From assembly GCF_000784835.1 (NCBI RefSeq), contig NZ_JSFH01000007.1, forward strand, positions 124,001 through 188,000: a stretch of 64,000 nt of DNA. The letters are read 5' to 3'. Source of the DNA: Thermotoga sp. Mc24. GTDB lineage: Bacteria > Thermotogota > Thermotogae > Thermotogales > Thermotogaceae. The position numbers were made by a program, and so were the translations under genes. Under the pieces are notes generated by a model. It was not told where the DNA came from, ran no database searches, and saw only the letters and a list, made by a program, of their open reading frames with translations. Numbering within the stretch: position 1 is the first letter of the stretch; each line of letters opens with the position of its first letter. Positions 1 through 64,000 of this stretch are shown here, one piece after another.

Positions 1-108
1 GAGAAGAATACCAAAAGCTGTTTTTTTCTTGGTAGTTTTCCTAGAAAGGAAAAAACCACCAATCAACGTTGCCACCACAAGAATCATCGCTGCTACCAGA
101 AAAACCAT
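1..108 (-). CDS. V-type ATP synthase subunit K (membrane c-ring), partial
   Basis: Only the first 36 codons lie in the window; the gene runs off the left edge. The ATG at 108 follows a good GGAGGTG site placed between it and the subunit I stop 14 bases upstream. The residues form one hydrophobic helix followed by a lysine-rich turn, as expected for the first helix of a proteolipid ring subunit. The call rests mainly on position directly after subunit I, where K (c) is found in many archaeal and bacterial V/A-ATPase operons. The ion-binding carboxylate lies outside the window, so proton versus sodium specificity cannot be judged. Confidence 0.65.
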   Translation of the reverse strand, partial: MVFLVAAMILVVATLIGGFFLSRKTTKKKTAFGILL

Positions 109-122
109 GCTTACACCTCCAA

Positions 123-1979
123 TCAGAGTTTGTATCTTTCTGGATTGAATTCCCTTCCACTGTCTTTGAAGAATCTTGTGAAAAATTCGTAAAATTCAAG
201 CCTCAAAGTCTGAATGAATACGACGAGTCCCTCCAGACCGATTATTATGATGTTTCCAAGAAAGAGTATCACGAACGTCACAACAGGATTCTTTGCCATT
301 TTTGCCATGGTGTAAAATGCAAGGAAAAGTCCGGCGTGGTTCAAGGCAAAAGCTCCAAGCCTCACAAAGGAGAGGGTGTTGCTGAAGTAGCTTATTAGAA
401 TCTCGAAAACTTCGAAGAAAGCCTGTACAATTCTTTCTGATAAAGGGGCTTCTGTGAATATGAAACTGTACACATACATAACACCCACGAGGACACCCAT
501 GGATATGAGTCCAAACCTTGGGAAAGACCCATTCATGAAAAAGATCAAAACCGATACGACGGCGATCCAGTAGAAAAGCAGTCCGAGTATCCCGTTGTGG
601 TTGAAAAGTAGTTCTCGTTTTTCTCGATTTTTTAGATTGTTGACAATGTTCAAAATCATTGCGAACGTGATGGTGGCTATTCCAATATATATGGAAAAAG
701 CGAGGAAGTAGTTTATGTTTTCCATGGGCCTTTTCCAGATAGAAGGAATGATCTCGTAGCCGAATACGCTCCCGTAAAGCATCCCGAATATAGAAGAAGA
801 TACTCCTGCCGATCCAATTACATAGAGAAGATCGTTTTTTAATCTCCAGTACAATCCAAAGCCGAACAGCGCCAGAACCAGACCGTGCCCAACATCACCG
901 AACATCATTCCAAAGAACGCCAGAAACATTATGGCAACAAAAGGGGTGGGATCTATTTCGTCACTGGAAGGTATGCCGAACATTCGTGTTATGGACTCGA
1001 AATGTTTGAAAAATCCTCTGTTTTTCAAGAGTGTTGGGGGTTTCGTATTCGGTTGGCACGACAGGAGAACCATCCGGGGATTGGATTCCAGGAATCGTTT
1101 CATTTCTTCCAGGTTCTGATGGGTTGTCCAGCCCGAGATCACGAGGAAATTCTCCGTTGATTTCGTTTTTTGGAGGAGATCGTGGATATTTTTCAAGATG
1201 TAGATGTACTCAAAATAATTTTTCACAAGCCGTCTGTTCTTGTAGAACTCCCTTCTTATGGTTGAATTCAGTATCTCTATTTCTGAATCCAGCACCTTCA
1301 GTTCATCTTCGAGCTGTAAGGAGATTTCAGAAGGAGTACCGGAGTAGCTCTCGGAGAGAGAGTACTCCACGAAACCGGCTGTCGTTAACGTGCTCTCCAA
1401 GTCCAATTCCTTTCGATGGATAACGAAAAGCCATGTTTTTTCCTCCTCGACTGCTACTTCCAGTATCAACACATCTTCATCTTTGACGCTCTCTTTCAAT
1501 CTTTCCACGTAATCGTTACCTATGTTTCCAAAGTGGTATCGGAAGAATTCAGATTCTCTTAAATCTTTCAGATTCACATCTATCATCCGAAGTCTTTCAA
1601 CTATCTCGAGATCTTTCGTTTTCTTTTCTCTTTCCTGCTTCAAATCGTTCATTTTTCTGTGTAGAGTTTCAACAACGGGAAGTACTTTTTCTATGAACGC
1701 ATTCACATCTTTCAGTGAGATATTCATTTTCGAAATGTCCACATTCTGGGGTTCCGGTGATGGTGTTTCACCAATCATCTCGTAGAGGTTCATGAACTTG
1801 CTGTAAATATCATCGTAAAAGGTATGGTCTGGGGTTCTAAGAAGATTCAGGGTCTCCTCTTCGAAGATAGACTCCAGCGGAATCATTTCCACACTCTCCG
1901 TATCGAGGATTCTTTTCAGCAATCTTTCGGATTCATCAACAGGTGCTATGATGCTGAACGCACTGAGTTTCTCTTGCAT
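123..1979 (-). CDS. atpI: V-type ATP synthase subunit I (a subunit, stator)
   Basis: This is the 70-kDa membrane stator subunit that forms the ion half-channels against the K ring and links to the peripheral stalk. Residues 1 to about 330 are a charged, coiled-coil-rich cytoplasmic domain. The rest is about 7-8 hydrophobic segments, including a GMMFGDVGHG stretch and a SFVRLGAF stretch typical of the family. At 618 residues it is close to usual length. A GTG at 1988 overlaps the subunit C stop, but the GAGGA site at 1989-1993 sits about 9 bases before the ATG at 1979, so I prefer that start. It is co-transcribed with subunits C and K. Confidence 0.92.
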   Translation of the reverse strand: MQEKLSAFSIIAPVDESERLLKRILDTESVEMIPLESIFEEETLNLLRTPDHTFYDDIYSKFMNLYEMIGETPSPEPQNVDISKMNISLKDVNAFIEKVLPVVETLHRKMNDLKQEREKKTKDLEIVERLRMIDVNLKDLRESEFFRYHFGNIGNDYVERLKESVKDEDVLILEVAVEEEKTWLFVIHRKELDLESTLTTAGFVEYSLSESYSGTPSEISLQLEDELKVLDSEIEILNSTIRREFYKNRRLVKNYFEYIYILKNIHDLLQKTKSTENFLVISGWTTHQNLEEMKRFLESNPRMVLLSCQPNTKPPTLLKNRGFFKHFESITRMFGIPSSDEIDPTPFVAIMFLAFFGMMFGDVGHGLVLALFGFGLYWRLKNDLLYVIGSAGVSSSIFGMLYGSVFGYEIIPSIWKRPMENINYFLAFSIYIGIATITFAMILNIVNNLKNREKRELLFNHNGILGLLFYWIAVVSVLIFFMNGSFPRFGLISMGVLVGVMYVYSFIFTEAPLSERIVQAFFEVFEILISYFSNTLSFVRLGAFALNHAGLFLAFYTMAKMAKNPVVTFVILFLGNIIIIGLEGLVVFIQTLRLEFYEFFTRFFKDSGREFNPERYKL

Positions 1980-1984
1980 ACAGA

Positions 1985-3026
1985 TCACTCCTCAAAAGTC
2001 ACAAGGTATCCTTTGGCTTCTTCAAAACTCAGGCTGTATCTCTTTGTTTCTATGATGGTCACGAGATCTTTGTATTCGTACTCACGAATATAGACGTAAC
2101 CACCTGCAACATCGCACCCGTTTTGCAAATTGTTTGATAGCCTCCTCGCTTTATCGAGAAGTATTCGATCACATATTCTTTCCAGAACGAACGGCAGATC
2201 GTCTTCCTTTACATCCTTGAAGAACTTTCCATACGGAGTTTGAGAAAGTTTTTTGAGAAATTCTTCTGTAGAGGACACGTTGGAAAGCTCCACGAAAAGC
2301 TGTCTTTCGAGTAAACCCCTGAGTGGAATGAGTAAATTCAGAACTTCGGAAGGTTGAAGCTTGAACAAAAGGCGCGCTCTGTATATCCATTCTATGTTCG
2401 TCATGTCTATCTGTAAGTAAAACAGATCTCTGATTCCCTCTGTACAGAAAGAAGATCCACTTAGCTTCCTCTTCATCGTTAGGAAGTACCACAGATCCAA
2501 AGCGTTCAACAGATAGTAAACCTTTCCAGAGGTCTGGTAGTTCCTGTAAGCGTTCTCCAGTGGCACGCGATACTCCGTTTTTTCGAGTACTTTCCAGAGT
2601 TCTTCCATGTTTTTTGCTGAGAGAAGCGAGGATTCATCGACACTTTATATGATAGAGAGGATAGAGTTTTGACTCACTGAGGTTCTCGAAGTATCCGGAA
2701 TGGACTATTCGAATGATGAATTTTACGTTTTCGATCTCAAATCTTTTTTCGAACATGAAAAAGATTTTCCTTATATCGTACGGAAGGTAGAAGTAGATTC
2801 TGTACAGATCATGGACAATGGCTCCCCTTAACAGGATTTCCAGATCCCTTCTGTGGATCTTCGATACGTCTACATCTTTCAAGAACCTCTGATAATGTGT
2901 GTGCTGTTTCAAATAATCTGCTATCTCTATCACGCTGTTCGTTTTCATGAGGTTCTTGAAGTCCTCTTTGGTGAGCATCTTCGACTTCATAGCCTTCACT
3001 TTTGCGGAAAGCCCCATGAGCTTCAT
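1985..3026 (-). pseudogene. V-type ATP synthase subunit C (d), split by a frameshift
   Basis: Two adjacent reading frames together make one subunit C, the central-stalk piece that couples the A3B3DF rotor to the K ring. The first frame (3026 to 2634, 130 residues) carries the family's N-terminal half, with an EIENVKFIIR segment like the usual D-V-E-N-L-K motif. The second (open from 2644, first ATG 2608, stop 1985, about 207-219 residues) gives the C-terminal half. The frames join near ATAAAGTGTCG at 2648-2638: removing one A from the AAA run fuses them into about 345 residues, a normal family length. Neither half has decayed otherwise. It could be a recent mutation, a phase-variable or programmed slip, or a sequencing error. 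Confidence 0.8.
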
Positions 3027-3030
3027 TTCA

Positions 3031-3354
3031 TCACTCCTCTGACAGGAGCATATCTACTATTTCACTAACGAGTTCATCAAGATGTGATTCCAGATCCTCC
3101 ATTCGTTTCCTCAGCTCCGATTGCTCCCTTTTGGCTTTGGATTCGATTCTACTCATCTCCAGTTTCACGTTTTCGATCAGTTCCCTGTAGTGTTCGTCTA
3201 TCAATTTTTTCCGCTGTTCCTTGAATTCTCTGAGCTTTTCGATCTCTTTTTTATATTCATTTTCCATCTCTTCTTCTATTTTCTTGACCTCTTCTTTGAA
3301 ATGTTTCTCTCTATCCACAAGGTTCTTCACTATCGTTGCAAGATCGATCTCCAT
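3031..3354 (-). CDS. V-type ATP synthase subunit H/G (peripheral stalk coiled coil)
   Basis: The 107-residue protein is almost entirely a charged coiled coil (E, K and R rich), matching the length and character of archaeal AhaH / bacterial subunit G, which pairs with subunit E in the stator stalk. Its ATG overlaps the TGA of the upstream phosphoesterase (TGATG), and a GGGGGAG site lies in the end of that gene, so the two are translationally coupled. Subunit C follows after 4 bases. Coiled-coil proteins align poorly, so the identification leans on operon position; a truncated subunit E is a less likely alternative. Confidence 0.7.
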   Translation of the reverse strand: MEIDLATIVKNLVDREKHFKEEVKKIEEEMENEYKKEIEKLREFKEQRKKLIDEHYRELIENVKLEMSRIESKAKREQSELRKRMEDLESHLDELVSEIVDMLLSEE

Positions 3355-4406
3355 CAGCTTCTCCCCCTTCCGTAATTTCCAAAGAACCTCCAGAGTTTCA
3401 CCGCAAACCTGACGAGTCTTCTCCTCATCAGAAATTTTCCCACCTCTCGCTCTTTACCCGACAGAACAATGGCGCTCAACGCGAACAATCCCGTTCCAAG
3501 CAGAACGATCCAGTAGTTCTGGATCACGAAGGAATAGGTGTAGATCCACAGAGTATGCACCGTTCGATCGATCATGTTGAAACCAGGAGTCGGAAGCTTT
3601 ATTACATCGTATTTTACTCCAGTTGGGGACACATGAACCCTTATAAAATGGTAAAAGTAGTGCTCTGGGTCGGTACCAAAAAGCTCTGCTCCTGCTCCAC
3701 CCGTGATGATGTACGACACACCGTTCCATTCTCCCCTGAAGTAACCGTGAATGTGACCGGCAAAAACCATTGTGACGTTGTATTCCTTCAGAATATTCAA
3801 GAGCGTTTGGGCATTTTCCAAATCCTTCATGGAGTGGCCAGGTTGTTTTTCCTTACGTGGGTCGTACACCGGTACGTGCATAAAAACGAACCGGTATCTG
3901 TAAGACTGGGATTTCTCCAGTTCTTTTTTCAACCATTCTAATTGATACGCGTCCACATATTTCTCGTTCGCGTTGTTGAGGACTATGAAATATGAGTTTC
4001 CCGTATGGAAGGAGTAGTAGAGAGGTCCGAAAATCTTCAAATAGTTTCCGGGATCGTCAGCGAGGTCGTGATTACCCGGGACGGGAAGAACTGGTATTTT
4101 GAATCTTCTGAGCTGTTCCAGGTACAACTCCCATTTGAACAGAGATCCATCGAAGACCATATCTCCCGTGTTTACAGCGAATGCTGCGTTTTGTTCTCTG
4201 TTCACTGCGTCTATGAGCTTGGAAAAGGTGGAGATGGAATTTTTGTTGTCACCAAAGACAATGAAAGTGAAATCGTCTTTTAAATTTTCTTTTTCAACAC
4301 TGCTGATGTTTTGATACACCAGATCTTTCTCCGGTACAACGAACAGGTAAGTATCCAGAACTTTCAAAACGGACAGTCCGATCATGGTAATTACTATTCC
4401 TATCAA
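3354..4406 (-). CDS. Membrane-anchored calcineurin-like metallophosphoesterase
   Basis: A 350-residue protein with an N-terminal membrane helix, a metallophosphoesterase domain, and another hydrophobic segment around 300-320. The metal-site motifs are in order: GDN at 52-54, NTGD at 79-82, GNHD at 111-114, H177 in MHVP, and GHIH at 217-220, so it should be an active dinuclear-metal phosphohydrolase. Substrate unknown. It is the first gene of the V-ATPase transcription unit, overlapping the H/G start by one base. The start is uncertain: TTG at 4406 is 18 bases from the GGAGGT site at 4425-4430, and ATG at 4385 is further. A perfect TATAAT lies on this strand at 4441-4446. Confidence 0.85.
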   Translation of the reverse strand: MIGIVITMIGLSVLKVLDTYLFVVPEKDLVYQNISSVEKENLKDDFTFIVFGDNKNSISTFSKLIDAVNREQNAAFAVNTGDMVFDGSLFKWELYLEQLRRFKIPVLPVPGNHDLADDPGNYLKIFGPLYYSFHTGNSYFIVLNNANEKYVDAYQLEWLKKELEKSQSYRYRFVFMHVPVYDPRKEKQPGHSMKDLENAQTLLNILKEYNVTMVFAGHIHGYFRGEWNGVSYIITGGAGAELFGTDPEHYFYHFIRVHVSPTGVKYDVIKLPTPGFNMIDRTVHTLWIYTYSFVIQNYWIVLLGTGLFALSAIVLSGKEREVGKFLMRRRLVRFAVKLWRFFGNYGRGRS

Positions 4407-4440
4407 AAAGGAGCGCGTCGTTCCACCTCCTTATGAGAGG

Positions 4441-4460
4441 ATTATACCCCCTTCGGGGTA
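4441..4460 (-). promoter_or_regulatory. Possible promoter and palindrome upstream of the phosphoesterase/V-ATPase unit
   Basis: Read on the minus strand, a perfect TATAAT (4446-4441) is directly preceded by the palindrome ACCCC-GAAG-GGGGT (4460-4447), which would occupy the promoter spacer. No convincing -35 is seen. The palindrome could be an operator or a small hairpin. The divergent fabG gene has only a weak TACAAT at 4492-4497. Confidence 0.4.
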
Positions 4461-4523
4461 ACTTTAATGGCTTCTTAAATAGAACACGTGATACAATTTA
4501 AAAAAACGCAAGGAGGTGCGTTC

Positions 4524-5264
4524 ATGAGGCTTGAAGGGAAGGTGTGTTTGATCACAGGGGCTGCAAGCGGGATAGGGAAAGCCACCACGCTTCTTTTCGC
4601 ACAGGAAGGAGCTACGGCGATCGCTGGCGATATCTCGAAAGAAAATCTCGACTCTCTTGTGAAAGAGGCAGAAGGACTTCCGGGGAAGGTTGATCCCTAC
4701 GTTTTGAACGTGACCGACAGGGATCAGATAAAAGAAGTCGTGGAAAAAGTCGTTCAAAAGTACGGTCGAATCGATGTTCTGGTGAACAATGCGGGAATAA
4801 CAAGGGATGCGCTTCTTGTGAGGATGAAAGAAGAAGACTGGGATGCGGTAATAAACGTGAATCTGAAGGGTGTTTTCAACGTGACTCAGATGGTGGTGCC
4901 CTACATGATCAAACAGAGGAACGGTTCGATCGTGAACGTCTCCTCTGTCGTTGGAATATACGGGAATCCCGGTCAGACGAATTACGCGGCGTCGAAGGCG
5001 GGAGTCATAGGGATGACCAAGACGTGGGCGAAGGAACTCGCTGGAAGAAACATCAGGGTGAACGCTGTGGCACCCGGATTCATAGAAACCCCCATGACCG
5101 AAAAACTTCCAGAAAAAGCACGTGAAGCAGCCCTTTCCAGAATACCGCTGGGAAGGTTTGGGAAGCCAGAAGAGGTGGCGCAGGTTATACTCTTTCTCGC
5201 ATCGGACGAGTCGAGTTACGTCACCGGACAGGTGATAGGAATAGATGGGGGCCTCGTGATCTGA
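4524..5264 (+). CDS. fabG: 3-oxoacyl-[acyl-carrier-protein] reductase
   Basis: NADPH-dependent reduction of 3-oxoacyl-ACP in the fatty-acid elongation cycle; cytoplasmic short-chain dehydrogenase. The Rossmann motif TGAASGIG is at 11-18, NNAG at 88-91, and the catalytic triad is S141, Y154 and K158 (GQTNYAASKAG). At 246 residues it is standard FabG length, and the C-terminal VTGQVIGIDGG is typical. The start is the ATG at 4524 behind AGGAGGTG (4511-4518). It is transcribed alone, divergently from the phosphoesterase, and ends in a hairpin shared with the convergent amidohydrolase. A general short-chain alcohol dehydrogenase is possible, but FabG fits best. Confidence 0.93.
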   Translation: MRLEGKVCLITGAASGIGKATTLLFAQEGATAIAGDISKENLDSLVKEAEGLPGKVDPYVLNVTDRDQIKEVVEKVVQKYGRIDVLVNNAGITRDALLVRMKEEDWDAVINVNLKGVFNVTQMVVPYMIKQRNGSIVNVSSVVGIYGNPGQTNYAASKAGVIGMTKTWAKELAGRNIRVNAVAPGFIETPMTEKLPEKAREAALSRIPLGRFGKPEEVAQVILFLASDESSYVTGQVIGIDGGLVI

Positions 5265-5270
5265 GGCCCC
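5248..5270. terminator. Bidirectional terminator between fabG and the amidohydrolase
   Basis: Perfect 8-bp stem GGGGCCTC / GAGGCCCC with a 7-base loop that contains the fabG stop codon. The stem abuts the amidohydrolase stop (5271-5273). There is no long T-run on either side, so efficiency is uncertain. Confidence 0.7.
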
Positions 5271-6431
5271 TCATCTTCTGAAGACTTCCACTCCGTCTAT
5301 GTAAACCCTTTCCACCACGGATTTCATATCGAACGGATGTCCGCTCCAGACCACAAGATCCGCGTCCTTTCCAGGTTCAATGGAACCGATTCTATCTTCG
5401 AGGCCGAGGATCTTAGCAGGATTCACCGTCAGGATCTTCAGCAGATCTTCTTCCTTTGCACCGTACCTCATGGCAGTTGCCGCCTGAACGGTTGCAAACT
5501 CGAGAGGAATCACCGGGTGATCACACATCAAGGCTATAAGAACCCCATCTTTCAGGAGTTTTGCGATAGTTTCCATCGTCAGATCTTTCAGTTCCAGCTT
5601 TGTTCTGAAGGTGAGGAGTGGTCCCACAACGACGGGTATCTTTTTCTCCGCTAGCACCTTAGAAATCTTGTACGCTTCCGTTCCGTGTTCTATGACGAGG
5701 TTGAAACCGAACTCCTCTGCTATTCTGATGGCGGTGAGGATGTCGTCCGCTCGGTGGGCGTGCATCCTGGCAGGAATTTTCTTTCTGAGGACCATCTCGC
5801 CGACTTCCATTTTCAGGTCGGTTTCGGTGAATTCTTTTCCTTCTTTCTGGGCGAGTTCCTTTTTCTTCATGTAATTCTTCACTTTAGTGAAGTAGTCTCT
5901 GATCACTCCCGCTGTTCCCATTCTCGTTGAAGGAGTTTGTTTCCTCTCACCGTAGACCCTCTTTGGATTTTCTCCGAACGCCATCTTCAAACCTGCGGGA
6001 TCCTTCACAACGCACTCTTCCACAATTATGGACCTGAACTTTATCACACTTCCCTGTCCACCCACCGGGTTGGCGCTTCCAGGAACGATCATCACGGATG
6101 TGACTCCACCGGCAAGAGCCCGCTCTATGGCCGGATCCTGCGGATTGAAACCATCGAGTGCTTTCACATGCGGTGTGACGGGATCCGTAGCTTCGTTTCC
6201 ATCACTGTAATAGTACCCTACTCCTTCCTCAAAGAGCCCGATGTGGGAGTGCGCGTCGATGAAACCAGGAAACAGGAATTTTCCCGTCAGATCAACGATT
6301 TCCGCGTCGGGATCTTCTATGTTTTCTCCCAACTTTTCCACTTTTCCGTTCGAGACAAGCACATCTCCTTTGAAGGGTCTGGAAGTTATGGGAAAGACCG
6401 TGGCGTTTTTAAAGAGAATCTTCACACTCAT
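5271..6431 (-). CDS. Amidohydrolase, imidazolonepropionase-like superfamily member
   Basis: A metal-dependent hydrolase of the amidohydrolase superfamily. It has an N-terminal beta-sandwich segment, then the metal site DAHSH (HxH) near residue 60, HAHR and EHG motifs in the barrel, and a late CDHP aspartate, all expected for the mono/dinuclear site. The C-terminal IGSIEPGKDADLVVW closing motif is characteristic. The exact substrate (imidazolone, dipeptide or other cyclic amide) cannot be told from sequence. ATG at 6431 lies immediately after AGGGGAGGG; GTG at 6425 has better spacing. The gene overlaps the 3' end of the permease gene by 23 bases and is probably co-transcribed with it. Confidence 0.85.
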   Translation of the reverse strand: MSVKILFKNATVFPITSRPFKGDVLVSNGKVEKLGENIEDPDAEIVDLTGKFLFPGFIDAHSHIGLFEEGVGYYYSDGNEATDPVTPHVKALDGFNPQDPAIERALAGGVTSVMIVPGSANPVGGQGSVIKFRSIIVEECVVKDPAGLKMAFGENPKRVYGERKQTPSTRMGTAGVIRDYFTKVKNYMKKKELAQKEGKEFTETDLKMEVGEMVLRKKIPARMHAHRADDILTAIRIAEEFGFNLVIEHGTEAYKISKVLAEKKIPVVVGPLLTFRTKLELKDLTMETIAKLLKDGVLIALMCDHPVIPLEFATVQAATAMRYGAKEEDLLKILTVNPAKILGLEDRIGSIEPGKDADLVVWSGHPFDMKSVVERVYIDGVEVFRR

Positions 6432-7275
6432 CCCTCCCCTTTTGGTTCGCTTCACGAACTATTTTAACACGTTCCAGACTGGAAAACACCATGGAGATCA
6501 AAAGGAGGATTGCCCCTAAAAGCTGTTTCCCTGCCATCGTCTCGCCCAGCATGAAATAAGAAACAACTGCTGCGAAAACAGGTTCTCCCAGGAAAACAAT
6601 CGCAGACACGTTGTTTCCAAGCGCTTTTTGGTATTTTGCCTGAAGGTAGATGGCCAGAATGGTGGCCGCAAGAGCGGTGAAGACAGCACTTCCAACAGCT
6701 GGGAGTGTGAAGTTCCAGTTCTTCCAGAAAACATTCAGTATCAGGTTCAAAATCCCCACTACCAGAAACTGTGGAAAGAGGAGATCCACTTCTTTGACTC
6801 GCTTTGAGAACATCGTTATCAGGACAACGTGCAAGGCAAAGCTCACCGCACAGATCAAGGTGAGAAAGTCCCCGAAGTTGAAGCCTTTGATTCCACCTGA
6901 GATCATGTAAAGTCCCAGGCTTGCGACAAAAAAGGAAACGATCTGGAATATCGTTGGAATTTCTCTCTCCAGAAGATACGCAAAGACCGGAACGAAAACG
7001 ATGTACATCGATGTGATGAAACCGCTCTTCGTGGAGGTGGTGATCGTGAGTCCCCACGTTTGTGTGGTATAGGCAATTCCCAGGAGTGTTCCAAGGATCG
7101 ATCCGTACTTGACGTTCCCCTTTCCAAATAGAAAATAAGAAACCAGTGCTGCGATGAAGAATCTAACGGCGATATAAAAGGTGGGAGAGACTCCCACCAG
7201 TACGATCTTCTGTATAGGAAATGTCGATCCCCAGATGAACGCAACGAAGAGTAAACTGAAGAGTGCCTTTACCAA
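6409..7275 (-). CDS. EamA/DMT-superfamily permease
   Basis: A 288-residue, very hydrophobic protein with about ten transmembrane segments arranged as two repeats, as in EamA (DUF6) drug/metabolite transporters. The first helix carries the common FIWGSTFPI motif and the second repeat the FLGEPVFAAVVSYFMLGE motif. The substrate is unknown; relatives export amino acids or metabolites. It starts with TTG at 7275 behind GGGTGGTGA, three bases after the upstream gene's stop, and runs 23 bases into the amidohydrolase. A metabolite transporter beside an amidohydrolase may suggest linked substrates, which is inference only. Confidence 0.88.
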   Translation of the reverse strand: MVKALFSLLFVAFIWGSTFPIQKIVLVGVSPTFYIAVRFFIAALVSYFLFGKGNVKYGSILGTLLGIAYTTQTWGLTITTSTKSGFITSMYIVFVPVFAYLLEREIPTIFQIVSFFVASLGLYMISGGIKGFNFGDFLTLICAVSFALHVVLITMFSKRVKEVDLLFPQFLVVGILNLILNVFWKNWNFTLPAVGSAVFTALAATILAIYLQAKYQKALGNNVSAIVFLGEPVFAAVVSYFMLGETMAGKQLLGAILLLISMVFSSLERVKIVREANQKGRDECEDSL

Positions 7276-7278
7276 TCT

Positions 7279-8457
7279 TCACCACCCGCTTCTCACTGTG
7301 AATTCGAATTCTTTTTCTGAATTGGCCGGAACGATCAATTCGAAAACGATCTGGTCTGAAGTTTCTTTCAACGGTTTGATGGAAAATCTGAGCAGTCTCA
7401 GCATATTTCCGTAGACGTTGATTCTCACCTTCGATTCTGTTTCGTTCAGGTTCTGAACGGTCACTCTCCAAGTCCTTTCGTATTCGTATGTGTCTTTGTA
7501 GTTTCTTTCGTCCAGAATCTCTCCTCTCACGCGAACGTCCCAGGAGTCCGTTACGGGAAGCTCCAGAAGGGAGTTTTTCGGAGTGTCGGGGATGCTTGTT
7601 TCCCCGATCATTATATCCACACCGGAAATGTTAGAGAATATGCTCACCGTGCCTCCCGGAAGATCCACAGGAGTCTTGAAACTTCTCGTGAAGGTGGTTT
7701 TCTGATAATCGAAACTCGAGTCATTCACTGCAAAAGAGTACGAGTAGTACTCGTTAGTGATGGGCAAATTCGTTTCTATGAGATTCACAACAGGGGATTT
7801 GTCCAGATCTTTCAACTTGCCGAGGTGATAAACCTTGACTTCCTCAGACTCGTGTTCTTCGGGCATTTCTCTTGAGGCCGAAACGCTGAGGTACATCCCT
7901 TTCCAAATGGAAGTTTCCCCAGCGGGCCTGGAAATTAAAAAAACATCCGCGCTTTCCACACCAGAGACCGATAGAAAGGCGTTTCCTGTGAGAGTATCTT
8001 CGAAGAGATAGTACCTGACGTTCCAGCTTCCTGAGGAACGCAGAAGCAAAGTTACCTTTCCCTGTCCGTTCATCACGAGTTTCCGACCGATCTGGGGTTC
8101 TTCGTATTCCAGAACAAGCCACTTTTTCAACGCGGAGTTGTATACGTAGTACTTCGTGTCTTTTTTCAAAACGAGAGGAGAAGTACTTATCACTTCGAAC
8201 TGTGAGGGAGGTTCGTCCACCGCTTTGACGGTTTTTCCTTTTATAATTTCTTCCCAGGAAGGTTCTTTTTCCGAAACCACGTACCAGCTTTTTGCTCCGA
8301 TTACATCCATCACGTCCCATCCCTGAGGAACGGAGATGGTTTCTGTACCGCTCACGGATAAACTTTCCATGAGGATCGCACTGTCCTGAAAAAGAATGAG
8401 AACGGGTGCTGCAAAGATCGTTGTCGATGCGAATAAAAGAAACAACAAGCTTCTCAT
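7279..8457 (-). CDS. Exported protein of unknown function (DUF4139-like C-terminus)
   Basis: About 392 residues with a clear signal peptide (MRSLLFLLFASTTIFAAPV) and the rest polar and beta-rich. The C-terminal half, with a repeated pattern of Y-rich strands, an R-T-W-R-V segment and a final 'VPANSEKEFEFTV', resembles the mucoidy-inhibitor/DUF4139 fold in style, but I cannot confirm the family. It is probably secreted to the periplasm or toga space. The best start is the ATG at 8457, nine bases after AGGAGGAGG; a GTG at 8466 has no spacing. It is first in a minus-strand run with the permease and amidohydrolase. Confidence 0.7.
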   Translation of the reverse strand: MRSLLFLLFASTTIFAAPVLILFQDSAILMESLSVSGTETISVPQGWDVMDVIGAKSWYVVSEKEPSWEEIIKGKTVKAVDEPPSQFEVISTSPLVLKKDTKYYVYNSALKKWLVLEYEEPQIGRKLVMNGQGKVTLLLRSSGSWNVRYYLFEDTLTGNAFLSVSGVESADVFLISRPAGETSIWKGMYLSVSASREMPEEHESEEVKVYHLGKLKDLDKSPVVNLIETNLPITNEYYSYSFAVNDSSFDYQKTTFTRSFKTPVDLPGGTVSIFSNISGVDIMIGETSIPDTPKNSLLELPVTDSWDVRVRGEILDERNYKDTYEYERTWRVTVQNLNETESKVRINVYGNMLRLLRFSIKPLKETSDQIVFELIVPANSEKEFEFTVRSGW

Positions 8458-8521
8458 AATTTTCACCTCCTCCTGAAGATTCTATCACCCGGGGTTAAAA
8501 TATCCTGAGAGGTGATTCGAG

Positions 8522-8956
8522 ATGAAGGTGATCTTTTTTGAGAACGACGAAGAACTCCTGAGAGAAGCTTTGAACATCAGAAGAAAGGTTTTCATAGAAG
8601 AGCAGGGAGTTCCTGAGGAAGAAGAACTCGATGGGAAAGATCCTGAGAGTGTTCACGTGCTTCTCGAAAAGGAAGGAAAATTCATAGGAACCGCAAGGAT
8701 AAGAAAGATCGATGATGGAACGTTCAAGATAGAACGTGTGGCGATTCTGAAGGAAGAAAGAGGAAAGGGATACGGAAGATTTCTCATGGAGAGTGTGGAA
8801 AGAGAGCTTTTCTCTAAAGGAGTTCGAAAAATCGTTTTAAACGCTCAAATCCAGGTGAGAGAGTTCTACGAGAGACTCGGTTACAGGGCGGAAGGAGAGA
8901 TCTTCTACGAAGCGAACATTCCGCACTTGAGGATGGTGAAGGTGGTGAAACGGTGA
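8522..8956 (+). CDS. GNAT-family N-acetyltransferase (ElaA/YjcF-like)
   Basis: A 144-residue acetyl-CoA-dependent acyltransferase. The acetyl-CoA pyrophosphate loop is visible as RGKGYGRFLM (Q/R-x-x-G-x-G/A) around residues 80-89, and the C-terminal FYERLGYRAEGEIFYEANIPHLRMVK is typical of the YjcF/ElaA branch. Acceptor unknown. ATG at 8522 follows GAGAGGTG at 8510-8517. The stop overlaps the mutS GTG (GTGA), so the two are translationally coupled, although a functional link is not implied. Confidence 0.9.
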   Translation: MKVIFFENDEELLREALNIRRKVFIEEQGVPEEEELDGKDPESVHVLLEKEGKFIGTARIRKIDDGTFKIERVAILKEERGKGYGRFLMESVERELFSKGVRKIVLNAQIQVREFYERLGYRAEGEIFYEANIPHLRMVKVVKR

Positions 8957-11334
8957 AGGTAACTCCCCTCATGGAACAGTACCTGAGAATAAAAGAACAG
9001 TACAAAGATTCCATTCTGCTGTTTCGTCTGGGAGATTTTTACGAGGCGTTTTTCGAAGACGCAAAGATCGTTTCAAAGGTTCTGAACATAGTTCTCACAA
9101 GAAGGCAGGACGCTCCCATGGCGGGCATTCCGTACCACGCGCTGAACACCTACCTGAAAAAGCTCGTCGAAGCGGGCTACAAGGTGGCAATCTGCGATCA
9201 AATGGAAGAACCTTCGAAGTCGAAGAAATTGATCAGAAGGGAAGTCACGCGCGTTGTCACTCCTGGCTCTATCGTAGAGGATGAGTTTCTCAGCGAAACG
9301 AACAACTACATGGCCGTTGTTTCAGAAGAGAAGGGAAGGTACTGTACGGTTTTCTGTGATGTCTCGACAGGTGAGGTCCTGGTTCATGAAAGTTCAGACG
9401 AACAGGAAACGTTGGACCTGCTGAAGAATTACTCCATTTCCCAGATCGTTTGTTCAGAGCACCTGAAATCTTCTTTGAAGGAACGCTTTCCAGGTGTTTA
9501 CACAGAATCCATAAGTGAGTGGTATTTCTCCGATCTGGAAGAAGTGGAAAAAGCCTACAATCTGAAGGACATTCATCATTTCGAACTTTCACCCCTTGCG
9601 CTGAAGATCCTTGCAGCACTTATAAAGTATGTCAAGTACACGATGATCACGGAAGATCTGAATCTGAAACCCCCTCTTCTCATCTCCCAGAGAGACTACA
9701 TGATACTCGATTCCGCAACGGTGGAAAATCTTTCTTTGATTCCCGGTGACAGGGGAAAGAATCTTTTCGATGTGCTGAACAACACGGAAACTCCTATGGG
9801 GGCTCGTCTTTTGAAAAAGTGGATTCTCCACCCTCTGGTCGACAGAAAGCAGATCGAAGAAAGGCTCGAGGCTGTGGAAAGACTGGTGAACGACAGGGTG
9901 AGCCTGGAGGAGATGAGGAACTTTCTTTCGAACATGAGGGATGTGGAGCGGATCGTTTCGCGGGTGGAATACAACAGATCCGTTCCCAGGGACTTAGTGG
10001 CACTCAGAGAGACACTGGAGATCATTCCGAAACTGAACGAAATTCTTTCAAACTTCGGTGTGTTCAATAAACTCGCTTTCCCGGAAGAACTGGTTGATCT
10101 GCTTCGAAGAGCCATCGAAGATGATCCGCTGGGAAGCCCCGGCGAGGGAAAGGTTATAAAGAGAGGATTCTCATCTGAACTCGATGAATACAGGGATCTT
10201 CTGGAACATGCCGAAGAGAGGCTCAAAAAGTTCGAAGAGAAGGAGAGAGAAAGAACGGGTATCCAAAAACTGCGGGTTGGATACAACCAGGTCTTTGGTT
10301 ACTACATAGAGGTGACGAAAGCGAATCTGGACAAGATTCCCGATGATTACGAAAGAAAACAAACACTCGTCAATTCTGAAAGATTTATCACACCTGAATT
10401 GAAGGAATTCGAGACAAAGATAATGGCCGCTAAAGAGAGGATAGAAGAAATGGAAAAGGAACTCTTCAAAAGCGTGTGTGAGGAGGTGAAAAAGCACAAA
10501 GAAGTTCTCCTCAAGCTCTCAGAGGATCTGGCAAAGATGGATGTGCTTTCGACATTGGCCTACGATGCTATCCTGTACAACTACACAAAACCCGTCTTTT
10601 CAGAAGACAGACTGGAGATCAAAGGTGGAAGACACCCGGTCGTTGAAAGGTTCACACAGAATTTTGTTGAAAACGATATTTACATGGACAACGAGAAGAG
10701 ATTTGTGGTAATAACGGGTCCCAACATGAGCGGGAAGTCCACTTTCATCAGACAGGTGGGTCTCATATCCCTCATGGCGCAGATAGGATCGTTTGTGCCG
10801 GCGCAGAAGGCGATTCTTCCCGTGTTCGACAGGATTTTCACGCGAATGGGTGCCAGAGACGATCTCGCTGGTGGTAGAAGTACGTTCCTTGTCGAGATGA
10901 ACGAGATGGCACTCATCCTGCTGAAATCAACGGAAAAGAGCCTGGTTCTCTTGGACGAGGTGGGAAGAGGTACGAGCACCCAGGACGGCGTCAGCATAGC
11001 CTGGGCAATCTCAGAGGAACTCATAAAGAGAGGATGTAAGGTGCTGTTTGCCACTCACTTCACAGAACTCACCGAACTCGAAAAACACTTTCCGCAGGTC
11101 CAGAACAAAACCATTCTGGTAAAAGAAGAAGGCAAAAACGTGATATTCACCCACAAGGTGGTGGACGGTGTGGCAGACAGAAGTTACGGAATAGAGGTCG
11201 CAAAGATAGCGGGTATCCCCGACAGGGTCATAAACAGAGCTTATGAAATTCTGGAGAGGAATTTCAAAAACCACACGAAGAAAAACGGAAAATCGAACAG
11301 ATTCAGTCAGCAGATTCCTCTCTTTCCTGTTTGA
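8953..11334 (+). CDS. mutS: DNA mismatch repair protein MutS
   Basis: Recognises mismatches and small loops and starts methyl-independent mismatch repair. The mismatch-wedging FYE motif is at 29-31 of the N-terminal domain, followed by connector, core and clamp domains. The ABC-type ATPase has Walker A GPNMSGKST near 589-597, a Walker B LVLLDEVG near 663-670, and the helix-turn-helix C-terminus. Its 793 residues are near the usual size, although the tail is short. The GTG start at 8953 overlaps the acetyltransferase stop. Its last 32 bases overlap the convergent rpe gene. No mutL is in the window. Confidence 0.97.
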   Translation: MKVTPLMEQYLRIKEQYKDSILLFRLGDFYEAFFEDAKIVSKVLNIVLTRRQDAPMAGIPYHALNTYLKKLVEAGYKVAICDQMEEPSKSKKLIRREVTRVVTPGSIVEDEFLSETNNYMAVVSEEKGRYCTVFCDVSTGEVLVHESSDEQETLDLLKNYSISQIVCSEHLKSSLKERFPGVYTESISEWYFSDLEEVEKAYNLKDIHHFELSPLALKILAALIKYVKYTMITEDLNLKPPLLISQRDYMILDSATVENLSLIPGDRGKNLFDVLNNTETPMGARLLKKWILHPLVDRKQIEERLEAVERLVNDRVSLEEMRNFLSNMRDVERIVSRVEYNRSVPRDLVALRETLEIIPKLNEILSNFGVFNKLAFPEELVDLLRRAIEDDPLGSPGEGKVIKRGFSSELDEYRDLLEHAEERLKKFEEKERERTGIQKLRVGYNQVFGYYIEVTKANLDKIPDDYERKQTLVNSERFITPELKEFETKIMAAKERIEEMEKELFKSVCEEVKKHKEVLLKLSEDLAKMDVLSTLAYDAILYNYTKPVFSEDRLEIKGGRHPVVERFTQNFVENDIYMDNEKRFVVITGPNMSGKSTFIRQVGLISLMAQIGSFVPAQKAILPVFDRIFTRMGARDDLAGGRSTFLVEMNEMALILLKSTEKSLVLLDEVGRGTSTQDGVSIAWAISEELIKRGCKVLFATHFTELTELEKHFPQVQNKTILVKEEGKNVIFTHKVVDGVADRSYGIEVAKIAGIPDRVINRAYEILERNFKNHTKKNGKSNRFSQQIPLFPV

Positions 11335-11965
11335 TGCTCTTTATCAGTTCAACGTAATTGTCGTTTCTGAAGATACCGTATCCCATCACAAGGATCGTCG
11401 CACCGTTTTTAACCAGTATCGATGCGTTCTCTTCGTTTACACCGCCGTCGACCATGATTTCCGTTTCCAGTCCCAGTTCTTTCACCATCTTTCTCAGGTT
11501 TCTTATTTTCTCAAGACTCCTTGCTATGAACCTCTGACCAGAGAAACCGGGATTGACGCTCATCACCAGTACACCATCGACGTCGGTTATGATCTCTGAA
11601 AGAAGATTGATGGGGGTATGCGGATTTATGGCAACAAAGGCCTGTGCTCCAAGGTCTTTAACACGATGGACCAACCTGTGGAGATGAAAGGTCGATTCGT
11701 AATGGATGGCAACCATATCTGCGCCTTCTTCTATGAAGCGGTCGATGTAATCTTCGGGATTGGTGATCATCAGATGTACACTTATGGGAAGTTTTGTTTC
11801 TTTCCTGAGGGCTTTCAGAACGGGAAGTCCAAAGGAAATGTTTGGAACAAAGTGACCATCCATGACATCGAAATGGATCATATCCACGTGCTCCTCCACT
11901 CTTTTCACTTCATCGGCCAGTCTTGCAAGGTCACATGCGAGAATTGAAGCTGCTATTTTCGCCAT
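11303..11965 (-). CDS. rpe: Ribulose-phosphate 3-epimerase
   Basis: Interconverts ribulose-5-phosphate and xylulose-5-phosphate in the pentose phosphate pathway; cytoplasmic TIM barrel, 220 residues. Visible family motifs are HFDVMDGHFVPNISFG with catalytic Asp and metal His, VHLMI, MSVNPGFSGQ, and MVDGGV with the second catalytic Asp. The ATG at 11965 overlaps the rsgA stop (TAATG), so it is last in the rlmN-PASTA-rsgA-rpe unit. The frame stays open upstream, but those residues are not conserved. The 3' end overlaps mutS by 32 bases in convergent orientation. Confidence 0.96.
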   Translation of the reverse strand: MAKIAASILACDLARLADEVKRVEEHVDMIHFDVMDGHFVPNISFGLPVLKALRKETKLPISVHLMITNPEDYIDRFIEEGADMVAIHYESTFHLHRLVHRVKDLGAQAFVAINPHTPINLLSEIITDVDGVLVMSVNPGFSGQRFIARSLEKIRNLRKMVKELGLETEIMVDGGVNEENASILVKNGATILVMGYGIFRNDNYVELIKSIKQEREESAD

Positions 11966-12852
11966 TACTTTTTCCTCCTTCCCAGAAGCTCGTAAAACAT
12001 CTTCACGTAATTCTCGTATCGACTCTCTGCGATTTCTCCGTTCTCCACGGCTTCTTTCACTCCACAATCCGGTTCATCCACGTGGTTGCAATCTGAGAAG
12101 AAACACTGTTTGTCTCCAAATTCCTTGAAGTAGTTTTTCAGTTCCTCGGGTTCTATGTCGCTGATCTCCAGATTTGCGAAGCCCGGAGTATCGACCACAT
12201 AACCACCGAAATCGAATTTCAAGAGCTGGGCAGTTGTTGTGGTATGTCTTCCTCTCTGGAGTTTCTCTGAAACTTCGCTCACGCGAAGCTTCAAGCCCGG
12301 ATTTATGGCGTTGAGCAAGCTACTTTTTCCAACTCCGGAGAGTCCGGCCATTGTGCTGATCTTTCCCTTCAGATATTCCTTGAGCTCCTCAATCCCCATT
12401 CCAGTTTTCGCACTGGTTTTAACGATTGGATAGAGTTCAGAATAGATCTCTTCCAGTTCTCTCACTTTCTTCAGGTCGGCCTCGTCGTAGAGGTCCATCT
12501 TGTTGAAGACCATCACCGTTTCCAGTTCGTTTTTTTCGGCGAGAACAAGAAATTTATCGATTATGTAGGTCGAAGTTTCCGGCATTTTCACTGTCACCAC
12601 AAGGATCACCTGGTCCACATTTGCAACGTGAGGTTTGGTGAGCAGATTTTTTCTGTGCAGCACGTTCTCTATGACTCCGGATCCTGTTTCATCCGGTGTG
12701 TACTCCACCCTGTCTCCAACGTATATCTTGAGGTTCTGCAGACGGAATTTTCCTCTCAGTTTGCAGAGGATTCTTTCACCGGTTTCCTCGTCTTCGACTG
12801 TGACCATGTTCGAGTGAAAACTCACCACTATTCCTTTTCTTCTCAAATTCAT
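11965..12852 (-). CDS. rsgA: Ribosome small subunit GTPase RsgA (YjeQ)
   Basis: A late 30S-assembly GTPase. It has an N-terminal OB fold (1-70), then a circularly permuted GTPase with G4 FNKMD before G1 GLSGVGKSSL, an RHTTT G2-like region and DTPG as G3. The C-terminal zinc site reads C-x5-C-x-H-x5-C (CFFSDCNHVDEPDC). Its 295 residues are normal for the family. ATG at 12852 overlaps the stop of the PASTA gene. From memory the T. maritima ortholog was one of the first YjeQ structures. The permuted motif order distinguishes it from other GTPases. Confidence 0.96.
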   Translation of the reverse strand: MNLRRKGIVVSFHSNMVTVEDEETGERILCKLRGKFRLQNLKIYVGDRVEYTPDETGSGVIENVLHRKNLLTKPHVANVDQVILVVTVKMPETSTYIIDKFLVLAEKNELETVMVFNKMDLYDEADLKKVRELEEIYSELYPIVKTSAKTGMGIEELKEYLKGKISTMAGLSGVGKSSLLNAINPGLKLRVSEVSEKLQRGRHTTTTAQLLKFDFGGYVVDTPGFANLEISDIEPEELKNYFKEFGDKQCFFSDCNHVDEPDCGVKEAVENGEIAESRYENYVKMFYELLGRRKK

Positions 12853-13463
12853 TCCTCCCCAAGGATGAGGATAACTTCCGTTGCTATGGAACCTTCAGGA
12901 GGGTACTGTGCCACCACCGTATCACCCATTCCAAGAAGTAAAATGTGAGAATTGTCTTTCAATTCATCGATCTTCTTACCCACGAAATTTTCCACCAAAA
13001 AATAGTTTTCTTTTTCACCTGTATCGATCAGAAGAATTAATTTTCCTTTGTAGATCTGCCCCTCTTCCGGATAGGTTGCGAGAACCCTGTCTTTTTCTGT
13101 GCCGAAAGGAAAATAAACGGTTTCGTAATTCCATCCGAGCCTTTTCAGGATCTCTTCTGCAACTGAGAGATTCAGCTGTGAAAGACGAGGCACAATTTTT
13201 TTCTGGGGATTTTCGTAATAGAGGTTTACCGTTCTCCCCTTTTTCACCCTTGAACCGGCTCGTGGATAGGTCTCCAACACCGTTTCGGAAGAAGACGTGT
13301 CGCAAAACAAACCAGATGCCTTCAGTCTTTCACACGCTTCTGTTCCAGAAAGCCCGACAACATCCGGTACCGTGCTGTACAGATTCTGATAAAGCTTCAC
13401 TGCGAACAGAAAGAGAAGACCACCAACCGCAATGCCCGTTAATATTCCGAGAAACACCTTCAT
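12849..13463 (-). CDS. PASTA-domain membrane-anchored protein
   Basis: 204 residues: one N-terminal membrane helix (about 4-25) and three PASTA-like repeats beginning near VPDVVG (33), VPRLSQLNL (95) and VENFVGKK (160). PASTA repeats bind peptidoglycan or muropeptides and usually hang on PknB kinases or penicillin-binding proteins; here they stand alone with no catalytic domain. The gene overlaps rlmN upstream and rsgA downstream by four bases each. In Gram-positive genomes rlmN, a PASTA kinase, rsgA and rpe form a conserved cluster, so this is plausibly the remnant or equivalent of that kinase's sensor part; that is inference. Confidence 0.88.
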   Translation of the reverse strand: MKVFLGILTGIAVGGLLFLFAVKLYQNLYSTVPDVVGLSGTEACERLKASGLFCDTSSSETVLETYPRAGSRVKKGRTVNLYYENPQKKIVPRLSQLNLSVAEEILKRLGWNYETVYFPFGTEKDRVLATYPEEGQIYKGKLILLIDTGEKENYFLVENFVGKKIDELKDNSHILLLGMGDTVVAQYPPEGSIATEVILILGEE

Positions 13464-14491
13464 GATGTTGATTTTATTCTCTTCAGCCTCAGCTGACCAC
13501 AGGCCGCTTCGATGTCGCTACCTTTTTCCCGTCTGATTTCTGCTTCGATTCCGTTTTCCAACAGTATCCTCTTGAAGGCCAAAAGTCGTTCTCGCGATGG
13601 TTTTTTTAGGTCTTCCGCCGTTGGATTCACGGGGATCAGATTCACGAAGATTTTCATGTTCTTCAAGATTTCGGCCAGTTTCTTTGCGTCGCTTATTTCA
13701 TCGTTTATGCCCCTTATGAGCACGTATTCTATAGTTACACGGTTTCCCGTCTTTCTCTGATAGATCTTCACCGCATTCAGGATCTCTTCGATGGAGTACT
13801 TTTTGTTCAAGGGAACGAGCTGATCTCTCTTGAAGTTCGTCGGTGCGTGGAGTGAAAGAGCGAGCTTCACATCGAGCCCCTCTTCAGCCAGCTGGATTAT
13901 TCTGTCCGGGATTCCAACTGTCGAAATCGTGATCCTCCTGATACCTATGTTTCCCATCTTTTTGTGGTTCAGTATTCTTATACTTTTTATTGTGTTTTCA
14001 TAGTTCAGAAGAGGTTCTCCCATTCCCATGTACACAACGTTTCCTATTTTTTTCTTCTCTTCTCTTTCCATGGAAAGGATCTGTGCTACTATTTCTCCTG
14101 TGGTCAGATTTCTGACAAATCCGCTCATTCCTGTGGCACAAAAGATGCATTTCACAGGACATCCGACCTGGGTTGAGATGCAGGCCGTTATTCTGTCCGG
14201 ATGGAAAAGCATCACAGATTCTATTGTGTTCCCGTCCTCGAGTTCCCAGAGGAATTTGGTGGTACCATCTATTCTGGAAACCTTCTTGTCGAGGAGTTTC
14301 AAGAAAGGAATGGAGAAGTGCTCTTTCAAAAGAGCACGGTGCTGTTTTGAAAGGTTTGTCATCTCATCGAAGTTGTTCACTTTTTTGTTGAACACCCAGT
14401 CCAGAATCTGATCTGCCCTGTAGCGCTCGAGACCCAGGCTCGTGACTTCGGCTACCAGTTCTTCGTAAGAAAGATCGAGTAGATTCTTCAA
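13460..14491 (-). CDS. rlmN: 23S rRNA / tRNA (adenine C2) methyltransferase RlmN
   Basis: Radical-SAM enzyme that methylates C2 of A2503 in 23S rRNA and A37 of some tRNAs. The cluster motif C-x3-C-x2-C is present as CPVKCIFC. The second essential cysteine, which carries the methyl group, is in the C-terminal AACGQL. It also has the YMGMGEPLLNY and SLHAPTN motifs. 343 residues, normal. It starts with TTG at 14491 behind GGAGGTG. First gene of rlmN-PASTA-rsgA-rpe, diverging from murB across about 52 bases. Confidence 0.97.
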   Translation of the reverse strand: MKNLLDLSYEELVAEVTSLGLERYRADQILDWVFNKKVNNFDEMTNLSKQHRALLKEHFSIPFLKLLDKKVSRIDGTTKFLWELEDGNTIESVMLFHPDRITACISTQVGCPVKCIFCATGMSGFVRNLTTGEIVAQILSMEREEKKKIGNVVYMGMGEPLLNYENTIKSIRILNHKKMGNIGIRRITISTVGIPDRIIQLAEEGLDVKLALSLHAPTNFKRDQLVPLNKKYSIEEILNAVKIYQRKTGNRVTIEYVLIRGINDEISDAKKLAEILKNMKIFVNLIPVNPTAEDLKKPSRERLLAFKRILLENGIEAEIRREKGSDIEAACGQLRLKRIKSTS

Positions 14492-14543
14492 GTCAACACC
14501 TCCCAGTTTGAAATTATACTATAGAGTCTAAGGAGGGATATCT

Positions 14544-15446
14544 TTGGACAAAATCTTTGAATCTCTTTACAAAGCAGGCTGTGACGTGAGGATGTTCGAA
14601 AAACTTTCCTGCCACACCAGCATAAAAATCGGTGGAAGGGTGAAATATCTTGTCCTTCCAAACGATGTTTTTTCCTTAGAACGAGCCATCACCGTTCTGA
14701 AGGATTTTCCGTTTCAAATAATGGGACTCGGTACGAACCTTCTGGTTCAAGATGAAGATCTGGATATCGCAGTGTTGAAAACAGAAAGGTTGAATCAAAT
14801 TGAAATAAAGGGAGAGAAGGTACTGGTAGAAAGTGGAACTCCCCTGAAGAGGCTCTGTCTATTTTTGATGGAAGCGGAACTCGGAGGGCTGGAGTTCGCG
14901 TACGGGATACCGGGGAGCGTGGGGGGAGCTATCTTTATGAACGCGGGGGCGTACGGTGGAGAGATCGGAGAGTTCATCGAAGCAGTCGAGGTTTTAAAAG
15001 ATGGAAGAAAAATTTGGCTTTCGAAGAACGAGATTTTTTTCGGCTACAGAGACAGTACGTTCAAAAGGGAGAAATTAATCATAACACGTGCGATGATGAG
15101 TTTCAAAAAAGAAAAGAAGGAAACTATAAAAGCGAAGATGGAGGATTACATGAGGAGGCGTTTGGAGAAACAACCCCTTGACCTTCCAAGTGCGGGAAGC
15201 GTTTTCAAGAGACCAAGAGAGGATTTCTACGTGGGAAAGGCCATAGAATCCTTAGGGTTGAAGGGTTACAGAATTGGAGGAGCTCAGATATCGGAAAAAC
15301 ACGCGGGATTCATTGTGAATACAGGAAGTGCTACTTTCGATGACGTGATGAAACTCATTGAGTTTGTGAGAAAAAAGGTGAAAGAGAAATACGGTGTGGA
15401 GTTGGAAACGGAGGTTGAAATTTGGTGGAATGGAAGACAGTGGTGA
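14544..15446 (+). CDS. murB: UDP-N-acetylenolpyruvoylglucosamine reductase
   Basis: NADPH/FAD enzyme that reduces UDP-GlcNAc-enolpyruvate to UDP-MurNAc in peptidoglycan precursor synthesis. FAD-binding MGLGTNLLVQ and GIPGSVGGAIFMNAGAYGGE are clear, followed by SAGSVFKRP with the proton-donor Ser and a C-terminal GGAQISEKHAGFIVN. At 300 residues without the extra tyrosine loop it looks like a type II MurB. TTG at 14544 is behind AAGGAGGG. A TATACT at 14515-14520 could be its -10. The 3' end overlaps yigZ. Confidence 0.96.
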   Translation: MDKIFESLYKAGCDVRMFEKLSCHTSIKIGGRVKYLVLPNDVFSLERAITVLKDFPFQIMGLGTNLLVQDEDLDIAVLKTERLNQIEIKGEKVLVESGTPLKRLCLFLMEAELGGLEFAYGIPGSVGGAIFMNAGAYGGEIGEFIEAVEVLKDGRKIWLSKNEIFFGYRDSTFKREKLIITRAMMSFKKEKKETIKAKMEDYMRRRLEKQPLDLPSAGSVFKRPREDFYVGKAIESLGLKGYRIGGAQISEKHAGFIVNTGSATFDDVMKLIEFVRKKVKEKYGVELETEVEIWWNGRQW

Positions 15447-16000
15447 AAACCCACACGGAAAGAATCAACGTTAAAAGATCAGAGTTCTATGCCACCATAT
15501 TTCCGATAACGAATGAAAAAGACTTTCGTGAGAAGTTGAAAGAAGTTTCGAAAAGGGATGCCACTCACAACTGCTGGGCTTACAGAATTTTCTCTCCGAA
15601 CGGTATCCTTGAACACAGTTCGGACGACGGTGAGCCGAGCGGAACGGCGGGCAGACCAATCCTCGGGGTTCTAAAAAAATACGATCTTATGAACACAGCG
15701 ATCGTTGTCACAAGATATTTCGGTGGAGTGAAACTGGGTGTTCGTGGGCTCATAGAAGCTTACTCTTCAGCTGCTGAGATGGCGGTCAAGGGGGCGGAGT
15801 TGAGAAAGCTGAGGCTCATGAAAGAATTCGAAGTGGAGGTAGATTATCAGGAATTGAACAACGTGTTCAGAATTGTGGAGATGATGGATTTGGAGCTTGT
15901 TGAGATGGACTATACAGAAAGGGGTGCAAAGATCCTGCTCCGAGGTCTTGAAGTACCTGAAAACCTGGTTATAAAAACGATTCGTGATGTGTTAATATAA
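15443..16000 (+). CDS. yigZ: YigZ/IMPACT-family protein
   Basis: About 185 residues of the UPF0029/IMPACT family, a two-domain fold related to ribosomal protein S5 and EF-G domain IV. The signature SSDDGEPSGTAGRPIL and the ARYFGG-like VTRYFGGVKLGVRGL are present. The molecular function in bacteria is unsettled; eukaryotic relatives regulate the eIF2alpha kinase Gcn2. GTG at 15443 makes a GTGA overlap with the murB stop; in-frame TTG/GTG codons further up (15422-15440) are alternatives. A TATAAT at its stop codon (15996-16001) may begin the next transcription unit. Confidence 0.9.
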   Translation: MKTHTERINVKRSEFYATIFPITNEKDFREKLKEVSKRDATHNCWAYRIFSPNGILEHSSDDGEPSGTAGRPILGVLKKYDLMNTAIVVTRYFGGVKLGVRGLIEAYSSAAEMAVKGAELRKLRLMKEFEVEVDYQELNNVFRIVEMMDLELVEMDYTERGAKILLRGLEVPENLVIKTIRDVLI

Positions 16001-16020
16001 TCACGAAGGGGGGAAAACAA

Positions 16021-16287
16021 ATGAAAGAACTGGAGGATCTCGAAAGGATTCTCGATACAATGATAGAAGATTACAGAAAGCTGAAAGAAGAAAACAGAGA
16101 ACTGTGGTCGAAGGTGAAACAGTTGAATGAAAGGATACTTCACTTAGAAAAGGAGAAGGAGCAGCTGGAAAAGACCATCGAGCAACACAAAAGGTCCCTG
16201 AACACGCTTGTGGAGAAAATTCAGCGTTTTCTCTCCCTCACAACCGATCAGGGGATGATACAGGATGAGGAAGAAAATAAGCGTTAG
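16021..16287 (+). CDS. Small coiled-coil protein, ZapB-like in form
   Basis: 88 residues, nearly all a heptad-patterned coiled coil (charged K/E with L/I at a and d positions) plus a short acidic tail. No enzymatic motif. It overlaps zapA by 23 bases, and coiled-coil partners of ZapA/FtsZ such as ZapB have this size, so a divisome role is a reasonable inference, but coiled coils cannot be assigned by eye. ATG at 16021 follows GGGGGGAAAACAA. Confidence 0.75.
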   Translation: MKELEDLERILDTMIEDYRKLKEENRELWSKVKQLNERILHLEKEKEQLEKTIEQHKRSLNTLVEKIQRFLSLTTDQGMIQDEEENKR

Positions 16288-16531
16288 ACTTGGAAAGAAA
16301 GTGTACAATCTCGTTACTGATGAGGATCTGGAGATAGTCAATCAAACCATAGAGAAAATAGAAAAAGACTTCAAGCGGTATGAAGAATTCATCGACGAAG
16401 TGGGGATAGATAACATCCTGTTCGTCATGTTGGCCAACACTGTGCTCGAAAATGTGAAAATGAGTGAGAGGATTAAAAATCTGAAGAAAAAACTCTCTCA
16501 AGCACTCAGGGAAGGTGATCAGGAACCTTGA
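16265..16531 (+). CDS. zapA: Cell division protein ZapA
   Basis: An 88-residue FtsZ-bundling protein. The N-terminal head begins RKKISVRLGKKVYNLVTDED, like the ZapA 'v.I.G..y.l....d.e' pattern, and is followed by a long C-terminal helix for dimer/tetramer coiled coil. Cytoplasmic, at the Z ring. The start lies inside the preceding coiled-coil gene and the end touches rapZ (TTG at 16528 overlaps the stop by four bases), so the three are translated together. Confidence 0.88.
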   Translation: MRKKISVRLGKKVYNLVTDEDLEIVNQTIEKIEKDFKRYEEFIDEVGIDNILFVMLANTVLENVKMSERIKNLKKKLSQALREGDQEP

Positions 16532-17373
16532 AAAGAATAGTCGTTGTGTCCGGGCTTTCGGGAGCAGGTAAAACCACCGCGATGGGTTTTCTGGAGGATC
16601 TGGGGTATTTTTGTGTTGATAACGTTCCCGGTAACATACTGGAGGAACTTTTGAAGCTTTTCATGAGTTCCGACCTCGAAAAGATGGCGATGGCCATTGA
16701 TGTGCGAAGCGAACACCTCGGAGATCCCATATCAGCGGTTGAAAGAATAAAAGAAAAGACAAACACTCTGGTGATTTTTTTGGAAGCATCCACGGAAGAA
16801 CTTTTGAGGAGATACGCTCTAACGAGAAGAAGGCATCCTCTTCAGAAGGACGGAATAGGGCTGGAAGATGCCATAGAGAAGGAGAGGAAAATCCTGTCTC
16901 GTATAAAGGAAATTGCGGACGTTGTGATAGATACAACCAGCATGAACACACATCAACTGCGCGAAACTCTGACGCACTTTCTCGTGAACCAGTCCGGTGG
17001 AACCTCTGTCAGAATAATGAGTTTCGGATTCAAACACGGAATCCCAATGGACGCGGATTTCGTTTTTGATGCTCGTTTTCTCCCGAACCCACACTACGTA
17101 CCGGAACTTTCTTCAAAGACGGGTTTGGATAGCAAGGTAGAAGCGTACTTTAAAAATTATCCGGTGGTGGAAGAGTTCATCGAAAAGATTTATGAAGTAC
17201 TAAAGGTGGCGATAGAAGAGTACCAGAGAACTGGAAGAAGGATAGTCACTGTGGGAATAGGATGTACCGGTGGCAAGCATAGATCCGTGTATATCGCACA
17301 CAGACTGAAAGAAATGTTGGAAAAAGAAGGTTTTACAGTCATTGAGAAGCACAGGGACATAGAGAAGGTGTGA
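16528..17373 (+). CDS. rapZ: RNase adapter protein RapZ / nucleotide-binding YvcJ
   Basis: A 281-residue P-loop protein. Walker A GLSGAGKTT is at 9-17; the C-terminal domain has GIGCTGGKHRSVYIA, a phosphate or sugar-phosphate binding motif. In Enterobacteria RapZ delivers sRNAs to RNase E; in Firmicutes the YvcJ ortholog has less certain roles. Thermotoga has no GlmZ that I know of, so the second is the better model. It starts with TTG at 16528 and precedes yvcK by three bases and whiA after that, a widely conserved trio. Confidence 0.95.
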   Translation: MKRIVVVSGLSGAGKTTAMGFLEDLGYFCVDNVPGNILEELLKLFMSSDLEKMAMAIDVRSEHLGDPISAVERIKEKTNTLVIFLEASTEELLRRYALTRRRHPLQKDGIGLEDAIEKERKILSRIKEIADVVIDTTSMNTHQLRETLTHFLVNQSGGTSVRIMSFGFKHGIPMDADFVFDARFLPNPHYVPELSSKTGLDSKVEAYFKNYPVVEEFIEKIYEVLKVAIEEYQRTGRRIVTVGIGCTGGKHRSVYIAHRLKEMLEKEGFTVIEKHRDIEKV

Positions 17374-17376
17374 ACG

Positions 17377-18321
17377 GTGAAGGTGGTTGCTGTAGGTGGA
17401 GGGACGGGACTTTCCACTCTTTTGAAAGGCTTGAAAAACATCGATTCTTTTGAAATAACCGCTGTTGTCTCAGTTACGGACGAAGGGGGAAGCTCTGGAA
17501 AGTTAAGAAAAGAACTGAACGTGCCACCTCCAGGCGATGTGAGAAACAACATCGTGGCTCTGGCAAAAGATGAGGATCTTCTTGCGAAGCTTATGTGCTA
17601 CCGCTTCAGCGAGGGGTCTTTAAAGGGACACAGCCTGGGAAACCTGATAATAGCGGCTCTTACCAAGATCGAAGGAAGTTTTTCGGAGGCCATAAGGATC
17701 TTGGAGAGGGTGCTCGCTATAAAAGGGAGAGTCCTACCCGTAAGCGAAGATCACGCAAGACTTGTGGCAAGGTTCGAAGACGGAGAAGAGGTGATCGGTG
17801 AAACGAACATCGTCAGAAGAGGTGGAAAAATAGTCGAAGTCAGGCTGGATAGACCGATCGATGCACTTCCTGAAGTCCTCGAGGCGATTGAAAGGGCCGA
17901 TATCATCATCTTTGGTCCAGGGAGTCTCTACACGAGTATCATCACAAACGTTCTCGTAAACGGTGTGAAGGATGCGATAAAAAGATCAAGAGCGAAGAAA
18001 ATATACGTGTGTAACCTCATGACCCAGCCAGGTGAAACAACAGGATACAGGGTTTCGGACCACGTCAAAGAACTCGAAAGGTACCTGGAGCAAAACGTGG
18101 ATTTCGTGCTGGTGAACACCCGCAAGCCCTCTGAAGAGGTGCTCGAAAGGTATAGAAAAGAGGGAAGCGATTTCGTGGAGATCGACGCTGAAAACATACA
18201 GAACACCATTTTAGCAGAGCCTTTTCTTATAGAGGTAGTAGATCCTTCAGATGGTCAAAGAAAGATAAGACACGACTCTGTGAAGCTGGCGGATGTGATA
18301 GAGAGAATTTCGAGGTGGTGA
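17377..18321 (+). CDS. yvcK: Gluconeogenesis/cell-shape factor YvcK (CofD-like)
   Basis: 314 residues of the CofD-like fold; binds UDP-sugars and is needed for growth on gluconeogenic carbon and for peptidoglycan synthesis in Bacillus. It begins VVAVGGGTGLSTLLKGLK, the nucleotide-binding loop, with DEGGSSGKLR and PGDVRNN motifs of the family, and FGPGSLYTSI later. GTG at 17377 is three bases after rapZ. Its stop overlaps the whiA start. No F420 pathway is expected, so it is not the lactate transferase CofD itself. Confidence 0.95.
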   Translation: MKVVAVGGGTGLSTLLKGLKNIDSFEITAVVSVTDEGGSSGKLRKELNVPPPGDVRNNIVALAKDEDLLAKLMCYRFSEGSLKGHSLGNLIIAALTKIEGSFSEAIRILERVLAIKGRVLPVSEDHARLVARFEDGEEVIGETNIVRRGGKIVEVRLDRPIDALPEVLEAIERADIIIFGPGSLYTSIITNVLVNGVKDAIKRSRAKKIYVCNLMTQPGETTGYRVSDHVKELERYLEQNVDFVLVNTRKPSEEVLERYRKEGSDFVEIDAENIQNTILAEPFLIEVVDPSDGQRKIRHDSVKLADVIERISRW

Positions 18322-19202
18322 GCCTCTTGAGGCGAACTTTCTCTGAGGAGATAAAAGAGGAACTCGTGAACGTCCCTTTTGGAAGTCGTGATGAGGTTAT
18401 AGCGGAACTATTGGGTTTCATAAAAGCGCGAGGTGATCTGGACGTCAAGAGCAGGCATATCGTTTTTTCTTTGCATTCTTTTGCCGCCTCGAGGCGGCTT
18501 TTGAATTTAATGAAGTATCTCTCAAAACCCGTTTCGGAGATAATTGTAGAGAAATCACACAACATAAAGAAGAGGTACATAAAAATCACCGCGGAGTATT
18601 CGGAAAGTTTCATGGTGATAGAACCGTTCTTCGACGTAGCCCTATTTGTTTCATTTTTGAGAGGGTTGTTTCTCAGCGGAGGATCCATGACGAATCCAAG
18701 GTATCATTATCATCTGGAAATCAATCTGTTTGAGGAAGAAACGCTCGCTCTCACAAAGAAAAGTTTGAAAGATTTCTTCAACATAAACGCAGGCATTGTA
18801 GAACTCAGGAATACAAGAAAACTTTATATAAAGTCTATAAAGGATATTCTTGTGTTCCTCGAAGCCGTAGGGGTTCAGAGAAAGCTTGAAGAGATAGATC
18901 GAATCGTCACTGAAAGAAAAGTGATCGGTGATGTGAACAGAACAGTAAACTTTATAGAAGCGAACGCCATCAGAACGGCCAACAGTACAGCTCGTCAGAT
19001 ACGTGCGATAGAGGTTATAAAAGAGAACATGGGACTCGAAAACTTACCCGAAGATTTGAGAAGAGTCGCCCTGGTTCGATTGAAAAACAAAGAGCTCTCA
19101 CTCAGAGAGCTGGGGAAAAAGTTGAATCTCACAAAATCTCAAATATACTCGAAACTGAAAAGAATTATCAAAATAGCTGAAAGGTTTGGTGATGTAAAAT
19201 GA
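18318..19202 (+). CDS. whiA: Sporulation/cell-division regulator homolog WhiA
   Basis: About 294 residues. The N-terminal domain has the LAGLIDADG homing-endonuclease fold ([12 protein letters not shown] segment) without nuclease residues; the C-terminal helix-turn-helix is seen in [24 protein letters not shown]. In actinobacteria WhiA controls sporulation septation; in Firmicutes it affects division and chromosome segregation. I recall that the T. maritima protein supplied the structure. GTG at 18318 gives a GTGA overlap with yvcK; GTG at 18315 is the alternative. The stop overlaps nrdR. Confidence 0.95.
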
Positions 19203-19669
19203 AGTGCCCGTTTTGTGGTTCGATGGACACAAGAGTGCTTGATTCGAGGCCCACTCTCGATGGAACCGCTATCAGGAGACGCAGAGAGTGCTCTTCTTGT
19301 GGTAAAAGATTCACCACTTACGAGAGATACGAAGAAGCACCTGTTCTTGTTGTAAAAAAGGATGGCAGGCGGGAGAAGTTTGACAGGGAAAAGATAAAAA
19401 ATGGTATGATAAAAGCTTGTGAGAAGAGACCTGTCACCTACGAGCAGATCGAGGAAGCTGTGAACAGAATCTGCTTGAAACTCAGAGAAGAAGGATCCTT
19501 CGAAGTTGAAACGAAACGAATAGGAGAACTGGTTATGGAGGAATTGAAGAAATTGGACCAGGTTGCTTACGTACGATTCGCTTCAGTCTATCGTGATTTC
19601 AGGGAAGTGGATCAATTTTTGGAAATTGTGAAAGAACTAAAAAGAGAGAAGGAGGGCGAAGAACAATGA
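19199..19669 (+). CDS. nrdR: Transcriptional repressor NrdR
   Basis: ATP/dATP-sensing repressor of ribonucleotide reductase genes. A zinc ribbon with C3, C6, C31 and C34 is followed by an ATP-cone (about 47-137). 156 residues, normal. The targets would be NrdR boxes near nrd genes, which are not in this window. ATG at 19199 overlaps the whiA stop (ATGA), and the stop overlaps greA in the same way. Confidence 0.97.
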
Positions 19670-20136
19670 AGAAAGTTCGTCTCACCCGTGAAGGCTATGA
19701 GAAGCTGAAGAAGGAATTGGAAGATCTGAAAAGGAAATTCATGTACGAGATCTCTGAAAGAATAAAAGAAGCGAGGGAACTCGGAGACCTATCGGAAAAC
19801 TCGGAGTACGAAGCTGCGAAGAACGAACAGGGGCGTGTTGGAAGCAGGATCATGGAGATCGAACAGATTCTGAGCAACGCGGAGATCATAGAAGATTCTG
19901 AGGAAAACGATGAAATTACACTGGGAAAATGGGTTGTTATAAGGAACCTGGATACCGGTGAAGAACACAAATTTCGAATCGTCACACCTCAGGAAGCAGA
20001 CTTTTTCGCTCAAAAGTTGAGCTCCGATTCTCCACTGGGCAAAAGTCTTCTCGGTAGAAAGGTGGGAGATGTGGTAAAGGTAAAAGCTCCCAGTGGTGTT
20101 CAGCGTTATCAGGTGATAGCGGTTATGAACAAGTAA
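19666..20136 (+). CDS. greA: Transcription elongation factor GreA
   Basis: Stimulates RNA cleavage by backtracked RNA polymerase. N-terminal antiparallel coiled coil (1-75) with the tip [15 protein letters not shown], holding the acidic D and E residues that reach the active site, then an FKBP-like C-terminal domain ending [16 protein letters not shown]. 156 residues. The ATG overlaps the nrdR stop; lysS follows after 13 bases. Confidence 0.97.
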
Positions 20137-20149
20137 CGGAGGTGGTTGT

Positions 20150-21658
20150 GTGCTGAAAGAGTTCAAAGAACAACGTCTCAATGAGATACAGGAACTTCGT
20201 TCTATGGGTATAGAGCCATATCCCTACAAATTCGAAAAAGAACTCACAGCCAGGGAAATAAGAGAAAAGTACGACTATCTCCAAGCTGGAGAAGTTCTTG
20301 AATCTGAAAAACTCTCTTTCGCAGGGAGAGTCATGTCGATACGCCACCATGGAAAGACGGCCTTCTTTCACATGAAAGATGACACAGGTCGAATCCAGGC
20401 TTACGTAAGGGCAGATTCTGTTGGAAAGGAAAAAATGGATCTCTTCAAAAGACACGTCAAAATAGGTGACTTTATAGGAGTAAGAGGCTTTCCGTTCAAA
20501 AGCAAAACCGGAGAGTTGACCATTTACGTTCAAGAATACACGCTTCTGAGTAAGGCTCTACGTCCCTTGCCCGAGAAGTGGCACGGCATAAAAGATAAGG
20601 AAATCATATACAGGCAGAGGTACCTCGAACTCATCGTAAGCGACGAGGCTATTGAGAGGTTCAGAAAGCGCTTCAAGGCTGTTCAAGTGATACGGGAATT
20701 TCTCAACAGCAGGGAATTCATCGAGGTGGAAACGCCTATCCTCCATTACGTCACAGGTGGTGCGGAAGCGAGACCTTTTGTGACCCACCTAAACGTTTTT
20801 GATATAGATATGTATCTGAGAATCGCACCGGAGCTTTACCTGAAGAGGTTGATCATCGGCGGTTTTGAGAAGATATACGAGATAGGAAAGAACTTCAGAA
20901 ACGAAGGAATATCTTACAAACACAGTCCCGAGTTCACCAGCATAGAAATCTACCAGGCTTACGCGGATTACAACGATATGATGGATCTCACTGAAGAACT
21001 GATAGTGGAAGTTGTGAAAAGAACATGCGGCACCTTGAAAATCTCCTACCAGGGCAAGGAGATAGACTTCACACCACCCTGGAAAAGAGTGAGAATGAGA
21101 GACTTTCTCAAAGAAAAACTCGGGGTGGACATCCTCGAAGATCCCGATGAAGTGTTGTTGAAGAAGCTCGAAGAATATGGAGTGGAACTGGAAATAAAGA
21201 ACAGAGCACACCTCATAGATAAACTCAGAGATCTGGTGGAAGAAGAACTGGTGAATCCCACCTTCATAATCGATCATCCTGTGGTGATTTCCCCTCTTGC
21301 CAAAAGACACCGAGAGGATCCTAGACTCACGGAAAGGTTCGAACTCATCATATTTGGAAGGGAGATCGCGAACGCGTTCAGTGAGCTGAACGATCCCGTT
21401 GATCAATACCAGAGATTTCTCGAACAGGCGAAAATGAGAGAAGAGGGGGACGAAGAAGCACACATGATGGATCTCGATTTTGTGAGGGCCCTCGAGTATG
21501 GAATGCCTCCCACGGGAGGACTGGGAATTGGTCTTGACAGGCTCTTCATGTTCATCACGGATTCTCCCACAATAAGGGATGTGATTCCCTTCCCCATTGT
21601 GAAACCCAAAAAGTTCGAGGAAGAAGAGGCGGAATTCGAAGGAGGGTTTGAAGAATGA
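20150..21658 (+). CDS. lysS: Lysyl-tRNA synthetase, class II
   Basis: Charges tRNA-Lys. Anticodon-binding OB domain at 50-150; class II catalytic core with motif 2 ([15 protein letters not shown]) and motif 3 ([12 protein letters not shown]). 502 residues, normal for bacterial class IIb LysRS. GTG at 20150 follows GGAGGTGG (20138-20145). Its stop overlaps the following foldase gene (ATGA). Confidence 0.97.
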
Positions 21659-23400
21659 GAAAATGGATGAAAAAGTGGCAAGGGGTCATTATTTGGACGA
21701 TTGCTATTGCGTTCGTGGCGGGTATGATCTGGTGGTCGGTGTCTATCAACCTCAGAAACACCCAGAACAACGTTAAATACTCCCTCGAACAGAGTCTCGC
21801 TTACATCACAAAAGACGGAACGGCTCTGAACGATCCTACCTACTGGCTCATGCCGTGGGAAGTGAACGACTACTACTCCAACCTGTTGAGTTCTTATCAG
21901 ATCATATCTCTAGATCCACTTTTTGAGGAACCCAGACTCAAAGCTCTGATAGCGGACGTCTTTCTCCAGCAGAAAGTGGTTCTTTACTATGCGGAAAAGA
22001 ACGACATAAAGCCTTCCAAGAAAGAAATCAACCAGGAAGTGAACAACGTTATCCAAACAATAAAGAACGATCAAAATCAGCTCAACCGGATAGAGAGAAC
22101 GTACGGAAGTCTTTCGAACTACGAGAAGAACTACCTGGAGCCTCAAATTCGAGTTCAGCTCACCATCAAGAAGGTTCAGGAAAAAGTGGGAGTTGTCACC
22201 GAGGATGAAATAAAGAAATATTTCGAGGAAAACAAGGAAGACCTTCAGAAGCAGTACGACAGAGTTGACATAGAAGCTGTGTCGTTCGACAGCAGTTCCA
22301 CGGCTCAGGGGTTCATTGCAAAAGCAAGTGAGGTGGGTTTCGATGAAGCAGCTTCCAGTATGAATGTTACTGTTCAACCTTTTTCCAACGCTACAAGGGG
22401 GATTTTCCCGGATGAAATAGACACGGCTCTGTTCAGTGCCACTCCAGGTTCGATTGTTGGACCGTTCTTTTTCCTCGATCAGTGGTACGTGTTCAGGGTG
22501 AAGACTTCCTCGGTTCTCACAGATTTCAACGCCTTCGAGAACAGCGACGCGTACAGTGATGTGAAAACGAAGCTGGAACAGGAAAAATTCCAGAAGTGGT
22601 TGGAAGAGTTCATGAAGGAAGAAAATCTATCGTACGCGTTCAACGATCAGGTTCTTGAATACTGGTGGAAGTACTTCAAGAACGAAGAAGACCTCTACGG
22701 AAAACTGGCGAACCTTCTCTTCCAGGGAGAAAACCTGGTAACAGAAACATCTGATGAGCTGAAATCTCTCTTCGTCCTTCTCTCCGACAGCAAGATCCAG
22801 GAACTCACCAAACAGATAGCCGAATTGACTCAGTACAGAACAGTGCTTGAAAATTCTCAGGAACCAGATGAGGATCTTATAAAGAAGTACGGGAAACTCT
22901 CCATTGAAGAAGCCGATGCAAAAAAAGAGGAACTTGAGAAACAGAAAGCAGATGTGGAAAACAAAAAGAAAACAGTTGTGGATTATCTTTACGAGAACTA
23001 CCCGTCTTCCACGTATGTACTGGAATACGCGTACCGCTTGCACCCCAACGACATCAACATCAGGTACAGCTATTACTCCAATCTTTACAACCAGATCAAA
23101 CCTTATCTGTCAACTGGAACCTACGATCCGAACCAGATATTTGGGGTTCTTCTCGGTCTCTACACAGTGGCCAATGCAACGGACGCTTCTACCAGCATAC
23201 GTCTCGACTCTTATTACATGCTCTACGATATGAGCCTTGCACTGAACGATCCCACGTCTGCGAAGTATTACCTTGATGAGATGAAAAAAATCGATCCAAA
23301 TTTCATGGATTACGAGTCTGCCTACAATCAGGTGGAATCAATTCTCGAAGCCATGAAAGCATCAGAAGAATCTACACCTTCTACATCGACAGGAGAATGA
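21655..23400 (+). CDS. Membrane-anchored SurA/PpiD-like peptidyl-prolyl isomerase
   Basis: 581 residues: an N-terminal membrane helix (about 8-30), a SurA_N-like helical chaperone region with a long 'EITQEVN..' style segment, a parvulin-type PPIase domain around 195-285 (GFDEAA...[19 protein letters not shown]), then a long coiled-coil/helical C-terminal part with a T/S-rich tail. The arrangement fits PpiD or PrsA: a tethered foldase for exported proteins facing the periplasm. The parvulin domain is divergent, so isomerase activity is unsure. ATG at 21655 overlaps lysS; the LtaS-like gene starts two bases after its stop. Confidence 0.85.
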
Positions 23401-23401
23401 A

Positions 23402-25183
23402 ATGAGCGACTATCTTCTGATAGTTTTTCTGGCAGCAAAGATCGTTCTTTTCTACGTACCTACTTTGAGTTCTTTCAGCGTTTCCGTTGTTTTCAGTACC
23501 GCAGGATGGTTGATGTTGCTGCTTCTGGTTTTTAAGGGAGGGCACAAGCTTCTTTACACGGTGCTCTCCCTTATGTTATTCGTTGATTTTTTGTATTTTC
23601 AGAACTTCGGAAACCTTCCATCCATTAAGGAAGTAGTTCTGCTTCCTCAAGTGGGAAATCTCGGCGGTGAAATCAAGTACTTCATCGATTTGTACTCTCT
23701 TCTCTTTGTGGCAGATCTTCCTTTTGTGTGGTTCTTCTTCAAAGAAAACACGAAGCGAACGTTTTCTCTGTCATCGCTTTTTGTCCTGGTTCTGTCTTTC
23801 ACCTTTCTCGGTGCCGTCCACACCTCTCAGAATCTGCAGTCGAAGTTTGTCTTCAACAGATACGGTGTTTTTGATTATCACGTTCAGGACATCATCAATC
23901 TCTTTGTGAACAAGAAAGAAGAAAACAACGATTTGGCGGTTTCTTCCGTTAGAAGTGAAACAGCTGAACCCTCTCAAAAAATCCTCTTTGGAATAGGAAA
24001 AGGAAAAAACGTGATAGTCGTTCAGATGGAATCGCTGCAGAATTTCGTGATCGGTCTTGAAGTGAACGGGCAAGAGATCACGCCGAACATAAATTCATTT
24101 TTGAGAGACTCCGGAACCGTCTATTTCTCGAACTGCTACCAGCAGGTGGGGAGCGGGAACACAGCCGACGCCGAGTTTGTTGTGAACACCTCTCTTCACA
24201 CACTGGGAGACAGTGTGGTCTATGAAGAGTACCCCGTGATAAACCTTCCTGCTTTGCCCAGAATTATGAAACAAAACGGCTATCACACAATAGCGTTTCA
24301 TGGAAACGTTGGCTGGTTCTGGAACAGAGAAGAGGTTTACAAACACATCGGTTTTGACGAATTCGTGAGTCTTGAGGATTTCCAGCAAGATGAGGTTTTC
24401 GGGATGGGACTGGCAGATGTTTCTTTCTTCAAGCAGGCTGTTCAGAAACTGCGAAACTATCCACAACCCTTCTACGCTTTTTTGATAACTATATCCAGTC
24501 ACACTCCCTTTGTTATTCCTGAAGAGCACAGAAAACTCGAACTTCCTGAAGACATATCAGATACCATCGTTGGACACTATCTGCAGGCTATACATTACGC
24601 CGATGAAGCGTTCGGTGTTTTTCTTGATGAATTGAAACGAGCTGGCCTCTACGAAAACTCTGTGATCGTTCTCTACGGTGACCACGCGGGCCTGTATCCA
24701 TTCAACAGGGAAGTCAAAACGAAGATACCCGAGATCCTGGATAGAGAATTTTCTTTCGAAATCGCCCTCAACATTCCCTTTGCTATCCACATCCCTGGAA
24801 AGAACATTCGTAGAGTGGTCAACATCCCTGGAGGACAGATAGACTTTCTTCCCACGATCCTGAATGTGATGGGAATAAATTACAGAGAAGGTTTCTTCAT
24901 GGGGCAGGATCTTCTGAACGCGAAACATGGTTTTGCTGCTTTGAGATATCACGTTCCGGACGGATCTTTCATAGACGACAACCGAGTGTTCATTGTCTCA
25001 TGGGACGGTAGACTGGATAAGAGTTTGGCTGTCGACAGAAAAAATGGTACTCCTCAAAGGTACGTGGAGTTTTTAGATGGCTATGTAAAGGCCATACAGC
25101 AAATAGAGGCTTCCAGATACTTCATCCTCAGAAACTGTCAGCCTCTGCAGAAGGTCGCCAAGGATCAGACCTCCTCGAGGTGA
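23402..25183 (+). CDS. LtaS-like membrane sulfatase/phosphoglycerol transferase
   Basis: 593 residues: about five membrane helices in the first 150, then an extracytoplasmic alkaline-phosphatase-superfamily domain. The residues that define lipoteichoic acid synthases are visible: metal-binding E in VVQMESLQ, the nucleophile T in GSGNTADAEF, and D/H in YGDHAG. So it should transfer phosphoglycerol, or another phospho-headgroup, from a phospholipid to a membrane glycolipid or glycan. Thermotoga is diderm and not known to make teichoic acid, so the substrate is open (an OpgB-like role on periplasmic glucan is one choice). It overlaps the convergent gene at 25165 by 19 bases. Confidence 0.88.
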   Translation: MSDYLLIVFLAAKIVLFYVPTLSSFSVSVVFSTAGWLMLLLLVFKGGHKLLYTVLSLMLFVDFLYFQNFGNLPSIKEVVLLPQVGNLGGEIKYFIDLYSLLFVADLPFVWFFFKENTKRTFSLSSLFVLVLSFTFLGAVHTSQNLQSKFVFNRYGVFDYHVQDIINLFVNKKEENNDLAVSSVRSETAEPSQKILFGIGKGKNVIVVQMESLQNFVIGLEVNGQEITPNINSFLRDSGTVYFSNCYQQVGSGNTADAEFVVNTSLHTLGDSVVYEEYPVINLPALPRIMKQNGYHTIAFHGNVGWFWNREEVYKHIGFDEFVSLEDFQQDEVFGMGLADVSFFKQAVQKLRNYPQPFYAFLITISSHTPFVIPEEHRKLELPEDISDTIVGHYLQAIHYADEAFGVFLDELKRAGLYENSVIVLYGDHAGLYPFNREVKTKIPEILDREFSFEIALNIPFAIHIPGKNIRRVVNIPGGQIDFLPTILNVMGINYREGFFMGQDLLNAKHGFAALRYHVPDGSFIDDNRVFIVSWDGRLDKSLAVDRKNGTPQRYVEFLDGYVKAIQQIEASRYFILRNCQPLQKVAKDQTSSR

Positions 25184-25548
25184 AGTATCACTCTGTCGTC
25201 TTCGAATTCCAATCTCGATACGATCAGATCCTCGAGAAATCTCGCTATCTTTTTGGGGTAGATGTGAATCTCGTTCCCGTGAACTTCCAGTCCTTCTCGC
25301 TCTATTCTGCTTTTCAGCATTTCCATTAGGAAAGAGGGCACCCCTACTTTCAGAATGATAGGATCATCGGGCGTTTTTTGCGTTGATACGACTTTGACCT
25401 TCACCGACAGGGAAAAAGGAAAGGAACCGTGTTTCAGTTTCACCTTAAGGTTTTCATCCTCTTTGGAGAGTGAGAATTGAGAAAGTCCTTCGGTGCTTTT
25501 TAAAACGATCTTCTCGATTGTGGAGTAATTGGCCTCTAACCTGAGCAT
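25165..25548 (-). CDS. Conserved hypothetical protein
   Basis: 127 residues, no signal peptide or membrane segment, alternating beta strands and a C-terminal amphipathic helix (KIARFLEDLIVSRLEFEDD). I do not recognise a family. ATG at 25548 has GGAGGGGG at 25554-25561. The frame is open further up into the MATE gene, but that part is out-of-frame MATE code. It lies 11 bases after the MATE stop, so it is probably in the same transcript, and it overlaps the LtaS-like gene by 19 bases at its 3' end. Confidence 0.72.
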   Translation of the reverse strand: MLRLEANYSTIEKIVLKSTEGLSQFSLSKEDENLKVKLKHGSFPFSLSVKVKVVSTQKTPDDPIILKVGVPSFLMEMLKSRIEREGLEVHGNEIHIYPKKIARFLEDLIVSRLEFEDDRVILHLEEV

Positions 25549-25559
25549 TCGACCCCCTC

Positions 25560-26930
25560 CTATACAATGTTTTTCTGAAACTCTCTCTTGAGGTGTTTCA
25601 CTGTGAACCTTCCCCAGTTGAAGGTGATGAAAGCCGATGTGGCGTTTCCAAGAACGATGCCCCACCAAACTCCCACAAGTCCGATTCTCAGAACGAAGAC
25701 GAACAGCCACGAAAAAACAACCTGCATAATCACAGTTCTCATAATGGTGACAATCAGACTTTTGAATCCCTGCCCCACTCCTTGAAACATGGAGGAAGTG
25801 AACATTCCAAAGGGAACACCCGGAAGAAAAAGACTCAGGATTCTAAGAGCTTTCACCAGATCGTTGTACAACCTCTCACCTTCTTGGGAATAGGTAAACA
25901 GCTTTGCAATGTATGGAGCAAAAATTAAAATCGCGACCATCACTGTCAGTCCCACAAAAAATCCGAGTTTCACAGCGTAGAGATGTGCCGTTTCGAGTTT
26001 CTCTCCGTTTCTTTCACCAAATGCGGCTCCTGTTACGGATGTAACTGCCATGGCCATACCAATGAGCGGAACCGTCCCAAAATTTATGACACGCCACGCG
26101 CTCGTGAAAATCGCCACCCCGTAGTCTCCTCCTGCTTTCACTGCGAATACATTGAGCACGTAGATCGCCACCGACATCGAAGCTTGTGCCAGCGAAGCCG
26201 GAATACCGATCTTCAGTATTCTCTTCAAGATTTCTCCGTCCCATTTCAGGTGGAAAGATACGTACGTGTCCTTCTTGAAAAACATCCAGTACGCGATCAG
26301 AAAGGAAGAAATAGCAATTGATACCACGGTGGCGTACGCTGCTCCTCTGACACCCATACCGAAAACGTATATGAACACAGGATCCAGACCTATGTTCAAA
26401 AGAGAACCTATTGTTATTGCTATCATCGCTCTTTTCGCGTCTCCCTCACCTCTGAAAACACCATTCGCTACGTTGTTGAACATGATGAGAGGTATGAAAT
26501 ACACGAGAATGACCGAATACTCGAGAGCCAGCCTGAGAGTTTCTCCCTGGGCCCCAGCGAAACTGAGAATACCAGAGATGAAGGGAAGGATAACCGCAAC
26601 ACTCAAAAAACCAATAACGAATGAAAGTAGGATGGAAACTGAAGCTGCGGTATCTGCTCCTTCTTTGTCTCTTTCGCCGATCTTTTGGGACACCACCGAA
26701 CTCGCTCCGACCCCTATACCTGCGGCGAGGGAGATGATCACCATGAACACAGGGAAGAACAATCCTATCGCTGCCAGCGCGTAAGGTCCCAGTCCCGCGA
26801 CCCAGATACCATCGGCCAGGTTGTAGATTGTCTGAACCAGCATGGCGAGCATCATTGGAATTGAAAGTTTCACTATGGCTTTTCTGGGATCTCCTCTCAG
26901 AAGCTTTATTCCGCTGGTTTCTCTTTCCAA
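25560..26930 (-). CDS. MATE-family multidrug/Na+ antiporter
   Basis: 456 residues with about 12 membrane segments in two homologous halves, as in NorM/DinF exporters. The first helix pair contains LSIPMMLAMLVQTIYNLADG, a typical MATE start, and the second half begins at about residue 235 with ILKIGIPASLAQASMS. It probably exports cationic drugs or metabolites using H+ or Na+. TTG at 26930 is behind AGGAGGTGATC. It is followed by the hypothetical gene at 25548. Confidence 0.93.
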   Translation of the reverse strand: MERETSGIKLLRGDPRKAIVKLSIPMMLAMLVQTIYNLADGIWVAGLGPYALAAIGLFFPVFMVIISLAAGIGVGASSVVSQKIGERDKEGADTAASVSILLSFVIGFLSVAVILPFISGILSFAGAQGETLRLALEYSVILVYFIPLIMFNNVANGVFRGEGDAKRAMIAITIGSLLNIGLDPVFIYVFGMGVRGAAYATVVSIAISSFLIAYWMFFKKDTYVSFHLKWDGEILKRILKIGIPASLAQASMSVAIYVLNVFAVKAGGDYGVAIFTSAWRVINFGTVPLIGMAMAVTSVTGAAFGERNGEKLETAHLYAVKLGFFVGLTVMVAILIFAPYIAKLFTYSQEGERLYNDLVKALRILSLFLPGVPFGMFTSSMFQGVGQGFKSLIVTIMRTVIMQVVFSWLFVFVLRIGLVGVWWGIVLGNATSAFITFNWGRFTVKHLKREFQKNIV

Positions 26931-27000
26931 AACCGATCACCTCCTGTTAAAGATTCTATCATCGAACCAGTGTTAGAATAGTTAAAAAGGAGGGATGAAC

Positions 27001-27603
27001 GTGAAAATTTTCCTTTTTGATTACGACGGCACGTTGGCAGAAGACAACGGATTCGCAGAGGAATATTTTAAGAAGCTTATTTCTTTCTCTAAAGATAGAG
27101 GTGTTTCGATCTCGCCGGAGTTGGTTCTTGGTTGTGTGGAGGGAATAACCAGGAATCCAGATGGATCGACCAATCTGGAGAGATACATGAAATGCCTTGA
27201 AAAGAAAACGTCACGAAGTGCAGAGAAATGGAAAGAACTCTTCATGGAGTTTTACGAAAGCGAGCTTTTCGATTCGCTCAAAGATACTGTCAAACCCGTG
27301 AAAGAGACAGTGGGGCTTTTGAAAGAGAAGAAAAAAGAGGGAAAAGTTGTTCTGGCAACGAATCCTGTCTTTCCAAGGATCGCCATTTTGAAGCGACTGA
27401 ACTGGATTGGATTGTCGGAAGATGATTTTCATCTGATAACTGATATGGAGAGCTTCCATTTTTGCAAGCCAGACCCGAGGTACTACCTCGAGATATGTGA
27501 AAAGATGGGTGCTTCTCCGGAAGACTGTGTTATGTACGGGGACGACGAATTGAACGATGGAGCGTGCGAAAAGATAGGAATAAAATTCATCAAAATCCGC
27601 TGA
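27001..27603 (+). CDS. HAD-superfamily phosphohydrolase
   Basis: About 200 residues. Motif I FDYDGTL at 4-10 with the nucleophile and acid/base Asp pair, motif II as ATNP, a lysine in the FCKPDPRYY loop, and motif IV GDDELND. It has a helical cap between motifs I and II, as in phosphoglycolate phosphatase-like subfamily I enzymes. Substrate unknown. An ATG at 26995 sits only one base from GGAGG, so GTG at 27001 has the better spacing. The 3' end overlaps the convergent HD-GYP gene by 14 bases. Confidence 0.88.
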   Translation: MKIFLFDYDGTLAEDNGFAEEYFKKLISFSKDRGVSISPELVLGCVEGITRNPDGSTNLERYMKCLEKKTSRSAEKWKELFMEFYESELFDSLKDTVKPVKETVGLLKEKKKEGKVVLATNPVFPRIAILKRLNWIGLSEDDFHLITDMESFHFCKPDPRYYLEICEKMGASPEDCVMYGDDELNDGACEKIGIKFIKIR

Positions 27604-29233
27604 AGTAGTCTATGGCAATCTTCAAAATTTCAGGATCCCACTGGAGACCTTCGTTTTTGCGGAGAATTTCGAGGGCTGTTTTTCTATCCATGGCTTTTCT
27701 GTACGGTCTGTCGCTTGTCATTGCGTCGAACGCGTCAGCTACAGCGATGATCCTCGATTCCAACGGTATTTCTTCCCCGCGAAGTCCATCCGGGTATCCC
27801 TGACCACTGTACCATTCATGGTGATGCCTCACTATCTTCGCTATATCAGAGAAGTCTTCGATTTTGCTGATCAGTTTTTCACCGAGTTCCGGATGCTTTT
27901 TCACTTCTTCGTACTCTTCTTTTGTGAGCTTGGAAGTTTTGTTTAGAACGGCGCTTTTGACACCTATCTTTCCTATGTCGTGGAGAACGGCGGCTATTCT
28001 GATTCTCTCCACCACATGATTGGGGAGACCCATCCTTCTGGCTATTTCCTGTGAATAATCGGCGACTCTCATGCTGTGTCCGCTGGTGTAGGGATCTTTC
28101 AGCTCCACCGCATATGAGAACGCTTCTATTGTTTGGAAAAAAGTTTTTCGGAGTTTTCTGTAGAGACTCAAACGCGAGAAGAAGATCGCCAAGATTCTTG
28201 CCATCATTTTGAGGGATGAGAGCTCGTATTCGGTGATTTCCGAGTCCTTTTCGATTTCGAGGACGAGAGGTGTGTTTTCGTACTCGAAGAAAATGGCAGC
28301 TGCAGATCGTGTTCTTCCGTTTGAGACATCGTAAAACTCTGGAAAATCCCTCACATCGTTTACGAAGAGATCCTTCTTTGTTTCAAAAGCCTTTACTACG
28401 ATTCCTTTTCTGAGATTGACCATTTCAACCTGACCGTCCCTCAAAAAGAAGGTTTTTATTTCTCTGCCTTCGAGAAAAGAAACGGACGATAGAACGATTC
28501 CGGGGAACATGTCCTTCAGATAGTGTAGTATCTTCTCTATGAGTTCTGTTCTTCTTGAAACGTTTAAAACCTCTTCCAGAGAACTGATCATATTGGATAG
28601 TGTGTTTCTGTTTCTCATAACCTCAAGATACGAATCGTGGGCGTTCAGAAGAAAGAGAGAAAAGTTCAGAACGGAATTCAGGAACAACTCTTCGTCTTTT
28701 TCGAGTTCTCTACTGACGAAGATTTTGGCGGATGTCTTTCCGGCTTCTTTGTAAAGCAGATTCTCTGTGAACTCACCGACAACGATGGTTCTCTGCGAGT
28801 TTTTCAATTCGAGTCCTGAGAGTGGTTCTACAAGTTTTTTCACGTCGTAAAAAATCCTCTCAAGAGTGGGAACAGGATCGACTTCAAGATCCATTTCTCC
28901 CATGGTTTCCATGATTCTGGCCAGCTGGGTGGAGAGAACCTGAAGACTTTCGTAAGAGGCTTCCAGCTCCTGATTCACGGCTGTGAGTTGCTGGTTTAAC
29001 GCTGTAAGTTCCTGATTCATGGCAGACATTTCTTCACTTTTTTCGTTCATCTCATTTTTCAAATTTCTAAACCACTTGCGTCTGAACAGGGAAAGAAGCA
29101 AAACAAAAACAAAACAGGGGTAAGCGAGAGACAGTAAATTACCATTGAGAATTTCTAAGAAAGAGAAACTGGAAAGGAGAACAATCATGGAAATCTCAAG
29201 GAAATTGATGAGTTTTTCCATTTTTTCTGTCAC
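27590..29233 (-). CDS. Membrane-bound HD-GYP phosphodiesterase with coiled coil and GAF-like region
   Basis: Predicted cyclic-di-GMP phosphodiesterase. There are two N-terminal membrane helices, a Q/N/L coiled coil (about 65-105), a GAF-like sensor region in the middle, then the HD-GYP domain with LHDIGKIGV, RHHHEWYSGQGYP and the downstream ADAFDAMTSDRPYR. All metal-binding and GYP residues are present. Start uncertain: GTG 29233 and ATG 29221 both follow AGGAGG (29245-29250) at long spacing; the frame is open to 29287, inside the aminotransferase end. Probably co-transcribed with the aminotransferase. Confidence 0.88.
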   Translation of the reverse strand: MTEKMEKLINFLEISMIVLLSSFSFLEILNGNLLSLAYPCFVFVLLLSLFRRKWFRNLKNEMNEKSEEMSAMNQELTALNQQLTAVNQELEASYESLQVLSTQLARIMETMGEMDLEVDPVPTLERIFYDVKKLVEPLSGLELKNSQRTIVVGEFTENLLYKEAGKTSAKIFVSRELEKDEELFLNSVLNFSLFLLNAHDSYLEVMRNRNTLSNMISSLEEVLNVSRRTELIEKILHYLKDMFPGIVLSSVSFLEGREIKTFFLRDGQVEMVNLRKGIVVKAFETKKDLFVNDVRDFPEFYDVSNGRTRSAAAIFFEYENTPLVLEIEKDSEITEYELSSLKMMARILAIFFSRLSLYRKLRKTFFQTIEAFSYAVELKDPYTSGHSMRVADYSQEIARRMGLPNHVVERIRIAAVLHDIGKIGVKSAVLNKTSKLTKEEYEEVKKHPELGEKLISKIEDFSDIAKIVRHHHEWYSGQGYPDGLRGEEIPLESRIIAVADAFDAMTSDRPYRKAMDRKTALEILRKNEGLQWDPEILKIAIDYFSGF

Positions 29234-29273
29234 TTCAGTAACCAACCTCCTGTGATGCCTTAATGAATATTTT

Positions 29274-31642
<2,369 letters not shown>

Positions 31643-32365
31643 CTACAACCACCCCATTCCGTACGATATGAGAAAGAGAATGTATCCTCCAAGGGCGAGG
31701 AAAGGTCCGAACGGTATACGCGTTTTTATATCCATTTTACCTTTTCCTTTGATGAGTGCATAGAGTATCCCAGAAATTGAAGCAATCAAGATGGCAAAAA
31801 TGGAAGGAACTGGTGAGAGGAGGAAGCCTATTCCCATCGCAAGAATCACATCACCTGTTCCCAGGCCGTCTCTGTACATTACTTTCAAAACCAAAAATAT
31901 GGTTGTCACAATGAGAAAAGAGATCAAATGTTCCAGAAAGGAGGTTCTCAAGGCCACCACAAAGGAAAAGATCAGAACGGTAAAGTTCAGGTAATCCGGA
32001 ATCAGGAACGTTTCAAAGTCTATGAGTGATATCGCGATGAGGGCAGAAACGATCACACACGAAGATACGAACAGCAGGGGATCTTTTATGAGGGCGCGAT
32101 TTATCAGAAACAAAACCCCTGTTGAGAACTCCACGACAGGGTATCTGATCGGGATTTTCCATCCACAATACCGGCATTTCCCTTTCAGCAGAATGTAGCT
32201 GACAACGGGAATGTTGTCGTACCACTCTATTTTCCTCTTACAGCTGGGACAGAATGAATGAGGAGGATCCCATAATTTGAGATCCTCCTTCGTGGATCTG
32301 TATATGACAACGTTCAAAAAGCTTCCGACTGTGATGCCTATCACGAACGTCAGGAGATTCCACAA
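31643..32365 (-). CDS. pilD: Type IV prepilin peptidase / N-methyltransferase
   Basis: A 240-residue integral membrane aspartyl protease that cuts and methylates type IV prepilins or pseudopilins. The cytoplasmic loop carries CPSC and CRYC, the two Cys pairs of the methyltransferase domain; the catalytic aspartates are in DFETFLIPD and GTGDV. About seven to eight helices. The first 16 bases overlap the TPR gene. Its presence implies a type IV pilus or type II secretion set elsewhere; no pilin is in the window. Confidence 0.95.
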   Translation of the reverse strand: MWNLLTFVIGITVGSFLNVVIYRSTKEDLKLWDPPHSFCPSCKRKIEWYDNIPVVSYILLKGKCRYCGWKIPIRYPVVEFSTGVLFLINRALIKDPLLFVSSCVIVSALIAISLIDFETFLIPDYLNFTVLIFSFVVALRTSFLEHLISFLIVTTIFLVLKVMYRDGLGTGDVILAMGIGFLLSPVPSIFAILIASISGILYALIKGKGKMDIKTRIPFGPFLALGGYILFLISYGMGWL

Positions 32366-33423
32366 GCCTGTTTTTCCTCCTCTGTGAGAAGTTCGTCCAG
32401 TACCTCTTTTTTTCCATAATAATACCAGAAATTGTTCTGCCCAATATCCTCAAGGATTTCTCTGGCTTTATCGATCTGACCGAGTTTCACGTAGGGAACC
32501 ACGAGGAGCAACCGTGCCAGAGTGTTCAAAGGAGAAGATTCCACGATCTTTTCGAGCTCTTCAGCAACTTCTTTGTATTTTCCGTGTTTCAGCATCACGC
32601 GAGCCCATGGTTCTACTTCTGTGGGATACTTGGGTTTACAGTTCATGATCTTTTCTTCCATTTCTTTTGCCTTTTCTTCGTTGCCTAGATCTCTATAAAG
32701 CTGAGAAAGCTGGTAGAGGGCAGGTATGTTGTCTGGATCTATTTTCAAAAGACGTTCCAGTGTTTTTGCGGCGAGATCTTTGCGGTTTATCTCATGGTAC
32801 GCTTCTGTGATCATGAAATATGTGATCTTGTCGTTTGGGTTGTATTCCAGTTCTCTTTCCCAGTAATGAATTGCTTTTTCATAATCACCCAAGTTATAAT
32901 GGGCTTCCCCAAGGGAGGCGTACGCCTGTACCAGCCAGGGATCTATCTCCACGGCTTTATCGAGGTATTTTATTCCCTCTTCTATCTTGCCTTGCTCGAC
33001 TAGAAGAGAACCTTTCAGTTCATAGGCTGGAGCGTAGTTTTCATCTATGTCGAGCATGAACTTTATGATATCGTGTGCTGTATCGTAAAAGTTACGATCA
33101 GCGTATTCCAGTGCAAGATCGTACAGACCTTTGAGAGAAACATTTTTAAAATCTTTTGGGCTTATGTTCTCTTCCCTGAGCCATTCCTGAAATTCGGGAA
33201 AGATGAGAGGTTCATAAACGGTCTCATCGAGATGAACTACTTTCTCCAGTATTTCACAGGTTTGTACTTCTTTCATTATGTTCTCTTTTTTCTTCATGTC
33301 TTCTTTTAAGGGTTCCCAGTCTCCTTCGTAAAGGAGATCTCTGAGGGCCACAACGAAAGGCGTCGAAGTGGTGATCTCCAGCTTTTCTCCAGATAAAACG
33401 AGCGTTATTATGTGTTCCGCCAT
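32350..33423 (-). CDS. Tetratricopeptide-repeat protein
   Basis: 357 residues. The N-terminal 120 are not recognisable; from about 125 there are six or seven TPR units (for example APAYELKGSLLVEQGKIEEGI and VQAYASLGEAHYNLGDYEKA). No signal peptide, so probably a cytoplasmic scaffold; the partner is unknown. ATG at 33423 has AGGAGGG at good distance. The 3' end overlaps the prepilin peptidase start by 16 bases, so a role in the same export or pilus system is possible but only by association. Confidence 0.85.
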   Translation of the reverse strand: MAEHIITLVLSGEKLEITTSTPFVVALRDLLYEGDWEPLKEDMKKKENIMKEVQTCEILEKVVHLDETVYEPLIFPEFQEWLREENISPKDFKNVSLKGLYDLALEYADRNFYDTAHDIIKFMLDIDENYAPAYELKGSLLVEQGKIEEGIKYLDKAVEIDPWLVQAYASLGEAHYNLGDYEKAIHYWERELEYNPNDKITYFMITEAYHEINRKDLAAKTLERLLKIDPDNIPALYQLSQLYRDLGNEEKAKEMEEKIMNCKPKYPTEVEPWARVMLKHGKYKEVAEELEKIVESSPLNTLARLLLVVPYVKLGQIDKAREILEDIGQNNFWYYYGKKEVLDELLTEEEKQACGIS

Positions 33424-33457
33424 CAGCCATCCCTCCTGAAACTTGCGGTTCATATTC

Positions 33458-33486
33458 ATTTTACATCATGAAACAGAAAACGGCAA
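33458..33486 (-). promoter_or_regulatory. Promoter of the TPR-pilD-rlmI-aminotransferase unit
   Basis: On the minus strand, -35 TTGCCG (33486-33481), a 17-bp spacer and -10 TAAAAT (33463-33458), about 35 bases before the TPR start codon. Confidence 0.5.
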
Positions 33487-33530
33487 ATTTTGTGTTTCTT
33501 CTGCTAAAATCTTATCCGGAGGTGGAAAAG

Positions 33531-34688
33531 TTGAGAGTTTACATAGTGAGATACTCTGAGATAGGTCTCAAAGGAAAAAACAGAAAAGATTTTGAAGAGA
33601 TTCTCAGAAGAAACATCGAGAGGGTCACCGGAATGAAGGTGAAGAGACAGTGGGGAAGGTTTCTCATTCCGATAGATGAGAACGTAACACTCGACGATAA
33701 GCTGAAAAAAATCTTTGGGATTCAAAATTTCAGCAAAGGATTCTTAGTGAGTCACGATTTCGAGGAAGTGAAGAAATATTCACTCATTGCGGTGAAAGAA
33801 AAGCTGGAAAAAAGAAATTACAGAACTTTCAAGGTACAGGCCAAGAAAGCCTACAAGGAGTACGAAAAAGGCGTGTACGAAATAAACAGCGAACTCGGTG
33901 CTTTGATACTCAAGAACTTCAAGGAACTTTCCGTTGATGTACACAATCCGGATTTTGTTCTCGGGGTGGAAGTGAGACCAGAAGGGGTTCTGATTTTCAC
34001 GGACAGGGTGGAGTGCTACGGTGGACTCCCTGTGGGAACGGGAGGAAAAGCGGTCCTTCTTCTCTCTGGAGGGATAGACAGCCCGGTGGCAGGCTGGTAC
34101 GCTCTGAAAAGAGGAGTTCTAATAGAGTCTGTCACGTTTGTGTCTCCTCCGTTCACATCGGAGGGGGCCGTGGAAAAAGTGAGAGATATATTGAGAGTTC
34201 TCAGAGAGTTCAGTGGAGGTCATCCCTTGAGATTGCACATCGTGAATCTCACAAAGTTGCAGCTTGAGATCAAAAAGAAGGTACCTGATAAATACTCGTT
34301 GATCATGTACAGAAGGTCCATGTTCAGGATAGCGGAAAAAATAGCAGAAGAAACCGACGCTATTGCTTTTTACACGGGAGAGAACATAGGTCAGGTTGCG
34401 AGCCAGACACTGGAAAACCTCTGGTCCATAGAGAGCGTGACCACAAGACCCGTGATAAGGCCTCTTTCTGGTTTTGACAAAACAGAAATCGTCGAAAAGG
34501 CGAAGGAAATTGGGACCTACGAGATCTCTATAAAGCCTTACCAGGACAGTTGTGTTTTCTTTGCTCCGAAAAATCCTGCAACGAGATCCCATCCCTCGAT
34601 CCTCGAGAAGCTGGAACATCAGATTCCTGATCTACCTGCTCTCGAAGAAGAAGCGTTCATCTCCAGAAAAGTCGAGGTGATAGAGTGA
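33531..34688 (+). CDS. thiI: tRNA 4-thiouridine synthetase ThiI
   Basis: Adenylates U8 of tRNA and inserts sulfur; also a sulfur carrier step of thiamine synthesis in some organisms. N-terminal ferredoxin-like plus THUMP region (to about 165), then the PP-loop ATP pyrophosphatase SGGIDSPVAGW. At 385 residues it lacks the C-terminal rhodanese domain of the E. coli enzyme, as in many thermophiles, so sulfur delivery must differ; the cysteine desulfurase two genes on is the obvious donor. TTG at 33531 follows GGAGGTGG; a TGC-TAAAAT extended -10 is at 33505-33510. Confidence 0.94.
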   Translation: MRVYIVRYSEIGLKGKNRKDFEEILRRNIERVTGMKVKRQWGRFLIPIDENVTLDDKLKKIFGIQNFSKGFLVSHDFEEVKKYSLIAVKEKLEKRNYRTFKVQAKKAYKEYEKGVYEINSELGALILKNFKELSVDVHNPDFVLGVEVRPEGVLIFTDRVECYGGLPVGTGGKAVLLLSGGIDSPVAGWYALKRGVLIESVTFVSPPFTSEGAVEKVRDILRVLREFSGGHPLRLHIVNLTKLQLEIKKKVPDKYSLIMYRRSMFRIAEKIAEETDAIAFYTGENIGQVASQTLENLWSIESVTTRPVIRPLSGFDKTEIVEKAKEIGTYEISIKPYQDSCVFFAPKNPATRSHPSILEKLEHQIPDLPALEEEAFISRKVEVIE

Positions 34689-35428
34689 GAAAAATCAAAG
34701 ATCTTCTGCTGACACTGTACTTCTACTTCATAGCCACCGTATACATTGTTTTTTACGGAGGATACGTGCTTTTCAGATCATTTTTAATGAGAGATCGTGA
34801 AAAAGCCAGAAAGTACGTTTTGAAGGAGATAGAAAAATTCGGCAAAAGAGCCTTCACTTGGCTTTTTTCTGATGTGATAGTTGAAGGCAGAGAAAACATT
34901 CCAAAGGACAAGAATTTCGTGGTGGCTGCGAATCATCAGAGTCTCATGGACATCCCGTTGATTCTCGGCTTCGTTGCCACAGGCGCATTCATAGCGAAGG
35001 AAGAACTGAGAAAAATTCCAGGGGTGAACTGGTACATAAGATATCTGAACGGTGTGTTTCTTGACAGGAAAAATCCGAGAAGAGCGGTGAGAGCTCTCAG
35101 GGAAGCTATTGAAAAGCTCAAAAGTGGTGTTACCTTCATCGTCTTTCCGGAGGGAACAAGATCACCGGACGGAAGGGTTCTTCCTTTCAAAAAGGACAGC
35201 CTCATGATCGCTATGAAAACCGGTGTTCCAGTTCTTCCCGTTTCCATCTGGGGAACTTATCTGCTGATTCCAAAAGGAAGATGGACGTTCACCCCCGGAA
35301 AAGTCTTTCTCAAGATACACGAGCCGATCGATCCGAAAAAATTTTCGAGCGAGGAAGAACTCAGAAAATACGTGGAAGAGGTTGTGAAAAGGGGTGTTGA
35401 AGAGTTAGAAACGAGGTGGTCGAAATGA
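34685..35428 (+). CDS. plsC: 1-acyl-sn-glycerol-3-phosphate acyltransferase
   Basis: Makes phosphatidic acid in phospholipid synthesis; peripheral membrane enzyme with an N-terminal hydrophobic helix pair. The HX4D motif is NHQSLMD near residue 78-84, followed by the FPEGTRS acceptor-binding motif. 247 residues. I recall that a T. maritima PlsC structure defined the two-helix membrane anchor. GTG at 34685 overlaps the thiI stop (GTGA), and its own stop overlaps the cysteine desulfurase ATG. Confidence 0.95.
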   Translation: MRKIKDLLLTLYFYFIATVYIVFYGGYVLFRSFLMRDREKARKYVLKEIEKFGKRAFTWLFSDVIVEGRENIPKDKNFVVAANHQSLMDIPLILGFVATGAFIAKEELRKIPGVNWYIRYLNGVFLDRKNPRRAVRALREAIEKLKSGVTFIVFPEGTRSPDGRVLPFKKDSLMIAMKTGVPVLPVSIWGTYLLIPKGRWTFTPGKVFLKIHEPIDPKKFSSEEELRKYVEEVVKRGVEELETRWSK

Positions 35429-36579
35429 AGGTTTATTTTGACAACAACGCGACGACGAGGGTGGACGATCGGGTTCTCGAAGAGATGATCGTTTTCTACC
35501 GCGAAAAGTATGGAAATCCCAATTCCGCACACGGCATGGGTATAGAAGTCAATTTGCACATGGAAAAAGCAAGAGAAAAGGTGGCGAAAATACTCGGTGT
35601 CTCACCCTCAGAAATATTCTTCACCTCCTGTGCGACGGAGTCGATAAACTGGGTCCTCAAAACAGTCGCTGAGACATTTGAGAAAAGAAAAAGAACCATC
35701 ATCACCACTCCCGTAGAACACAAAGCGGTTCTTGAAACAGTGAAATATCTCTCGATGAAGGGTTTCAAGGTGAAGTACGTTCCCGTTGACTCCAGGGGTG
35801 TTGTGAAACTGGAAGAACTGGAAAAGCTCGTAGATGAGGATACGTTCCTCGTCAGTATCATGGCTGCGAACAACGAGGTGGGTACCATCCAGCCTGTTGA
35901 AGATGTGGTCAGGATAGTGAAAAAAAAGAACAGAGAAATTCTTGTTCATGTCGATGCCGTTCAGACGATTGGGAAGATCCCGTTCTCCCTCGAGAGACTG
36001 GGAGTGGACTACGCGAGTTTCAGCGCGCACAAATTTCACGGACCGAAAGGCGTTGGAATAACATACGTCAGGAGGGGAGTTCCCATCAGACCCCTCATAC
36101 ACGGTGGGGGGCAGGAAAGAGGGCTCAGATCTGGAACGCAGAATGTGCCGGGAATCGTCGGGGCAGCCCGTGCCATGGAAATCGCCGTTGAAGAGCTGAG
36201 CGAAGCAGCAAAACACATGGAGAAACTCAGAAGCAAACTCGTATCTGGTTTGAAGAGCTTGGGAGCCCAAATCATAACTCCTCTGGAGGTATCCCTTCCC
36301 AACACACTCTCCGTTTCTTTTCCGAACATCAGAGGGTCCACTCTTCAGAACCTTCTCTCCGGGTATGGTATTTATGTTTCAACGTCATCAGCCTGTACCA
36401 GCAAAGATGAAAGATTGAGCCATGTTCTGGATGCGATGGGAATCGATAGACAAATTGCCCAAGGGGCCATCAGAATCAGCCTCTGCAAATACAACACGGA
36501 GGAAGAAGTGAATTATTTCCTCGAGAAAATCGAAGAAATTCTCGGTTTTCTGGATTTAACTGAAAATAATCGCCGATAA
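35425..36579 (+). CDS. Cysteine desulfurase (NifS/IscS family)
   Basis: PLP enzyme that strips sulfur from cysteine for Fe-S clusters and tRNA thiolation. The PLP lysine is in SAHKFHGPKG; the catalytic, persulfide-forming cysteine is in STSSACTSK; YFDNNATT is the classic N-terminus. 384 residues. ATG at 35425 follows GAGGTGG and overlaps the plsC stop. The grouping with thiI suggests tRNA-s4U as one sulfur destination. From memory the T. maritima NifS-like protein structure comes from this gene. Confidence 0.96.
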   Translation: MKVYFDNNATTRVDDRVLEEMIVFYREKYGNPNSAHGMGIEVNLHMEKAREKVAKILGVSPSEIFFTSCATESINWVLKTVAETFEKRKRTIITTPVEHKAVLETVKYLSMKGFKVKYVPVDSRGVVKLEELEKLVDEDTFLVSIMAANNEVGTIQPVEDVVRIVKKKNREILVHVDAVQTIGKIPFSLERLGVDYASFSAHKFHGPKGVGITYVRRGVPIRPLIHGGGQERGLRSGTQNVPGIVGAARAMEIAVEELSEAAKHMEKLRSKLVSGLKSLGAQIITPLEVSLPNTLSVSFPNIRGSTLQNLLSGYGIYVSTSSACTSKDERLSHVLDAMGIDRQIAQGAIRISLCKYNTEEEVNYFLEKIEEILGFLDLTENNRR

Positions 36580-36588
36580 TGGTATAAT
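36560..36588 (+). promoter_or_regulatory. Promoter of the yicC-remA-gmk-rpoZ-coaBC operon
   Basis: Extended -10 TGG-TATAAT (TATAAT at 36583-36588), a 17-bp spacer and a partial -35 CTGAAA (36560-36565). It overlaps the end of the cysteine desulfurase gene and gives a leader of about 17 bases before the yicC GTG. Confidence 0.7.
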
Positions 36589-36612
36589 TTCAACCAGAAG
36601 GGGGAATATCTG

Positions 36613-37491
36613 GTGATAAGAAGCATGACCGGCTTCAGCAGAGTCGAGAAGGTGTCTGGTCCCTATCACTTCAGAGTCGAAGTGAAGTCTTTGAATTCGA
36701 AAGGTCTGAACATCATAAACCAGTTGCCTGGGTACCTTTCAATGAAAGAAATAGATTTGAACAATCTCGTGCAGGAGTACGTGAACAGGGGAAAAGTTCA
36801 AATCCGAATTCAGGTGAAGTTCCTGGAACCTCCCAAGGTTCTCGAAATAGACAAAAACGTTGTCAGGGCGTATTATTCGATGCTCGATGAGATAGTTGGG
36901 GAACTTTCTCTTCCTGAACCCGTGAAACTCTCGGACCTTCTGAATTTCAGAGAGGTCTTTCGGATAGAACTTTCAGACGAAGAGATAGAGAGCATCTGGA
37001 ACCATCTGATTCCCATTCTCAGAGAGGCCTTTGAAAAACTTGTCGAGGAAAGAAAGAAAGAGGGTCAAAAGATAGGCGTGGACCTGAAGAGGATCCTGGA
37101 AGACCTTTCATCCCGAGTTGAAGAAATAGAAAAAATCTCTGATCAGCTTCCCGCACTTTACCGCGAAAAGATAAAGGAGGAAGTAGAAAAGATCCTTCCA
37201 CAGGATGTCTCTGTGAAAGAAGACATTCTGGAGAATCATGTGGCTTTCATGGCTACCAAAGCCGATATAAGAGAAGAGATCACCCGGCTCAGAAGTCACA
37301 TAAAAAGAGCTCTCGAGCTGATAGAAAGCGACGATTCGGTCGGGATGAACCTGGATTTTCTCGGTCAGGAGATGTTGAGGGAGTTGAACACAATCCTTTC
37401 CAAGTCCATTTCCGGTGAGATAACCAGCCTTGCTCTCGAGGGGAAGGTACTGGTTTCTCAGTTCAGGGAACAGATTCAGAACGTTGAGTGA
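36613..37491 (+). CDS. YicC/YloC-family endoribonuclease
   Basis: 292 residues beginning with the family hallmark IRSMTGFSR. The C-terminal DUF1732 part contains the long helix with EENRLRSHIKR-like sequence (REEITRLRSHIKRALEL) and the GRKLDFLxQE-like MNLDFLGQEMLRELNT. YicC proteins were recently described as RNases in E. coli and Bacillus. GTG at 36613 with GGGGGAA upstream. First gene of a cluster (yicC, remA, gmk, rpoZ, coaBC) that is conserved in Firmicutes and in Thermotoga. Confidence 0.93.
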   Translation: MIRSMTGFSRVEKVSGPYHFRVEVKSLNSKGLNIINQLPGYLSMKEIDLNNLVQEYVNRGKVQIRIQVKFLEPPKVLEIDKNVVRAYYSMLDEIVGELSLPEPVKLSDLLNFREVFRIELSDEEIESIWNHLIPILREAFEKLVEERKKEGQKIGVDLKRILEDLSSRVEEIEKISDQLPALYREKIKEEVEKILPQDVSVKEDILENHVAFMATKADIREEITRLRSHIKRALELIESDDSVGMNLDFLGQEMLRELNTILSKSISGEITSLALEGKVLVSQFREQIQNVE

Positions 37492-37503
37492 GGGGGAGAA
37501 AGA

Positions 37504-37782
37504 ATGTACGGTCTGATCAACATCGGTTTTGGAAATGTGGTGGCGGGTGACCGTGTGATCGCCATCGTGAATCCCGAGTCCTCTCCTTTGAAGAGAATGA
37601 AAGATGAGGCGAAGCTTGAGGGGAAGCTCATCGATGCCACATATGGAAGAAAAACAAGATCGATCATCATCACGGACAGTAACCATATCATTCTGAGTGC
37701 CATCCAGCCGGAAACGATCGCTCAGAGATTCATGGAGAACTTCTACGAAATAGAAAGAGTGTTGCGAGAAACGAAAAAATAG
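37504..37782 (+). CDS. remA: RemA-family (DUF370) regulator
   Basis: 92 residues. In Bacillus, RemA is a ring-forming DNA-binding regulator of biofilm-matrix and osmoprotection genes. This copy keeps the NIGFGNVV start, the VAIVNP-like [14 protein letters not shown], and the [24 protein letters not shown] core, so it is a true family member. ATG at 37504, SD GAGGGGGAG. Targets in Thermotoga are unknown. Confidence 0.93.
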
Positions 37783-37793
37783 GAGTGTGGTTG

Positions 37794-38417
37794 ATGAAAG
37801 GAGAGCTTTTCGTCATCTGTGGTCCTTCCGGTGCGGGAAAAACCAGTATAATCAAAGAGGTTCTCAAAAGGCTGGACAACGTGGTCTTTTCCGTTTCCTG
37901 CACGACGAGGCCGAAGCGACCGTACGAGGAAGACGGTAAGGATTACTTCTTCATCACAGAAGAAGAGTTTTTGAAGCGTGTTGAAAGAGGAGAGTTTCTC
38001 GAGTGGGCTCGTGTCCACGGTCATCTCTACGGGACTCTTCGCTCTTTTGTGGAATCCCATATTAACGAAGGAAAAGATGTTGTACTCGACATAGACGTTC
38101 AGGGGGCACTTTCGGTGAAAAAGAAATACTCAGGTGCGGTGTTCATCTATGTGGCTCCTCCATCCTATGCAGATCTGAGGGAACGTATACTCAAAAGAGG
38201 AACAGAAAAGGAAGCGGACGTGCTTGTAAGGCTCGAAAACGCCAAGTGGGAACTCATGTTCATGGATGAGTTCGATTATATCGTGATAAACGAAAGGCTC
38301 GAAGATGCTGTGGAAGTGGTTGTGTCGATTGTGAGAACCGAGAGGGCAAAAGTCATCAGAAATCAGGACAGGATAGAACAGTTCAAGATGGAGGTGAAAG
38401 GATGGAAAAGATGGTGA
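37794..38417 (+). CDS. gmk: Guanylate kinase
   Basis: GMP + ATP to GDP + ADP. P-loop GPSGAGKTS near residues 10-18, the [20 protein letters not shown]-binding motif, and the DIDVQGA segment. 207 residues from the ATG at 37794, which sits eight bases after AGGAG; GTG at 37785 also opens the frame. It overlaps rpoZ by 16 bases. Confidence 0.97.
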
Positions 38418-38641
38418 AGTTCAATCTCAGGTACGATGAACTGTTGAAGAAGATACCATACAAGTACGCTATACCTGTTGTTGTGGCAAAGCGTGCAGAA
38501 GCGATCAGAGAATACGCCAGACCGTTCGTAATTACAGATGACGAAAATCCTGTCAGTATCGCCTTTATGGAACTCAGCATGAACTACATCAGGATTAAAA
38601 ACGAAGAGATATTGAAAGCACTCATTCCGAAGGTGAAGTGA
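38402..38641 (+). CDS. rpoZ: RNA polymerase omega subunit
   Basis: 79 residues. The sequence [32 protein letters not shown] contains the omega signature (YK..A...AKRA..I), and the protein helps assemble the beta' subunit. The start lies within the gmk end and the stop overlaps coaBC (GTGA). The position between gmk and coaBC is conserved across bacteria. Confidence 0.93.
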
Positions 38642-39828
38642 GGATGAGAATAGTACTCGGTGTCAGTAGCGGCATAGCGATATACAAGGCTGTGGATTTG
38701 GCAAGCAAGTTGAGAAAAGAAGGGCATGAACTTCACGTAGTGATGACGCCGGACGCCACCAGAATGATTTCTCCGGTGTTGTTTTCCGCTGTTGGAAACT
38801 GTTCTGTGTATTATGACTGGATGGATGTCAATGATGGATGGATCCCGCACACTGAGCTTTCCAGAACAGCGGACGTGCTCGTTGTTGCCCCCGCGACTGC
38901 GAACACCATTTCAAAGATTGCAAACGGAATAGCGGACAACCTCCTCACGCTCGTCGCTCTCGCTTTTGATAAAGACGCGAAGATTCTTGTTCCCACGATG
39001 AATTACCGTATGTACAACAACAGACTGCTCCAAGAGAATCTTGAGAAGCTAAGAAGAAACGGCTGGTTCATTGTGGAACCCGAAGAAGGGCATCTCGCAT
39101 GTGGTGAAGTTGGAAAGGGAAGGTATCCGGAAAACGAAAAGATAGTCGAAGCGATACACCTTTTGACTTTTCCAAAGAAACTTGCCGGAAAGAGAGTTCT
39201 TATCACCGCGGGACCAACAAGAGAGCGCATAGACGCTGTGAGGTTCATCACCAACGCGAGTTCCGGAAAGATGGGATACGCACTGGCAACGGTCGCAAAG
39301 AGGATGGGAGCCAGTGTTTCTCTTGTATCCGGACCAACATCTTTGAAACCACCTTATTATGTGGATGAGTTTGTGAAGGTGGAAAGCGCTGAAGAGATGT
39401 ACGAAGAGGTGATGAAAAGATTCGAAGATACAGATATCGTGATAATGAACGCCGCTGTGGGAGATTACAGACCGAAGAGAGTTTTTGAGGGAAAGCTGAA
39501 GAAAACAGAGGGCGAGCTCGTTCTCCATCTTGAGAGAACAAAAGATATTCTCAGGGAACTCGGACAGAGAAAATCACACCAGATTCTTGTAGGTTTCGCA
39601 GCTGAGGTCGAAAATTTCGAAGAGAACGCTATGAAGAAATTGAAAGAGAAAAACCTGGATTTGCTCGTTCTGAACGATGCCCGAAAGGCGTTCTCTTCCG
39701 ACAGAGTGGAGGTCTATATATACGACAGGGACGGTTTCAGCAAAAGGATTGATGAAGATGACAAGATTCGTGTGGCTTGCGGTATTCTTGATGTTGTTTC
39801 AGATCTTGCTGGCAGATCACCTTCTTGA
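38638..39828 (+). CDS. coaBC: Bifunctional phosphopantothenoylcysteine decarboxylase/synthase
   Basis: Two middle steps of coenzyme A synthesis. The N-terminal CoaC flavoprotein half (1-185) has [14 protein letters not shown], the active His in [16 protein letters not shown], and the reactive Cys in LACGEVG. The C-terminal CoaB half has [25 protein letters not shown] and the VGFAAE motif. 396 residues. GTG at 38638 (GTGA overlap with rpoZ) or ATG at 38644. The last 70 bases overlap the L,D-transpeptidase gene. Confidence 0.96.
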
Positions 39829-40939
39829 ACTGAAAAGCGTTTCTGAAGATCGTGTGACTCTCTCTGTGAAAAAACTCTACGAAGGAGAAATAACGACTTT
39901 TCTTCTTTACTCCCCAGCGGGATTCGTGTTCCCCGAAAAAGTGAAAAACAGCGATTACACCTTCAAGGTGGATTTTGAAGGTCCCTTCTTTCCGATTGTC
40001 GAAGGCGTGAATTCCTTCGGGAGGAGAATGCACCGTGTATTACCTCAGGTTTTAATGGTACCTCTGGAGAAACCCGAAATAAGAGTGATCTCGGACATAA
40101 AAAACGATGAAGTTCTGGTGTACGTGTTCGTTCAGTCTCCAGAAAATGTGATACCTGTTTCGTTGAACTTGGAGGGGAAGGGATTCAAATTTTTCAATCT
40201 GGAAGGGAAGTGGATCTGCGTTTTCAGTTCCTTTCTTGAAGATGGTGTGCATGAACTGGAAATTACTTTCAAAGGTCCCTACGGTTACACCTTCAACATG
40301 AAGAAAGAAATCTACGTCATAAGACGCGTAGCGGTACCCATGAGAGGGGAGGACGGAGCATTCAACTACACTGTGTTCGCTGAGCACGTTGTGAAGAGAG
40401 GAGAAACACTCTGGAGCATTGCCAATCAATACGGTGTAAGAGTAGGAGACATTGTTCTGATAAATCACCTGGAAGATCCAGACAGGATAGTGGCTGGTCA
40501 GGTTTTGAAGATCGGAAGAATCTATTTCCGGGAAAATCCAGTCACGATAGTTGTTAATCTGTTTTCGTCTAAGCTCGCCCTTTACTACGATGGGGTACTG
40601 CTCAAAGTTTATCCCGTGGCCCTCGGAAGGAGCGATACCACCCCTCCAGGACGTTACTGGATTCTCAGAAAAGAGATAGATCCCGCCCTTTATTGGTTTG
40701 GAGAGTACATATCTCCCAGAACGCCTCTCAACGGACTCGGAACGAGGTATATGCAGTTATCGGATCCCACGTACGCGATACACGGCACCTCGAAACCGTG
40801 GGAAATAGGAAAAAGGATCTCACACGGTTGTATCAGGATGTTCAACAGAGATGTGGAAGAAATCGACGCCTTTGCTGGTGTTGGAACGGAGGTTGTGGTG
40901 GTAAAAGAAGATAAAGAATTTCCCGAAAGGATCTATTAA
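39758..40939 (+). CDS. Exported L,D-transpeptidase with LysM domain (YkuD family)
   Basis: About 393 residues: signal peptide ([18 protein letters not shown]), an unassigned beta-rich region, a LysM peptidoglycan-binding module (VKRGETLWSIANQYGV ... VLKIG) and a YkuD catalytic domain with YAIHGTS and SHGCIRM, the active-site Cys/His motif. It should make or edit 3-3 cross-links or anchor proteins to peptidoglycan. ATG 39758 or 39752 both follow AAAGGA; either way the first 70 or so bases lie in coaBC, an unusually long overlap. It ends at a strong hairpin terminator. Confidence 0.92.
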   Translation: MTRFVWLAVFLMLFQILLADHLLELKSVSEDRVTLSVKKLYEGEITTFLLYSPAGFVFPEKVKNSDYTFKVDFEGPFFPIVEGVNSFGRRMHRVLPQVLMVPLEKPEIRVISDIKNDEVLVYVFVQSPENVIPVSLNLEGKGFKFFNLEGKWICVFSSFLEDGVHELEITFKGPYGYTFNMKKEIYVIRRVAVPMRGEDGAFNYTVFAEHVVKRGETLWSIANQYGVRVGDIVLINHLEDPDRIVAGQVLKIGRIYFRENPVTIVVNLFSSKLALYYDGVLLKVYPVALGRSDTTPPGRYWILRKEIDPALYWFGEYISPRTPLNGLGTRYMQLSDPTYAIHGTSKPWEIGKRISHGCIRMFNRDVEEIDAFAGVGTEVVVVKEDKEFPERIY

Positions 40940-40972
40940 AAAAATGAAAGCGGGGGTCATCCCCGCTTTTTT
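40938..40972. terminator. Bidirectional rho-independent terminator
   Basis: 9-bp stem AAAGCGGGG / CCCCGCTTT (40947-40955 and 40961-40969), loop GTCAT, T-run on plus (40967-40972) and A-run on the other side (40938-40944). It serves both the L,D-transpeptidase and the convergent S1-domain gene. Confidence 0.92.
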
Positions 40973-41345
40973 ACCATGCACTTCTTCTGCCTTTTTTCTC
41001 GAGTCTCTTCTTGTATTCGGAAAGCTTTTGACTGCTTTCTTTCAAGAATCTGGATAGTTTCTTCTCGAAATCCACATTCTTCTTCTCTTCAGATTTCTCA
41101 CTTGTCTTCGGTGTTTCTTCTTCAAGATCTTTCAGGGAAAGTTCCCAGCCACCGTTTCTGGCTCTTCCTATCACCCTCGCGGATATCTCCTGTCCCTCGT
41201 GGAGATAATCTTCGATTCTTTTCACATAGTTTTTGGAGATCTTGGAAATGTGAATGAATCCTCTTTCCCCCCCTTCGATATCCACGAAGGCTCCGTATTT
41301 CACGATCTTAGAAACCTTTCCCTTCACAAGTTCACCAACTTTCAC
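40971..41345 (-). CDS. S1 RNA-binding domain protein (YugI/GSP13-like)
   Basis: 124 residues: one S1 domain at 1-73 (VGELVKGKVSKIVKYGAFVDI ... GFIHISKIS), then a lysine/glutamate-rich helical tail. The layout matches general stress protein 13/YugI, a ribosome-associated RNA-binding protein. GTG at 41345. It lies downstream of rpmE on the same strand with a 33-base gap, and its stop sits in the shared terminator. Confidence 0.9.
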   Translation of the reverse strand: MKVGELVKGKVSKIVKYGAFVDIEGGERGFIHISKISKNYVKRIEDYLHEGQEISARVIGRARNGGWELSLKDLEEETPKTSEKSEEKKNVDFEKKLSRFLKESSQKLSEYKKRLEKKGRRSAW

Positions 41346-41378
41346 AAAAAACCCTCCTCACAAAAGTGATATTGCCTC

Positions 41379-41594
41379 TCAATAGTTGTCTCCGTACTTC
41401 CTCTTGAACTTCTCCACTCTACCCTCCGTGTCCACTATAAGAACGCCTCCTTTTCCACCGGAGGTGTAGAATGGATGACAATTAGAACACACATCGATTC
41501 TTATATTGTCAACCGTCGTGTAAAAAGTATGCTCAGCACCACACGCACACTTAACAGTTACGAGCTTCATCTCTGGATGTATTCCCTTTTTCAC
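41379..41594 (-). CDS. rpmE: 50S ribosomal protein bL31 (zinc form)
   Basis: 71 residues starting KKGIHPEM, with four cysteines (CACG ... CSNCH) that bind zinc, so this is the C+ form of L31. GTG at 41594 follows AGGTGAGGA. A perfect 9-bp inverted repeat lies 32-64 bases upstream of the start codon. Zinc-form L31 genes are sometimes part of zinc homeostasis; no C-minus paralog is in the window. Confidence 0.95.
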
Positions 41595-41625
41595 CGTGTC
41601 CTCACCTCTCCATGAATATTATTAC

Positions 41626-41658
41626 GTCTCACATGCCAAATGGTACCATATGTGAGAC
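41626..41658. repeat. Perfect inverted repeat upstream of rpmE
   Basis: Arms GTCTCACAT (41626-41634) and ATGTGAGAC (41650-41658) are separated by 15 bases that contain the self-palindrome TGGTACCA (41641-41648). It lies between the csp terminator and rpmE, in the rpmE promoter zone (an AT-rich TAATAAT follows on the minus strand). It could be an operator or an RNA hairpin in the rpmE leader. Confidence 0.65.
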
Positions 41659-41686
41659 CAAAAATCAAGTGGAGAAAGAAAATTTA

Positions 41687-41705
41687 AGCCCCCGGACCGG
41701 GGGCT
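41687..41705 (-). terminator. Terminator of csp
   Basis: 7-bp GC-rich stem AGCCCCC / GGGGGCT with a 5-base loop, followed on the minus strand by TAAATTTTC. It lies 12 bases after the csp stop. Confidence 0.85.
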
Positions 41706-41716
41706 GATTCGTCTCC

Positions 41717-41917
41717 TCACTGAACTACTTTCACGTGCGCTGCCTGTGGACCTTTCTTACCTTCCTGAATCTCGAACTCGACAACCTGACCTTCCTTCAG
41801 AGTTTTGAAACCTTCCATTTCGATGGCTGACCAGTGTACGAACACGTCGCCTCCTCCGTCCTTTGTGATGAATCCGTAGCCCTTCTTGGCGTCGAACCAC
41901 TTAACCCTTCCTCTCAT
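41717..41917 (-). CDS. csp: Cold-shock-domain protein
   Basis: 66-residue OB-fold nucleic-acid chaperone. RNP1 is KGYGFITKD and RNP2 is [12 protein letters not shown] at 41917 with AAGGAGG. It has its own promoter and terminator, so it is monocistronic. The leader is about 30 bases, too short for the long thermosensing leader of enterobacterial cspA. From memory T. maritima has two Csp proteins, and this is one of them. Confidence 0.96.
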
Positions 41918-41953
41918 AACACATGCCTCCTTAACAAAAGATGGTACTGCTCA

Positions 41954-41983
41954 ATCATAACACTTCGTAGATGGATATGTCAA
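41954..41983 (-). promoter_or_regulatory. csp promoter
   Basis: On the minus strand, consensus -35 TTGACA (41983-41978), 18-bp spacer, -10 TATGAT (41959-41954). The predicted start is about 30 bases before the csp ATG. Confidence 0.75.
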
Positions 41984-42018
41984 GGTGTAGTAAAATAAGA
42001 ACGTTGAGAGGTGATGAT

Positions 42019-43716
42019 GTGGCGCCGAGAAAATTGAGTGATATCATAAGAAGCCTGGTTTACAAGAAAAATCTGATCTTCGTTCTTTTTCTATCACTCG
42101 TGATAGCTGTACTTGTTTTTATAGTAACCTATTATATTGACAAGAGGAACTGGTACGAGAAACTCGACCTCATCTCGAGCGAGTGGGAAAGAACCATCAA
42201 TCATTATCAGGACGTCCTCGATTTCTTCGCCGACCACAGAGAGGATTTTGAAAATCCTGGGACGATCCTCGAGGTTTTAAAGCTGATTCGTGAACATTTC
42301 GAGGATTACATAGCTTATCCCATCTTTGCCACTCCGGATGGCACTTACTACATCTATCCTCTTTACACGTTTCCTCCTGATTACGATCCGAGAAAAAGAC
42401 CCTGGTACAAAGCTGCTGTCGAAAACCCAGACTCTGCTGTGGTTACTCCTCCCTTCACCCACAGGATTCTTGGAGTAGTCACTTTCGCTATTTCGAGAGC
42501 AATATTTGATGAACATGGAAATCTACTTGGGGTTCTTGGAATCGATATCGTTCCGGAGAAAGTGATGAAAGATCTTCTGCAACCAGGTATGTACGTTCTC
42601 TCGGAGGATGGAACGATCCTTCTTCAAAACGGCGAGATCCATGTGAAACTCGATCCCGAAGACTTTGAAACAAGAGATTACGGTGCGAAGATAAACGCGT
42701 CTGGTGTTGCATTTTTCAGAAAAACAGGGTCCACAATCTTTGTGATCCAGGTACCGCTTCTTGCTTTTCTAAGGAATTCTCTCTTTCACTTAGGCTACGT
42801 GATCGGACTGGCTTTTGCTGTTTCTTTCCCGATCGTTCGAAGAGTATCCAAGTTGATCGACAAAGAACTCAGAGTTCCCCTCGAGGTGCTCTCAAAAGCT
42901 TCAAAAGAGTACCTGCGTTCCAGGATCTTCGACTTAGGGGATACATCTTCGAACATTCTGGAGATCAACCAGCTCATCGATGAAGTCTCCGATATGATCA
43001 CCATCATTGAATCCCAGAGAGAAGAGCTCGAAGCATCCTACGAGGAGCTCGAAGCGTCTTATTCTGAGCTTCAAAAAATGACATGGGAGATAGAGGAGAA
43101 AAGCCGAGCTATCGAAGAAGCGTACGAATTTTTCACCTACAAACTGGTGGATATCGTGGAAGGTTTCGACGAGCCGACGGGGAACCACGTCAGAAGAGTT
43201 CAAGAACTGTCGAAGTTCTTCGCTGAAGAGATGGGCCTCGATGAGGATCTTGTTCACAAAATATATCTGTACGCTCCACTCCACGACATTGGAAAGATAA
43301 AGGTCCCCAAGGAGATTTTGAACAAAAAAGGAAAGCTCACAGCAGAAGAATGGGAAATCATGAAAAAACACACCATCTGGGGTGGAGAGTTGCTCTCCGG
43401 CAGAAAAGAACTGGAAGTTGCAAGAAACATAGCCCTCTACCACCATGAAAATTACGACGGAACAGACTATCCGTTCGGCTTGAAAGGCGACGAGATTCCC
43501 ATAGAAGCACAGATCGTCAAGATAGTCGATGTTTACGATGCCCTGCGCTCAGAAAGGCCCTACAAAAAAGCCTTGTCCCACGAAGAGTCTGTCAGGGTGA
43601 TCCTCGAGGGAGATGGAAGAACATCACCGTCCGATTTTCATCCCAAGCTGATTGAGATTTTCAGAGAAAAACACAAAAAGATCAAAGAAATCTGGGAAAA
43701 AACTTACAGTGAATAA
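42019..43716 (+). CDS. Membrane HD-GYP phosphodiesterase with Cache sensor domain
   Basis: 565 residues: membrane helix near 20-40, an extracytoplasmic Cache-type domain (DPRKRPWYKAA ... VTPPFTHRILGVVTFAISRAI ... GVLGIDI), a second helix near 260, a linker coiled coil rich in E-L-E-A-S-Y repeats, then HD-GYP with LHDIGKIKV and YHHENYDGTDYP. In the last motif the usual GxGYP reads GTDYP, so the GYP glycine is replaced by Asp. Probably a small-ligand-gated c-di-GMP phosphodiesterase. GTG at 42019 lies six bases after GAGAGGTG; the frame is open further up. Confidence 0.88.
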   Translation: MAPRKLSDIIRSLVYKKNLIFVLFLSLVIAVLVFIVTYYIDKRNWYEKLDLISSEWERTINHYQDVLDFFADHREDFENPGTILEVLKLIREHFEDYIAYPIFATPDGTYYIYPLYTFPPDYDPRKRPWYKAAVENPDSAVVTPPFTHRILGVVTFAISRAIFDEHGNLLGVLGIDIVPEKVMKDLLQPGMYVLSEDGTILLQNGEIHVKLDPEDFETRDYGAKINASGVAFFRKTGSTIFVIQVPLLAFLRNSLFHLGYVIGLAFAVSFPIVRRVSKLIDKELRVPLEVLSKASKEYLRSRIFDLGDTSSNILEINQLIDEVSDMITIIESQREELEASYEELEASYSELQKMTWEIEEKSRAIEEAYEFFTYKLVDIVEGFDEPTGNHVRRVQELSKFFAEEMGLDEDLVHKIYLYAPLHDIGKIKVPKEILNKKGKLTAEEWEIMKKHTIWGGELLSGRKELEVARNIALYHHENYDGTDYPFGLKGDEIPIEAQIVKIVDVYDALRSERPYKKALSHEESVRVILEGDGRTSPSDFHPKLIEIFREKHKKIKEIWEKTYSE

Positions 43717-43739
43717 TTGATGTTGAAGTCGAGAACAAC

Positions 43740-43778
43740 TTGACTTTTTCTCATATATATATGTAAAATACATATATA
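43740..43778 (+). promoter_or_regulatory. Promoter overlapped by a perfect palindrome (DUF5320 cassette)
   Basis: -35 TTGACT (43740-43745), 18-bp spacer, -10 TAAAAT (43764-43769). A perfect 10-bp inverted repeat, arms TATATATGTA (43756-43765) and TACATATATA (43769-43778) around AAA, covers the -10 and the start-site side. This is the geometry of a repressor operator. Confidence 0.65.
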
Positions 43779-43790
43779 GGAGGTGAGAAT

Positions 43791-44000
43791 ATGTGGTGGA
43801 GCAGAGGATACGGATGGAGAAGAGGCTGGAGGAGAGGATTCGGTTTTGGAGGAGGACCGTGGTGGGCTTACTACGACTATCCTCCAGTGCCGCCTTCTCC
43901 TGAAGAGGAAAAAGAAATGCTTCTGGATTACAAAAAATACCTGGAGGAAGAGCTCAGATACGTTGAAGAGAGGTTGAGAGAGCTTGAAAACAGGAGGTGA
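43791..44000 (+). CDS. Small Trp/Arg/Gly-rich protein with C-terminal coiled coil
   Basis: 69 residues. The first 25 are W/R/G/F-rich, then a P-rich hinge (YDYPPVPPSPEEE), then a K/E/L helix (MLLDYKKYLEEELRYVEERLRELENRR). This layout occurs in small proteins next to DUF5320 proteins in anaerobes. Function unknown; the tail looks like a dimerising coiled coil. ATG at 43791 follows AGGAGGTG. It sits directly behind the palindromic promoter and four bases before the next gene's binding site. Confidence 0.8.
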   Translation: MWWSRGYGWRRGWRRGFGFGGGPWWAYYDYPPVPPSPEEEKEMLLDYKKYLEEELRYVEERLRELENRR

Positions 44001-44005
44001 GCGAT

Positions 44006-44209
44006 ATGCCAAGGCTCGACAGAACGGGTCCGCTGGGACTTGAGCCGATGACAGGCAGAGGTCTTGGATGGTGCAGGTTCGGTGGTAGCTGGGCGAAACC
44101 CCGGGAATGGTGGAGAGGTTTTGGTTGTGGATGGAGAAGAGGCTGGCTATTTGGAGTGGGCCTTGCCTGGAGACATAGAAGAGGATGGGGATGGAGAGGC
44201 TGGTGGTAA
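44006..44209 (+). CDS. DUF5320-type small protein
   Basis: 67 residues beginning PRLDRTGPLGLEPMTGRGLG, which matches the conserved 'DRTGP.G.GPMTGRG.G' start of DUF5320 proteins, with Cys at 21 and 38 and then a W/R/G-rich tail. These proteins often lie beside MBL-fold hydrolases and dinitrogenase-cofactor-like (NifX/NafY) proteins; their function is unknown, but metal handling has been suggested by context. ATG at 44006 follows AGGAGGTGA. A strong terminator follows the stop by two bases. Confidence 0.85.
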   Translation: MPRLDRTGPLGLEPMTGRGLGWCRFGGSWAKPREWWRGFGCGWRRGWLFGVGLAWRHRRGWGWRGWW

Positions 44210-44211
44210 TA

Positions 44212-44241
44212 TGAAGGGGGTATCAACCCCCTTCAGTTTTT
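44212..44241 (+). terminator. Rho-independent terminator after the DUF5320 cassette
   Basis: 10-bp perfect stem TGAAGGGGGT / ACCCCCTTCA (44212-44221, 44226-44235), 4-base loop, then G and TTTTT. It separates the two small genes from the decayed MBL gene. Confidence 0.92.
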
Positions 44242-44257
44242 GAACGGAGGGAGAAAG

Positions 44258-44764
44258 ATGCGAATACACGTTCTCTGTGATGATTCATCTCGAAATGGAT
44301 TTGAAAGCGAACACGGTTTTTCTGTGCTTGTGGATTCCGTTTTTTTCGATACAGGGAAATCCAATGTGTTTTTCAAAAACGCTCGAAAGCTGGGAATTGA
44401 ACGCCGGAGGATGTGGTCATCAGTCATGGTCACTACGATCACGCAGGGGGCTTTCGTATCTTTCAGGAAAGAGAGTGTAGCTCAGACTGGATCCGAAGTA
44501 TTCCGGAGAAAGATACGCAGGAGCCGATTGGGATGAAATACTGAGAAAGAACGCGGTGAAGCTCGTGATCGAAGGAATCACCGACTTCTGAGATCTTCCG
44601 ATGATGAGATAGAGAAAATCGTGAGGGTCTTCAACGAGCTCGGAGTTGAAACTGTGGTTCCCTGTCACTGCACGGGTGAAAGAGCAGTTTACATCTTCAA
44701 AAGAAAATTTCTCGGGAAAATCATGGATTGCTGTGCAGGTTTGAAATTTGAGGTTTCAAACTGA
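44258..44764 (+). pseudogene. Decayed MBL-fold metallohydrolase (COG1237-like)
   Basis: The remains of one gene are spread over three frames. Frame 1 from ATG 44258 gives MRIHVLCDDS ... FDTGKSNVFFKNARKLGI. The next frame, from about 44404, carries the metal motif VVISHGHYDHAGG. The third, from about 44451, gives YLSGKRV, an in-frame TAG (44478-44480), then DPKYSGERYAGADWDE and a TGA at 44589. The first frame returns at 44597 with VVPCHCTGERAVYIF and the stop at 44762. Three frame changes plus a nonsense codon, and only about 168 residues where I expect around 250, show long decay. The family includes the methanopterin-pathway-like hydrolases. The binding site CGGAGGG is intact. Confidence 0.88.
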
Positions 44765-45917
44765 CGAACTCCGGGAGATGTTTTTCAAGGATTTCCACGA
44801 CTTCCTGATCAAGAGGCATTTTCTTCATGAGAGCTAAGGCTTCTTCTGAATTCATGGCTTTTCTGTAGGGCCTGTCGCTGGTAAGAGCGTCGAACACATC
44901 CGCCACCGCTAAAATCCTGGCAAGGAATGGTATCTCTCCATCTTTCAAACCGAAAGGATATCCAGAACCATCCATTCTTTCGTGATGGTACAAAACCACA
45001 GGGATAGCGAAGAACAGTTCCGGATATTCCCTCAATATGTCTGCACCAACGATGGGGTGTTTTTTGATTTCCTCGAATTCTTCATCTGTGAGCTTTCCGG
45101 GTTTGTTCAAGATGTGTTCTGGCACAGCGATCTTTCCTATGTCATGGAGTCGGCCTGCTATCCCAAGCTCTTTAAGTTCTTCCTTGTTAAGTCCCAATTT
45201 CTTTCCTAAGAGAACAGCGATTCTCGAGGTGTATTCCGAATGAAGAGCTGTATAGTGATCTTTCTTATCTATAATTTTGATCAGCCTTTCGAGTCCTTCT
45301 GTTTCATAGTGAAACTTCAAAACAGACCTCACAAAAATGGAATGAATGATGAGCATGATTGCGATCCCTCCAAGTGAACTCCAGAAAGAAACTGCAAACC
45401 ATTTGTTGCCGGGCTTACTCTTGTACTCTAAGCCCCAGAACGTCTTCTTTCCTCCCTTTCGAAATTCCACAGAAGCACCGATTGAGTTCAAAATACCAGC
45501 TACGTCCCATTCTACATACGCTGTTCTGTCAGCTATCATTTCTTCTCCCATGCTGTCGTATATTTTGAACAGTGCCCAGAGTCTTTCTCCATCCGATTCT
45601 ACTCGGTAGTATTCTTCTTCGAAACCCGGAGATTGATTCAGGATCTTTATTTCCTTGATGTATGGATCTAAAGACTTTATTTCCTCAAAGGCTTCTTCGA
45701 TGAATTCTTCATCGCTTTTTTCTATCGCTTCTTTCAGTTCTGTCCACTGAAAGTATCCACTAGATATGAGATCTACAGACCGCTGAACGATGGTTTTGAA
45801 AACTTCGAGTTGGTAGTCTTCCAGTTTCTTCTGGTAGTGGATCTGAACAGAAGCCACTCCAAGGAAAATGAGCATTGCGACGACTAAGAAAATCCATTTG
45901 TAACGTTTCAGATACAA
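44721..45917 (-). CDS. Membrane HD-GYP phosphodiesterase
   Basis: 398 residues: membrane helix at 8-27, an extracytoplasmic sensor region (about 30-180) with no family I can name, a second helix near 180-205, then HD-GYP with RLHDIGKIAV, YHHERMDGSGYP and ADVFDALTSDRPYR, all canonical. Predicted c-di-GMP phosphodiesterase. TTG at 45917 with GGGGGGATGA upstream. Its 3' end runs 44 bases into the convergent MBL pseudogene. It follows the DUF996 gene by 21 bases, so they may be co-transcribed. Confidence 0.9.
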   Translation of the reverse strand: MYLKRYKWIFLVVAMLIFLGVASVQIHYQKKLEDYQLEVFKTIVQRSVDLISSGYFQWTELKEAIEKSDEEFIEEAFEEIKSLDPYIKEIKILNQSPGFEEEYYRVESDGERLWALFKIYDSMGEEMIADRTAYVEWDVAGILNSIGASVEFRKGGKKTFWGLEYKSKPGNKWFAVSFWSSLGGIAIMLIIHSIFVRSVLKFHYETEGLERLIKIIDKKDHYTALHSEYTSRIAVLLGKKLGLNKEELKELGIAGRLHDIGKIAVPEHILNKPGKLTDEEFEEIKKHPIVGADILREYPELFFAIPVVLYHHERMDGSGYPFGLKDGEIPFLARILAVADVFDALTSDRPYRKAMNSEEALALMKKMPLDQEVVEILEKHLPEFVSLKPQISNLHSNP

Positions 45918-45938
45918 AAATCATCCCCCCGAGTTTTT

Positions 45939-46445
45939 TCAAGCCGTTTCTTCGGATGGATTTGAGAAAAAGCCAACTATCGTGAGAATATCACCCACGA
46001 ACATGAGTATGAAACCCACACCGAAAACAACAAGAAGGATCGCTCCCCATTTGTAGAAAGACGCGGCGGTGTTGAAGACTGATATTTTCAAACTTTCGGC
46101 GAGCATCCTGTAAGCTTTCACCTTGTAAACGAGGGCTATTATTCCGAGGACAATGATGGTTATGAAGCTGACTAAGGTCACACCACCAGCGAACAGACCG
46201 CCCGCGAAGAGTGAAGCGACGAGCGAAACAGAGAAGATCACAGAAACGATCAACAGCAAAACAGCGGGTATCAAGAGGTAGTTGAAGATTCTTCTTTCCC
46301 CCACCTGCTGTGAGATGTTGTAGATGCCGATGAGAAACAGTATGAGCCCCACAAGGGAAAAGATCCAACCTACCACCGGTACCGCACCAAACAGTTCGAA
46401 TATCATCCCTACCCCCGCTAACGTTTTTGCAGTTGAAAGGTTCAT
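45939..46445 (-). CDS. DUF996 membrane protein
   Basis: 168 residues with five to six hydrophobic segments; starts MNLSTAKTLAGVGMIF, resembling the opening of DUF996 proteins known from archaea and Thermotoga. Function unknown. ATG at 46445 with GGAGGTGATACG; the frame is open to 46478, but those residues are in the ElyC-like gene's end. Four bases separate it from that gene. Confidence 0.8.
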   Translation of the reverse strand: MNLSTAKTLAGVGMIFELFGAVPVVGWIFSLVGLILFLIGIYNISQQVGERRIFNYLLIPAVLLLIVSVIFSVSLVASLFAGGLFAGGVTLVSFITIIVLGIIALVYKVKAYRMLAESLKISVFNTAASFYKWGAILLVVFGVGFILMFVGDILTIVGFFSNPSEETA

Positions 46446-46449
46446 CGTA

Positions 46450-47163
46450 TCACCTCCACTTGAAATTGTACCAGACAAGCCCGATCCACTCGTAGATGGC
46501 TCGTGAATTCAGATAGAAAGAGGTGGCATTCGGAAGAAAATCTATGAACTCCGGATCTCCAAAGTAGAATCCAGCGGGGTACGGTGTCACACTCTGGAAA
46601 AATCTCTTAAAAGTGAAAACAGCCCTTCTCATGTGGATCGAATCGGTTACCAGAATGATGGGTACATCTCCTATTTTTTCCCTTGTGAAAAGGGCGTTTT
46701 CGTACGTGTTTCTCGATCTGTCTTCGACGGTGATCTTTTCCTCTGGAATACCCAGCGAAACAAGGTAGTCTTTCATTATCAGCGCTTCTGGTTTCAGCCC
46801 AGTTAAGCTACCACCGGTTACGAGTATGGGTAGTTTTGTTTTATGATAGATCTGAACACCCGTCATGAGCCTTCTCAGAGTGGCATCACTGAGGGTGTCA
46901 CCTGCTTTCGTGTTTCTCTCCACACCGCCGCCGAGAACAACGATCACGGCATCGTCTGGAAGTGTCACGGGAACATCGAGGTTTTTCTCAAGGGGCCAGA
47001 GAAAGAGAAACTCTCCCACGTAACTGCTGAAAAGATACACGATCGCTGCCAAAACCAAGAGGAACCATCTCGCCTTTTTGAAAAAGAAACTCCCCACGAT
47101 CAGCAGGAGTATGAAAAGACCTGGTGTTACCAGAAACGCTCCGATGACCTTTTGAAGGAACAT
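46450..47163 (-). CDS. DUF218/YdcF-ElyC-like membrane protein
   Basis: 237 residues: two N-terminal membrane helices, then the DUF218 Rossmann-like domain with VVLGGGVERN, TGG near 115 and EDRSRNTYENA, the usual conserved E-x-x-S-x-N-T. ElyC and SanA relatives affect envelope polysaccharide carriers (enterobacterial common antigen, peptidoglycan), so an envelope role is likely. ATG at 47163 with GGAGGTGAAAG. Confidence 0.9.
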   Translation of the reverse strand: MFLQKVIGAFLVTPGLFILLLIVGSFFFKKARWFLLVLAAIVYLFSSYVGEFLFLWPLEKNLDVPVTLPDDAVIVVLGGGVERNTKAGDTLSDATLRRLMTGVQIYHKTKLPILVTGGSLTGLKPEALIMKDYLVSLGIPEEKITVEDRSRNTYENALFTREKIGDVPIILVTDSIHMRRAVFTFKRFFQSVTPYPAGFYFGDPEFIDFLPNATSFYLNSRAIYEWIGLVWYNFKWR

Positions 47164-47225
47164 TCTTTCACCTCCACGTTTATGATTTTAAACAATTGTC
47201 GATAATCATAGAGGGAGGATGAAAA

Positions 47226-48383
47226 ATGAACGTCTGGAAGGTTCTGGGAAGGTACAACAACGTGCTCGTCCTCTCGAAGAAAAACAGCATCCTCATACTT
47301 GAAATAAACGGAAAGGCACCGAAGCCGGGAGATAGTGTGAGGGTCTGGAACAACAGAGTTGTGACCGGAAGGGAGCTCAAAGCGAAGCTCCTGGCACATT
47401 TCGATGAGGAGCTCTCTCTCAAAGTTTTTAAAGTGCCAGGCCTTCTGGAATTCTTGCACGACATTTCCCACGGGTTCGATAAGAAGTACGTTCACTTCGT
47501 GAAGTTGTTTGTAAAGCATCTCGTTCCATCTCGTTTCCTCAGGATGAACGATGAGGAAAAGAAGATCATAATGAAGTCTTTCCCTGAGGTTTTCGAGTCG
47601 GGACCTTCTAACGTTCGAATCAGGTTTTCTGTTAAGAACTTCTTCGAGTATGTTCGAAAGAACTTTCCAATCAATGGAAAGATAGACGAAGAGGCTCTCA
47701 GAAGAGTCGTCACTTTGAAAAGCCCCATCCTTTCCACCGAAGAGTACGATGTCTATCAAATGAAAGAATCACTTTCTAAGGGATTCTTAGGGAAAAACTA
47801 CATGGCAGTGCCCCTCTCTGGAAAGCATTTGATTGTTGTTTTCAGAAGAGGAAACTTTCCGTTTGTTGAATTCGGAGTCAAAGAGTATCCGGATCTGACA
47901 TTCTTCGAGGATTTTGCGAACGACAAAGTTGTGGTTGAGAAAAAAGAAAATGGGTGGACCCTCATCTGGAGAGACAGAGAAGTGATGGAGTTTGAACTTC
48001 CGGATAAGGAACTCTTCCCAAGACCTGAAAAACTGGTGGATAACGATCTTTCAGATGCCATTTTTCTTCTGAACAATCTTCTAGAAAAAAACGTCAGGTT
48101 CGCTTCGATGCCTTCTTTCGGTATTCAGGAGATGTGGTGGGAGAAGGACAACAACAGGGTGATTCTTGTTGTTAACACCGTGCGGTTCGGCAGGGTCGTT
48201 GCCGACGTAATTTTGGAGGGCAGATCCCTTTCGGTGAGATTCTACGTTGAAAAAAACACCGAAGAATTGTCCGACCACAGCGAAGAGCTTCAGAAAGAAT
48301 TCGAAAGACTGGGATTGGTCGCGCATGTCTTCTTTTTGAGAAAGGATCCAATGAACTGGGAGGGATTCAATGCGTACGGATGA
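47226..48383 (+). CDS. FliK-like C-terminal-domain protein (YlqG-like)
   Basis: 385 residues, soluble. The last 90 (FGIQEMWWEKDNNRVILVVNT ... VRFYVEKNTEELSDHSEELQKEFERLGL) match the style of the flagellar hook-length control domain: a beta pair followed by a helix in which 'L...L...L...G' ends the unit. In Firmicutes a gene of this kind (ylqG) precedes a FlhB-C-like gene (ylqH), and the same order is seen here, which supports the call. The first 290 residues are not recognised. ATG at 47226 with GGGAGGATG. It overlaps the next gene by 14 bases. Confidence 0.65.
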   Translation: MNVWKVLGRYNNVLVLSKKNSILILEINGKAPKPGDSVRVWNNRVVTGRELKAKLLAHFDEELSLKVFKVPGLLEFLHDISHGFDKKYVHFVKLFVKHLVPSRFLRMNDEEKKIIMKSFPEVFESGPSNVRIRFSVKNFFEYVRKNFPINGKIDEEALRRVVTLKSPILSTEEYDVYQMKESLSKGFLGKNYMAVPLSGKHLIVVFRRGNFPFVEFGVKEYPDLTFFEDFANDKVVVEKKENGWTLIWRDREVMEFELPDKELFPRPEKLVDNDLSDAIFLLNNLLEKNVRFASMPSFGIQEMWWEKDNNRVILVVNTVRFGRVVADVILEGRSLSVRFYVEKNTEELSDHSEELQKEFERLGLVAHVFFLRKDPMNWEGFNAYG

Positions 48384-48630
48384 GATAAAGAAAGCGGTGG
48401 CTTTGAGATACGATCCCGTCAGAACGAGTGCGCCTGAGGTAGTGGCAAAGGGTGTGGGTGAAGTTGCAGAAAGGATAATCGAAATGGCCAAAAAGTATGG
48501 CATACCAATAGAAGAAAGACCGGATATCATAGACGATCTTTTGAGACTGGATCTTTTCTCAGAGATTCCCGAAGAGATGTATCTTGTGATTGCTGAGATA
48601 TACGCCTTTCTGAAAAGATACGACAAATGA
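48370..48630 (+). CDS. FlhB C-terminal-domain homolog (FlhX/YlqH-like)
   Basis: 86 residues. KKAVALRYDPVRTSAPEVVAKGVGEVAERIIEMAKKYGIPIEERPDIIDDLL matches the cytoplasmic domain of FlhB/EscU export-switch proteins. The self-cleaving NPTH is absent (the aligned place reads RYDP), as in other free-standing homologs. It has no membrane part. It may substitute for a FlhB tail or act apart from the flagellum. It overlaps the FliK-like gene by 14 bases. Confidence 0.88.
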   Translation: MRTDEIKKAVALRYDPVRTSAPEVVAKGVGEVAERIIEMAKKYGIPIEERPDIIDDLLRLDLFSEIPEEMYLVIAEIYAFLKRYDK

Positions 48631-48632
48631 AA

Positions 48633-48658
48633 AGAGGTCCCCAGAGGTGGGGACCTCT
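48633..48658 (-). terminator. Terminator after tRNA-Pro (and the FlhB-like gene)
   Basis: 10-bp perfect stem AGAGGTCCCC / GGGGACCTCT with a 6-base loop. On the minus strand it is followed by TTTTCATTTG, so it mainly ends tRNA-Pro; the plus side lacks a T-run. Confidence 0.85.
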
Positions 48659-48661
48659 GTG

Positions 48662-48738
48662 TGGTCGGGGCGACTGGACTTGAACCAGCGACCTCTTGCG
48701 CCCCATGCAAGCGCGCTAGCCACCTGCGCCACGCCCCG
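48662..48738 (-). tRNA. tRNA-Pro (GGG)
   Basis: 77 nt with encoded CCA. Acceptor CGGGGCG/CGCCCCG with the C1-G72 pair typical of bacterial tRNA-Pro, discriminator A, anticodon stem CTTGC/GCAAG, loop ATGGGGC with T33 and anticodon GGG, and T-arm GGTTCAAGTCC. Very GC-rich stems fit a hyperthermophile. Confidence 0.96.
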
Positions 48739-48748
48739 CCGTCTTTAT

Positions 48749-48776
48749 ATTTTATCACAGGATATGAAGATTTCAA
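48749..48776 (-). promoter_or_regulatory. tRNA-Pro promoter
   Basis: On the minus strand, -35 TTGAAA (48776-48771), 16-bp spacer, -10 TAAAAT (48754-48749), ending about 10 bases before the tRNA-Pro 5' end. It lies inside the 5' part of the tRNA-Glu relic. Confidence 0.65.
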
Positions 48777-48827
48777 CTATGGATTTTCAGTCCGGAGATC
48801 GGGATTCGGTCCTCTGTGGAGTTGTCA
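48752..48827 (+). pseudogene. Decayed tRNA-Glu copy
   Basis: 48781-48827 aligns without gaps to the last 47 bases of the intact tRNA-Glu (48932-48978): 37 of 47 match, and all ten differences are transitions. The anticodon loop reads TTTTCAG (anticodon TTC), the anticodon stem keeps most pairs, and the acceptor and T stems are broken. The 5' half (48752-48780) is only faintly similar (CACAGGATA against CATAGGATA). It should not fold as a working tRNA. Confidence 0.75.
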
Positions 48828-48863
48828 GATGTGTTGGTATCTGGGAAAATTTAACTCTCCCAC

Positions 48864-48892
48864 TTGATTTTCTTTCCGATATGGTTTAAAAT
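48864..48892 (+). promoter_or_regulatory. tRNA-Glu promoter
   Basis: -35 TTGATT (48864-48869), 17-bp spacer, -10 TAAAAT (48887-48892), 11 bases before the tRNA-Glu 5' end. Confidence 0.7.
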
Positions 48893-48903
48893 TACCCTTG
48901 GAT

Positions 48904-48978
48904 GGCCCCATAGGATAACGGCCAGTCCGCCGGATTCTCAGTCCGGAGGTCGGGGTTCGATTCCCCGTGGGGCTGCCA
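48904..48978 (+). tRNA. tRNA-Glu (CTC)
   Basis: 75 nt with encoded CCA. Acceptor GGCCCCA/TGGGGCT (G1-U72 wobble), discriminator G, anticodon stem CCGGA/TCCGG, loop TTCTCAG with anticodon CTC, T-arm GGGGTTCGATTCCCC. Followed by a strong terminator. Confidence 0.96.
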
Positions 48979-48995
48979 GGCAATATCCTCAGAAC

Positions 48996-49029
48996 AGCCC
49001 GGTCGAAATGGCCGGGCTTTTTGTTTTTT
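48996..49029 (+). terminator. Terminator of tRNA-Glu
   Basis: 9-bp stem AGCCCGGTC / GGCCGGGCT (one G-T wobble), loop GAAAT, then TTTTTGTTTTTT. Confidence 0.93.
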
Positions 49030-49350
49030 ATAAGTAGTATTCAAGAATAATTGTGTGGAGTACGAGGCATCCCTTTTGGTTTGTCACACTTGGTTTCGAT
49101 ATAGACACACTAAAGAAAGTGGTGAAGAGACTTTTCAAATGTGGTTCTCAATCCAAAGACAAATTCCTTGGCAAATCTTGGCTTACCATATTTGAAGCCA
49201 GATCTCTATTCTTTTTTCTACCACCAAGCACAGTGACTTTTTGTAGTCGGATGGCTTTCCTAAATTCTATTAAGAACAGCACACAAAAAACCGGTGGGGA
49301 TTTTTTCATGTTCATTAGAACGCATGTTTTCAGAAACACTTTGATTTAAT
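49030..49350. other. Gene-free stretch, possibly decayed coding sequence
   Basis: About 320 bases after the tRNA-Glu terminator with no ribosome binding site, hairpin or convincing gene. Open frames on both strands (for example 49053-49349 plus and 49148-49339 minus) lack a start signal and do not look like Thermotoga proteins; runs of basic and aromatic residues on the minus strand (such as YGKPRFAKEF) recall a broken transposase, but I cannot place it in a family. Confidence 0.45.
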
Positions 49351-49380
49351 AACAGGAGGGATGATCACGGGAAAGAAAGT

Positions 49381-49965
49381 GTGTTTTCTGGCCTGTTTGA
49401 TCTTCTCAGCAGTGCTGTTTTTTGCAATAGCGGTGGTATTATTGATGGAACTCAGGAAACTGACACGCTTTCAGAAACGGCGAGAGGACTTGTCGATCAG
49501 CTTCAAGCAGTGATAAGCAACACATCTTCGTTTGAAATACCAAATCCCGATGGTTCTCCAATCGAGTACAAGAACTGGGCAATGAGATTTCTGGAAGGCG
49601 CCTCTTCTATGATCTATATTCTAAGCGATTTTGAACAACTCGTGGAGGCAGAGGGCTGGCAGTATCTCTACTATGTATTTCAGGCAAGTTTCTCCACTCC
49701 TGCCCCCGTCACATCGATCGAAGTCGAGGGAACAACGGAATATACCACAAAGTTCATCCCATTTCTCCTTAACAACAAACCAGACTTTGTTAAGGATACC
49801 TATTTCCTTTCTCTGAAGTTCACAACGGAGGATGGAACGACAACGGCGGTTCAATGGCCGATGATATTGGTGAATGGAAAGTGCTACTTCTTCTCGTTAG
49901 AAATCGTACATACGAATGAAGGAACCGAAGTCAGACTGTACCCGAAACCACAGCCTATATTGTGA
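49381..49965 (+). CDS. Exported hypothetical protein, N-terminus probably frameshifted
   Basis: The body (about residues 15-194: ETDTLSETARGLVDQLQ ... YPKPQPIL) is soluble, beta-rich and unrecognised. A better start is the ATG at 49361 behind AACAGGAGGG, which gives a basic then hydrophobic signal (MITGKKVCFLACLIFSAVLFF) in another frame. That frame meets the body frame at a run of six T (49418-49423); a seventh T would join them as ...LFF-CNSGGII, a lipoprotein-like signal and Cys. As written the gene lacks its export signal. Possibly a slippage variant or an error. It converges on the DUF192 gene with no gap. Confidence 0.6.
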   Translation: MFSGLFDLLSSAVFCNSGGIIDGTQETDTLSETARGLVDQLQAVISNTSSFEIPNPDGSPIEYKNWAMRFLEGASSMIYILSDFEQLVEAEGWQYLYYVFQASFSTPAPVTSIEVEGTTEYTTKFIPFLLNNKPDFVKDTYFLSLKFTTEDGTTTAVQWPMILVNGKCYFFSLEIVHTNEGTEVRLYPKPQPIL

Positions 49966-50445
49966 TCATTTCTCTATTAAAACCCTGCTCCTCACACCGA
50001 ATCCGTGCCTTTCGAAGAAGCCTTTCTTCACCTCGAGAGCGTATCTGAAAGGACCTGGCGCGTAGTAGATCTTGCAGGGTTCTTCTCTGCACGGCTCCAT
50101 CTCCTGAATGGAGAATATGACACCGCTTCTATCTATGAAAGCGATCTCGAGGGGAACGTACGTGTTCTTCATCCAGAAACCCAAGCGAGTGTCTTCTTCA
50201 AAAACAAAGAGCATCCCGAAATCGTCCGGGATGCTCTTTCTGTACATCAAACCAATGGAACGCAGGGTGGGGGTGTTCGCTATCTCCACATCCAGTTTGA
50301 GTGATTTTTCTCCATCGGTAATCACTATCTTTCCTTTTGGGAACTTCACCCTGTCGCTCTGTCCAGATGCAACGACCACAACAACTGTCCCGATTGTAAT
50401 CAGAATCGGCAGAAGAAACTTTTGAAATTTCAACCCCCACATCAC
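49966..50445 (-). CDS. DUF192 exported protein
   Basis: Up to 159 residues: an N-terminal signal or anchor helix ([19 protein letters not shown]) and a DUF192 domain with the family pattern [25 protein letters not shown] ... [17 protein letters not shown]. Function unknown; several bacterial DUF192 proteins are periplasmic. Starts are stacked: GTG 50445, ATG 50442 and TTG 50433; the GAGGTG at 50444-50449 favours the last. The first codons overlap the xylA stop, so it is co-transcribed with xylA. Confidence 0.88.
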
Positions 50446-51776
50446 CTCAGTTCCGCTATTGTCTTCACTATGTAACTGTTGAGCAGGCTTTCGAGGTACT
50501 CCTGCTTTCCGGATGGAAGCTCGATATCCTCTTTGTCTATTATATACTCTTCGAGTTTTTCGAAGTCGGCTTTTCCTTCTACTATCTCTTTTCCGATACC
50601 TTCTTTGAAGCTCCTGTACTTTTCTTCGATGAATCTGTCGAGTACTTCATCCTTTACGAGCTTGTACGCTATCTTGAAGCCGAGAGCGAAGGTGTCCATT
50701 CCCACGATGTGACCGATGAAGAGATCCTCCACCTTGTAGGAAGCCCTTCTCACTTTCGCATCGAAGTTGAGACCACCTTTTGTGAATCCTCCGGCTTTTA
50801 TCACTTCGTACATGGCAAGTGTCGTGTCGTAGATGTTCGTCGGAAACTGGTCGGTGTCCCAGCCGAGCAAGAGATCTCCCTGGTTGGCGTCGATACTTCC
50901 GAATTTTCCGAGGATCCTTGCCATCCGCAGTTCGTGTTGGAAGGTGTGGCCGGCAAGCGTCGCATGGTTCGCTTCGATGTTGAACTTGAAGTACTCATCA
51001 AGGCCGTGGCTCTTCAGGAAAGCGTAAGCCGTTGCCACATCAAAGTCGTACTGATGCTTGGTGGGTTCTTTCGGTTTGGGTTCTATGAGGAACTGTCCAG
51101 TGAAGCCGATCTTCTTCGCGTATTCCACTGCCATTCTGAGAAATCTCGCGAGATTTTCGAGCTCAAATCCGAGATCTGTGTTGAGAAGTGTTTCGTATCC
51201 TTCTCTTCCGCCCCAGAAGACGTAGCCTTCTCCTCCGAGTTCTTTTGTGATCTCGAGGGCCTTCTTCACCTGAGCCGCTGCGTAGGCAAAGACATCCGCA
51301 CTGCAGGTCGTCGCAGCGCCGTGCATGTACCTTGGATGGGAGAACAGATTTGCCGTTCCCCAGAGGAGCTTCACGTTGCTGTCCTTCATTCTTTCCTTTA
51401 TTCTTTCCACCACTTTGTCCAGTATCTTGTTTGTCTCTCTGAGCGTCTTTCCTTCGGGAGCGATGTCTCTGTCGTGGAAACAGAAGTACTCGATGTTGAG
51501 CTTTTCGCAGAACTCAAAGAGAGCGTCCACCCTCGCGAAAGCTTTGTCCATGGGATCGGAGTACCTGTTCCATGGACGTTCAGCGGTTGGATCTCCGAAC
51601 GGATCTCTTCCCTCGTTCACAAAGGTGTGCCAGAAAGCGACGGAGAACTTCAAGTGATCCTTGAGAGGTTTTCCATCGATCACCTCGTTCGGATCGTAGA
51701 ACTTAAACGCCAGCGGATTCGTGCTCTCCTTACCTTCAAACTGAATCTTTGGGATTTCTGGGAAAAATTCAGCCAT
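50442..51776 (-). CDS. xylA: Xylose isomerase
   Basis: D-xylose to D-xylulose (and glucose/fructose) isomerase, a divalent-metal TIM barrel. 444 residues, the longer class II form with an N-terminal extension. Catalytic His is in FCFHDRDI, the metal ligands in [27 protein letters not shown] and GSIDANQGD. The metal/Trp environment WGGREGY is also present. ATG at 51776 with GGGAGGTG. It has its own promoter. The T. maritima/neapolitana enzyme is well known for thermostability. No xylulokinase is in the window. Confidence 0.98.
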
Positions 51777-51809
51777 GTAAACACCTCCCTAAATTTTTTC
51801 TATCAATCA

Positions 51810-51839
51810 ATTATATATGATTTTGGGGTATCATTTCAA
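51810..51839 (-). promoter_or_regulatory. xylA promoter
   Basis: On the minus strand, -35 TTGAAA (51839-51834), 18-bp spacer, perfect -10 TATAAT (51815-51810), about 35 bases before the xylA ATG. The spacer contains a small inverted repeat, ATGAT/ATCAT, that could be part of an operator. Confidence 0.7.
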
Positions 51840-51871
51840 TAGGATATACTTGAATCTGGGAGGTGTCTTCA

Positions 51872-53062
51872 ATGGAGCTCACAAAGAGAATGGAAGAACT
51901 CAGAGAAGACATGGTGGAATCCCTGAAGAAATTCATCACTATCAACTCGGTGAATCCCGCCTTTGGAGGCCCGGGAGAGAGAGAAAAGGCCGACTGGCTC
52001 GAAGAACTCCTCAGGGGTTTCGGTTTCGAAGTCGATCGCTACGACGTGAAAGACGATAAAGGTATGTGGCGATCGAACGTTGTGGCAAAGATTCCAGGGA
52101 AAAACAGAGAGAAAACGCTCTGGATCGTAACTCACATCGACACCGTACCACCGGGGGATCTTTCTTTGTGGGAAACGGATCCCTTCGTGCCTGTTGTGAA
52201 AGATGGAAAGGTGTACGGCAGAGGTGCCGAGGACAACGGGGGATCCATGATAGCCTCCATATACGCTGGGAAGGTCCTCATCGACCTTGGTATCGTTCCC
52301 GAATATAACTTCGGTCTAGCACTCGTCGCCGACGAGGAGGCGGGAAGCAGGTACGGGATCCAGTATCTAATAGAAAAGGGGTTGTTCAGATCAGAAGACA
52401 TGTTCCTGGTTCCGGATGCAGGAAACGAAAAGGGGAACTTCATAGAGATCGCCGAGAAGAGCATTCTATGGTTCAAAGTGACGGTGAATGGAAAGCAAGG
52501 GCATGCTTCAAGGCCGAGGACAACGGAGAACGCACTCAGAAAAGGAGCACAGCTCATAACGGAGATAGATGAAACGCTTCACAGGAAATACCCCGATAGA
52601 GACGAACTCTTCGATGAACCACTCAGCACGTTCGAGCCCACTCGCACTGAAAAAACTGTGGACAACGTGAACACTGTTCCCGGCAGATTCGTCTTTTACT
52701 TCGACTGTAGAGTTCTGCCTCGCTACGATCTCGACGAAATACTATCCACCGTCGAGTCGATTCTCGATGGAAGAGGCGCTGAGCTGGAGGTTGTTGTAAA
52801 ACAGCCTGCACCCGAGCCAACTCCGCCTGATTCAGAACTCGTGGCAAAACTTTCCAGTGCTTTGGGAAGTCTAAGAGGCCTGGAAGCGAAGGTGGGAGGA
52901 ATAGGTGGGGGCACCTGCGCCGCGTTCTTCAGAAAGAAAGGTTGGCCCGCTGTCGTCTGGAGCACGATAGATGGGACTGCTCATCAACCCAACGAATACC
53001 GAAGGATCTCGCACATGGTAGAAGACGCAAAGGTGTTCGCATTGCTCGGAATTGAGAGGTGA
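51872..53062 (+). CDS. M20-family metallopeptidase (ArgE/DapE-like)
   Basis: 396-residue di-zinc amidase/peptidase. Metal and catalytic motifs in order: VTHIDTVPPGD, GRGAEDNGGS, ADEEAGSRYG (catalytic Glu and metal Glu), VPDAGN, and a C-terminal TIDGTAHQPNE with the last His. The dimerisation (lid) domain carries GKQGHASRP. It could be a dipeptidase, deacetylase or desuccinylase; the substrate is not evident. ATG at 51872 with GGGAGGTG. It diverges from xylA and overlaps the HATPase gene. Confidence 0.92.
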   Translation: MELTKRMEELREDMVESLKKFITINSVNPAFGGPGEREKADWLEELLRGFGFEVDRYDVKDDKGMWRSNVVAKIPGKNREKTLWIVTHIDTVPPGDLSLWETDPFVPVVKDGKVYGRGAEDNGGSMIASIYAGKVLIDLGIVPEYNFGLALVADEEAGSRYGIQYLIEKGLFRSEDMFLVPDAGNEKGNFIEIAEKSILWFKVTVNGKQGHASRPRTTENALRKGAQLITEIDETLHRKYPDRDELFDEPLSTFEPTRTEKTVDNVNTVPGRFVFYFDCRVLPRYDLDEILSTVESILDGRGAELEVVVKQPAPEPTPPDSELVAKLSSALGSLRGLEAKVGGIGGGTCAAFFRKKGWPAVVWSTIDGTAHQPNEYRRISHMVEDAKVFALLGIER

Positions 53063-53067
53063 ATCGA

Positions 53068-53619
53068 TTGCTCAGAACGATCGCTGATCACCTCGTGGAT
53101 GTCGCCCAAAATTCCGTGAAGGCAGGAGCGAAAAACATAAAAATAGAAATTGAAGAGACCGATGAGTGGTTCTGTTTCATTGTGGAAGACGACGGACCTG
53201 GTATAGAGGATCCAGAAAGGGTGTTCGATCCCTTTTTCACCACAAGGGATCCCAGGCTGAGAAAAGTGGGACTCGGTCTTCCGTTTTTGAAACAGGCCAC
53301 GGAACAGACAGGTGGATTCGTTAAATTGCACACAGAAAGAGGAAAGGGAACAAGGGTGGAAGCGCGATTCAACCTGAAGAGTGTGGATTGCCAGCCGGTT
53401 GGGGACGTAGCCGGTGCACTCGCGAGTCTCGTTCTTTCAGGCCCCGGTGTGAACTGGTACATCATCAGAAAGAAGAATGGAAACGGTTACGAGATAGATA
53501 CCATCAAATTGAAGGAGAAAGGGCTCTGGGACCCAGAGAATCCTGGTTTTGCGGCTTTTCTTTTCGAAACTCTGGAAGACCTCGAGAAAGAGCTGAAAGG
53601 AGGTGAAAACAATGAGTGA
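53068..53619 (+). CDS. Stand-alone HATPase (histidine-kinase-type ATP-binding) protein
   Basis: 183 residues. GHKL ATPase fold with N-box DVAQNSVKAGAK, G1 DDGPGI, F-box DPFFTT, and G2 VGLGLPFLK, but no histidine phospho-acceptor or sensor. The C-terminal 60 residues (NGYEIDTIKLKEKGLWDPENPGFAAF) are not part of the domain. Similar small HATPases sit in some Fe-hydrogenase loci, but no hydrogenase is here. A GTG at 53059 overlaps the M20 stop; TTG 53068 has better spacing from GAGAGGTG. Confidence 0.85.
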   Translation: MLRTIADHLVDVAQNSVKAGAKNIKIEIEETDEWFCFIVEDDGPGIEDPERVFDPFFTTRDPRLRKVGLGLPFLKQATEQTGGFVKLHTERGKGTRVEARFNLKSVDCQPVGDVAGALASLVLSGPGVNWYIIRKKNGNGYEIDTIKLKEKGLWDPENPGFAAFLFETLEDLEKELKGGENNE

Positions 53620-54244
53620 AAAATTCGAACACTACTACACGGTGGAACCCACATCGAAGCTGAAGGTCAGAAATGCGAAACTCGTCCTGAAGAACGGTCA
53701 TGAATACATCTTCAAAACACCTTCCGGCGTCTATTCTTACGGAAAGATAGACAAAGCCACACAGGTGCTCCTTGAAAACCTGAAAGTCCACGGAAAGAAA
53801 GTGCTCGATCTTGGGTGTGGATACGGTGTGGTAGGAATCGTTTTAAAAAAGGAATATCCAGATCTTGAAGTTTATATGAGCGACATAAACAAGCGCGCGG
53901 TGGAATTCGCCAAGATAAACGCGAAGGATCACAACGTTGAGGTCGACATAAGGTGGGGAAATCTTTATGAGCCATGGGAAGGTATGAAGTTCGATATGAT
54001 CGTGTGCAATCCTCCAGTCGTTGCAGGAAAGAAAGTCTGGATGGAGATAGTGAGAAAGGCTCCCGAGTTTCTTGAAGAAGGTGGCAGCCTTCAGGTCGTC
54101 GCTTACCACAACAAAGGGGGCAGAAGGATCAGAGATTTCATGGAGGAGATTTTCGGGAACGTGGAGGAACTCTGCAAGACCGGTGGAATAAGAGTGTACA
54201 GATCCGTGAAGGGATTGAAAGAGGATGAAGATAACGCTGAATAA
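53612..54244 (+). CDS. Class I SAM-dependent methyltransferase (RsmC-like)
   Basis: 210 residues. Motif I VLDLGCGYGVVGI, motif II acidic DINKRAVEFA, and the N6/N2 catalytic motif NPPV (IVCNPPVVAG), as in RsmC, which makes m2G1207 in 16S rRNA. It matches only the C-terminal catalytic half of E. coli RsmC, which is common outside Gammaproteobacteria. ATG at 53612 with AAGGAGGTG. It overlaps the ECF ATPase gene by 20 bases. Confidence 0.92.
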   Translation: MSEKFEHYYTVEPTSKLKVRNAKLVLKNGHEYIFKTPSGVYSYGKIDKATQVLLENLKVHGKKVLDLGCGYGVVGIVLKKEYPDLEVYMSDINKRAVEFAKINAKDHNVEVDIRWGNLYEPWEGMKFDMIVCNPPVVAGKKVWMEIVRKAPEFLEEGGSLQVVAYHNKGGRRIRDFMEEIFGNVEELCKTGGIRVYRSVKGLKEDEDNAE

Positions 54245-54986
54245 CGTTTCTTTCAGATACAACGGAAACTACGTTTTGAAGGACGTGAACGCCGAGTTCG
54301 AAACGGGAAAGATCTACGTTGTGGTGGGGAGAAACGGCTCCGGGAAGACCACCCTTTTGAAGATCCTCGCGGGACTCCTGGAAGCTGAAGGAGAGATCCT
54401 GCTGGATGGTTCACCGGCGGATCTGTTCCTTTTGAGAAAGAATGTGGGTTACGTTTTCCAGAATCCGTCTTCGCAGATCATAGGTGCCACCGTGGAAGAG
54501 GATGTGGCCTTTTCGCTGGAAATATTGGGACTCGACGAGAGCGAAATGAGAAAAAGAATAAAGAAGGTCTTAGAACTGGTGGGACTCTCCGGTCTCGAAA
54601 AGGAAGACCCGCTGAACCTTTCAGGAGGTCAGAAACAGAGACTCGCGATTGCCTCGATGCTTGCTCGTGACACACATTTCCTCGCTTTAGATGAACCGGT
54701 TTCCATGCTGGATCCTCCTTCTCAGAGGGAAATATTTCAGGTGCTGGAGAGTCTCAAGAATGAAGGAAAGGGAATAATACTGGTAACACACGAACTGGAG
54801 TATCTGGATGATATAGACTTCATACTCCACATCTCGAATGGTACAATCGATTTCTGTGGAAGTTGGAAGGAATTCATGGAAAGGGAGTTCGACGATGTGG
54901 AAATTCCTTTTAAGTGGAAACTCTGGAAGAAATGTGGGAAGATAAATCTGTGGGAGGATCGATATGAGAATTCTGGTAACCAATGA
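54225..54986 (+). CDS. ecfA: ECF transporter ATPase (EcfA-like)
   Basis: ABC ATPase, 253 residues. Walker [10 protein letters not shown] at 36-44, Q-loop FQNPSSQI, signature [12 protein letters not shown], Walker B LALDEP, H-loop THE. FQNP and the WKEF tail are typical of ATPases of energy-coupling-factor vitamin/metal transporters. From memory a T. maritima EcfA from this location pairs with EcfA' and EcfT encoded elsewhere, so it serves as a shared group II module. No S or T component is nearby. It overlaps surE by 23 bases. Confidence 0.92.
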
Positions 54987-55707
54987 CGACGGGATACAGT
55001 CTAAGGGGATCATTATCCTCGCAGAGCTTCTTTCTGAGGAACACGATGTGTTCGTGGTGGCTCCCGATAAAGAGAGGAGCGCAACAGGTCACAGTATCAC
55101 CATACATGTTCCGCTCTGGATAAAGAAGGTTTTCATCTCAGAGAGGGTGGTTGCGTACTCCACCACGGGAACACCCGCGGACTGTGTAAAGCTCGCTTAC
55201 AACGTGATCATGGATAAAAAGGTCGATCTCATCGTGAGTGGTGTGAACAGGGGACCCAACATGGGTATGGATATTCTCTACTCTGGAACGGTCTCAGGTG
55301 CGATGGAAGGTGCCATGATGAACATTCCATCGATTGCCATATCGAGTGCGAACTACGAGAGTCCTGATTTCGAAGGGGCGGCGCGTTTTCTGATCGACTT
55401 TCTGAAAGAATTCGACCTCTCACTCCTCGATCCCTTCACCATGCTGAACATAAACGTTCCCGCTGGTGAGATAAAGGGATGGAAATTCACAAGACAGAGC
55501 AGAAGAAGGTGGAACGATTACTTCGAAGAGAGAGTCTCACCTTTTGGGGAGAAGTACTATTGGATGATGGGAGAGGTCATCGAAGACGACGATAGAGATG
55601 ACGTTGACTACAAAGCTGTTAGAGAAGGGTACGTCTCCATCACTCCGATACATCCCTTCCTCACGAACGAACGGTGTCTGAAGAAGTTAAGGGAGGTGTA
55701 CGATTGA
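54964..55707 (+). CDS. surE: 5'/3'-nucleotidase SurE
   Basis: 247-residue metal-dependent nucleoside monophosphatase. N-terminal VTNDDGIQS (D-D metal ligands), SATGHS, and the [11 protein letters not shown] core with Asn ligand are present. It dephosphorylates nucleotides in stress and stationary phase. From memory the T. maritima SurE gave the family's first structure. ATG 54964 lies inside the ECF ATPase end; its TGA overlaps the def ATG by one base. Confidence 0.97.
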
Positions 55708-56201
55708 TGTACAGAATAAGAGTCTTTGGGGATCCTGTTTTGAGAAAGAGGGCAAAACCCGTCACGAAGTTCGACGACAACCTGGAAAAGACCATAGAGA
55801 GAATGATAGAGACAATGTATCACTACGACGGTGTGGGGCTTGCAGCGCCACAGGTTGGAATATCTCAGAGGTTCTTCGTCATGGACGTTGGAAATGGCCC
55901 GGTTGCCGTGATAAACCCTGAGATCCTTGAAATCGATCCCGAAACCGAAGTGGCAGAGGAAGGATGTCTCAGCTTTCCCGAGATCTTCGTCGAGATAGAA
56001 AGGAGCAAAAGAATAAAGGTCAGATACCAGAACACGAAGGGAGAATACGTGGAAGAGGTGCTGGAAGGTTACGCTGCAAGGGTTTTTCAGCACGAGTTCG
56101 ATCATCTGAACGGAGTTTTGATCATCGATCGAATCAGTCCAGCGAAGCGCCTTTTGCTCAGAAAGAAACTCATGGATATAGCAAGAACCGTAAAGAGATG
56201 A
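55707..56201 (+). CDS. def: Peptide deformylase
   Basis: Removes the N-formyl group from new proteins. All three motifs are present: GVGLAAPQVGI, EEGCLSFPE, and QHEFDHLNG with the metal His pair and catalytic Glu. 164 residues from ATG 55707 (TGATG with surE); the upstream open frame is surE tail. No fmt gene is adjacent in this window. Confidence 0.97.
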   Translation: MYRIRVFGDPVLRKRAKPVTKFDDNLEKTIERMIETMYHYDGVGLAAPQVGISQRFFVMDVGNGPVAVINPEILEIDPETEVAEEGCLSFPEIFVEIERSKRIKVRYQNTKGEYVEEVLEGYAARVFQHEFDHLNGVLIIDRISPAKRLLLRKKLMDIARTVKR

Positions 56202-56214
56202 GGAGGGAAGAGAC

Positions 56215-57186
56215 GTGAAAAGGTGGTTGCTTTTGATTTCCTTGGTGGTGCTCTCCACTGTTGTGTTTTCGTTTTCCGCACCCGTTGATTCTCCAAGAGT
56301 TTCGGCCACCTTCGGTGAGTACAGAGGGAGTGGAAACAGAGGACCTCATTTTCACATGGGAATCGACTTTTCCACGGGATTGAAGGAAGGGGTTCCCATC
56401 TACGCTTCTGAAAGAGGTTGGCTTGTCAGGGTGGAAATAGACGAGGACGATATATATGGCTACACAGTGGTTCTGGAGCACGAGAATGGATACAGAACGC
56501 TTTACGCCCATCTGAGCAGGTTCTCGAAAAAGCTGGAAACGATAGCGAGTTCTTTGAAGCAGGAGTTTGGTAACGTGAGGATCGTTGTGAACTTTCCAGA
56601 GAGAGAAATCTGGTTCGAAAAGGGTGAAGTCGTTGGATACTCAGGAACCACCGGGGAGGCTCCAATTCCTCACGCACACTTCGAAATAAGAGACAGGAGC
56701 GAAGAAGTTTCCTACGATCCTTCGAGTTTTCTGAACCTTCCAAAACCGGTGGATGAGGATATTGTTCTGGAAAAAATAAAGATAGGAGACAGCGTGTACG
56801 ATTTCGTCGCGGGAAGGACGTACCCGTTCAGTGGAAATTTCCCAGATCTCGCTATCAAAGCCTATTCAAAAGGGTTCAACAACACGTTGGGACTCAAAAG
56901 GATCACACTTCTTCTGGAAGGTGAAGAGATCTATCAGATCTCTTTTGATCAGATTCCCTGGTCCGAGTTCACGAACGTCTGGGGAGTGTACGATAGGAAG
57001 TCCGTTTCGGCTGCGTACAGATTCGAGCTCTGGTACAGGTTGTTTCCTGAAACGTTCTCCTCAATGATAAAGGTAAACAAATTACCTGAACTGGGAAAGG
57101 CTCCCGACTTTGCCAGATACACGGTCGTCCTTGAAGACATCTGGGGCATGAAAAAAGAATTTTCTTTCTATTTGCAGCGGAGGTGA
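56215..57186 (+). CDS. Exported M23 (LytM-like) metallopeptidase
   Basis: 323 residues: signal peptide (LLLISLVVLSTVVFSFSAP), M23 domain with HFHMGID, YAHL and PHAHFEI giving the full H-x3-D...H-x-H zinc set, so probably an active peptidoglycan endopeptidase, then a C-terminal beta-rich domain of about 140 residues that I do not recognise. GTG at 56215 with GAGGAGGGAAG. It sits four bases before the next gene. Confidence 0.92.
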   Translation: MKRWLLLISLVVLSTVVFSFSAPVDSPRVSATFGEYRGSGNRGPHFHMGIDFSTGLKEGVPIYASERGWLVRVEIDEDDIYGYTVVLEHENGYRTLYAHLSRFSKKLETIASSLKQEFGNVRIVVNFPEREIWFEKGEVVGYSGTTGEAPIPHAHFEIRDRSEEVSYDPSSFLNLPKPVDEDIVLEKIKIGDSVYDFVAGRTYPFSGNFPDLAIKAYSKGFNNTLGLKRITLLLEGEEIYQISFDQIPWSEFTNVWGVYDRKSVSAAYRFELWYRLFPETFSSMIKVNKLPELGKAPDFARYTVVLEDIWGMKKEFSFYLQRR

Positions 57187-57190
57187 AATC

Positions 57191-57517
57191 ATGCTCTTTC
57201 TGTTTTTTGGAAAGAAAAAGAAAGACCTGAACAAAAACCCGTTTTACAAGGAAAAAGGATCCCTTGTAGTTTACATAAAATGCGACAGGTGTGGAGAAGT
57301 CTTCAGAAGTCATTTGAGAACGGGATACGATTTCATCGTGGATTATGATAACCCGGGTGTTCCTTACAAGATAGACAAGCTCTATGTGGGTTCGAAATGT
57401 CCCAACAGGATGCATCTTGTTGCAACCTTCACGTCTTCCTATAAACCTGTGGCTGTCTCTCTGGAGGGCGGAACTTTTATAACTCGAGAAGAATTCGAAG
57501 AAGCACAACAACAATGA
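57191..57517 (+). CDS. Conserved hypothetical protein with a CxxC pair
   Basis: 108 residues, soluble despite a short hydrophobic start (LFLFFGKKKK). It has one CDRCGE motif near residue 32 and a single later C in SKCPN near 76, which might complete a metal site together. It seems restricted to Thermotoga relatives as far as I recall. ATG at 57191 with GGAGGTG. Last of the M20-to-here run. Confidence 0.75.
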   Translation: MLFLFFGKKKKDLNKNPFYKEKGSLVVYIKCDRCGEVFRSHLRTGYDFIVDYDNPGVPYKIDKLYVGSKCPNRMHLVATFTSSYKPVAVSLEGGTFITREEFEEAQQQ

Positions 57518-57539
57518 TGTAACCTTTTTTTAAAAAAGA

Positions 57540-57568
57540 TTGTGATAAACTATCAAGGCTGTTATAAG
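57540..57568 (+). promoter_or_regulatory. metK promoter
   Basis: -35 TTGTGA (57540-57545), 17-bp spacer, -10 TATAAG (57563-57568). The leader is about 17 bases, so no SAM riboswitch fits before the gene. Confidence 0.5.
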
Positions 57569-57590
57569 ATCAGCGAAAGGAGGATGGGAG

Positions 57591-58778
57591 ATGAGAAGAC
57601 TTTTCACCAGCGAAAGTGTAACAGAAGGGCATCCGGACAAAATCGCCGACCAGATTTCCGACGCCATACTCGACGCCATGCTCGAACAGGATCCAAGAAG
57701 CAGGGTCGCCGTTGAAACACTCGTAACGACAGGGCTTGTCATCATCGCGGGAGAGGTTACCACCAGAGCTTATGTTGAGATCCCAGACATAGCAAGAAAG
57801 ACTATTCTGGAGATAGGATACACGAGGGCAAAGTACGGGTTCGACGGGGAAACCTGTGGAGTACTCACCAGCATCCACAGTCAGTCTCCCGACATAGCTA
57901 TCGGTGTAGACAAGGCGCTCGAGGTCAAAACCGGAGAAGAAGTGGCCGACGAACTTGAGGCACTGGGAGCTGGTGACCAGGGAATCATGTTTGGTTACGC
58001 CACCAACGAGACCCCTGAGTACATGCCTCTTCCCATAACTCTTGCTCACAAACTTGCCTTAAGACTCGCTGAGGTTAGAAAGAACGGGACCCTTCCTTTC
58101 CTCAGACCGGACGGAAAGACGCAGGTGACCATAGAATACGAGGATGACAGACCTGTCCGTGTTGATACGGTTCTCATCTCAACCCAGCACGATCCGGATA
58201 TCTCACAGGCGGATCTGAGAGAGGCGATAATAGAACACGTGATAAATCCCGTTATTCCAGAGCAATACAGAGATGAAAAAATGAAGATACTGGTGAATCC
58301 AACGGGAAGATTCGTCCTTGGAGGCCCCATGGCCGACACGGGACTCACGGGAAGAAAAATCATCGTTGACACTTACGGTGGATGGGTACCCCATGGTGGA
58401 GGTGCGTTCAGCGGAAAGGATCCCACAAAGGTTGACAGATCGGCTCACTATATGGCAAGATATGTAGCGAAGAACGTTGTGGCTGCGGGTCTTGCAGACA
58501 AGTTCCTCATACAGCTTTCTTACGCTATAGGTGTCGCGAAACCCGTTTCCATAATGATCGACACATATGGAACCGCGAAGGTAGATGAAGACAAGCTTCT
58601 CAAGGTGATCACCGAACTTTTCGATTTCAGACCGGGTGCGATCATAAAGAAACTGAATCTTTTGAGGCCTATTTACAGAAAGACAGCCGCTTACGGTCAC
58701 TTTGGAAGGAACGAAGAGGAATTCACATGGGAGAAGCTTGACATGGTCGATGAGTTGAAGAGAGCTTTCAATATGTAA
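57591..58778 (+). CDS. metK: S-adenosylmethionine synthetase
   Basis: Makes SAM from ATP and methionine. 395 residues with the three family signatures: [28 protein letters not shown], and [20 protein letters not shown] at 57591 with AAGGAGG. It is followed after 15 bases by rpsT. SAM supply is notable here because the window has several methyltransferases and radical-SAM enzymes. Confidence 0.98.
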
Positions 58779-58793
58779 GGGAGGGATCAGGTA

Positions 58794-59084
58794 GTGCCGA
58801 ATATCAAATCCGCAAAGAAAAGAGTCAGAGTTTCTGAAAAGAGAAGACTCAGAAACAAGGCTTACAAGACTTTCTTCAAGAACAGAATAAAAGAAGTTCT
58901 CAAGGCTATCGAGAACAAAGAACCAAAAGAAGTCGTTCTTGAACTCACCAGGAAAGCACAGGCTGCCATAGACAAGGCGGTTTCCAAGGGAGTCATTCAC
59001 AAGAACCAGGGTGCGAGAAGAAAGGCGAGGCTTTTTGAAAAGGTTAACGAGTACCTGAAGACTCTCGAAACAAACCAGGAGTGA
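58794..59084 (+). CDS. rpsT: 30S ribosomal protein bS20
   Basis: 96 residues, three long basic helices; begins [20 protein letters not shown], the family hallmark. GTG at 58794 behind AGGGAGGG. A weak GCCCC/GGGGC hairpin (59110-59124) follows. Confidence 0.96.
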
Positions 59085-59153
59085 ATTTCTTCCGTTCTTT
59101 TGGAATCTGGCCCCCTTGTGGGGCATTTCTGGTTTTAAAGGGAGGGATTGCAC

Positions 59154-59816
59154 ATGGAGGGGTTGATGGGGGATTTTTTCAGGCTGATTATTGAAAACTG
59201 GTATTTTTCTCTACCTGCTGCTCTGTTTCTCATGTTCGCCGCCAGGTACGTAGAACACATAGCTTTTGCGGTGATCGGTTTTGTCATCGGTATCAACTTC
59301 GTGTTTCCTCTTCTTTCGAATATCGAATTTCTCAAATCCTATCTTGCAAACGAGAACGTGAAGGTTATCACACTGGTGGCAACAGGTGTTTTAACTGCAG
59401 TTGTGCTCTACGTCCTGTACAGATACATAGTGTTTCTCGCTGCTCTCGTCACCGTAACTTTCGTTGCTTACTACGTTATAAACTTTCTGGTGAGTTCTTT
59501 CAATCTTCAGGGTGTTCAGTACATGAACTGGATAACGCTCGGACTTTCCGTTTTCATCGGGCTTTTAGCCGGACTGACTGCTTACCGCAAGGAAAAGGAA
59601 TTCGCAAGAATCCTCTCAGTTGTGGTAGGAGCAGCGATTTTTTCGGTGCTGGTTTTGTTTTATCTTTCCGGCCTCTTTGGGGTGGAGTTCAAACCCGAGT
59701 CTCTCTTTGCTAACAAAACAATGGTCTTCTTCTACGTGTCTCTGTTTCTGCTTTTTCTGTTTCTTTCCGCGTGGTTCACTTTCAGGAAGAAGTCTTATCA
59801 AAAAACAAGTTCATAA
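59154..59816 (+). CDS. Multispanning membrane protein of unknown function
   Basis: About 220 residues with seven or so hydrophobic segments from residue 15 to 210 and a short basic C-terminus. No family I can name. ATG at 59154 has AGGGAGGG at seven bases; TTG 59148 and ATG 59166 are alternatives. It lies alone between rpsT and the two-component genes. Confidence 0.75.
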   Translation: MEGLMGDFFRLIIENWYFSLPAALFLMFAARYVEHIAFAVIGFVIGINFVFPLLSNIEFLKSYLANENVKVITLVATGVLTAVVLYVLYRYIVFLAALVTVTFVAYYVINFLVSSFNLQGVQYMNWITLGLSVFIGLLAGLTAYRKEKEFARILSVVVGAAIFSVLVLFYLSGLFGVEFKPESLFANKTMVFFYVSLFLLFLFLSAWFTFRKKSYQKTSS

Positions 59817-59848
59817 ATGTTAAAATAGTATAGAAACCAGATCTGAAA

Positions 59849-59879
59849 GGAGGTGTACCCCTTCGGGGGGTCGAAGATG
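59849..59879 (+). promoter_or_regulatory. Ribosome binding site split from its start codon by a hairpin
   Basis: GGAGGT (59849-59854) lies 22 bases before the response-regulator ATG (59877), too far for normal use. Between them A-CCCC-TTCGG-GGGG-T (59857-59871) can form a 5-bp hairpin with a TTCG-type loop. With it folded, the spacing falls to seven bases, which is optimal. Confidence 0.7.
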
Positions 59880-60596
59880 GCGAAAAAGAAGATTCTGGTG
59901 GTTGACGACGACCCGGCGATTCTCGAGCTGGTAGGATACAACCTTTCCAAGGAAGGATACGAGGTGATCAAGGCTTACGACGGCGAAGAAGCGCTTAAAC
60001 TTGCCAACGACGAAGATGTGGACATGTTCATAGTGGATATCATGCTTCCTGGAATCGATGGTTTCGAGCTGGTCAGGAAGATCAGGGCCATAGAAAAATA
60101 CAAGAACACTCCCGTGATCTTCCTGAGTGCGAAGGGAGAGGAGTTCGACAAGGTGCTTGGACTGGAGCTCGGTGCGGACGACTACATCACCAAACCGTTC
60201 AGTGTGAGAGAGCTCCTTGCGAGGGTGAAGGCTATATTCAGAAGACTTTCCGCCGCAACTCAGAGCAAGGAAGAAAGGCCTAAGAAGATCATAGCCAGGG
60301 ATCTTGAAATCGATGTGGAAAAGTACGAAGTGAAAGTGAGGGGGAAAAAGGTGAACCTCACTCCTCTCGAATTCGAATTGCTCAGGTTCCTCGCGGAGAA
60401 CGAAGGAAAGGTTTTCAGCAGGGATGTGCTTCTGGACAAGCTCTGGGGATACGATTACTATGGAGACACAAGAACGGTGGACGTTCACATAAGAAGGCTG
60501 AGAACGAAGATAGAAGAAGATCCTTCGAATCCGAAATACATAATCACTGTGAGAGGAAAGGGATACAAATTCAGAGATCCCGGAAAGGAAGACTGA
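59877..60596 (+). CDS. OmpR/PhoB-family response regulator
   Basis: 239 residues: receiver domain with the acidic pocket DDD near 10-12, phospho-acceptor D in IVDIMLPG near 54, switch Ser/Thr in LSAKGEE and Lys in TKPFS; then a winged-helix DNA-binding domain (NLTPLEFELLRFLAEN ... TVDVHIRRLRTKIEEDP ... RGKGYKF). The start is ATG 59877; a GTG at 59853 is in frame but lies in the binding site. The kinase gene follows by three bases. PhoB-like control of phosphate genes is plausible but not shown. Confidence 0.95.
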   Translation: MAKKKILVVDDDPAILELVGYNLSKEGYEVIKAYDGEEALKLANDEDVDMFIVDIMLPGIDGFELVRKIRAIEKYKNTPVIFLSAKGEEFDKVLGLELGADDYITKPFSVRELLARVKAIFRRLSAATQSKEERPKKIIARDLEIDVEKYEVKVRGKKVNLTPLEFELLRFLAENEGKVFSRDVLLDKLWGYDYYGDTRTVDVHIRRLRTKIEEDPSNPKYIITVRGKGYKFRDPGKED

Positions 60597-60599
60597 TCC

Positions 60600-61838
60600 A
60601 TGAGTGTATTCCTGCTCGTCACAGTAGCCGCTCTATTCGTTCTGCTCTTTCTGGTGTTCAGGAAACGCCTCTCTGAGTACAAAATTCTCATCGAAAAGCT
60701 GTCAGACATGCTGGGGGAAAAGGATGTTCCCCCGCTTTATCTTTTCGAGAGACTGAAAAAATACGTGGACAATCTGAAAGAAACAATTTCCCGTGTTGAA
60801 GTGAGTAGAGACAACTTTCTTACGATTTTGAATAGTCTCAGTGAACCCATATTCATTCTGGATCGAGAGGGAAAGATCACGTTTTTGAACGAAATTGCTC
60901 GTGAACTCGTACAGGACAGGATCAACCCCGAGGGAAGGCCATATTATGAAATTTTTGAAGACTACTACATAAGCGAAATGGTGGAAGAGACCATTAAGAG
61001 TGAAGAGCCACAGGAAGGAACTCTTGTTACCTACGTTGGTAACGAGAAGAAATATTTCCACGTGAAGGTAATACCTGTCGAACTGAAAAGTGGTGATAAG
61101 ATCTTTGTCATTCTCTTCCACGATGTTACTAAAGAAAGAAAGCTCGATGAGATGAGAAGGGAATTCATAGCAACAGTTTCACACGAACTTAGAACCCCTC
61201 TCACTTCCATCCACGGTTATGCGGAGACGCTCCTTGAAGATGATCTGGAGAACAAAGAGCTGGTTAAGAGATTTCTGAAAATCATAGAAGAAGAATCTGC
61301 CCGTATGACACGTCTCATCAACGATCTTCTCGATCTCGAGAAAATGGAAGAAAGTGAAGTCAATTTTGAAATGAAAGATGTGGATCTGTGTGAAGTGATG
61401 GAATACGTTTACAAAATCATCCAGCCTATAGCCGAAGAAAATGAAGTGGACCTCGTTGTTGAGTGTGAGGATGTTGTGGTCAGGGGAAACAAAGAAAGGC
61501 TGATCCAGATGCTCCTGAATCTCGTGGACAACGCTGTCAAGTACACATCTTTGAAGGAAAAGGGAGAGAAAAAGGTCTGGGTGAGGGCCTACGATACACC
61601 GGACTGGGTGGTCTTGGAGGTAGAAGACACGGGACCTGGAATACCCAAAGAAGCCCAGAGTAGAATCTTTGAAAAGTTCTACAGGGTGGATAAAGCGCGT
61701 TCCAGAAAGATGGGTGGAACAGGCTTGGGTCTCACGATAGTGAAAACGATCGTCGACAAACACGGAGGAAGGATAGAGGTTGAGAGTGAAATCAACCAGG
61801 GAACAGTAATGAGAGTGCTCCTACCGAAAAGAAGGTGA
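60600..61838 (+). CDS. Sensor histidine kinase with PAS domain (PhoR/WalK-like)
   Basis: 412 residues: one N-terminal membrane helix with almost no periplasmic part, a PAS domain (about 65-170), a HisKA domain with the phospho-acceptor H in ATVSHELRTPLTSIHGY, and an HATPase domain with NLVDNAVKYT, DTGPGIP and GTGLGL. The single helix suggests it reads an internal or membrane-linked signal. ATG at 60600, three bases after the response regulator. The pair forms one two-component system. Confidence 0.95.
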   Translation: MSVFLLVTVAALFVLLFLVFRKRLSEYKILIEKLSDMLGEKDVPPLYLFERLKKYVDNLKETISRVEVSRDNFLTILNSLSEPIFILDREGKITFLNEIARELVQDRINPEGRPYYEIFEDYYISEMVEETIKSEEPQEGTLVTYVGNEKKYFHVKVIPVELKSGDKIFVILFHDVTKERKLDEMRREFIATVSHELRTPLTSIHGYAETLLEDDLENKELVKRFLKIIEEESARMTRLINDLLDLEKMEESEVNFEMKDVDLCEVMEYVYKIIQPIAEENEVDLVVECEDVVVRGNKERLIQMLLNLVDNAVKYTSLKEKGEKKVWVRAYDTPDWVVLEVEDTGPGIPKEAQSRIFEKFYRVDKARSRKMGGTGLGLTIVKTIVDKHGGRIEVESEINQGTVMRVLLPKRR

Positions 61839-61842
61839 AAGA

Positions 61843-63147
61843 GTGAGAGCTTACGATGTGATACTCAAGAAGAGAAACGGGGAAAAACTTTCGAGAGAAG
61901 AGATAGAGTTCATGGTTGGTGGATATGTAAAAGGAGAGATTCCGGACTACCAGATGGCCGCTTTTTTGATGGCTGTTTATTTTCGCCACCTCGACGAAGA
62001 GGAAACTTACTATTTCACGGAGACGATGATGAGATCAGGAGAGGTGCTCGATCTGTCGGAAATACCGGGACCGAAGGTAGACAAACACTCGACTGGGGGA
62101 GTTGGTGACAAAACAACCCTGGTCGTGGCGCCTCTTGTGGCTTCCGCTGGGGTACCTGTTGCCAAGATGTCTGGAAGGGCCCTGGGTCACACAGGAGGAA
62201 CCATCGACAAACTGGAGTCGATCCCTGGATTTCGAACAGAACTTTCTCTCGAAGAATTCATTGATAACGTTAAAAAGTATGGAATAGCGATCGTGGGTCA
62301 AACAGGGAATCTTGTTCCCGCCGACAAAAAGATATACGCACTTCGTGACGCGACAGCAACCGTCGACGAAATTTCTCTGATCGCCTCCAGTATCATGAGT
62401 AAAAAACTCGCCGGTGGGAGCGATGCTTTTGTTCTGGACGTGAAGTTCGGAACAGGCGCCTTCATGAAAGGGTTCGAAGACGCAAGAAAACTTGCCCTTC
62501 TCATGCTTAAAATAGCCCAGCAACATGGGAAGAAAGCGGCTGCCGTCCTCTCAAATATGGATCAACCCCTGGGAAGCGCTGTTGGAAATTCTTTGGAAGT
62601 GATAGAGGCGATAGAAACCTTGAAAGGAAACGGTCCCGAGGATTTGAAGGATCTGTCGATTACTCTGGGCGCTCTCATGCTGGAACTCGCTGGAGTAGCA
62701 GATTTTGACGATGGAAAGAAGATCTTGCAGACAAAACTCGAGACCGGAGAAGCCTTGGAAAAGTTTCGAATCCTCGTTAAAGCTCAGGGTGGAGACGAAA
62801 GAGTGGTGGACGACCCGTGGAAAGTGCTCCCGGTTGCAGAACAGGTGGTGGAATTCTCTGCAGAGAGAGAAGGCTATGTTTCAAAGATAGACGCGGAGAA
62901 AGTAGGTATCGCATCGATGGTGCTCGGAGCAGGAAGGAAGAAGAAAGAAGATCGAATCGATCACAGAGTTGGAATCATCGTTGAAAAGAAGATAGGCGAC
63001 TCTGTGAAAAAGGGAGAGACGATAGCGAAACTCTTCGTGTCAGACAGAAGTGATGTTGAGAATGCTTTGAGGCTTCTGAAAGAAGCGTATGTGATCTCTG
63101 ATTCTCCTTCAAAGCCACCCAGAGTCGTCGAAGAGGTGATCAAATGA
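61843..63147 (+). CDS. Pyrimidine-nucleoside phosphorylase / thymidine phosphorylase
   Basis: Phosphorolysis of uridine, thymidine and deoxyuridine in nucleoside salvage. 434 residues: helical alpha domain, then KHSTGGVGDKTTL (phosphate loop), KMSGRALGHTGGTIDKLESI (family signature), and the C-terminal RHSPxxDP-like lid domain. Residue context fits Pdp (dimeric, broad pyrimidine specificity) more than archaeal AMP phosphorylase. GTG at 61843 with GAAGGTGAAAG. The stop overlaps the next gene. Confidence 0.95.
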   Translation: MRAYDVILKKRNGEKLSREEIEFMVGGYVKGEIPDYQMAAFLMAVYFRHLDEEETYYFTETMMRSGEVLDLSEIPGPKVDKHSTGGVGDKTTLVVAPLVASAGVPVAKMSGRALGHTGGTIDKLESIPGFRTELSLEEFIDNVKKYGIAIVGQTGNLVPADKKIYALRDATATVDEISLIASSIMSKKLAGGSDAFVLDVKFGTGAFMKGFEDARKLALLMLKIAQQHGKKAAAVLSNMDQPLGSAVGNSLEVIEAIETLKGNGPEDLKDLSITLGALMLELAGVADFDDGKKILQTKLETGEALEKFRILVKAQGGDERVVDDPWKVLPVAEQVVEFSAEREGYVSKIDAEKVGIASMVLGAGRKKKEDRIDHRVGIIVEKKIGDSVKKGETIAKLFVSDRSDVENALRLLKEAYVISDSPSKPPRVVEEVIK

Positions 63148-64000
63148 AGCAAATAGTTCTGGTTCTTTTGATCTTCGCAGGTGTCGCTTTCGGTTCCTAC
63201 CTGATCAGTGGTGGGAAGGCTTTTCCGTTGAGAACTGTCTTCAATGAAGGGATTTATTATGTGTGCGCTGAGGACCTCGCACCCGCCGGTGTTGGTTACA
63301 TACATTCGAACGGTTACCACTACATCGTCTATGACAATCACGTACTCTTCATAAAAGAGCATGAGACGATTTTTGATTTTGTGGAAAAACTCTCCCCTCC
63401 GTTCTTCGTGAATGGTCTTCTTTTCGTACCCATCGATGCCTTAAAAAAGGTGATGGAGGGTTATCAGGTGTACACGAAAGGCGAAAAGGTTCTGATCTAC
63501 GATTCCCTTCCGATCGTGCTTTCGGCGACGAAGGAAAAAAATGGAGTTACGATAACATACACGGGAACGATCGTGCCGGATATGGTGAGTGTAGAAAAAA
63601 GCATGGGAAGAGTCAGGATAAATCTATCTCCCGTTGTGTTGAGTCTTCCAAATGTTTCTGAAGGCGTAAAGGTTGAACTTGAGAAAAATGGTCTTTCGTT
63701 CGTTGTAGATGCGGGAAATTTTTATCCAGATGTTGAATACTCCATCGAAGGTGGAAAATTGTTTTTCCGGTTTCTCCTCGTCGAAGGTTTCTTTGGAAGA
63801 CTGGAGGTTGCAGATGGAGTTGTCTTTGAAAGGAAAATCGAAGATTTCGGCGAAGGTGAGAAGACAGTTGTCAACTATCTCATAATGGACCCAGAGAAGG
63901 TAACGATAAAACCGGTTGTGTCGGGAAACGGTTTTGGGACCATCGAGCGACTCGATGAAATGGTGAAAAGAGTGGAAGGCATCGCCGGAATAAACGGCAA
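63144..64000 (+). CDS. Exported phosphodiester-glycosidase-like (NAGPA/DUF2233) protein, partial
   Basis: The first 285 codons of a gene that runs off the right edge. Signal peptide (IVLVLLIFAGVAFGSYL), a copper-amine-oxidase-N-like beta region (AFPLRTVFNEGIYYVCAEDLA ... FVPIDALKKVM), then, at the end, a segment GNGFGTIERLDEMVKRVEGIAGING, which looks like the beginning of a NAGPA domain (usually followed by NGGYF). It would act on phosphodiester-linked sugars outside the membrane. The catalytic part is not in the window. Confidence 0.7.
   Translation, partial: MKQIVLVLLIFAGVAFGSYLISGGKAFPLRTVFNEGIYYVCAEDLAPAGVGYIHSNGYHYIVYDNHVLFIKEHETIFDFVEKLSPPFFVNGLLFVPIDALKKVMEGYQVYTKGEKVLIYDSLPIVLSATKEKNGVTITYTGTIVPDMVSVEKSMGRVRINLSPVVLSLPNVSEGVKVELEKNGLSFVVDAGNFYPDVEYSIEGGKLFFRFLLVEGFFGRLEVADGVVFERKIEDFGEGEKTVVNYLIMDPEKVTIKPVVSGNGFGTIERLDEMVKRVEGIAGING

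Follow-up and report, generated by a model that had tools for sequence, protein, structure and literature searches.

Organization of the locus

The window analysed here is the whole stretch of 64,000 nucleotides from Thermotoga sp. Mc24 (contig NZ_JSFH01000007.1, positions 124,001 to 188,000 of the forward strand), and positions given without a contig label refer to it. An earlier note on this DNA, made from the sequence alone, had reported a palindrome, two genes for proteins of 69 and 67 residues and a terminator, all of which were found where it placed them. The locus comprises the following features:

43740-43769, + strand: sigma-70-type promoter TTGACT-N18-TAAAAT, from a consensus scan, its -10 element within the palindrome
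43756-43778 (arms 43756-43765 and 43769-43778), no strand assigned: operator palindrome TATATATGTA-AAA-TACATATATA, perfect 10-bp arms around a 3-nt centre
43778-43787, + strand: ribosome-binding site AGGAGGTGAG of gene 1
43791-44000, + strand: gene 1, 69 aa, C-half of DUF5320, with a disordered W/R/G-rich head and one helix (residues 37-68)
43992-44001, + strand: ribosome-binding site AGGAGGTGAG of gene 2, identical to that of gene 1 and overlapping the end of gene 1
44006-44209, + strand: gene 2, 67 aa, N-half of DUF5320, with a DxTGPxGxxPMTGRGLGxC motif followed by a W/R/G-rich tail, pI 12
44212-44235, + strand: intrinsic terminator TGAAGGGGGT-ATCA-ACCCCCTTCA, a 10-bp stem with a downstream T run
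44258-44764, + strand: remnant of a metallo-beta-lactamase-fold (MBL) gene that sister species carry intact (255 aa)

The palindrome spans the -10 box and the predicted transcription start. For its core pattern, with 8-bp arms and up to 3 mismatches allowed, the window contains one match where chance predicts 0.02, and the full palindrome has no second copy in the 1.82-Mb genome when up to 3 mismatches are allowed. It is unchanged throughout the genus (consensus ATATATGYANNNTRCATATAT), and in a seven-genome alignment the upstream region is variable except at the TTGACT hexamer, in the core of the palindrome (ATATATGTA-TACATATAT) and at the ribosome-binding site. The near-consensus promoter described earlier does match 10 of 12 consensus positions, but one such match was found where 1.1 were expected by chance in the region; since the score is not significant alone, the promoter call rests on conservation, TTGACT being kept in all seven genomes of the genus.

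The earlier note had recognized DUF5320 in the second protein only. This assignment stands (Pfam PF17253, profile positions 1-61, E 8.9e-10, 40.1 bits), but the first protein is a DUF5320 member as well (profile positions 39-99, E 2.8e-11, 44.9 bits). Both exceed the curated cut-off of 27 bits, each spans one half of the profile and jointly they cover it in full; the usual form of the family, a TGPxGxGPMTGRGxGxC motif and a C-terminal coiled-coil in one chain, is not seen here, and the Pfam cut-off does not demand it. In a single-sequence model of the gene 1 product, pLDDT is about 50 in the head and 91-98 over most of the helix. The alignment of N-halves shows an invariant motif with a single invariant Cys, and gene 2 has unusual residues at two conserved positions (G6R and G13E). 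Between species of the genus, dN/dS falls mostly at 0.04-0.15 in gene 1 and at 0.08-0.5 in gene 2, which supports the coding status of both. We infer that a DUF5320 gene was duplicated and that its two copies retained complementary halves, because the C-half comes before the N-half, an order that points to tandem duplication with complementary loss and disfavours the splitting of one gene by a plain stop codon.

Several components of the system are disrupted in this strain. Downstream of the cassette, the MBL gene carries several indels as well as a deletion of some 250 bp, and an operon on contig C9 described below (G000:C9:186370-188770, G000 being the genome of the window) has interruptions in its second MinD gene, its NifX gene and its radical-SAM gene; all of these genes are intact in genome G091. 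The cassette may therefore retain little function here, and the broken genes may themselves reflect assembly error.

An operator shared by iron-sulfur genes

The earlier claim that the palindrome controls the cassette gains support from comparison among genomes. Absence of the palindrome upstream of homologous cassettes, which would have spoken against the claim, was looked for, and the same palindrome was instead found upstream of such cassettes across Thermotogota. Genome-wide, operator matches with at most one mismatch occur in 36 of 103 Thermotogota genomes. Among 37 operator sites checked, 33 lie 10-60 nt upstream of the start of a gene for DUF5320, a MinD-type ATPase of the [4Fe-4S] kind, a ferredoxin or a PadR protein, and the other four have none of these genes behind them. 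In two genomes (G079 and G080) the palindrome lies over the -35 element, not the -10, and in two others (G039 and G041) it is present in two copies, as expected of a repressor site.

The cassette had been seen as an isolated two-protein system, a picture that no longer holds, since its promoter is one of three regulon promoters in this genome. A slightly relaxed pattern finds three operator sites there, all at regulon promoters:

43756-43778 of the window: site 1, before the DUF5320 pair, present in 7 of 7 genomes of the genus
C7:36165: site 2, before a 12-aa peptide, a ferredoxin and NifX, present in 6 of 7 genomes of the genus
C9:185480: site 3, before MinD-MinD-NifX-ferredoxin-radical SAM, also present in G091

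The operon promoters of the regulon are of sigma-70 type with the palindrome, and the only two NifX genes of the genome both lie within operator-controlled operons. Both NifX proteins of G091 match, over their full length, the structures 1RDU and 1T3V/1O13, which we take to be TM1290 and TM1816 of T. maritima. Behind site 2 and ahead of the ferredoxin-NifX genes lies a 12-codon gene (G000:C7:36106-36144, minus strand) for the Cys/Trp peptide MRKVCQCWWCGY, whose pattern MRK[VI]C[QWRH]CWWCG[YH] recurs in 7 of 103 Thermotogota genomes (G000, G091, G092, G093, G094, G096 and G002); it is possibly a metal-binding or leader peptide. The genes, their family, regulon membership and operator conservation, like the correspondence between PadR and operator described below, are direct products of the computation, and on this comparative basis the palindrome would appear to be a conserved on/off switch for the cassette and for NifX-like, ferredoxin and iron-sulfur ATPase genes.

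The iron-uptake genes feoAB were considered as a fourth target and rejected: the sequences before them come no closer to the operator than 4-5 mismatches and contain a separate palindrome that resembles a Fur box. An operator-like site in one genome, with 1 mismatch to a relaxed pattern, was not counted. Within the genus Thermotoga, the feoAB promoters (L352-L357) share an AT-rich element, conserved some 90-100 nt ahead of feoA, together with the Fur-box-like palindrome; this does not make a convincing PadR operator.

Distribution and neighbourhood of DUF5320

Of 103 Thermotogota genomes, 68 contain PF17253. Very often it takes the form seen here, a C-half gene next to an N-half gene, while in other families of the phylum the chain is full-length. 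In GTDB genomes, a scan returned 360 DUF5320 relatives from anaerobic bacteria and archaea, usually of full length and some with a shorter companion. No plasmid-borne homologues of gene 2 were found. Of 80 DUF5320 neighbourhoods drawn from many phyla, 48 include MinD and 46 include NifX. Downstream of the pair, relatives often have genes for two MinD-type ATPases that contain ferredoxin domains internally (PF01656/PF10609 plus Fer4), one or two Nitro_FeMo-Co (NifX-like) proteins, a ferredoxin with a GRGMGRG-type tail, radical SAM and MBL proteins, and PadR. Some neighbourhoods in these many phyla include a DUF134 regulator or one of the Fur or DtxR type, the latter two being classic metal regulators. 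A metal or redox response had been suggested earlier for the cassette, and from these neighbours a metal-linked role is plausible.

G/R-rich tracts are common to the DUF5320 proteins, the ferredoxin tails and the PadR heads of the regulon. Small G/R-rich zinc-ribbon-like proteins also adjoin DUF5320 in other phyla (L163, L167, L185, L192, L194, L199 and L203).

The cassette had also been called the nearest approach in this DNA to an undescribed system. The family occurs widely among anaerobes, next to NifX/MinD machinery that is already known, so the cassette is not categorically undescribed; the regulon itself was not found in the open literature searched, which yielded no description of a PadR-linked iron-sulfur or metal regulon, and open-access literature held nothing relevant on DUF5320, TM0937 or the T. 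maritima locus.

Relation to known iron-sulfur systems

The explanation that we favour, and hold to be reasonably probable, is that the cassette is one unit of a PadR-controlled regulon whose DUF5320 proteins likely act as scaffold or storage partners of NifX-like proteins. Two described systems bear on this. The NifX relatives include the Desulfovibrio orange protein ORP (2WFB), and the ORP complex (orp operons, MrpORP) likewise combines an ORP-homologous NifX-like protein with Fe-S P-loop ATPases (PMC6345978, PMC3897727). An ORP-homologous NifX/Nitro_FeMo-Co protein (PF02579) was found under the same control here, while the sigma-54 promoters of ORP were not; where ORP relies on sigma-54 with DVU2106, the present system has the palindrome and a candidate PadR at sigma-70-type promoters, and it differs further in having DUF5320, a GRG-tailed ferredoxin and the 12-aa peptide, and ATPases that carry internal ferredoxin domains (PMC6345978, PMC3897727). 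The second system is IssA of Pyrococcus furiosus, a sulfur-induced NifX-domain protein that stores thioferrate and has a W/G/R-rich cationic tail (PMC5524996). Both systems have a NifX-type domain and a cationic, disordered segment rich in W/G/R and aromatic residues; the segments are similar in composition and pI, with 16 Gly, 14 aromatic and 13 cationic residues of 67 (pI 12.0) in gene 2 and 15 Gly, 14 aromatic and 7 cationic of 70 (pI 10.7) in the IssA tail, a likeness that is compositional and not one of homology, and while the NifX domain of IssA is fused to its tail, the W/G/R segments here are separate proteins (PMC5524996). Taken together, these comparisons suggest a small regulon, in anaerobic thermophiles, of ORP/IssA-like NifX-MinD machinery that probably handles iron-sulfur or metal-sulfide, and by analogy with the IssA tail the W/R/G-rich proteins may bind anionic metal-sulfide.

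Alternatively, the DUF5320 proteins might help to assemble or localise an ORP-like MinD/NifX complex without binding metal-sulfide themselves, for example with the helix and the G/R/W tracts linking the ATPase to NifX. The constant company of MinD ATPases, the predicted helical tail, the N-half with only one invariant Cys and the G/R-rich tracts, present also in the operon ferredoxin and in PadR heads, are all in keeping with such a role, but the free-standing pair keeps its operator even where it is alone with a broken MBL gene, and its W/G/R composition is closer to the proposed thioferrate-binding tail than to a typical interaction domain; we regard this alternative as possible, though rather unlikely. 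A bolder form of the storage idea would make the DUF5320 pair a two-piece IssA tail acting in trans, which binds anionic metal-sulfide from NifX-like proteins while the PadR head senses the same species. This we consider unlikely; if true, product and sensor would share one binding chemistry.

A PadR-family candidate regulator

For the palindrome, the earlier note had envisaged a regulator of the ArsR or MarR type, and the best candidate proved to be a PadR-family protein instead. Of the two PadR genes in the genome, that at G000:C10:95191-95547 belongs to the type that occurs in regulon operons, and its match to T. maritima TM0937 (2ESH) extends over 118 of 118 residues; this ortholog has a G/R/W-rich head, as do regulon-type PadRs generally. 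Regulon-type PadR proteins L115-L117 and L119 come from genomes that lack DUF5320 (G058-G060 and G062).

Published PadR half-sites are ATGT/ACAT at a spacing of 8-10 nt (PMC3506622, PMC5050560). The operator here is an ATGT-N5-ACAT inverted repeat over the -10 box, so that the half-sites and their position over the promoter agree while the spacing, at 5 nt, does not. In common with known PadR repressors, there is a PF03551 wHTH protein and an ATGT/ACAT operator over the promoter, but besides the shorter spacer the predicted regulator has a G/R/W-rich N-terminal head, and its predicted targets are iron-sulfur genes where known PadR proteins target drug pumps or phenolic-acid decarboxylase (PMC3506622, PMC5050560).

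The departure in half-site spacing, and the fact that the PadR gene of this genome is not adjacent to the operators and has no operator of its own, would also fit another transcription factor, such as a global regulator, as the reader of the operator, with PadR genes only travelling with the operons. Two observations argue against it. PadR genes of the regulon type sit within DUF5320/MinD/NifX operons in several families, and once (L075) the operator stands directly before PadR-DUF5320-NifX. Moreover, in family f3 the DUF5320 operons have a PadR with a different recognition helix and a different operator, TATCANTARTGATRT, while in the same genomes the MinD operons with the usual PadR retain the usual operator. 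The operator type thus switches with the recognition-helix type, both pairs being in the same genomes, and a putative cognate PadR whose specificity follows the operator is represented here by the TM0937 ortholog. This correspondence within genomes is the best evidence for PadR, and a reader of another kind seems decidedly improbable to us. The operator is thus probably read by the PadR-family repressor orthologous to TM0937. The regulon-type PadR is nearly universal in Thermotogota, genomes without DUF5320 included, so the presence-absence correlation of PadR and operator is weak, and since the TM0937 ortholog has no Cys, a mode of iron or sulfide sensing by PadR is hard to explain.

A reading of the cassette as a stress or nucleic-acid-binding pair of RGG-like type that stands alone, with no functional tie to iron-sulfur genes, accords with its R/G-rich, cationic, disordered segments but is highly implausible given the operator shared with NifX/ferredoxin/MinD units in the same genome and the strong neighbourhood association across phyla.

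Proposed mechanism and significance

In the mechanism that we infer for the favoured PadR-controlled regulon, which extends to repression, PadR binding, the signal and the biochemical role, a PadR repressor would bind the palindrome over the -10 region and keep transcription blocked until the repressor is released by a signal, probably the status of iron/sulfide or metal-sulfide. Three units would then be expressed: (i) the DUF5320 pair, (ii) the operon of the 12-aa Cys/Trp peptide, ferredoxin and NifX, and (iii) the operon of the [4Fe-4S] MinD-type ATPase pair, NifX, ferredoxin and radical SAM. One member of the pair would supply the N-terminal motif and one conserved Cys on a cationic W/R/G-rich half, and the other a W/R/G-rich half with a helical tail. 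Together they may serve as small scaffold or storage partners of NifX-like proteins by binding anionic iron-sulfide or another metal-sulfide, with the MinD-type ATPases and ferredoxins loading, moving or delivering clusters.

Such a regulon would unite DUF5320, two solved NifX-like proteins, MinD-type Fe-S ATPases and a 12-residue peptide under one control, and would give the orphan crystal structure TM0937 (2ESH) a testable function. It would also offer an entry into iron/sulfide handling in strict anaerobes, which has so far been studied mainly through IssA and the Desulfovibrio orange protein.

Follow-up and report, generated by a model that had tools for sequence, protein, structure and literature searches.

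Decay of a TM1679-Type Hydrolase Gene beside a Retained DUF5320 Gene Pair in Thermotoga sp. Mc24, and a Candidate Palindrome Regulon in Thermotogota

Main Findings

Analysis of the window, a stretch of 64,000 nucleotides from the genome of Thermotoga sp. Mc24, revealed that a segment lying 3' of two small DUF5320 genes (DUF5320a and DUF5320b) is the remnant of a gene for a metallo-beta-lactamase-fold (MBL) hydrolase, orthologous to TM1679 of T. maritima (PDB 3h3e). This segment very probably makes no product, and it is highly likely that the gene is dead, that the hydrolase was a dispensable accessory, and that the DUF5320a-DUF5320b pair is a self-contained unit with a role of its own. In the proposed course of events, a TM1679-orthologous hydrolase would once have stood 3' of this unit, in which two small genes would be enclosed by a terminator and a promoter bearing a palindromic operator; the loss of the hydrolase would then have left the unit standing, as appears to have happened in two other Thermotoga lineages. 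Features of the locus are collected in Table 1.

Table 1. Positions of the features at the DUF5320-hydrolase locus, numbered from the first base of the window.
Feature	Position	Strand	Basis
HD-GYP/Cache-type sensor protein, 5' of operon	41971..43716	+	ORF list; start codon uncertain
Sigma-70-like promoter, TTGACT-18-TAAAAT	43740..43769	+	Sole promoter-like match in 43600-44850
Perfect 21-bp palindrome ATATATGTAAAATACATATAT, proposed operator	43757..43777	.	Overlaps -10 element
DUF5320a, 69 aa, Pfam positions 39-99 (C-terminal half)	43791..44000	+	PF17253, E 2.8e-11
DUF5320b, 67 aa, Pfam positions 1-61 (N-terminal half)	44006..44209	+	PF17253, E 8.9e-10
Terminator-like hairpin, then GTTTTT	44212..44235	+	Two overlapping matches; 0.9 expected from shuffles
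Pseudogene, TM1679-type MBL-fold hydrolase	44258..44764	+	Three-frame reading, alignment, synteny, protein matches
TAG replacing the orthologues' Trp codon	44478..44480	+	Frame reading and alignment
Junction of 250-base deletion relative to G001 and G003	44584..44585	+	DNA matches and alignment
Second HD-GYP-type gene, convergent	44721..45917	-	ORF list

Genomes and Locus Compared

The Mc24 genome (G000; 1,823,483 bases in a 12-contig draft) was compared with those of six relatives (G001-G006), making up a genus set of seven Thermotoga genomes, and the phylum was surveyed in 103 Thermotogota genomes. The hydrolase of G001, a T. maritima-like genome, matches PDB 3h3e (the Tm1679 chain) with an E value of 8.7e-171 and PDB 2p4z, a protein which we take to be from a Thermoanaerobacter relative, with an E value of 8.8e-35. 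What the window copy shares with these two proteins is orthologous sequence and place, together with the HxHxDH and PCHCTGE motifs; unlike TM1679, it is broken and lacks residues 111-197.

The operon is preceded by a gene whose product we take, from its motifs, to be an HD-GYP/Cache-type sensor, and a gene of this type is likewise found upstream of the operon in G001, G004, G005, and G006. On the other side, the end of a convergent gene (HD-GYP-type, again our naming from motifs) overlaps the final 44 bases of the hydrolase remnant. The ORFs flanking the remnant on either side are open. The convergent HD-GYP gene, whole in the window, is reduced in G001 (L026:2418-4093) to its C-terminal part, next to an ORF for a TnpB-like transposase.

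Decay of the Hydrolase Gene

Decay of an MBL-fold hydrolase at this place, as claimed by the sequence-only reading, was borne out by lesions relative to orthologues, by synteny, and by four remnant pieces that match a TM1679-type protein (E values of 1.9e-28, 1.8e-26, 3.8e-14, and 8.0e-6); given these E values and the synteny, the matches are not due to chance. Of the checks that the reading had suggested, the search for an intact orthologue at the same position in related strains was successful, such a gene being present 3' of the DUF5320 genes in G001, G002, G003, and G005, and the search for a second intact copy was not, as a protein search of the G000 genome found no other TM1679-type copy at E ≤ 0.001. 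A replacement hydrolase elsewhere in G000 was rejected at the same threshold.

A single ORF of about 255 aa, as in TM1679-type hydrolases, is absent from the segment. Frame 1 begins with MRIHVLCDDSS and resumes at the end with LRSSDDEIEKIVRVFNELGVETVVPCHCTGE, up to a TGA at 44762-44764; frame 3 contains PEDVVISHGHYDHAGG; and frame 2 contains LSYLSGKRV, a stop, and LRLDPKYSGERYAGADWDEI. The frame-1 ORF measures 98 aa, and the frame-2 ORF (44277-44480) terminates at the TAG. Reading of all frames therefore recovered the three frame changes and one TAG that had been described from the letters alone.

The individual lesions were called by aligning the segment to its G001, G002, and G003 orthologues. 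The first two are single-base losses, near 44395-44403 and near 44440-44448; 9 bases have been lost in frame immediately 3' of the TAG; and the third frame change is a deletion of 250 bases. DNA matches that are adjacent in the window at the deletion junction lie 250 bases apart in both G001 (match ends 1661979 and 1661728) and G003 (1009736 and 1009485). Because the 1 + 1 + 250 lost bases are a multiple of three, the last remnant piece returns to frame 1. The earlier lesion count was right as to the shifts and the TAG but overlooked the size of the large deletion and the 9-base loss.

The surviving pieces correspond to TM1679-type residues 1-45, 50-61, 66-73, 83-110, and 198-255, and the short gaps in coverage before residue 83 are shifted or lost stretches. 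HxHxDH, the first metal motif of these hydrolases, is present as SHGHYDH in frame 3, and a 43-aa piece reaches 20.7 bits (E 4.3e-4) against Lactamase_B, below the cut-off of 22.7. Orthologue residues 111-197 (87 residues) are gone, along with the later histidine motifs GCSHRG and GGFHL, which fall inside the 250-base deletion and presumably carry metal ligands in the MBL fold. With these 87 residues and two conserved histidine motifs missing, no frame trick could restore the enzyme, and programmed frameshifting across the remnant is ruled out by the deletion.

The dN/dS of the remnant is 0.30 to G001 and 0.26 to G003, compared with 0.13 for the entire gene when G001 and G003 are paired. Under a strict count, only three non-synonymous and four synonymous changes are private to G000, and these few changes indicate that the decay is young. 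If dN/dS is assumed to have been 0.12 before death and 1 afterwards over the 151 codons, a rough value of about 0.37 for the G000 branch would suggest that the gene has been unconstrained for approximately the last quarter of that branch.

The DUF5320 Pair and Its Transcription Signals

Both small proteins belong to Pfam DUF5320 (PF17253), scoring 44.9 and 40.1 bits against a gathering cut-off of 27. Unlike the Pfam family model, the domain is split over two genes (43791-44209) with the C-terminal half first, and in several other genomes both halves occur in one protein. The DUF5320a ORF is open in all seven Thermotoga genomes, and a DUF5320b ORF with the N-terminal motif in six; G005 has at this place a shorter ORF without that motif. 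Loss of DUF5320b from G005 was considered and rejected, since a full ORF is found on another contig under the same palindrome.

DUF5320a has dN/dS values of 0.08 to G001 and 0.15 to G003 (0.15 between G001 and G003), and DUF5320b, with only about 43 synonymous sites, has values of 0.31 and 0.53 (0.26 between G001 and G003). On the G000 branch, DUF5320b has acquired five non-synonymous versus three synonymous changes. One substitution, G13E, is unique to the window, the other 31 of the 32 pattern-matched copies having G; G6R was discarded as a sign of decay because R is common at that position (9 of 32 copies, the window's included). DUF5320b in the window may thus be slackening, judged on few sites.

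The sigma-70-like promoter is a weak match when taken alone, as shuffles of the searched region average 1.2 matches, and it is aligned in G001, G002, and G003 with a spacer of 16 bases. In the window, the spacer (43746-43763) is 18 bases, two longer, the difference being an additional TA in the region of the left arm. The hairpin sits between DUF5320b and the hydrolase remnant and, judging from its sequence, probably acts as a terminator. A like hairpin with a T tract is found in six of the seven genomes (G000, G001, G002, G003, G004, and G006). It is absent in G005, where the hydrolase lies directly 3' of DUF5320b, so that one shared transcript is possible there. Promoter and hairpin bound the DUF5320 pair like a separate transcription unit, which would explain why the death of the hydrolase gene has done the pair no damage. 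The description of the cassette as having lost an enzyme partner goes too far, as it presumes a partnership that finds no support here, and the terminator-like hairpin separates the pair from the hydrolase.

Recurrent Loss within Thermotoga

Four of the seven Thermotoga genomes have an intact hydrolase; in two it has decayed, and in one it is trimmed to both ends. In the trimmed case (G004), nothing but the start context and the last codons is left, without a protein match: DUF5320b is followed by the hairpin and a start-like context, to which the final hydrolase codons are joined immediately. In G006 (contig C59), the first hydrolase codons are kept, the HxHxDH stretch is lost, and later pieces lie in several frames. 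G006 is a 150-contig assembly in which contigs 59 and 133, sharing 127 identical bases, each carry a part of the locus. This genome also has another hydrolase (45% identical), on contig 16 next to a DUF5320/NifX/MinD cluster, and its second HD-GYP gene looks broken too.

A midpoint-rooted tree of the upstream HD-GYP protein from six of the seven genomes (G001 left out) paired G000 with G003 (100/100), G004 with G002 (83/86), and G006 with G005 (87/91). Three separate losses are supported, because each has an intact nearest relative in this tree. These sequence comparisons suggest that the hydrolase was lost separately in three Thermotoga lineages, the last two with modest support. The statement of the sequence-only reading that the small ORFs and their promoter are intact agrees with our results, as they are open and kept in the window and kept again in the two other lineages that lost the enzyme. 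Its view that the small proteins have a use of their own also gains ground, the pair, the palindrome, and the hairpin having outlived the hydrolase in G004 and G006. Since the pair survives hydrolase loss in separate lineages, it probably functions without the enzyme.

Alternative Explanations

It is very improbable that the gene is really intact and only appears broken through sequencing or assembly error, even though the assembly is a draft in 12 contigs and sequencing errors often take the form of isolated one-base losses. For the two one-base losses such error is possible in an assembly of one strain; it could hardly account for the 250-base deletion, which is accompanied by a nonsense substitution and a 9-base loss, and raised dN/dS in the remnant pieces, with open genes on either side, also argues against it. 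Slightly less probable still is that the pieces remain in use, as a shortened product or through recoding across the shifts to a working small protein. The pieces are recognizable, the last frame equals the first, and the frame-1 ORF has 98 aa; yet the stretch with two histidine motifs is missing, a TAG stands in the path, and dN/dS is up.

Decay of the whole cassette, with DUF5320b next in line and the intact small ORFs reflecting nothing but lag, deserves more consideration and is nevertheless unlikely. The five non-synonymous and three synonymous changes in DUF5320b on the G000 branch, together with G13E, fit this explanation, but the counts are small and the dN/dS of DUF5320b is also 0.26 between G001 and G003. 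In addition, DUF5320a is constrained, neither the palindrome nor the hairpin has been lost, and G004 and G006 have the pair still in place after loss of the enzyme. A dead hydrolase gene beside a DUF5320 unit with its own role therefore stays the preferred reading.

DUF5320 Neighborhoods across Thermotogota

DUF5320 is present in 68 of the 103 phylum genomes, and a hydrolase match (E ≤ 1e-20, window remnant included) in 59. Both occur in 49 genomes, and 19 of the 68 have DUF5320 without the hydrolase; one counted among these 19 (G039) has a more distant MBL-fold hydrolase in its DUF5320 locus (L094). A hydrolase lies within 10 kb of DUF5320 in 10 of the 68 DUF5320 genomes, a count that G000 enters by its remnant only and G006 by its remnant and the intact pair. 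As about 1% would be expected with one copy of each in approximately 2 Mb, the link is real but a minority one.

The neighbors of DUF5320 were then tabulated for 72 loci, many of them cut by contig ends and with family names judged from the sequences (the PadR model was run on the genus Thermotoga). NifX-like proteins were the most frequent, at 35 loci, followed by MinD-type ATPases with ferredoxin motifs (34), PadR-family regulators (14), COG0731-like radical SAM proteins (11), and the hydrolase (10). That DUF5320 genes often neighbor such hydrolases was therefore overstated, the usual neighbors being NifX-like proteins and MinD/ferredoxin ATPases. The operon in the window differs from this pattern in having no adjoining gene of either type, and neither was found within positions 39000-50000.

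A Palindrome at DUF5320 Operons

At up to two mismatches, the 21-bp palindrome has its sole site in the G000 genome at the DUF5320 operon. It is found at the DUF5320 operon in all seven Thermotoga genomes, in which a reversed control pattern has no site, and also in other families of the phylum; for example, G009 and G010, which belong to another family, have perfect sites in front of their DUF5320 operons. G005 has a second palindrome, which precedes a different DUF5320 gene with MinD/ferredoxin ATPases after it. An apparent pair of palindromes in G006 was reduced to one site at the split locus, where the two contigs share their identical bases.

With up to three mismatches, ten genomes gave 23 sites for the 21-bp pattern and 23 for the reversed control; such sites are noise genome-wide, and weak sites are therefore meaningful only by their place before DUF5320. 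In 109 stretches upstream of DUF5320, the best site had at most three mismatches in 41, compared with 0.13 expected from mononucleotide shuffles, the eight perfect sites of Thermotoga being not independent in this test because the pattern was derived from that genus. A relaxed pattern, ATATATG-N7-CATATAT, set after these results had been seen, is perfect in 34 of the 72 DUF5320 loci. Genome-wide it gave 60 perfect matches (59 sites when that of G006 is counted once) in 41 of the 103 genomes, versus one for the reversed pattern, and of these 60, at least 35 are found, going by a partial gene list, no more than 450 bases upstream of a DUF5320 match.

Sixteen of the remaining 25 perfect matches were examined, one of which is the doubled G006 site. 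Two (L212 and L225) precede MinD/ferredoxin ATPases, three (L213, L219, and L215) precede radical SAM genes, two (L214 and L216) precede an FAD oxidoreductase gene, and one (L218) separates an FAD oxidoreductase gene from the transporter-like gene that comes after it, with a class-I padR next in line. A further site, L217, is of ambiguous placement. Judged by position, the genes at L213, L214, L215, L216, L218, and L219 may also belong to this regulon. Six other perfect sites (L220, L221 twice, L222, L223, and L224) were rejected as members, as they are inside unrelated genes and chance-like. At L215 (1190-1516, other strand), a small ORF with two ferredoxin-type motifs and a glycine/arginine-rich tail lies between the palindrome and the radical SAM gene. 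Overall, the palindrome heads many DUF5320/MinD-ferredoxin/NifX operons of Thermotogota and would mark a candidate regulon.

A Candidate PadR Regulator

The 14 DUF5320 loci with a padR gene fall into three classes by recognition helix, which were drawn after the sequences had been seen. Class I (GxMGx[IV]YR) has a perfect site in six of six loci (L089, L091, L092, L114, L120, and L137), and the other two classes in none of eight. A class-I PadR is present in all seven Thermotoga genomes, away from the DUF5320 locus; that of G000 lies at G000:C10:95182-95541 and has the helix IPGIGHMGNIYRVL.

PadR matches of at least 100 bits, which are not equal to class I, occur in 36 of the 41 genomes with a perfect site versus 33 of the 62 without (Fisher p 0.0002, relatedness ignored). 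The idea that class-I PadR occurs only where the palindrome does was dropped because of these 33 genomes, and no match of at least 100 bits was found in five perfect-site genomes (G032, G033, G047, G062, and G070). Among 57 PadR stretches at this threshold, 45 carry GxMGx[IVL]YR, 10 depart from it, and 2 gave no helix.

In seven genomes from another family of the same order (L205-L211), a class-I padR is found not near DUF5320 but at a distance of 15-57 bases from the gene for a TM1679-type hydrolase, which ties regulator and hydrolase a second time. No palindrome was found before these padR-adjoining MBL genes in the seven genomes, the start being wrong or unclear in L205, L207, L208, and L211.

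PadR operators are reported to be inverted repeats of ATGT and ACAT, which in the case of LmrR are about 8-10 bases apart (PMC3506622). The Thermotoga palindrome shares with the operators of LmrR and bcPadR1 an inverted ATGT/ACAT core near the promoter, and differs from the LmrR operator in its spacing of 5 between ATGT and ACAT (PMC3506622). With arms that match and a spacer of 5 instead of 8-10, PadR binding is a matter of inference, and the palindrome would be the repressor operator of the unlinked class-I PadR of G000.

Functional Implications

As to function, there is about an even chance, by analogy, that the setting of DUF5320 is iron-sulfur or metal-cluster handling. This role is proposed because its usual neighbors resemble the orange-protein (ORP) system and the NifX/IssA family; since the window operon is without the MinD/NifX parts, an iron-sulfur role for it would follow by family. 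Orp3 and Orp4 of the ORP system are ATPases of the MinD type. The phylum's DUF5320 clusters, with their MinD-type ATPases with ferredoxin motifs and NifX-like proteins, have a parts list similar to that of the ORP complex and Mrp/ORP of Desulfovibrio vulgaris (PMC6345978). Mrp/ORP is reported to be able to hand Fe-S clusters to ORP complex proteins in vitro (PMC6345978), and the NifX/IssA family is described as binding iron-sulfur material (PMC5524996). No identification of Orp5 as a DUF5320 protein was found in the passages on the ORP system. The ATPase and NifX parts are absent from the window. Moreover, orp operons have a sigma-54 promoter, whereas the sites at DUF5320 operons are palindromic, and that of the window overlies a promoter of sigma-70-like type.

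A wider proposal is more tentative and falls somewhat short of an even chance: a Thermotogota DUF5320 regulon, defined by ATATATG-N7-CATATAT and a GxMGx[IVL]YR PadR, would serve anaerobic iron-sulfur/metal-cluster handling, with the hydrolase tied to the regulator's signal. The parts of such a system would probably include MinD/ferredoxin ATPases, NifX-like carriers, a radical SAM protein, and an FAD oxidoreductase. Going by gene placement, the MBL hydrolase may make or destroy the signal of the PadR regulator, in which case its repeated loss in Thermotoga would be regulon rewiring.

In the accessible portions of the open-licence literature, nothing was found on this operon, its palindrome, or its regulator, and the papers containing the word DUF5320 concern plant heat-shock factors and archaeal G-quadruplexes. 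As for TM1679 and TM1681, one source names them solely in a tabulation of genes next to mal operons (PMC2246101).

The pseudogene itself is ordinary, and its worth lies in the repeated loss that spares the DUF5320 unit and in the palindrome. Hydrolase loss on seemingly separate branches of one genus amounts to a small natural experiment: each loss spares two tiny proteins, a palindrome, and a hairpin, so that the function of DUF5320 is separable from that of the enzyme. In addition, the palindrome connects DUF5320 with genes for ATPases, NifX-like proteins, and radical SAM proteins across much of the phylum, and it names a testable candidate regulator, which offers a handle on the DUF5320 family.
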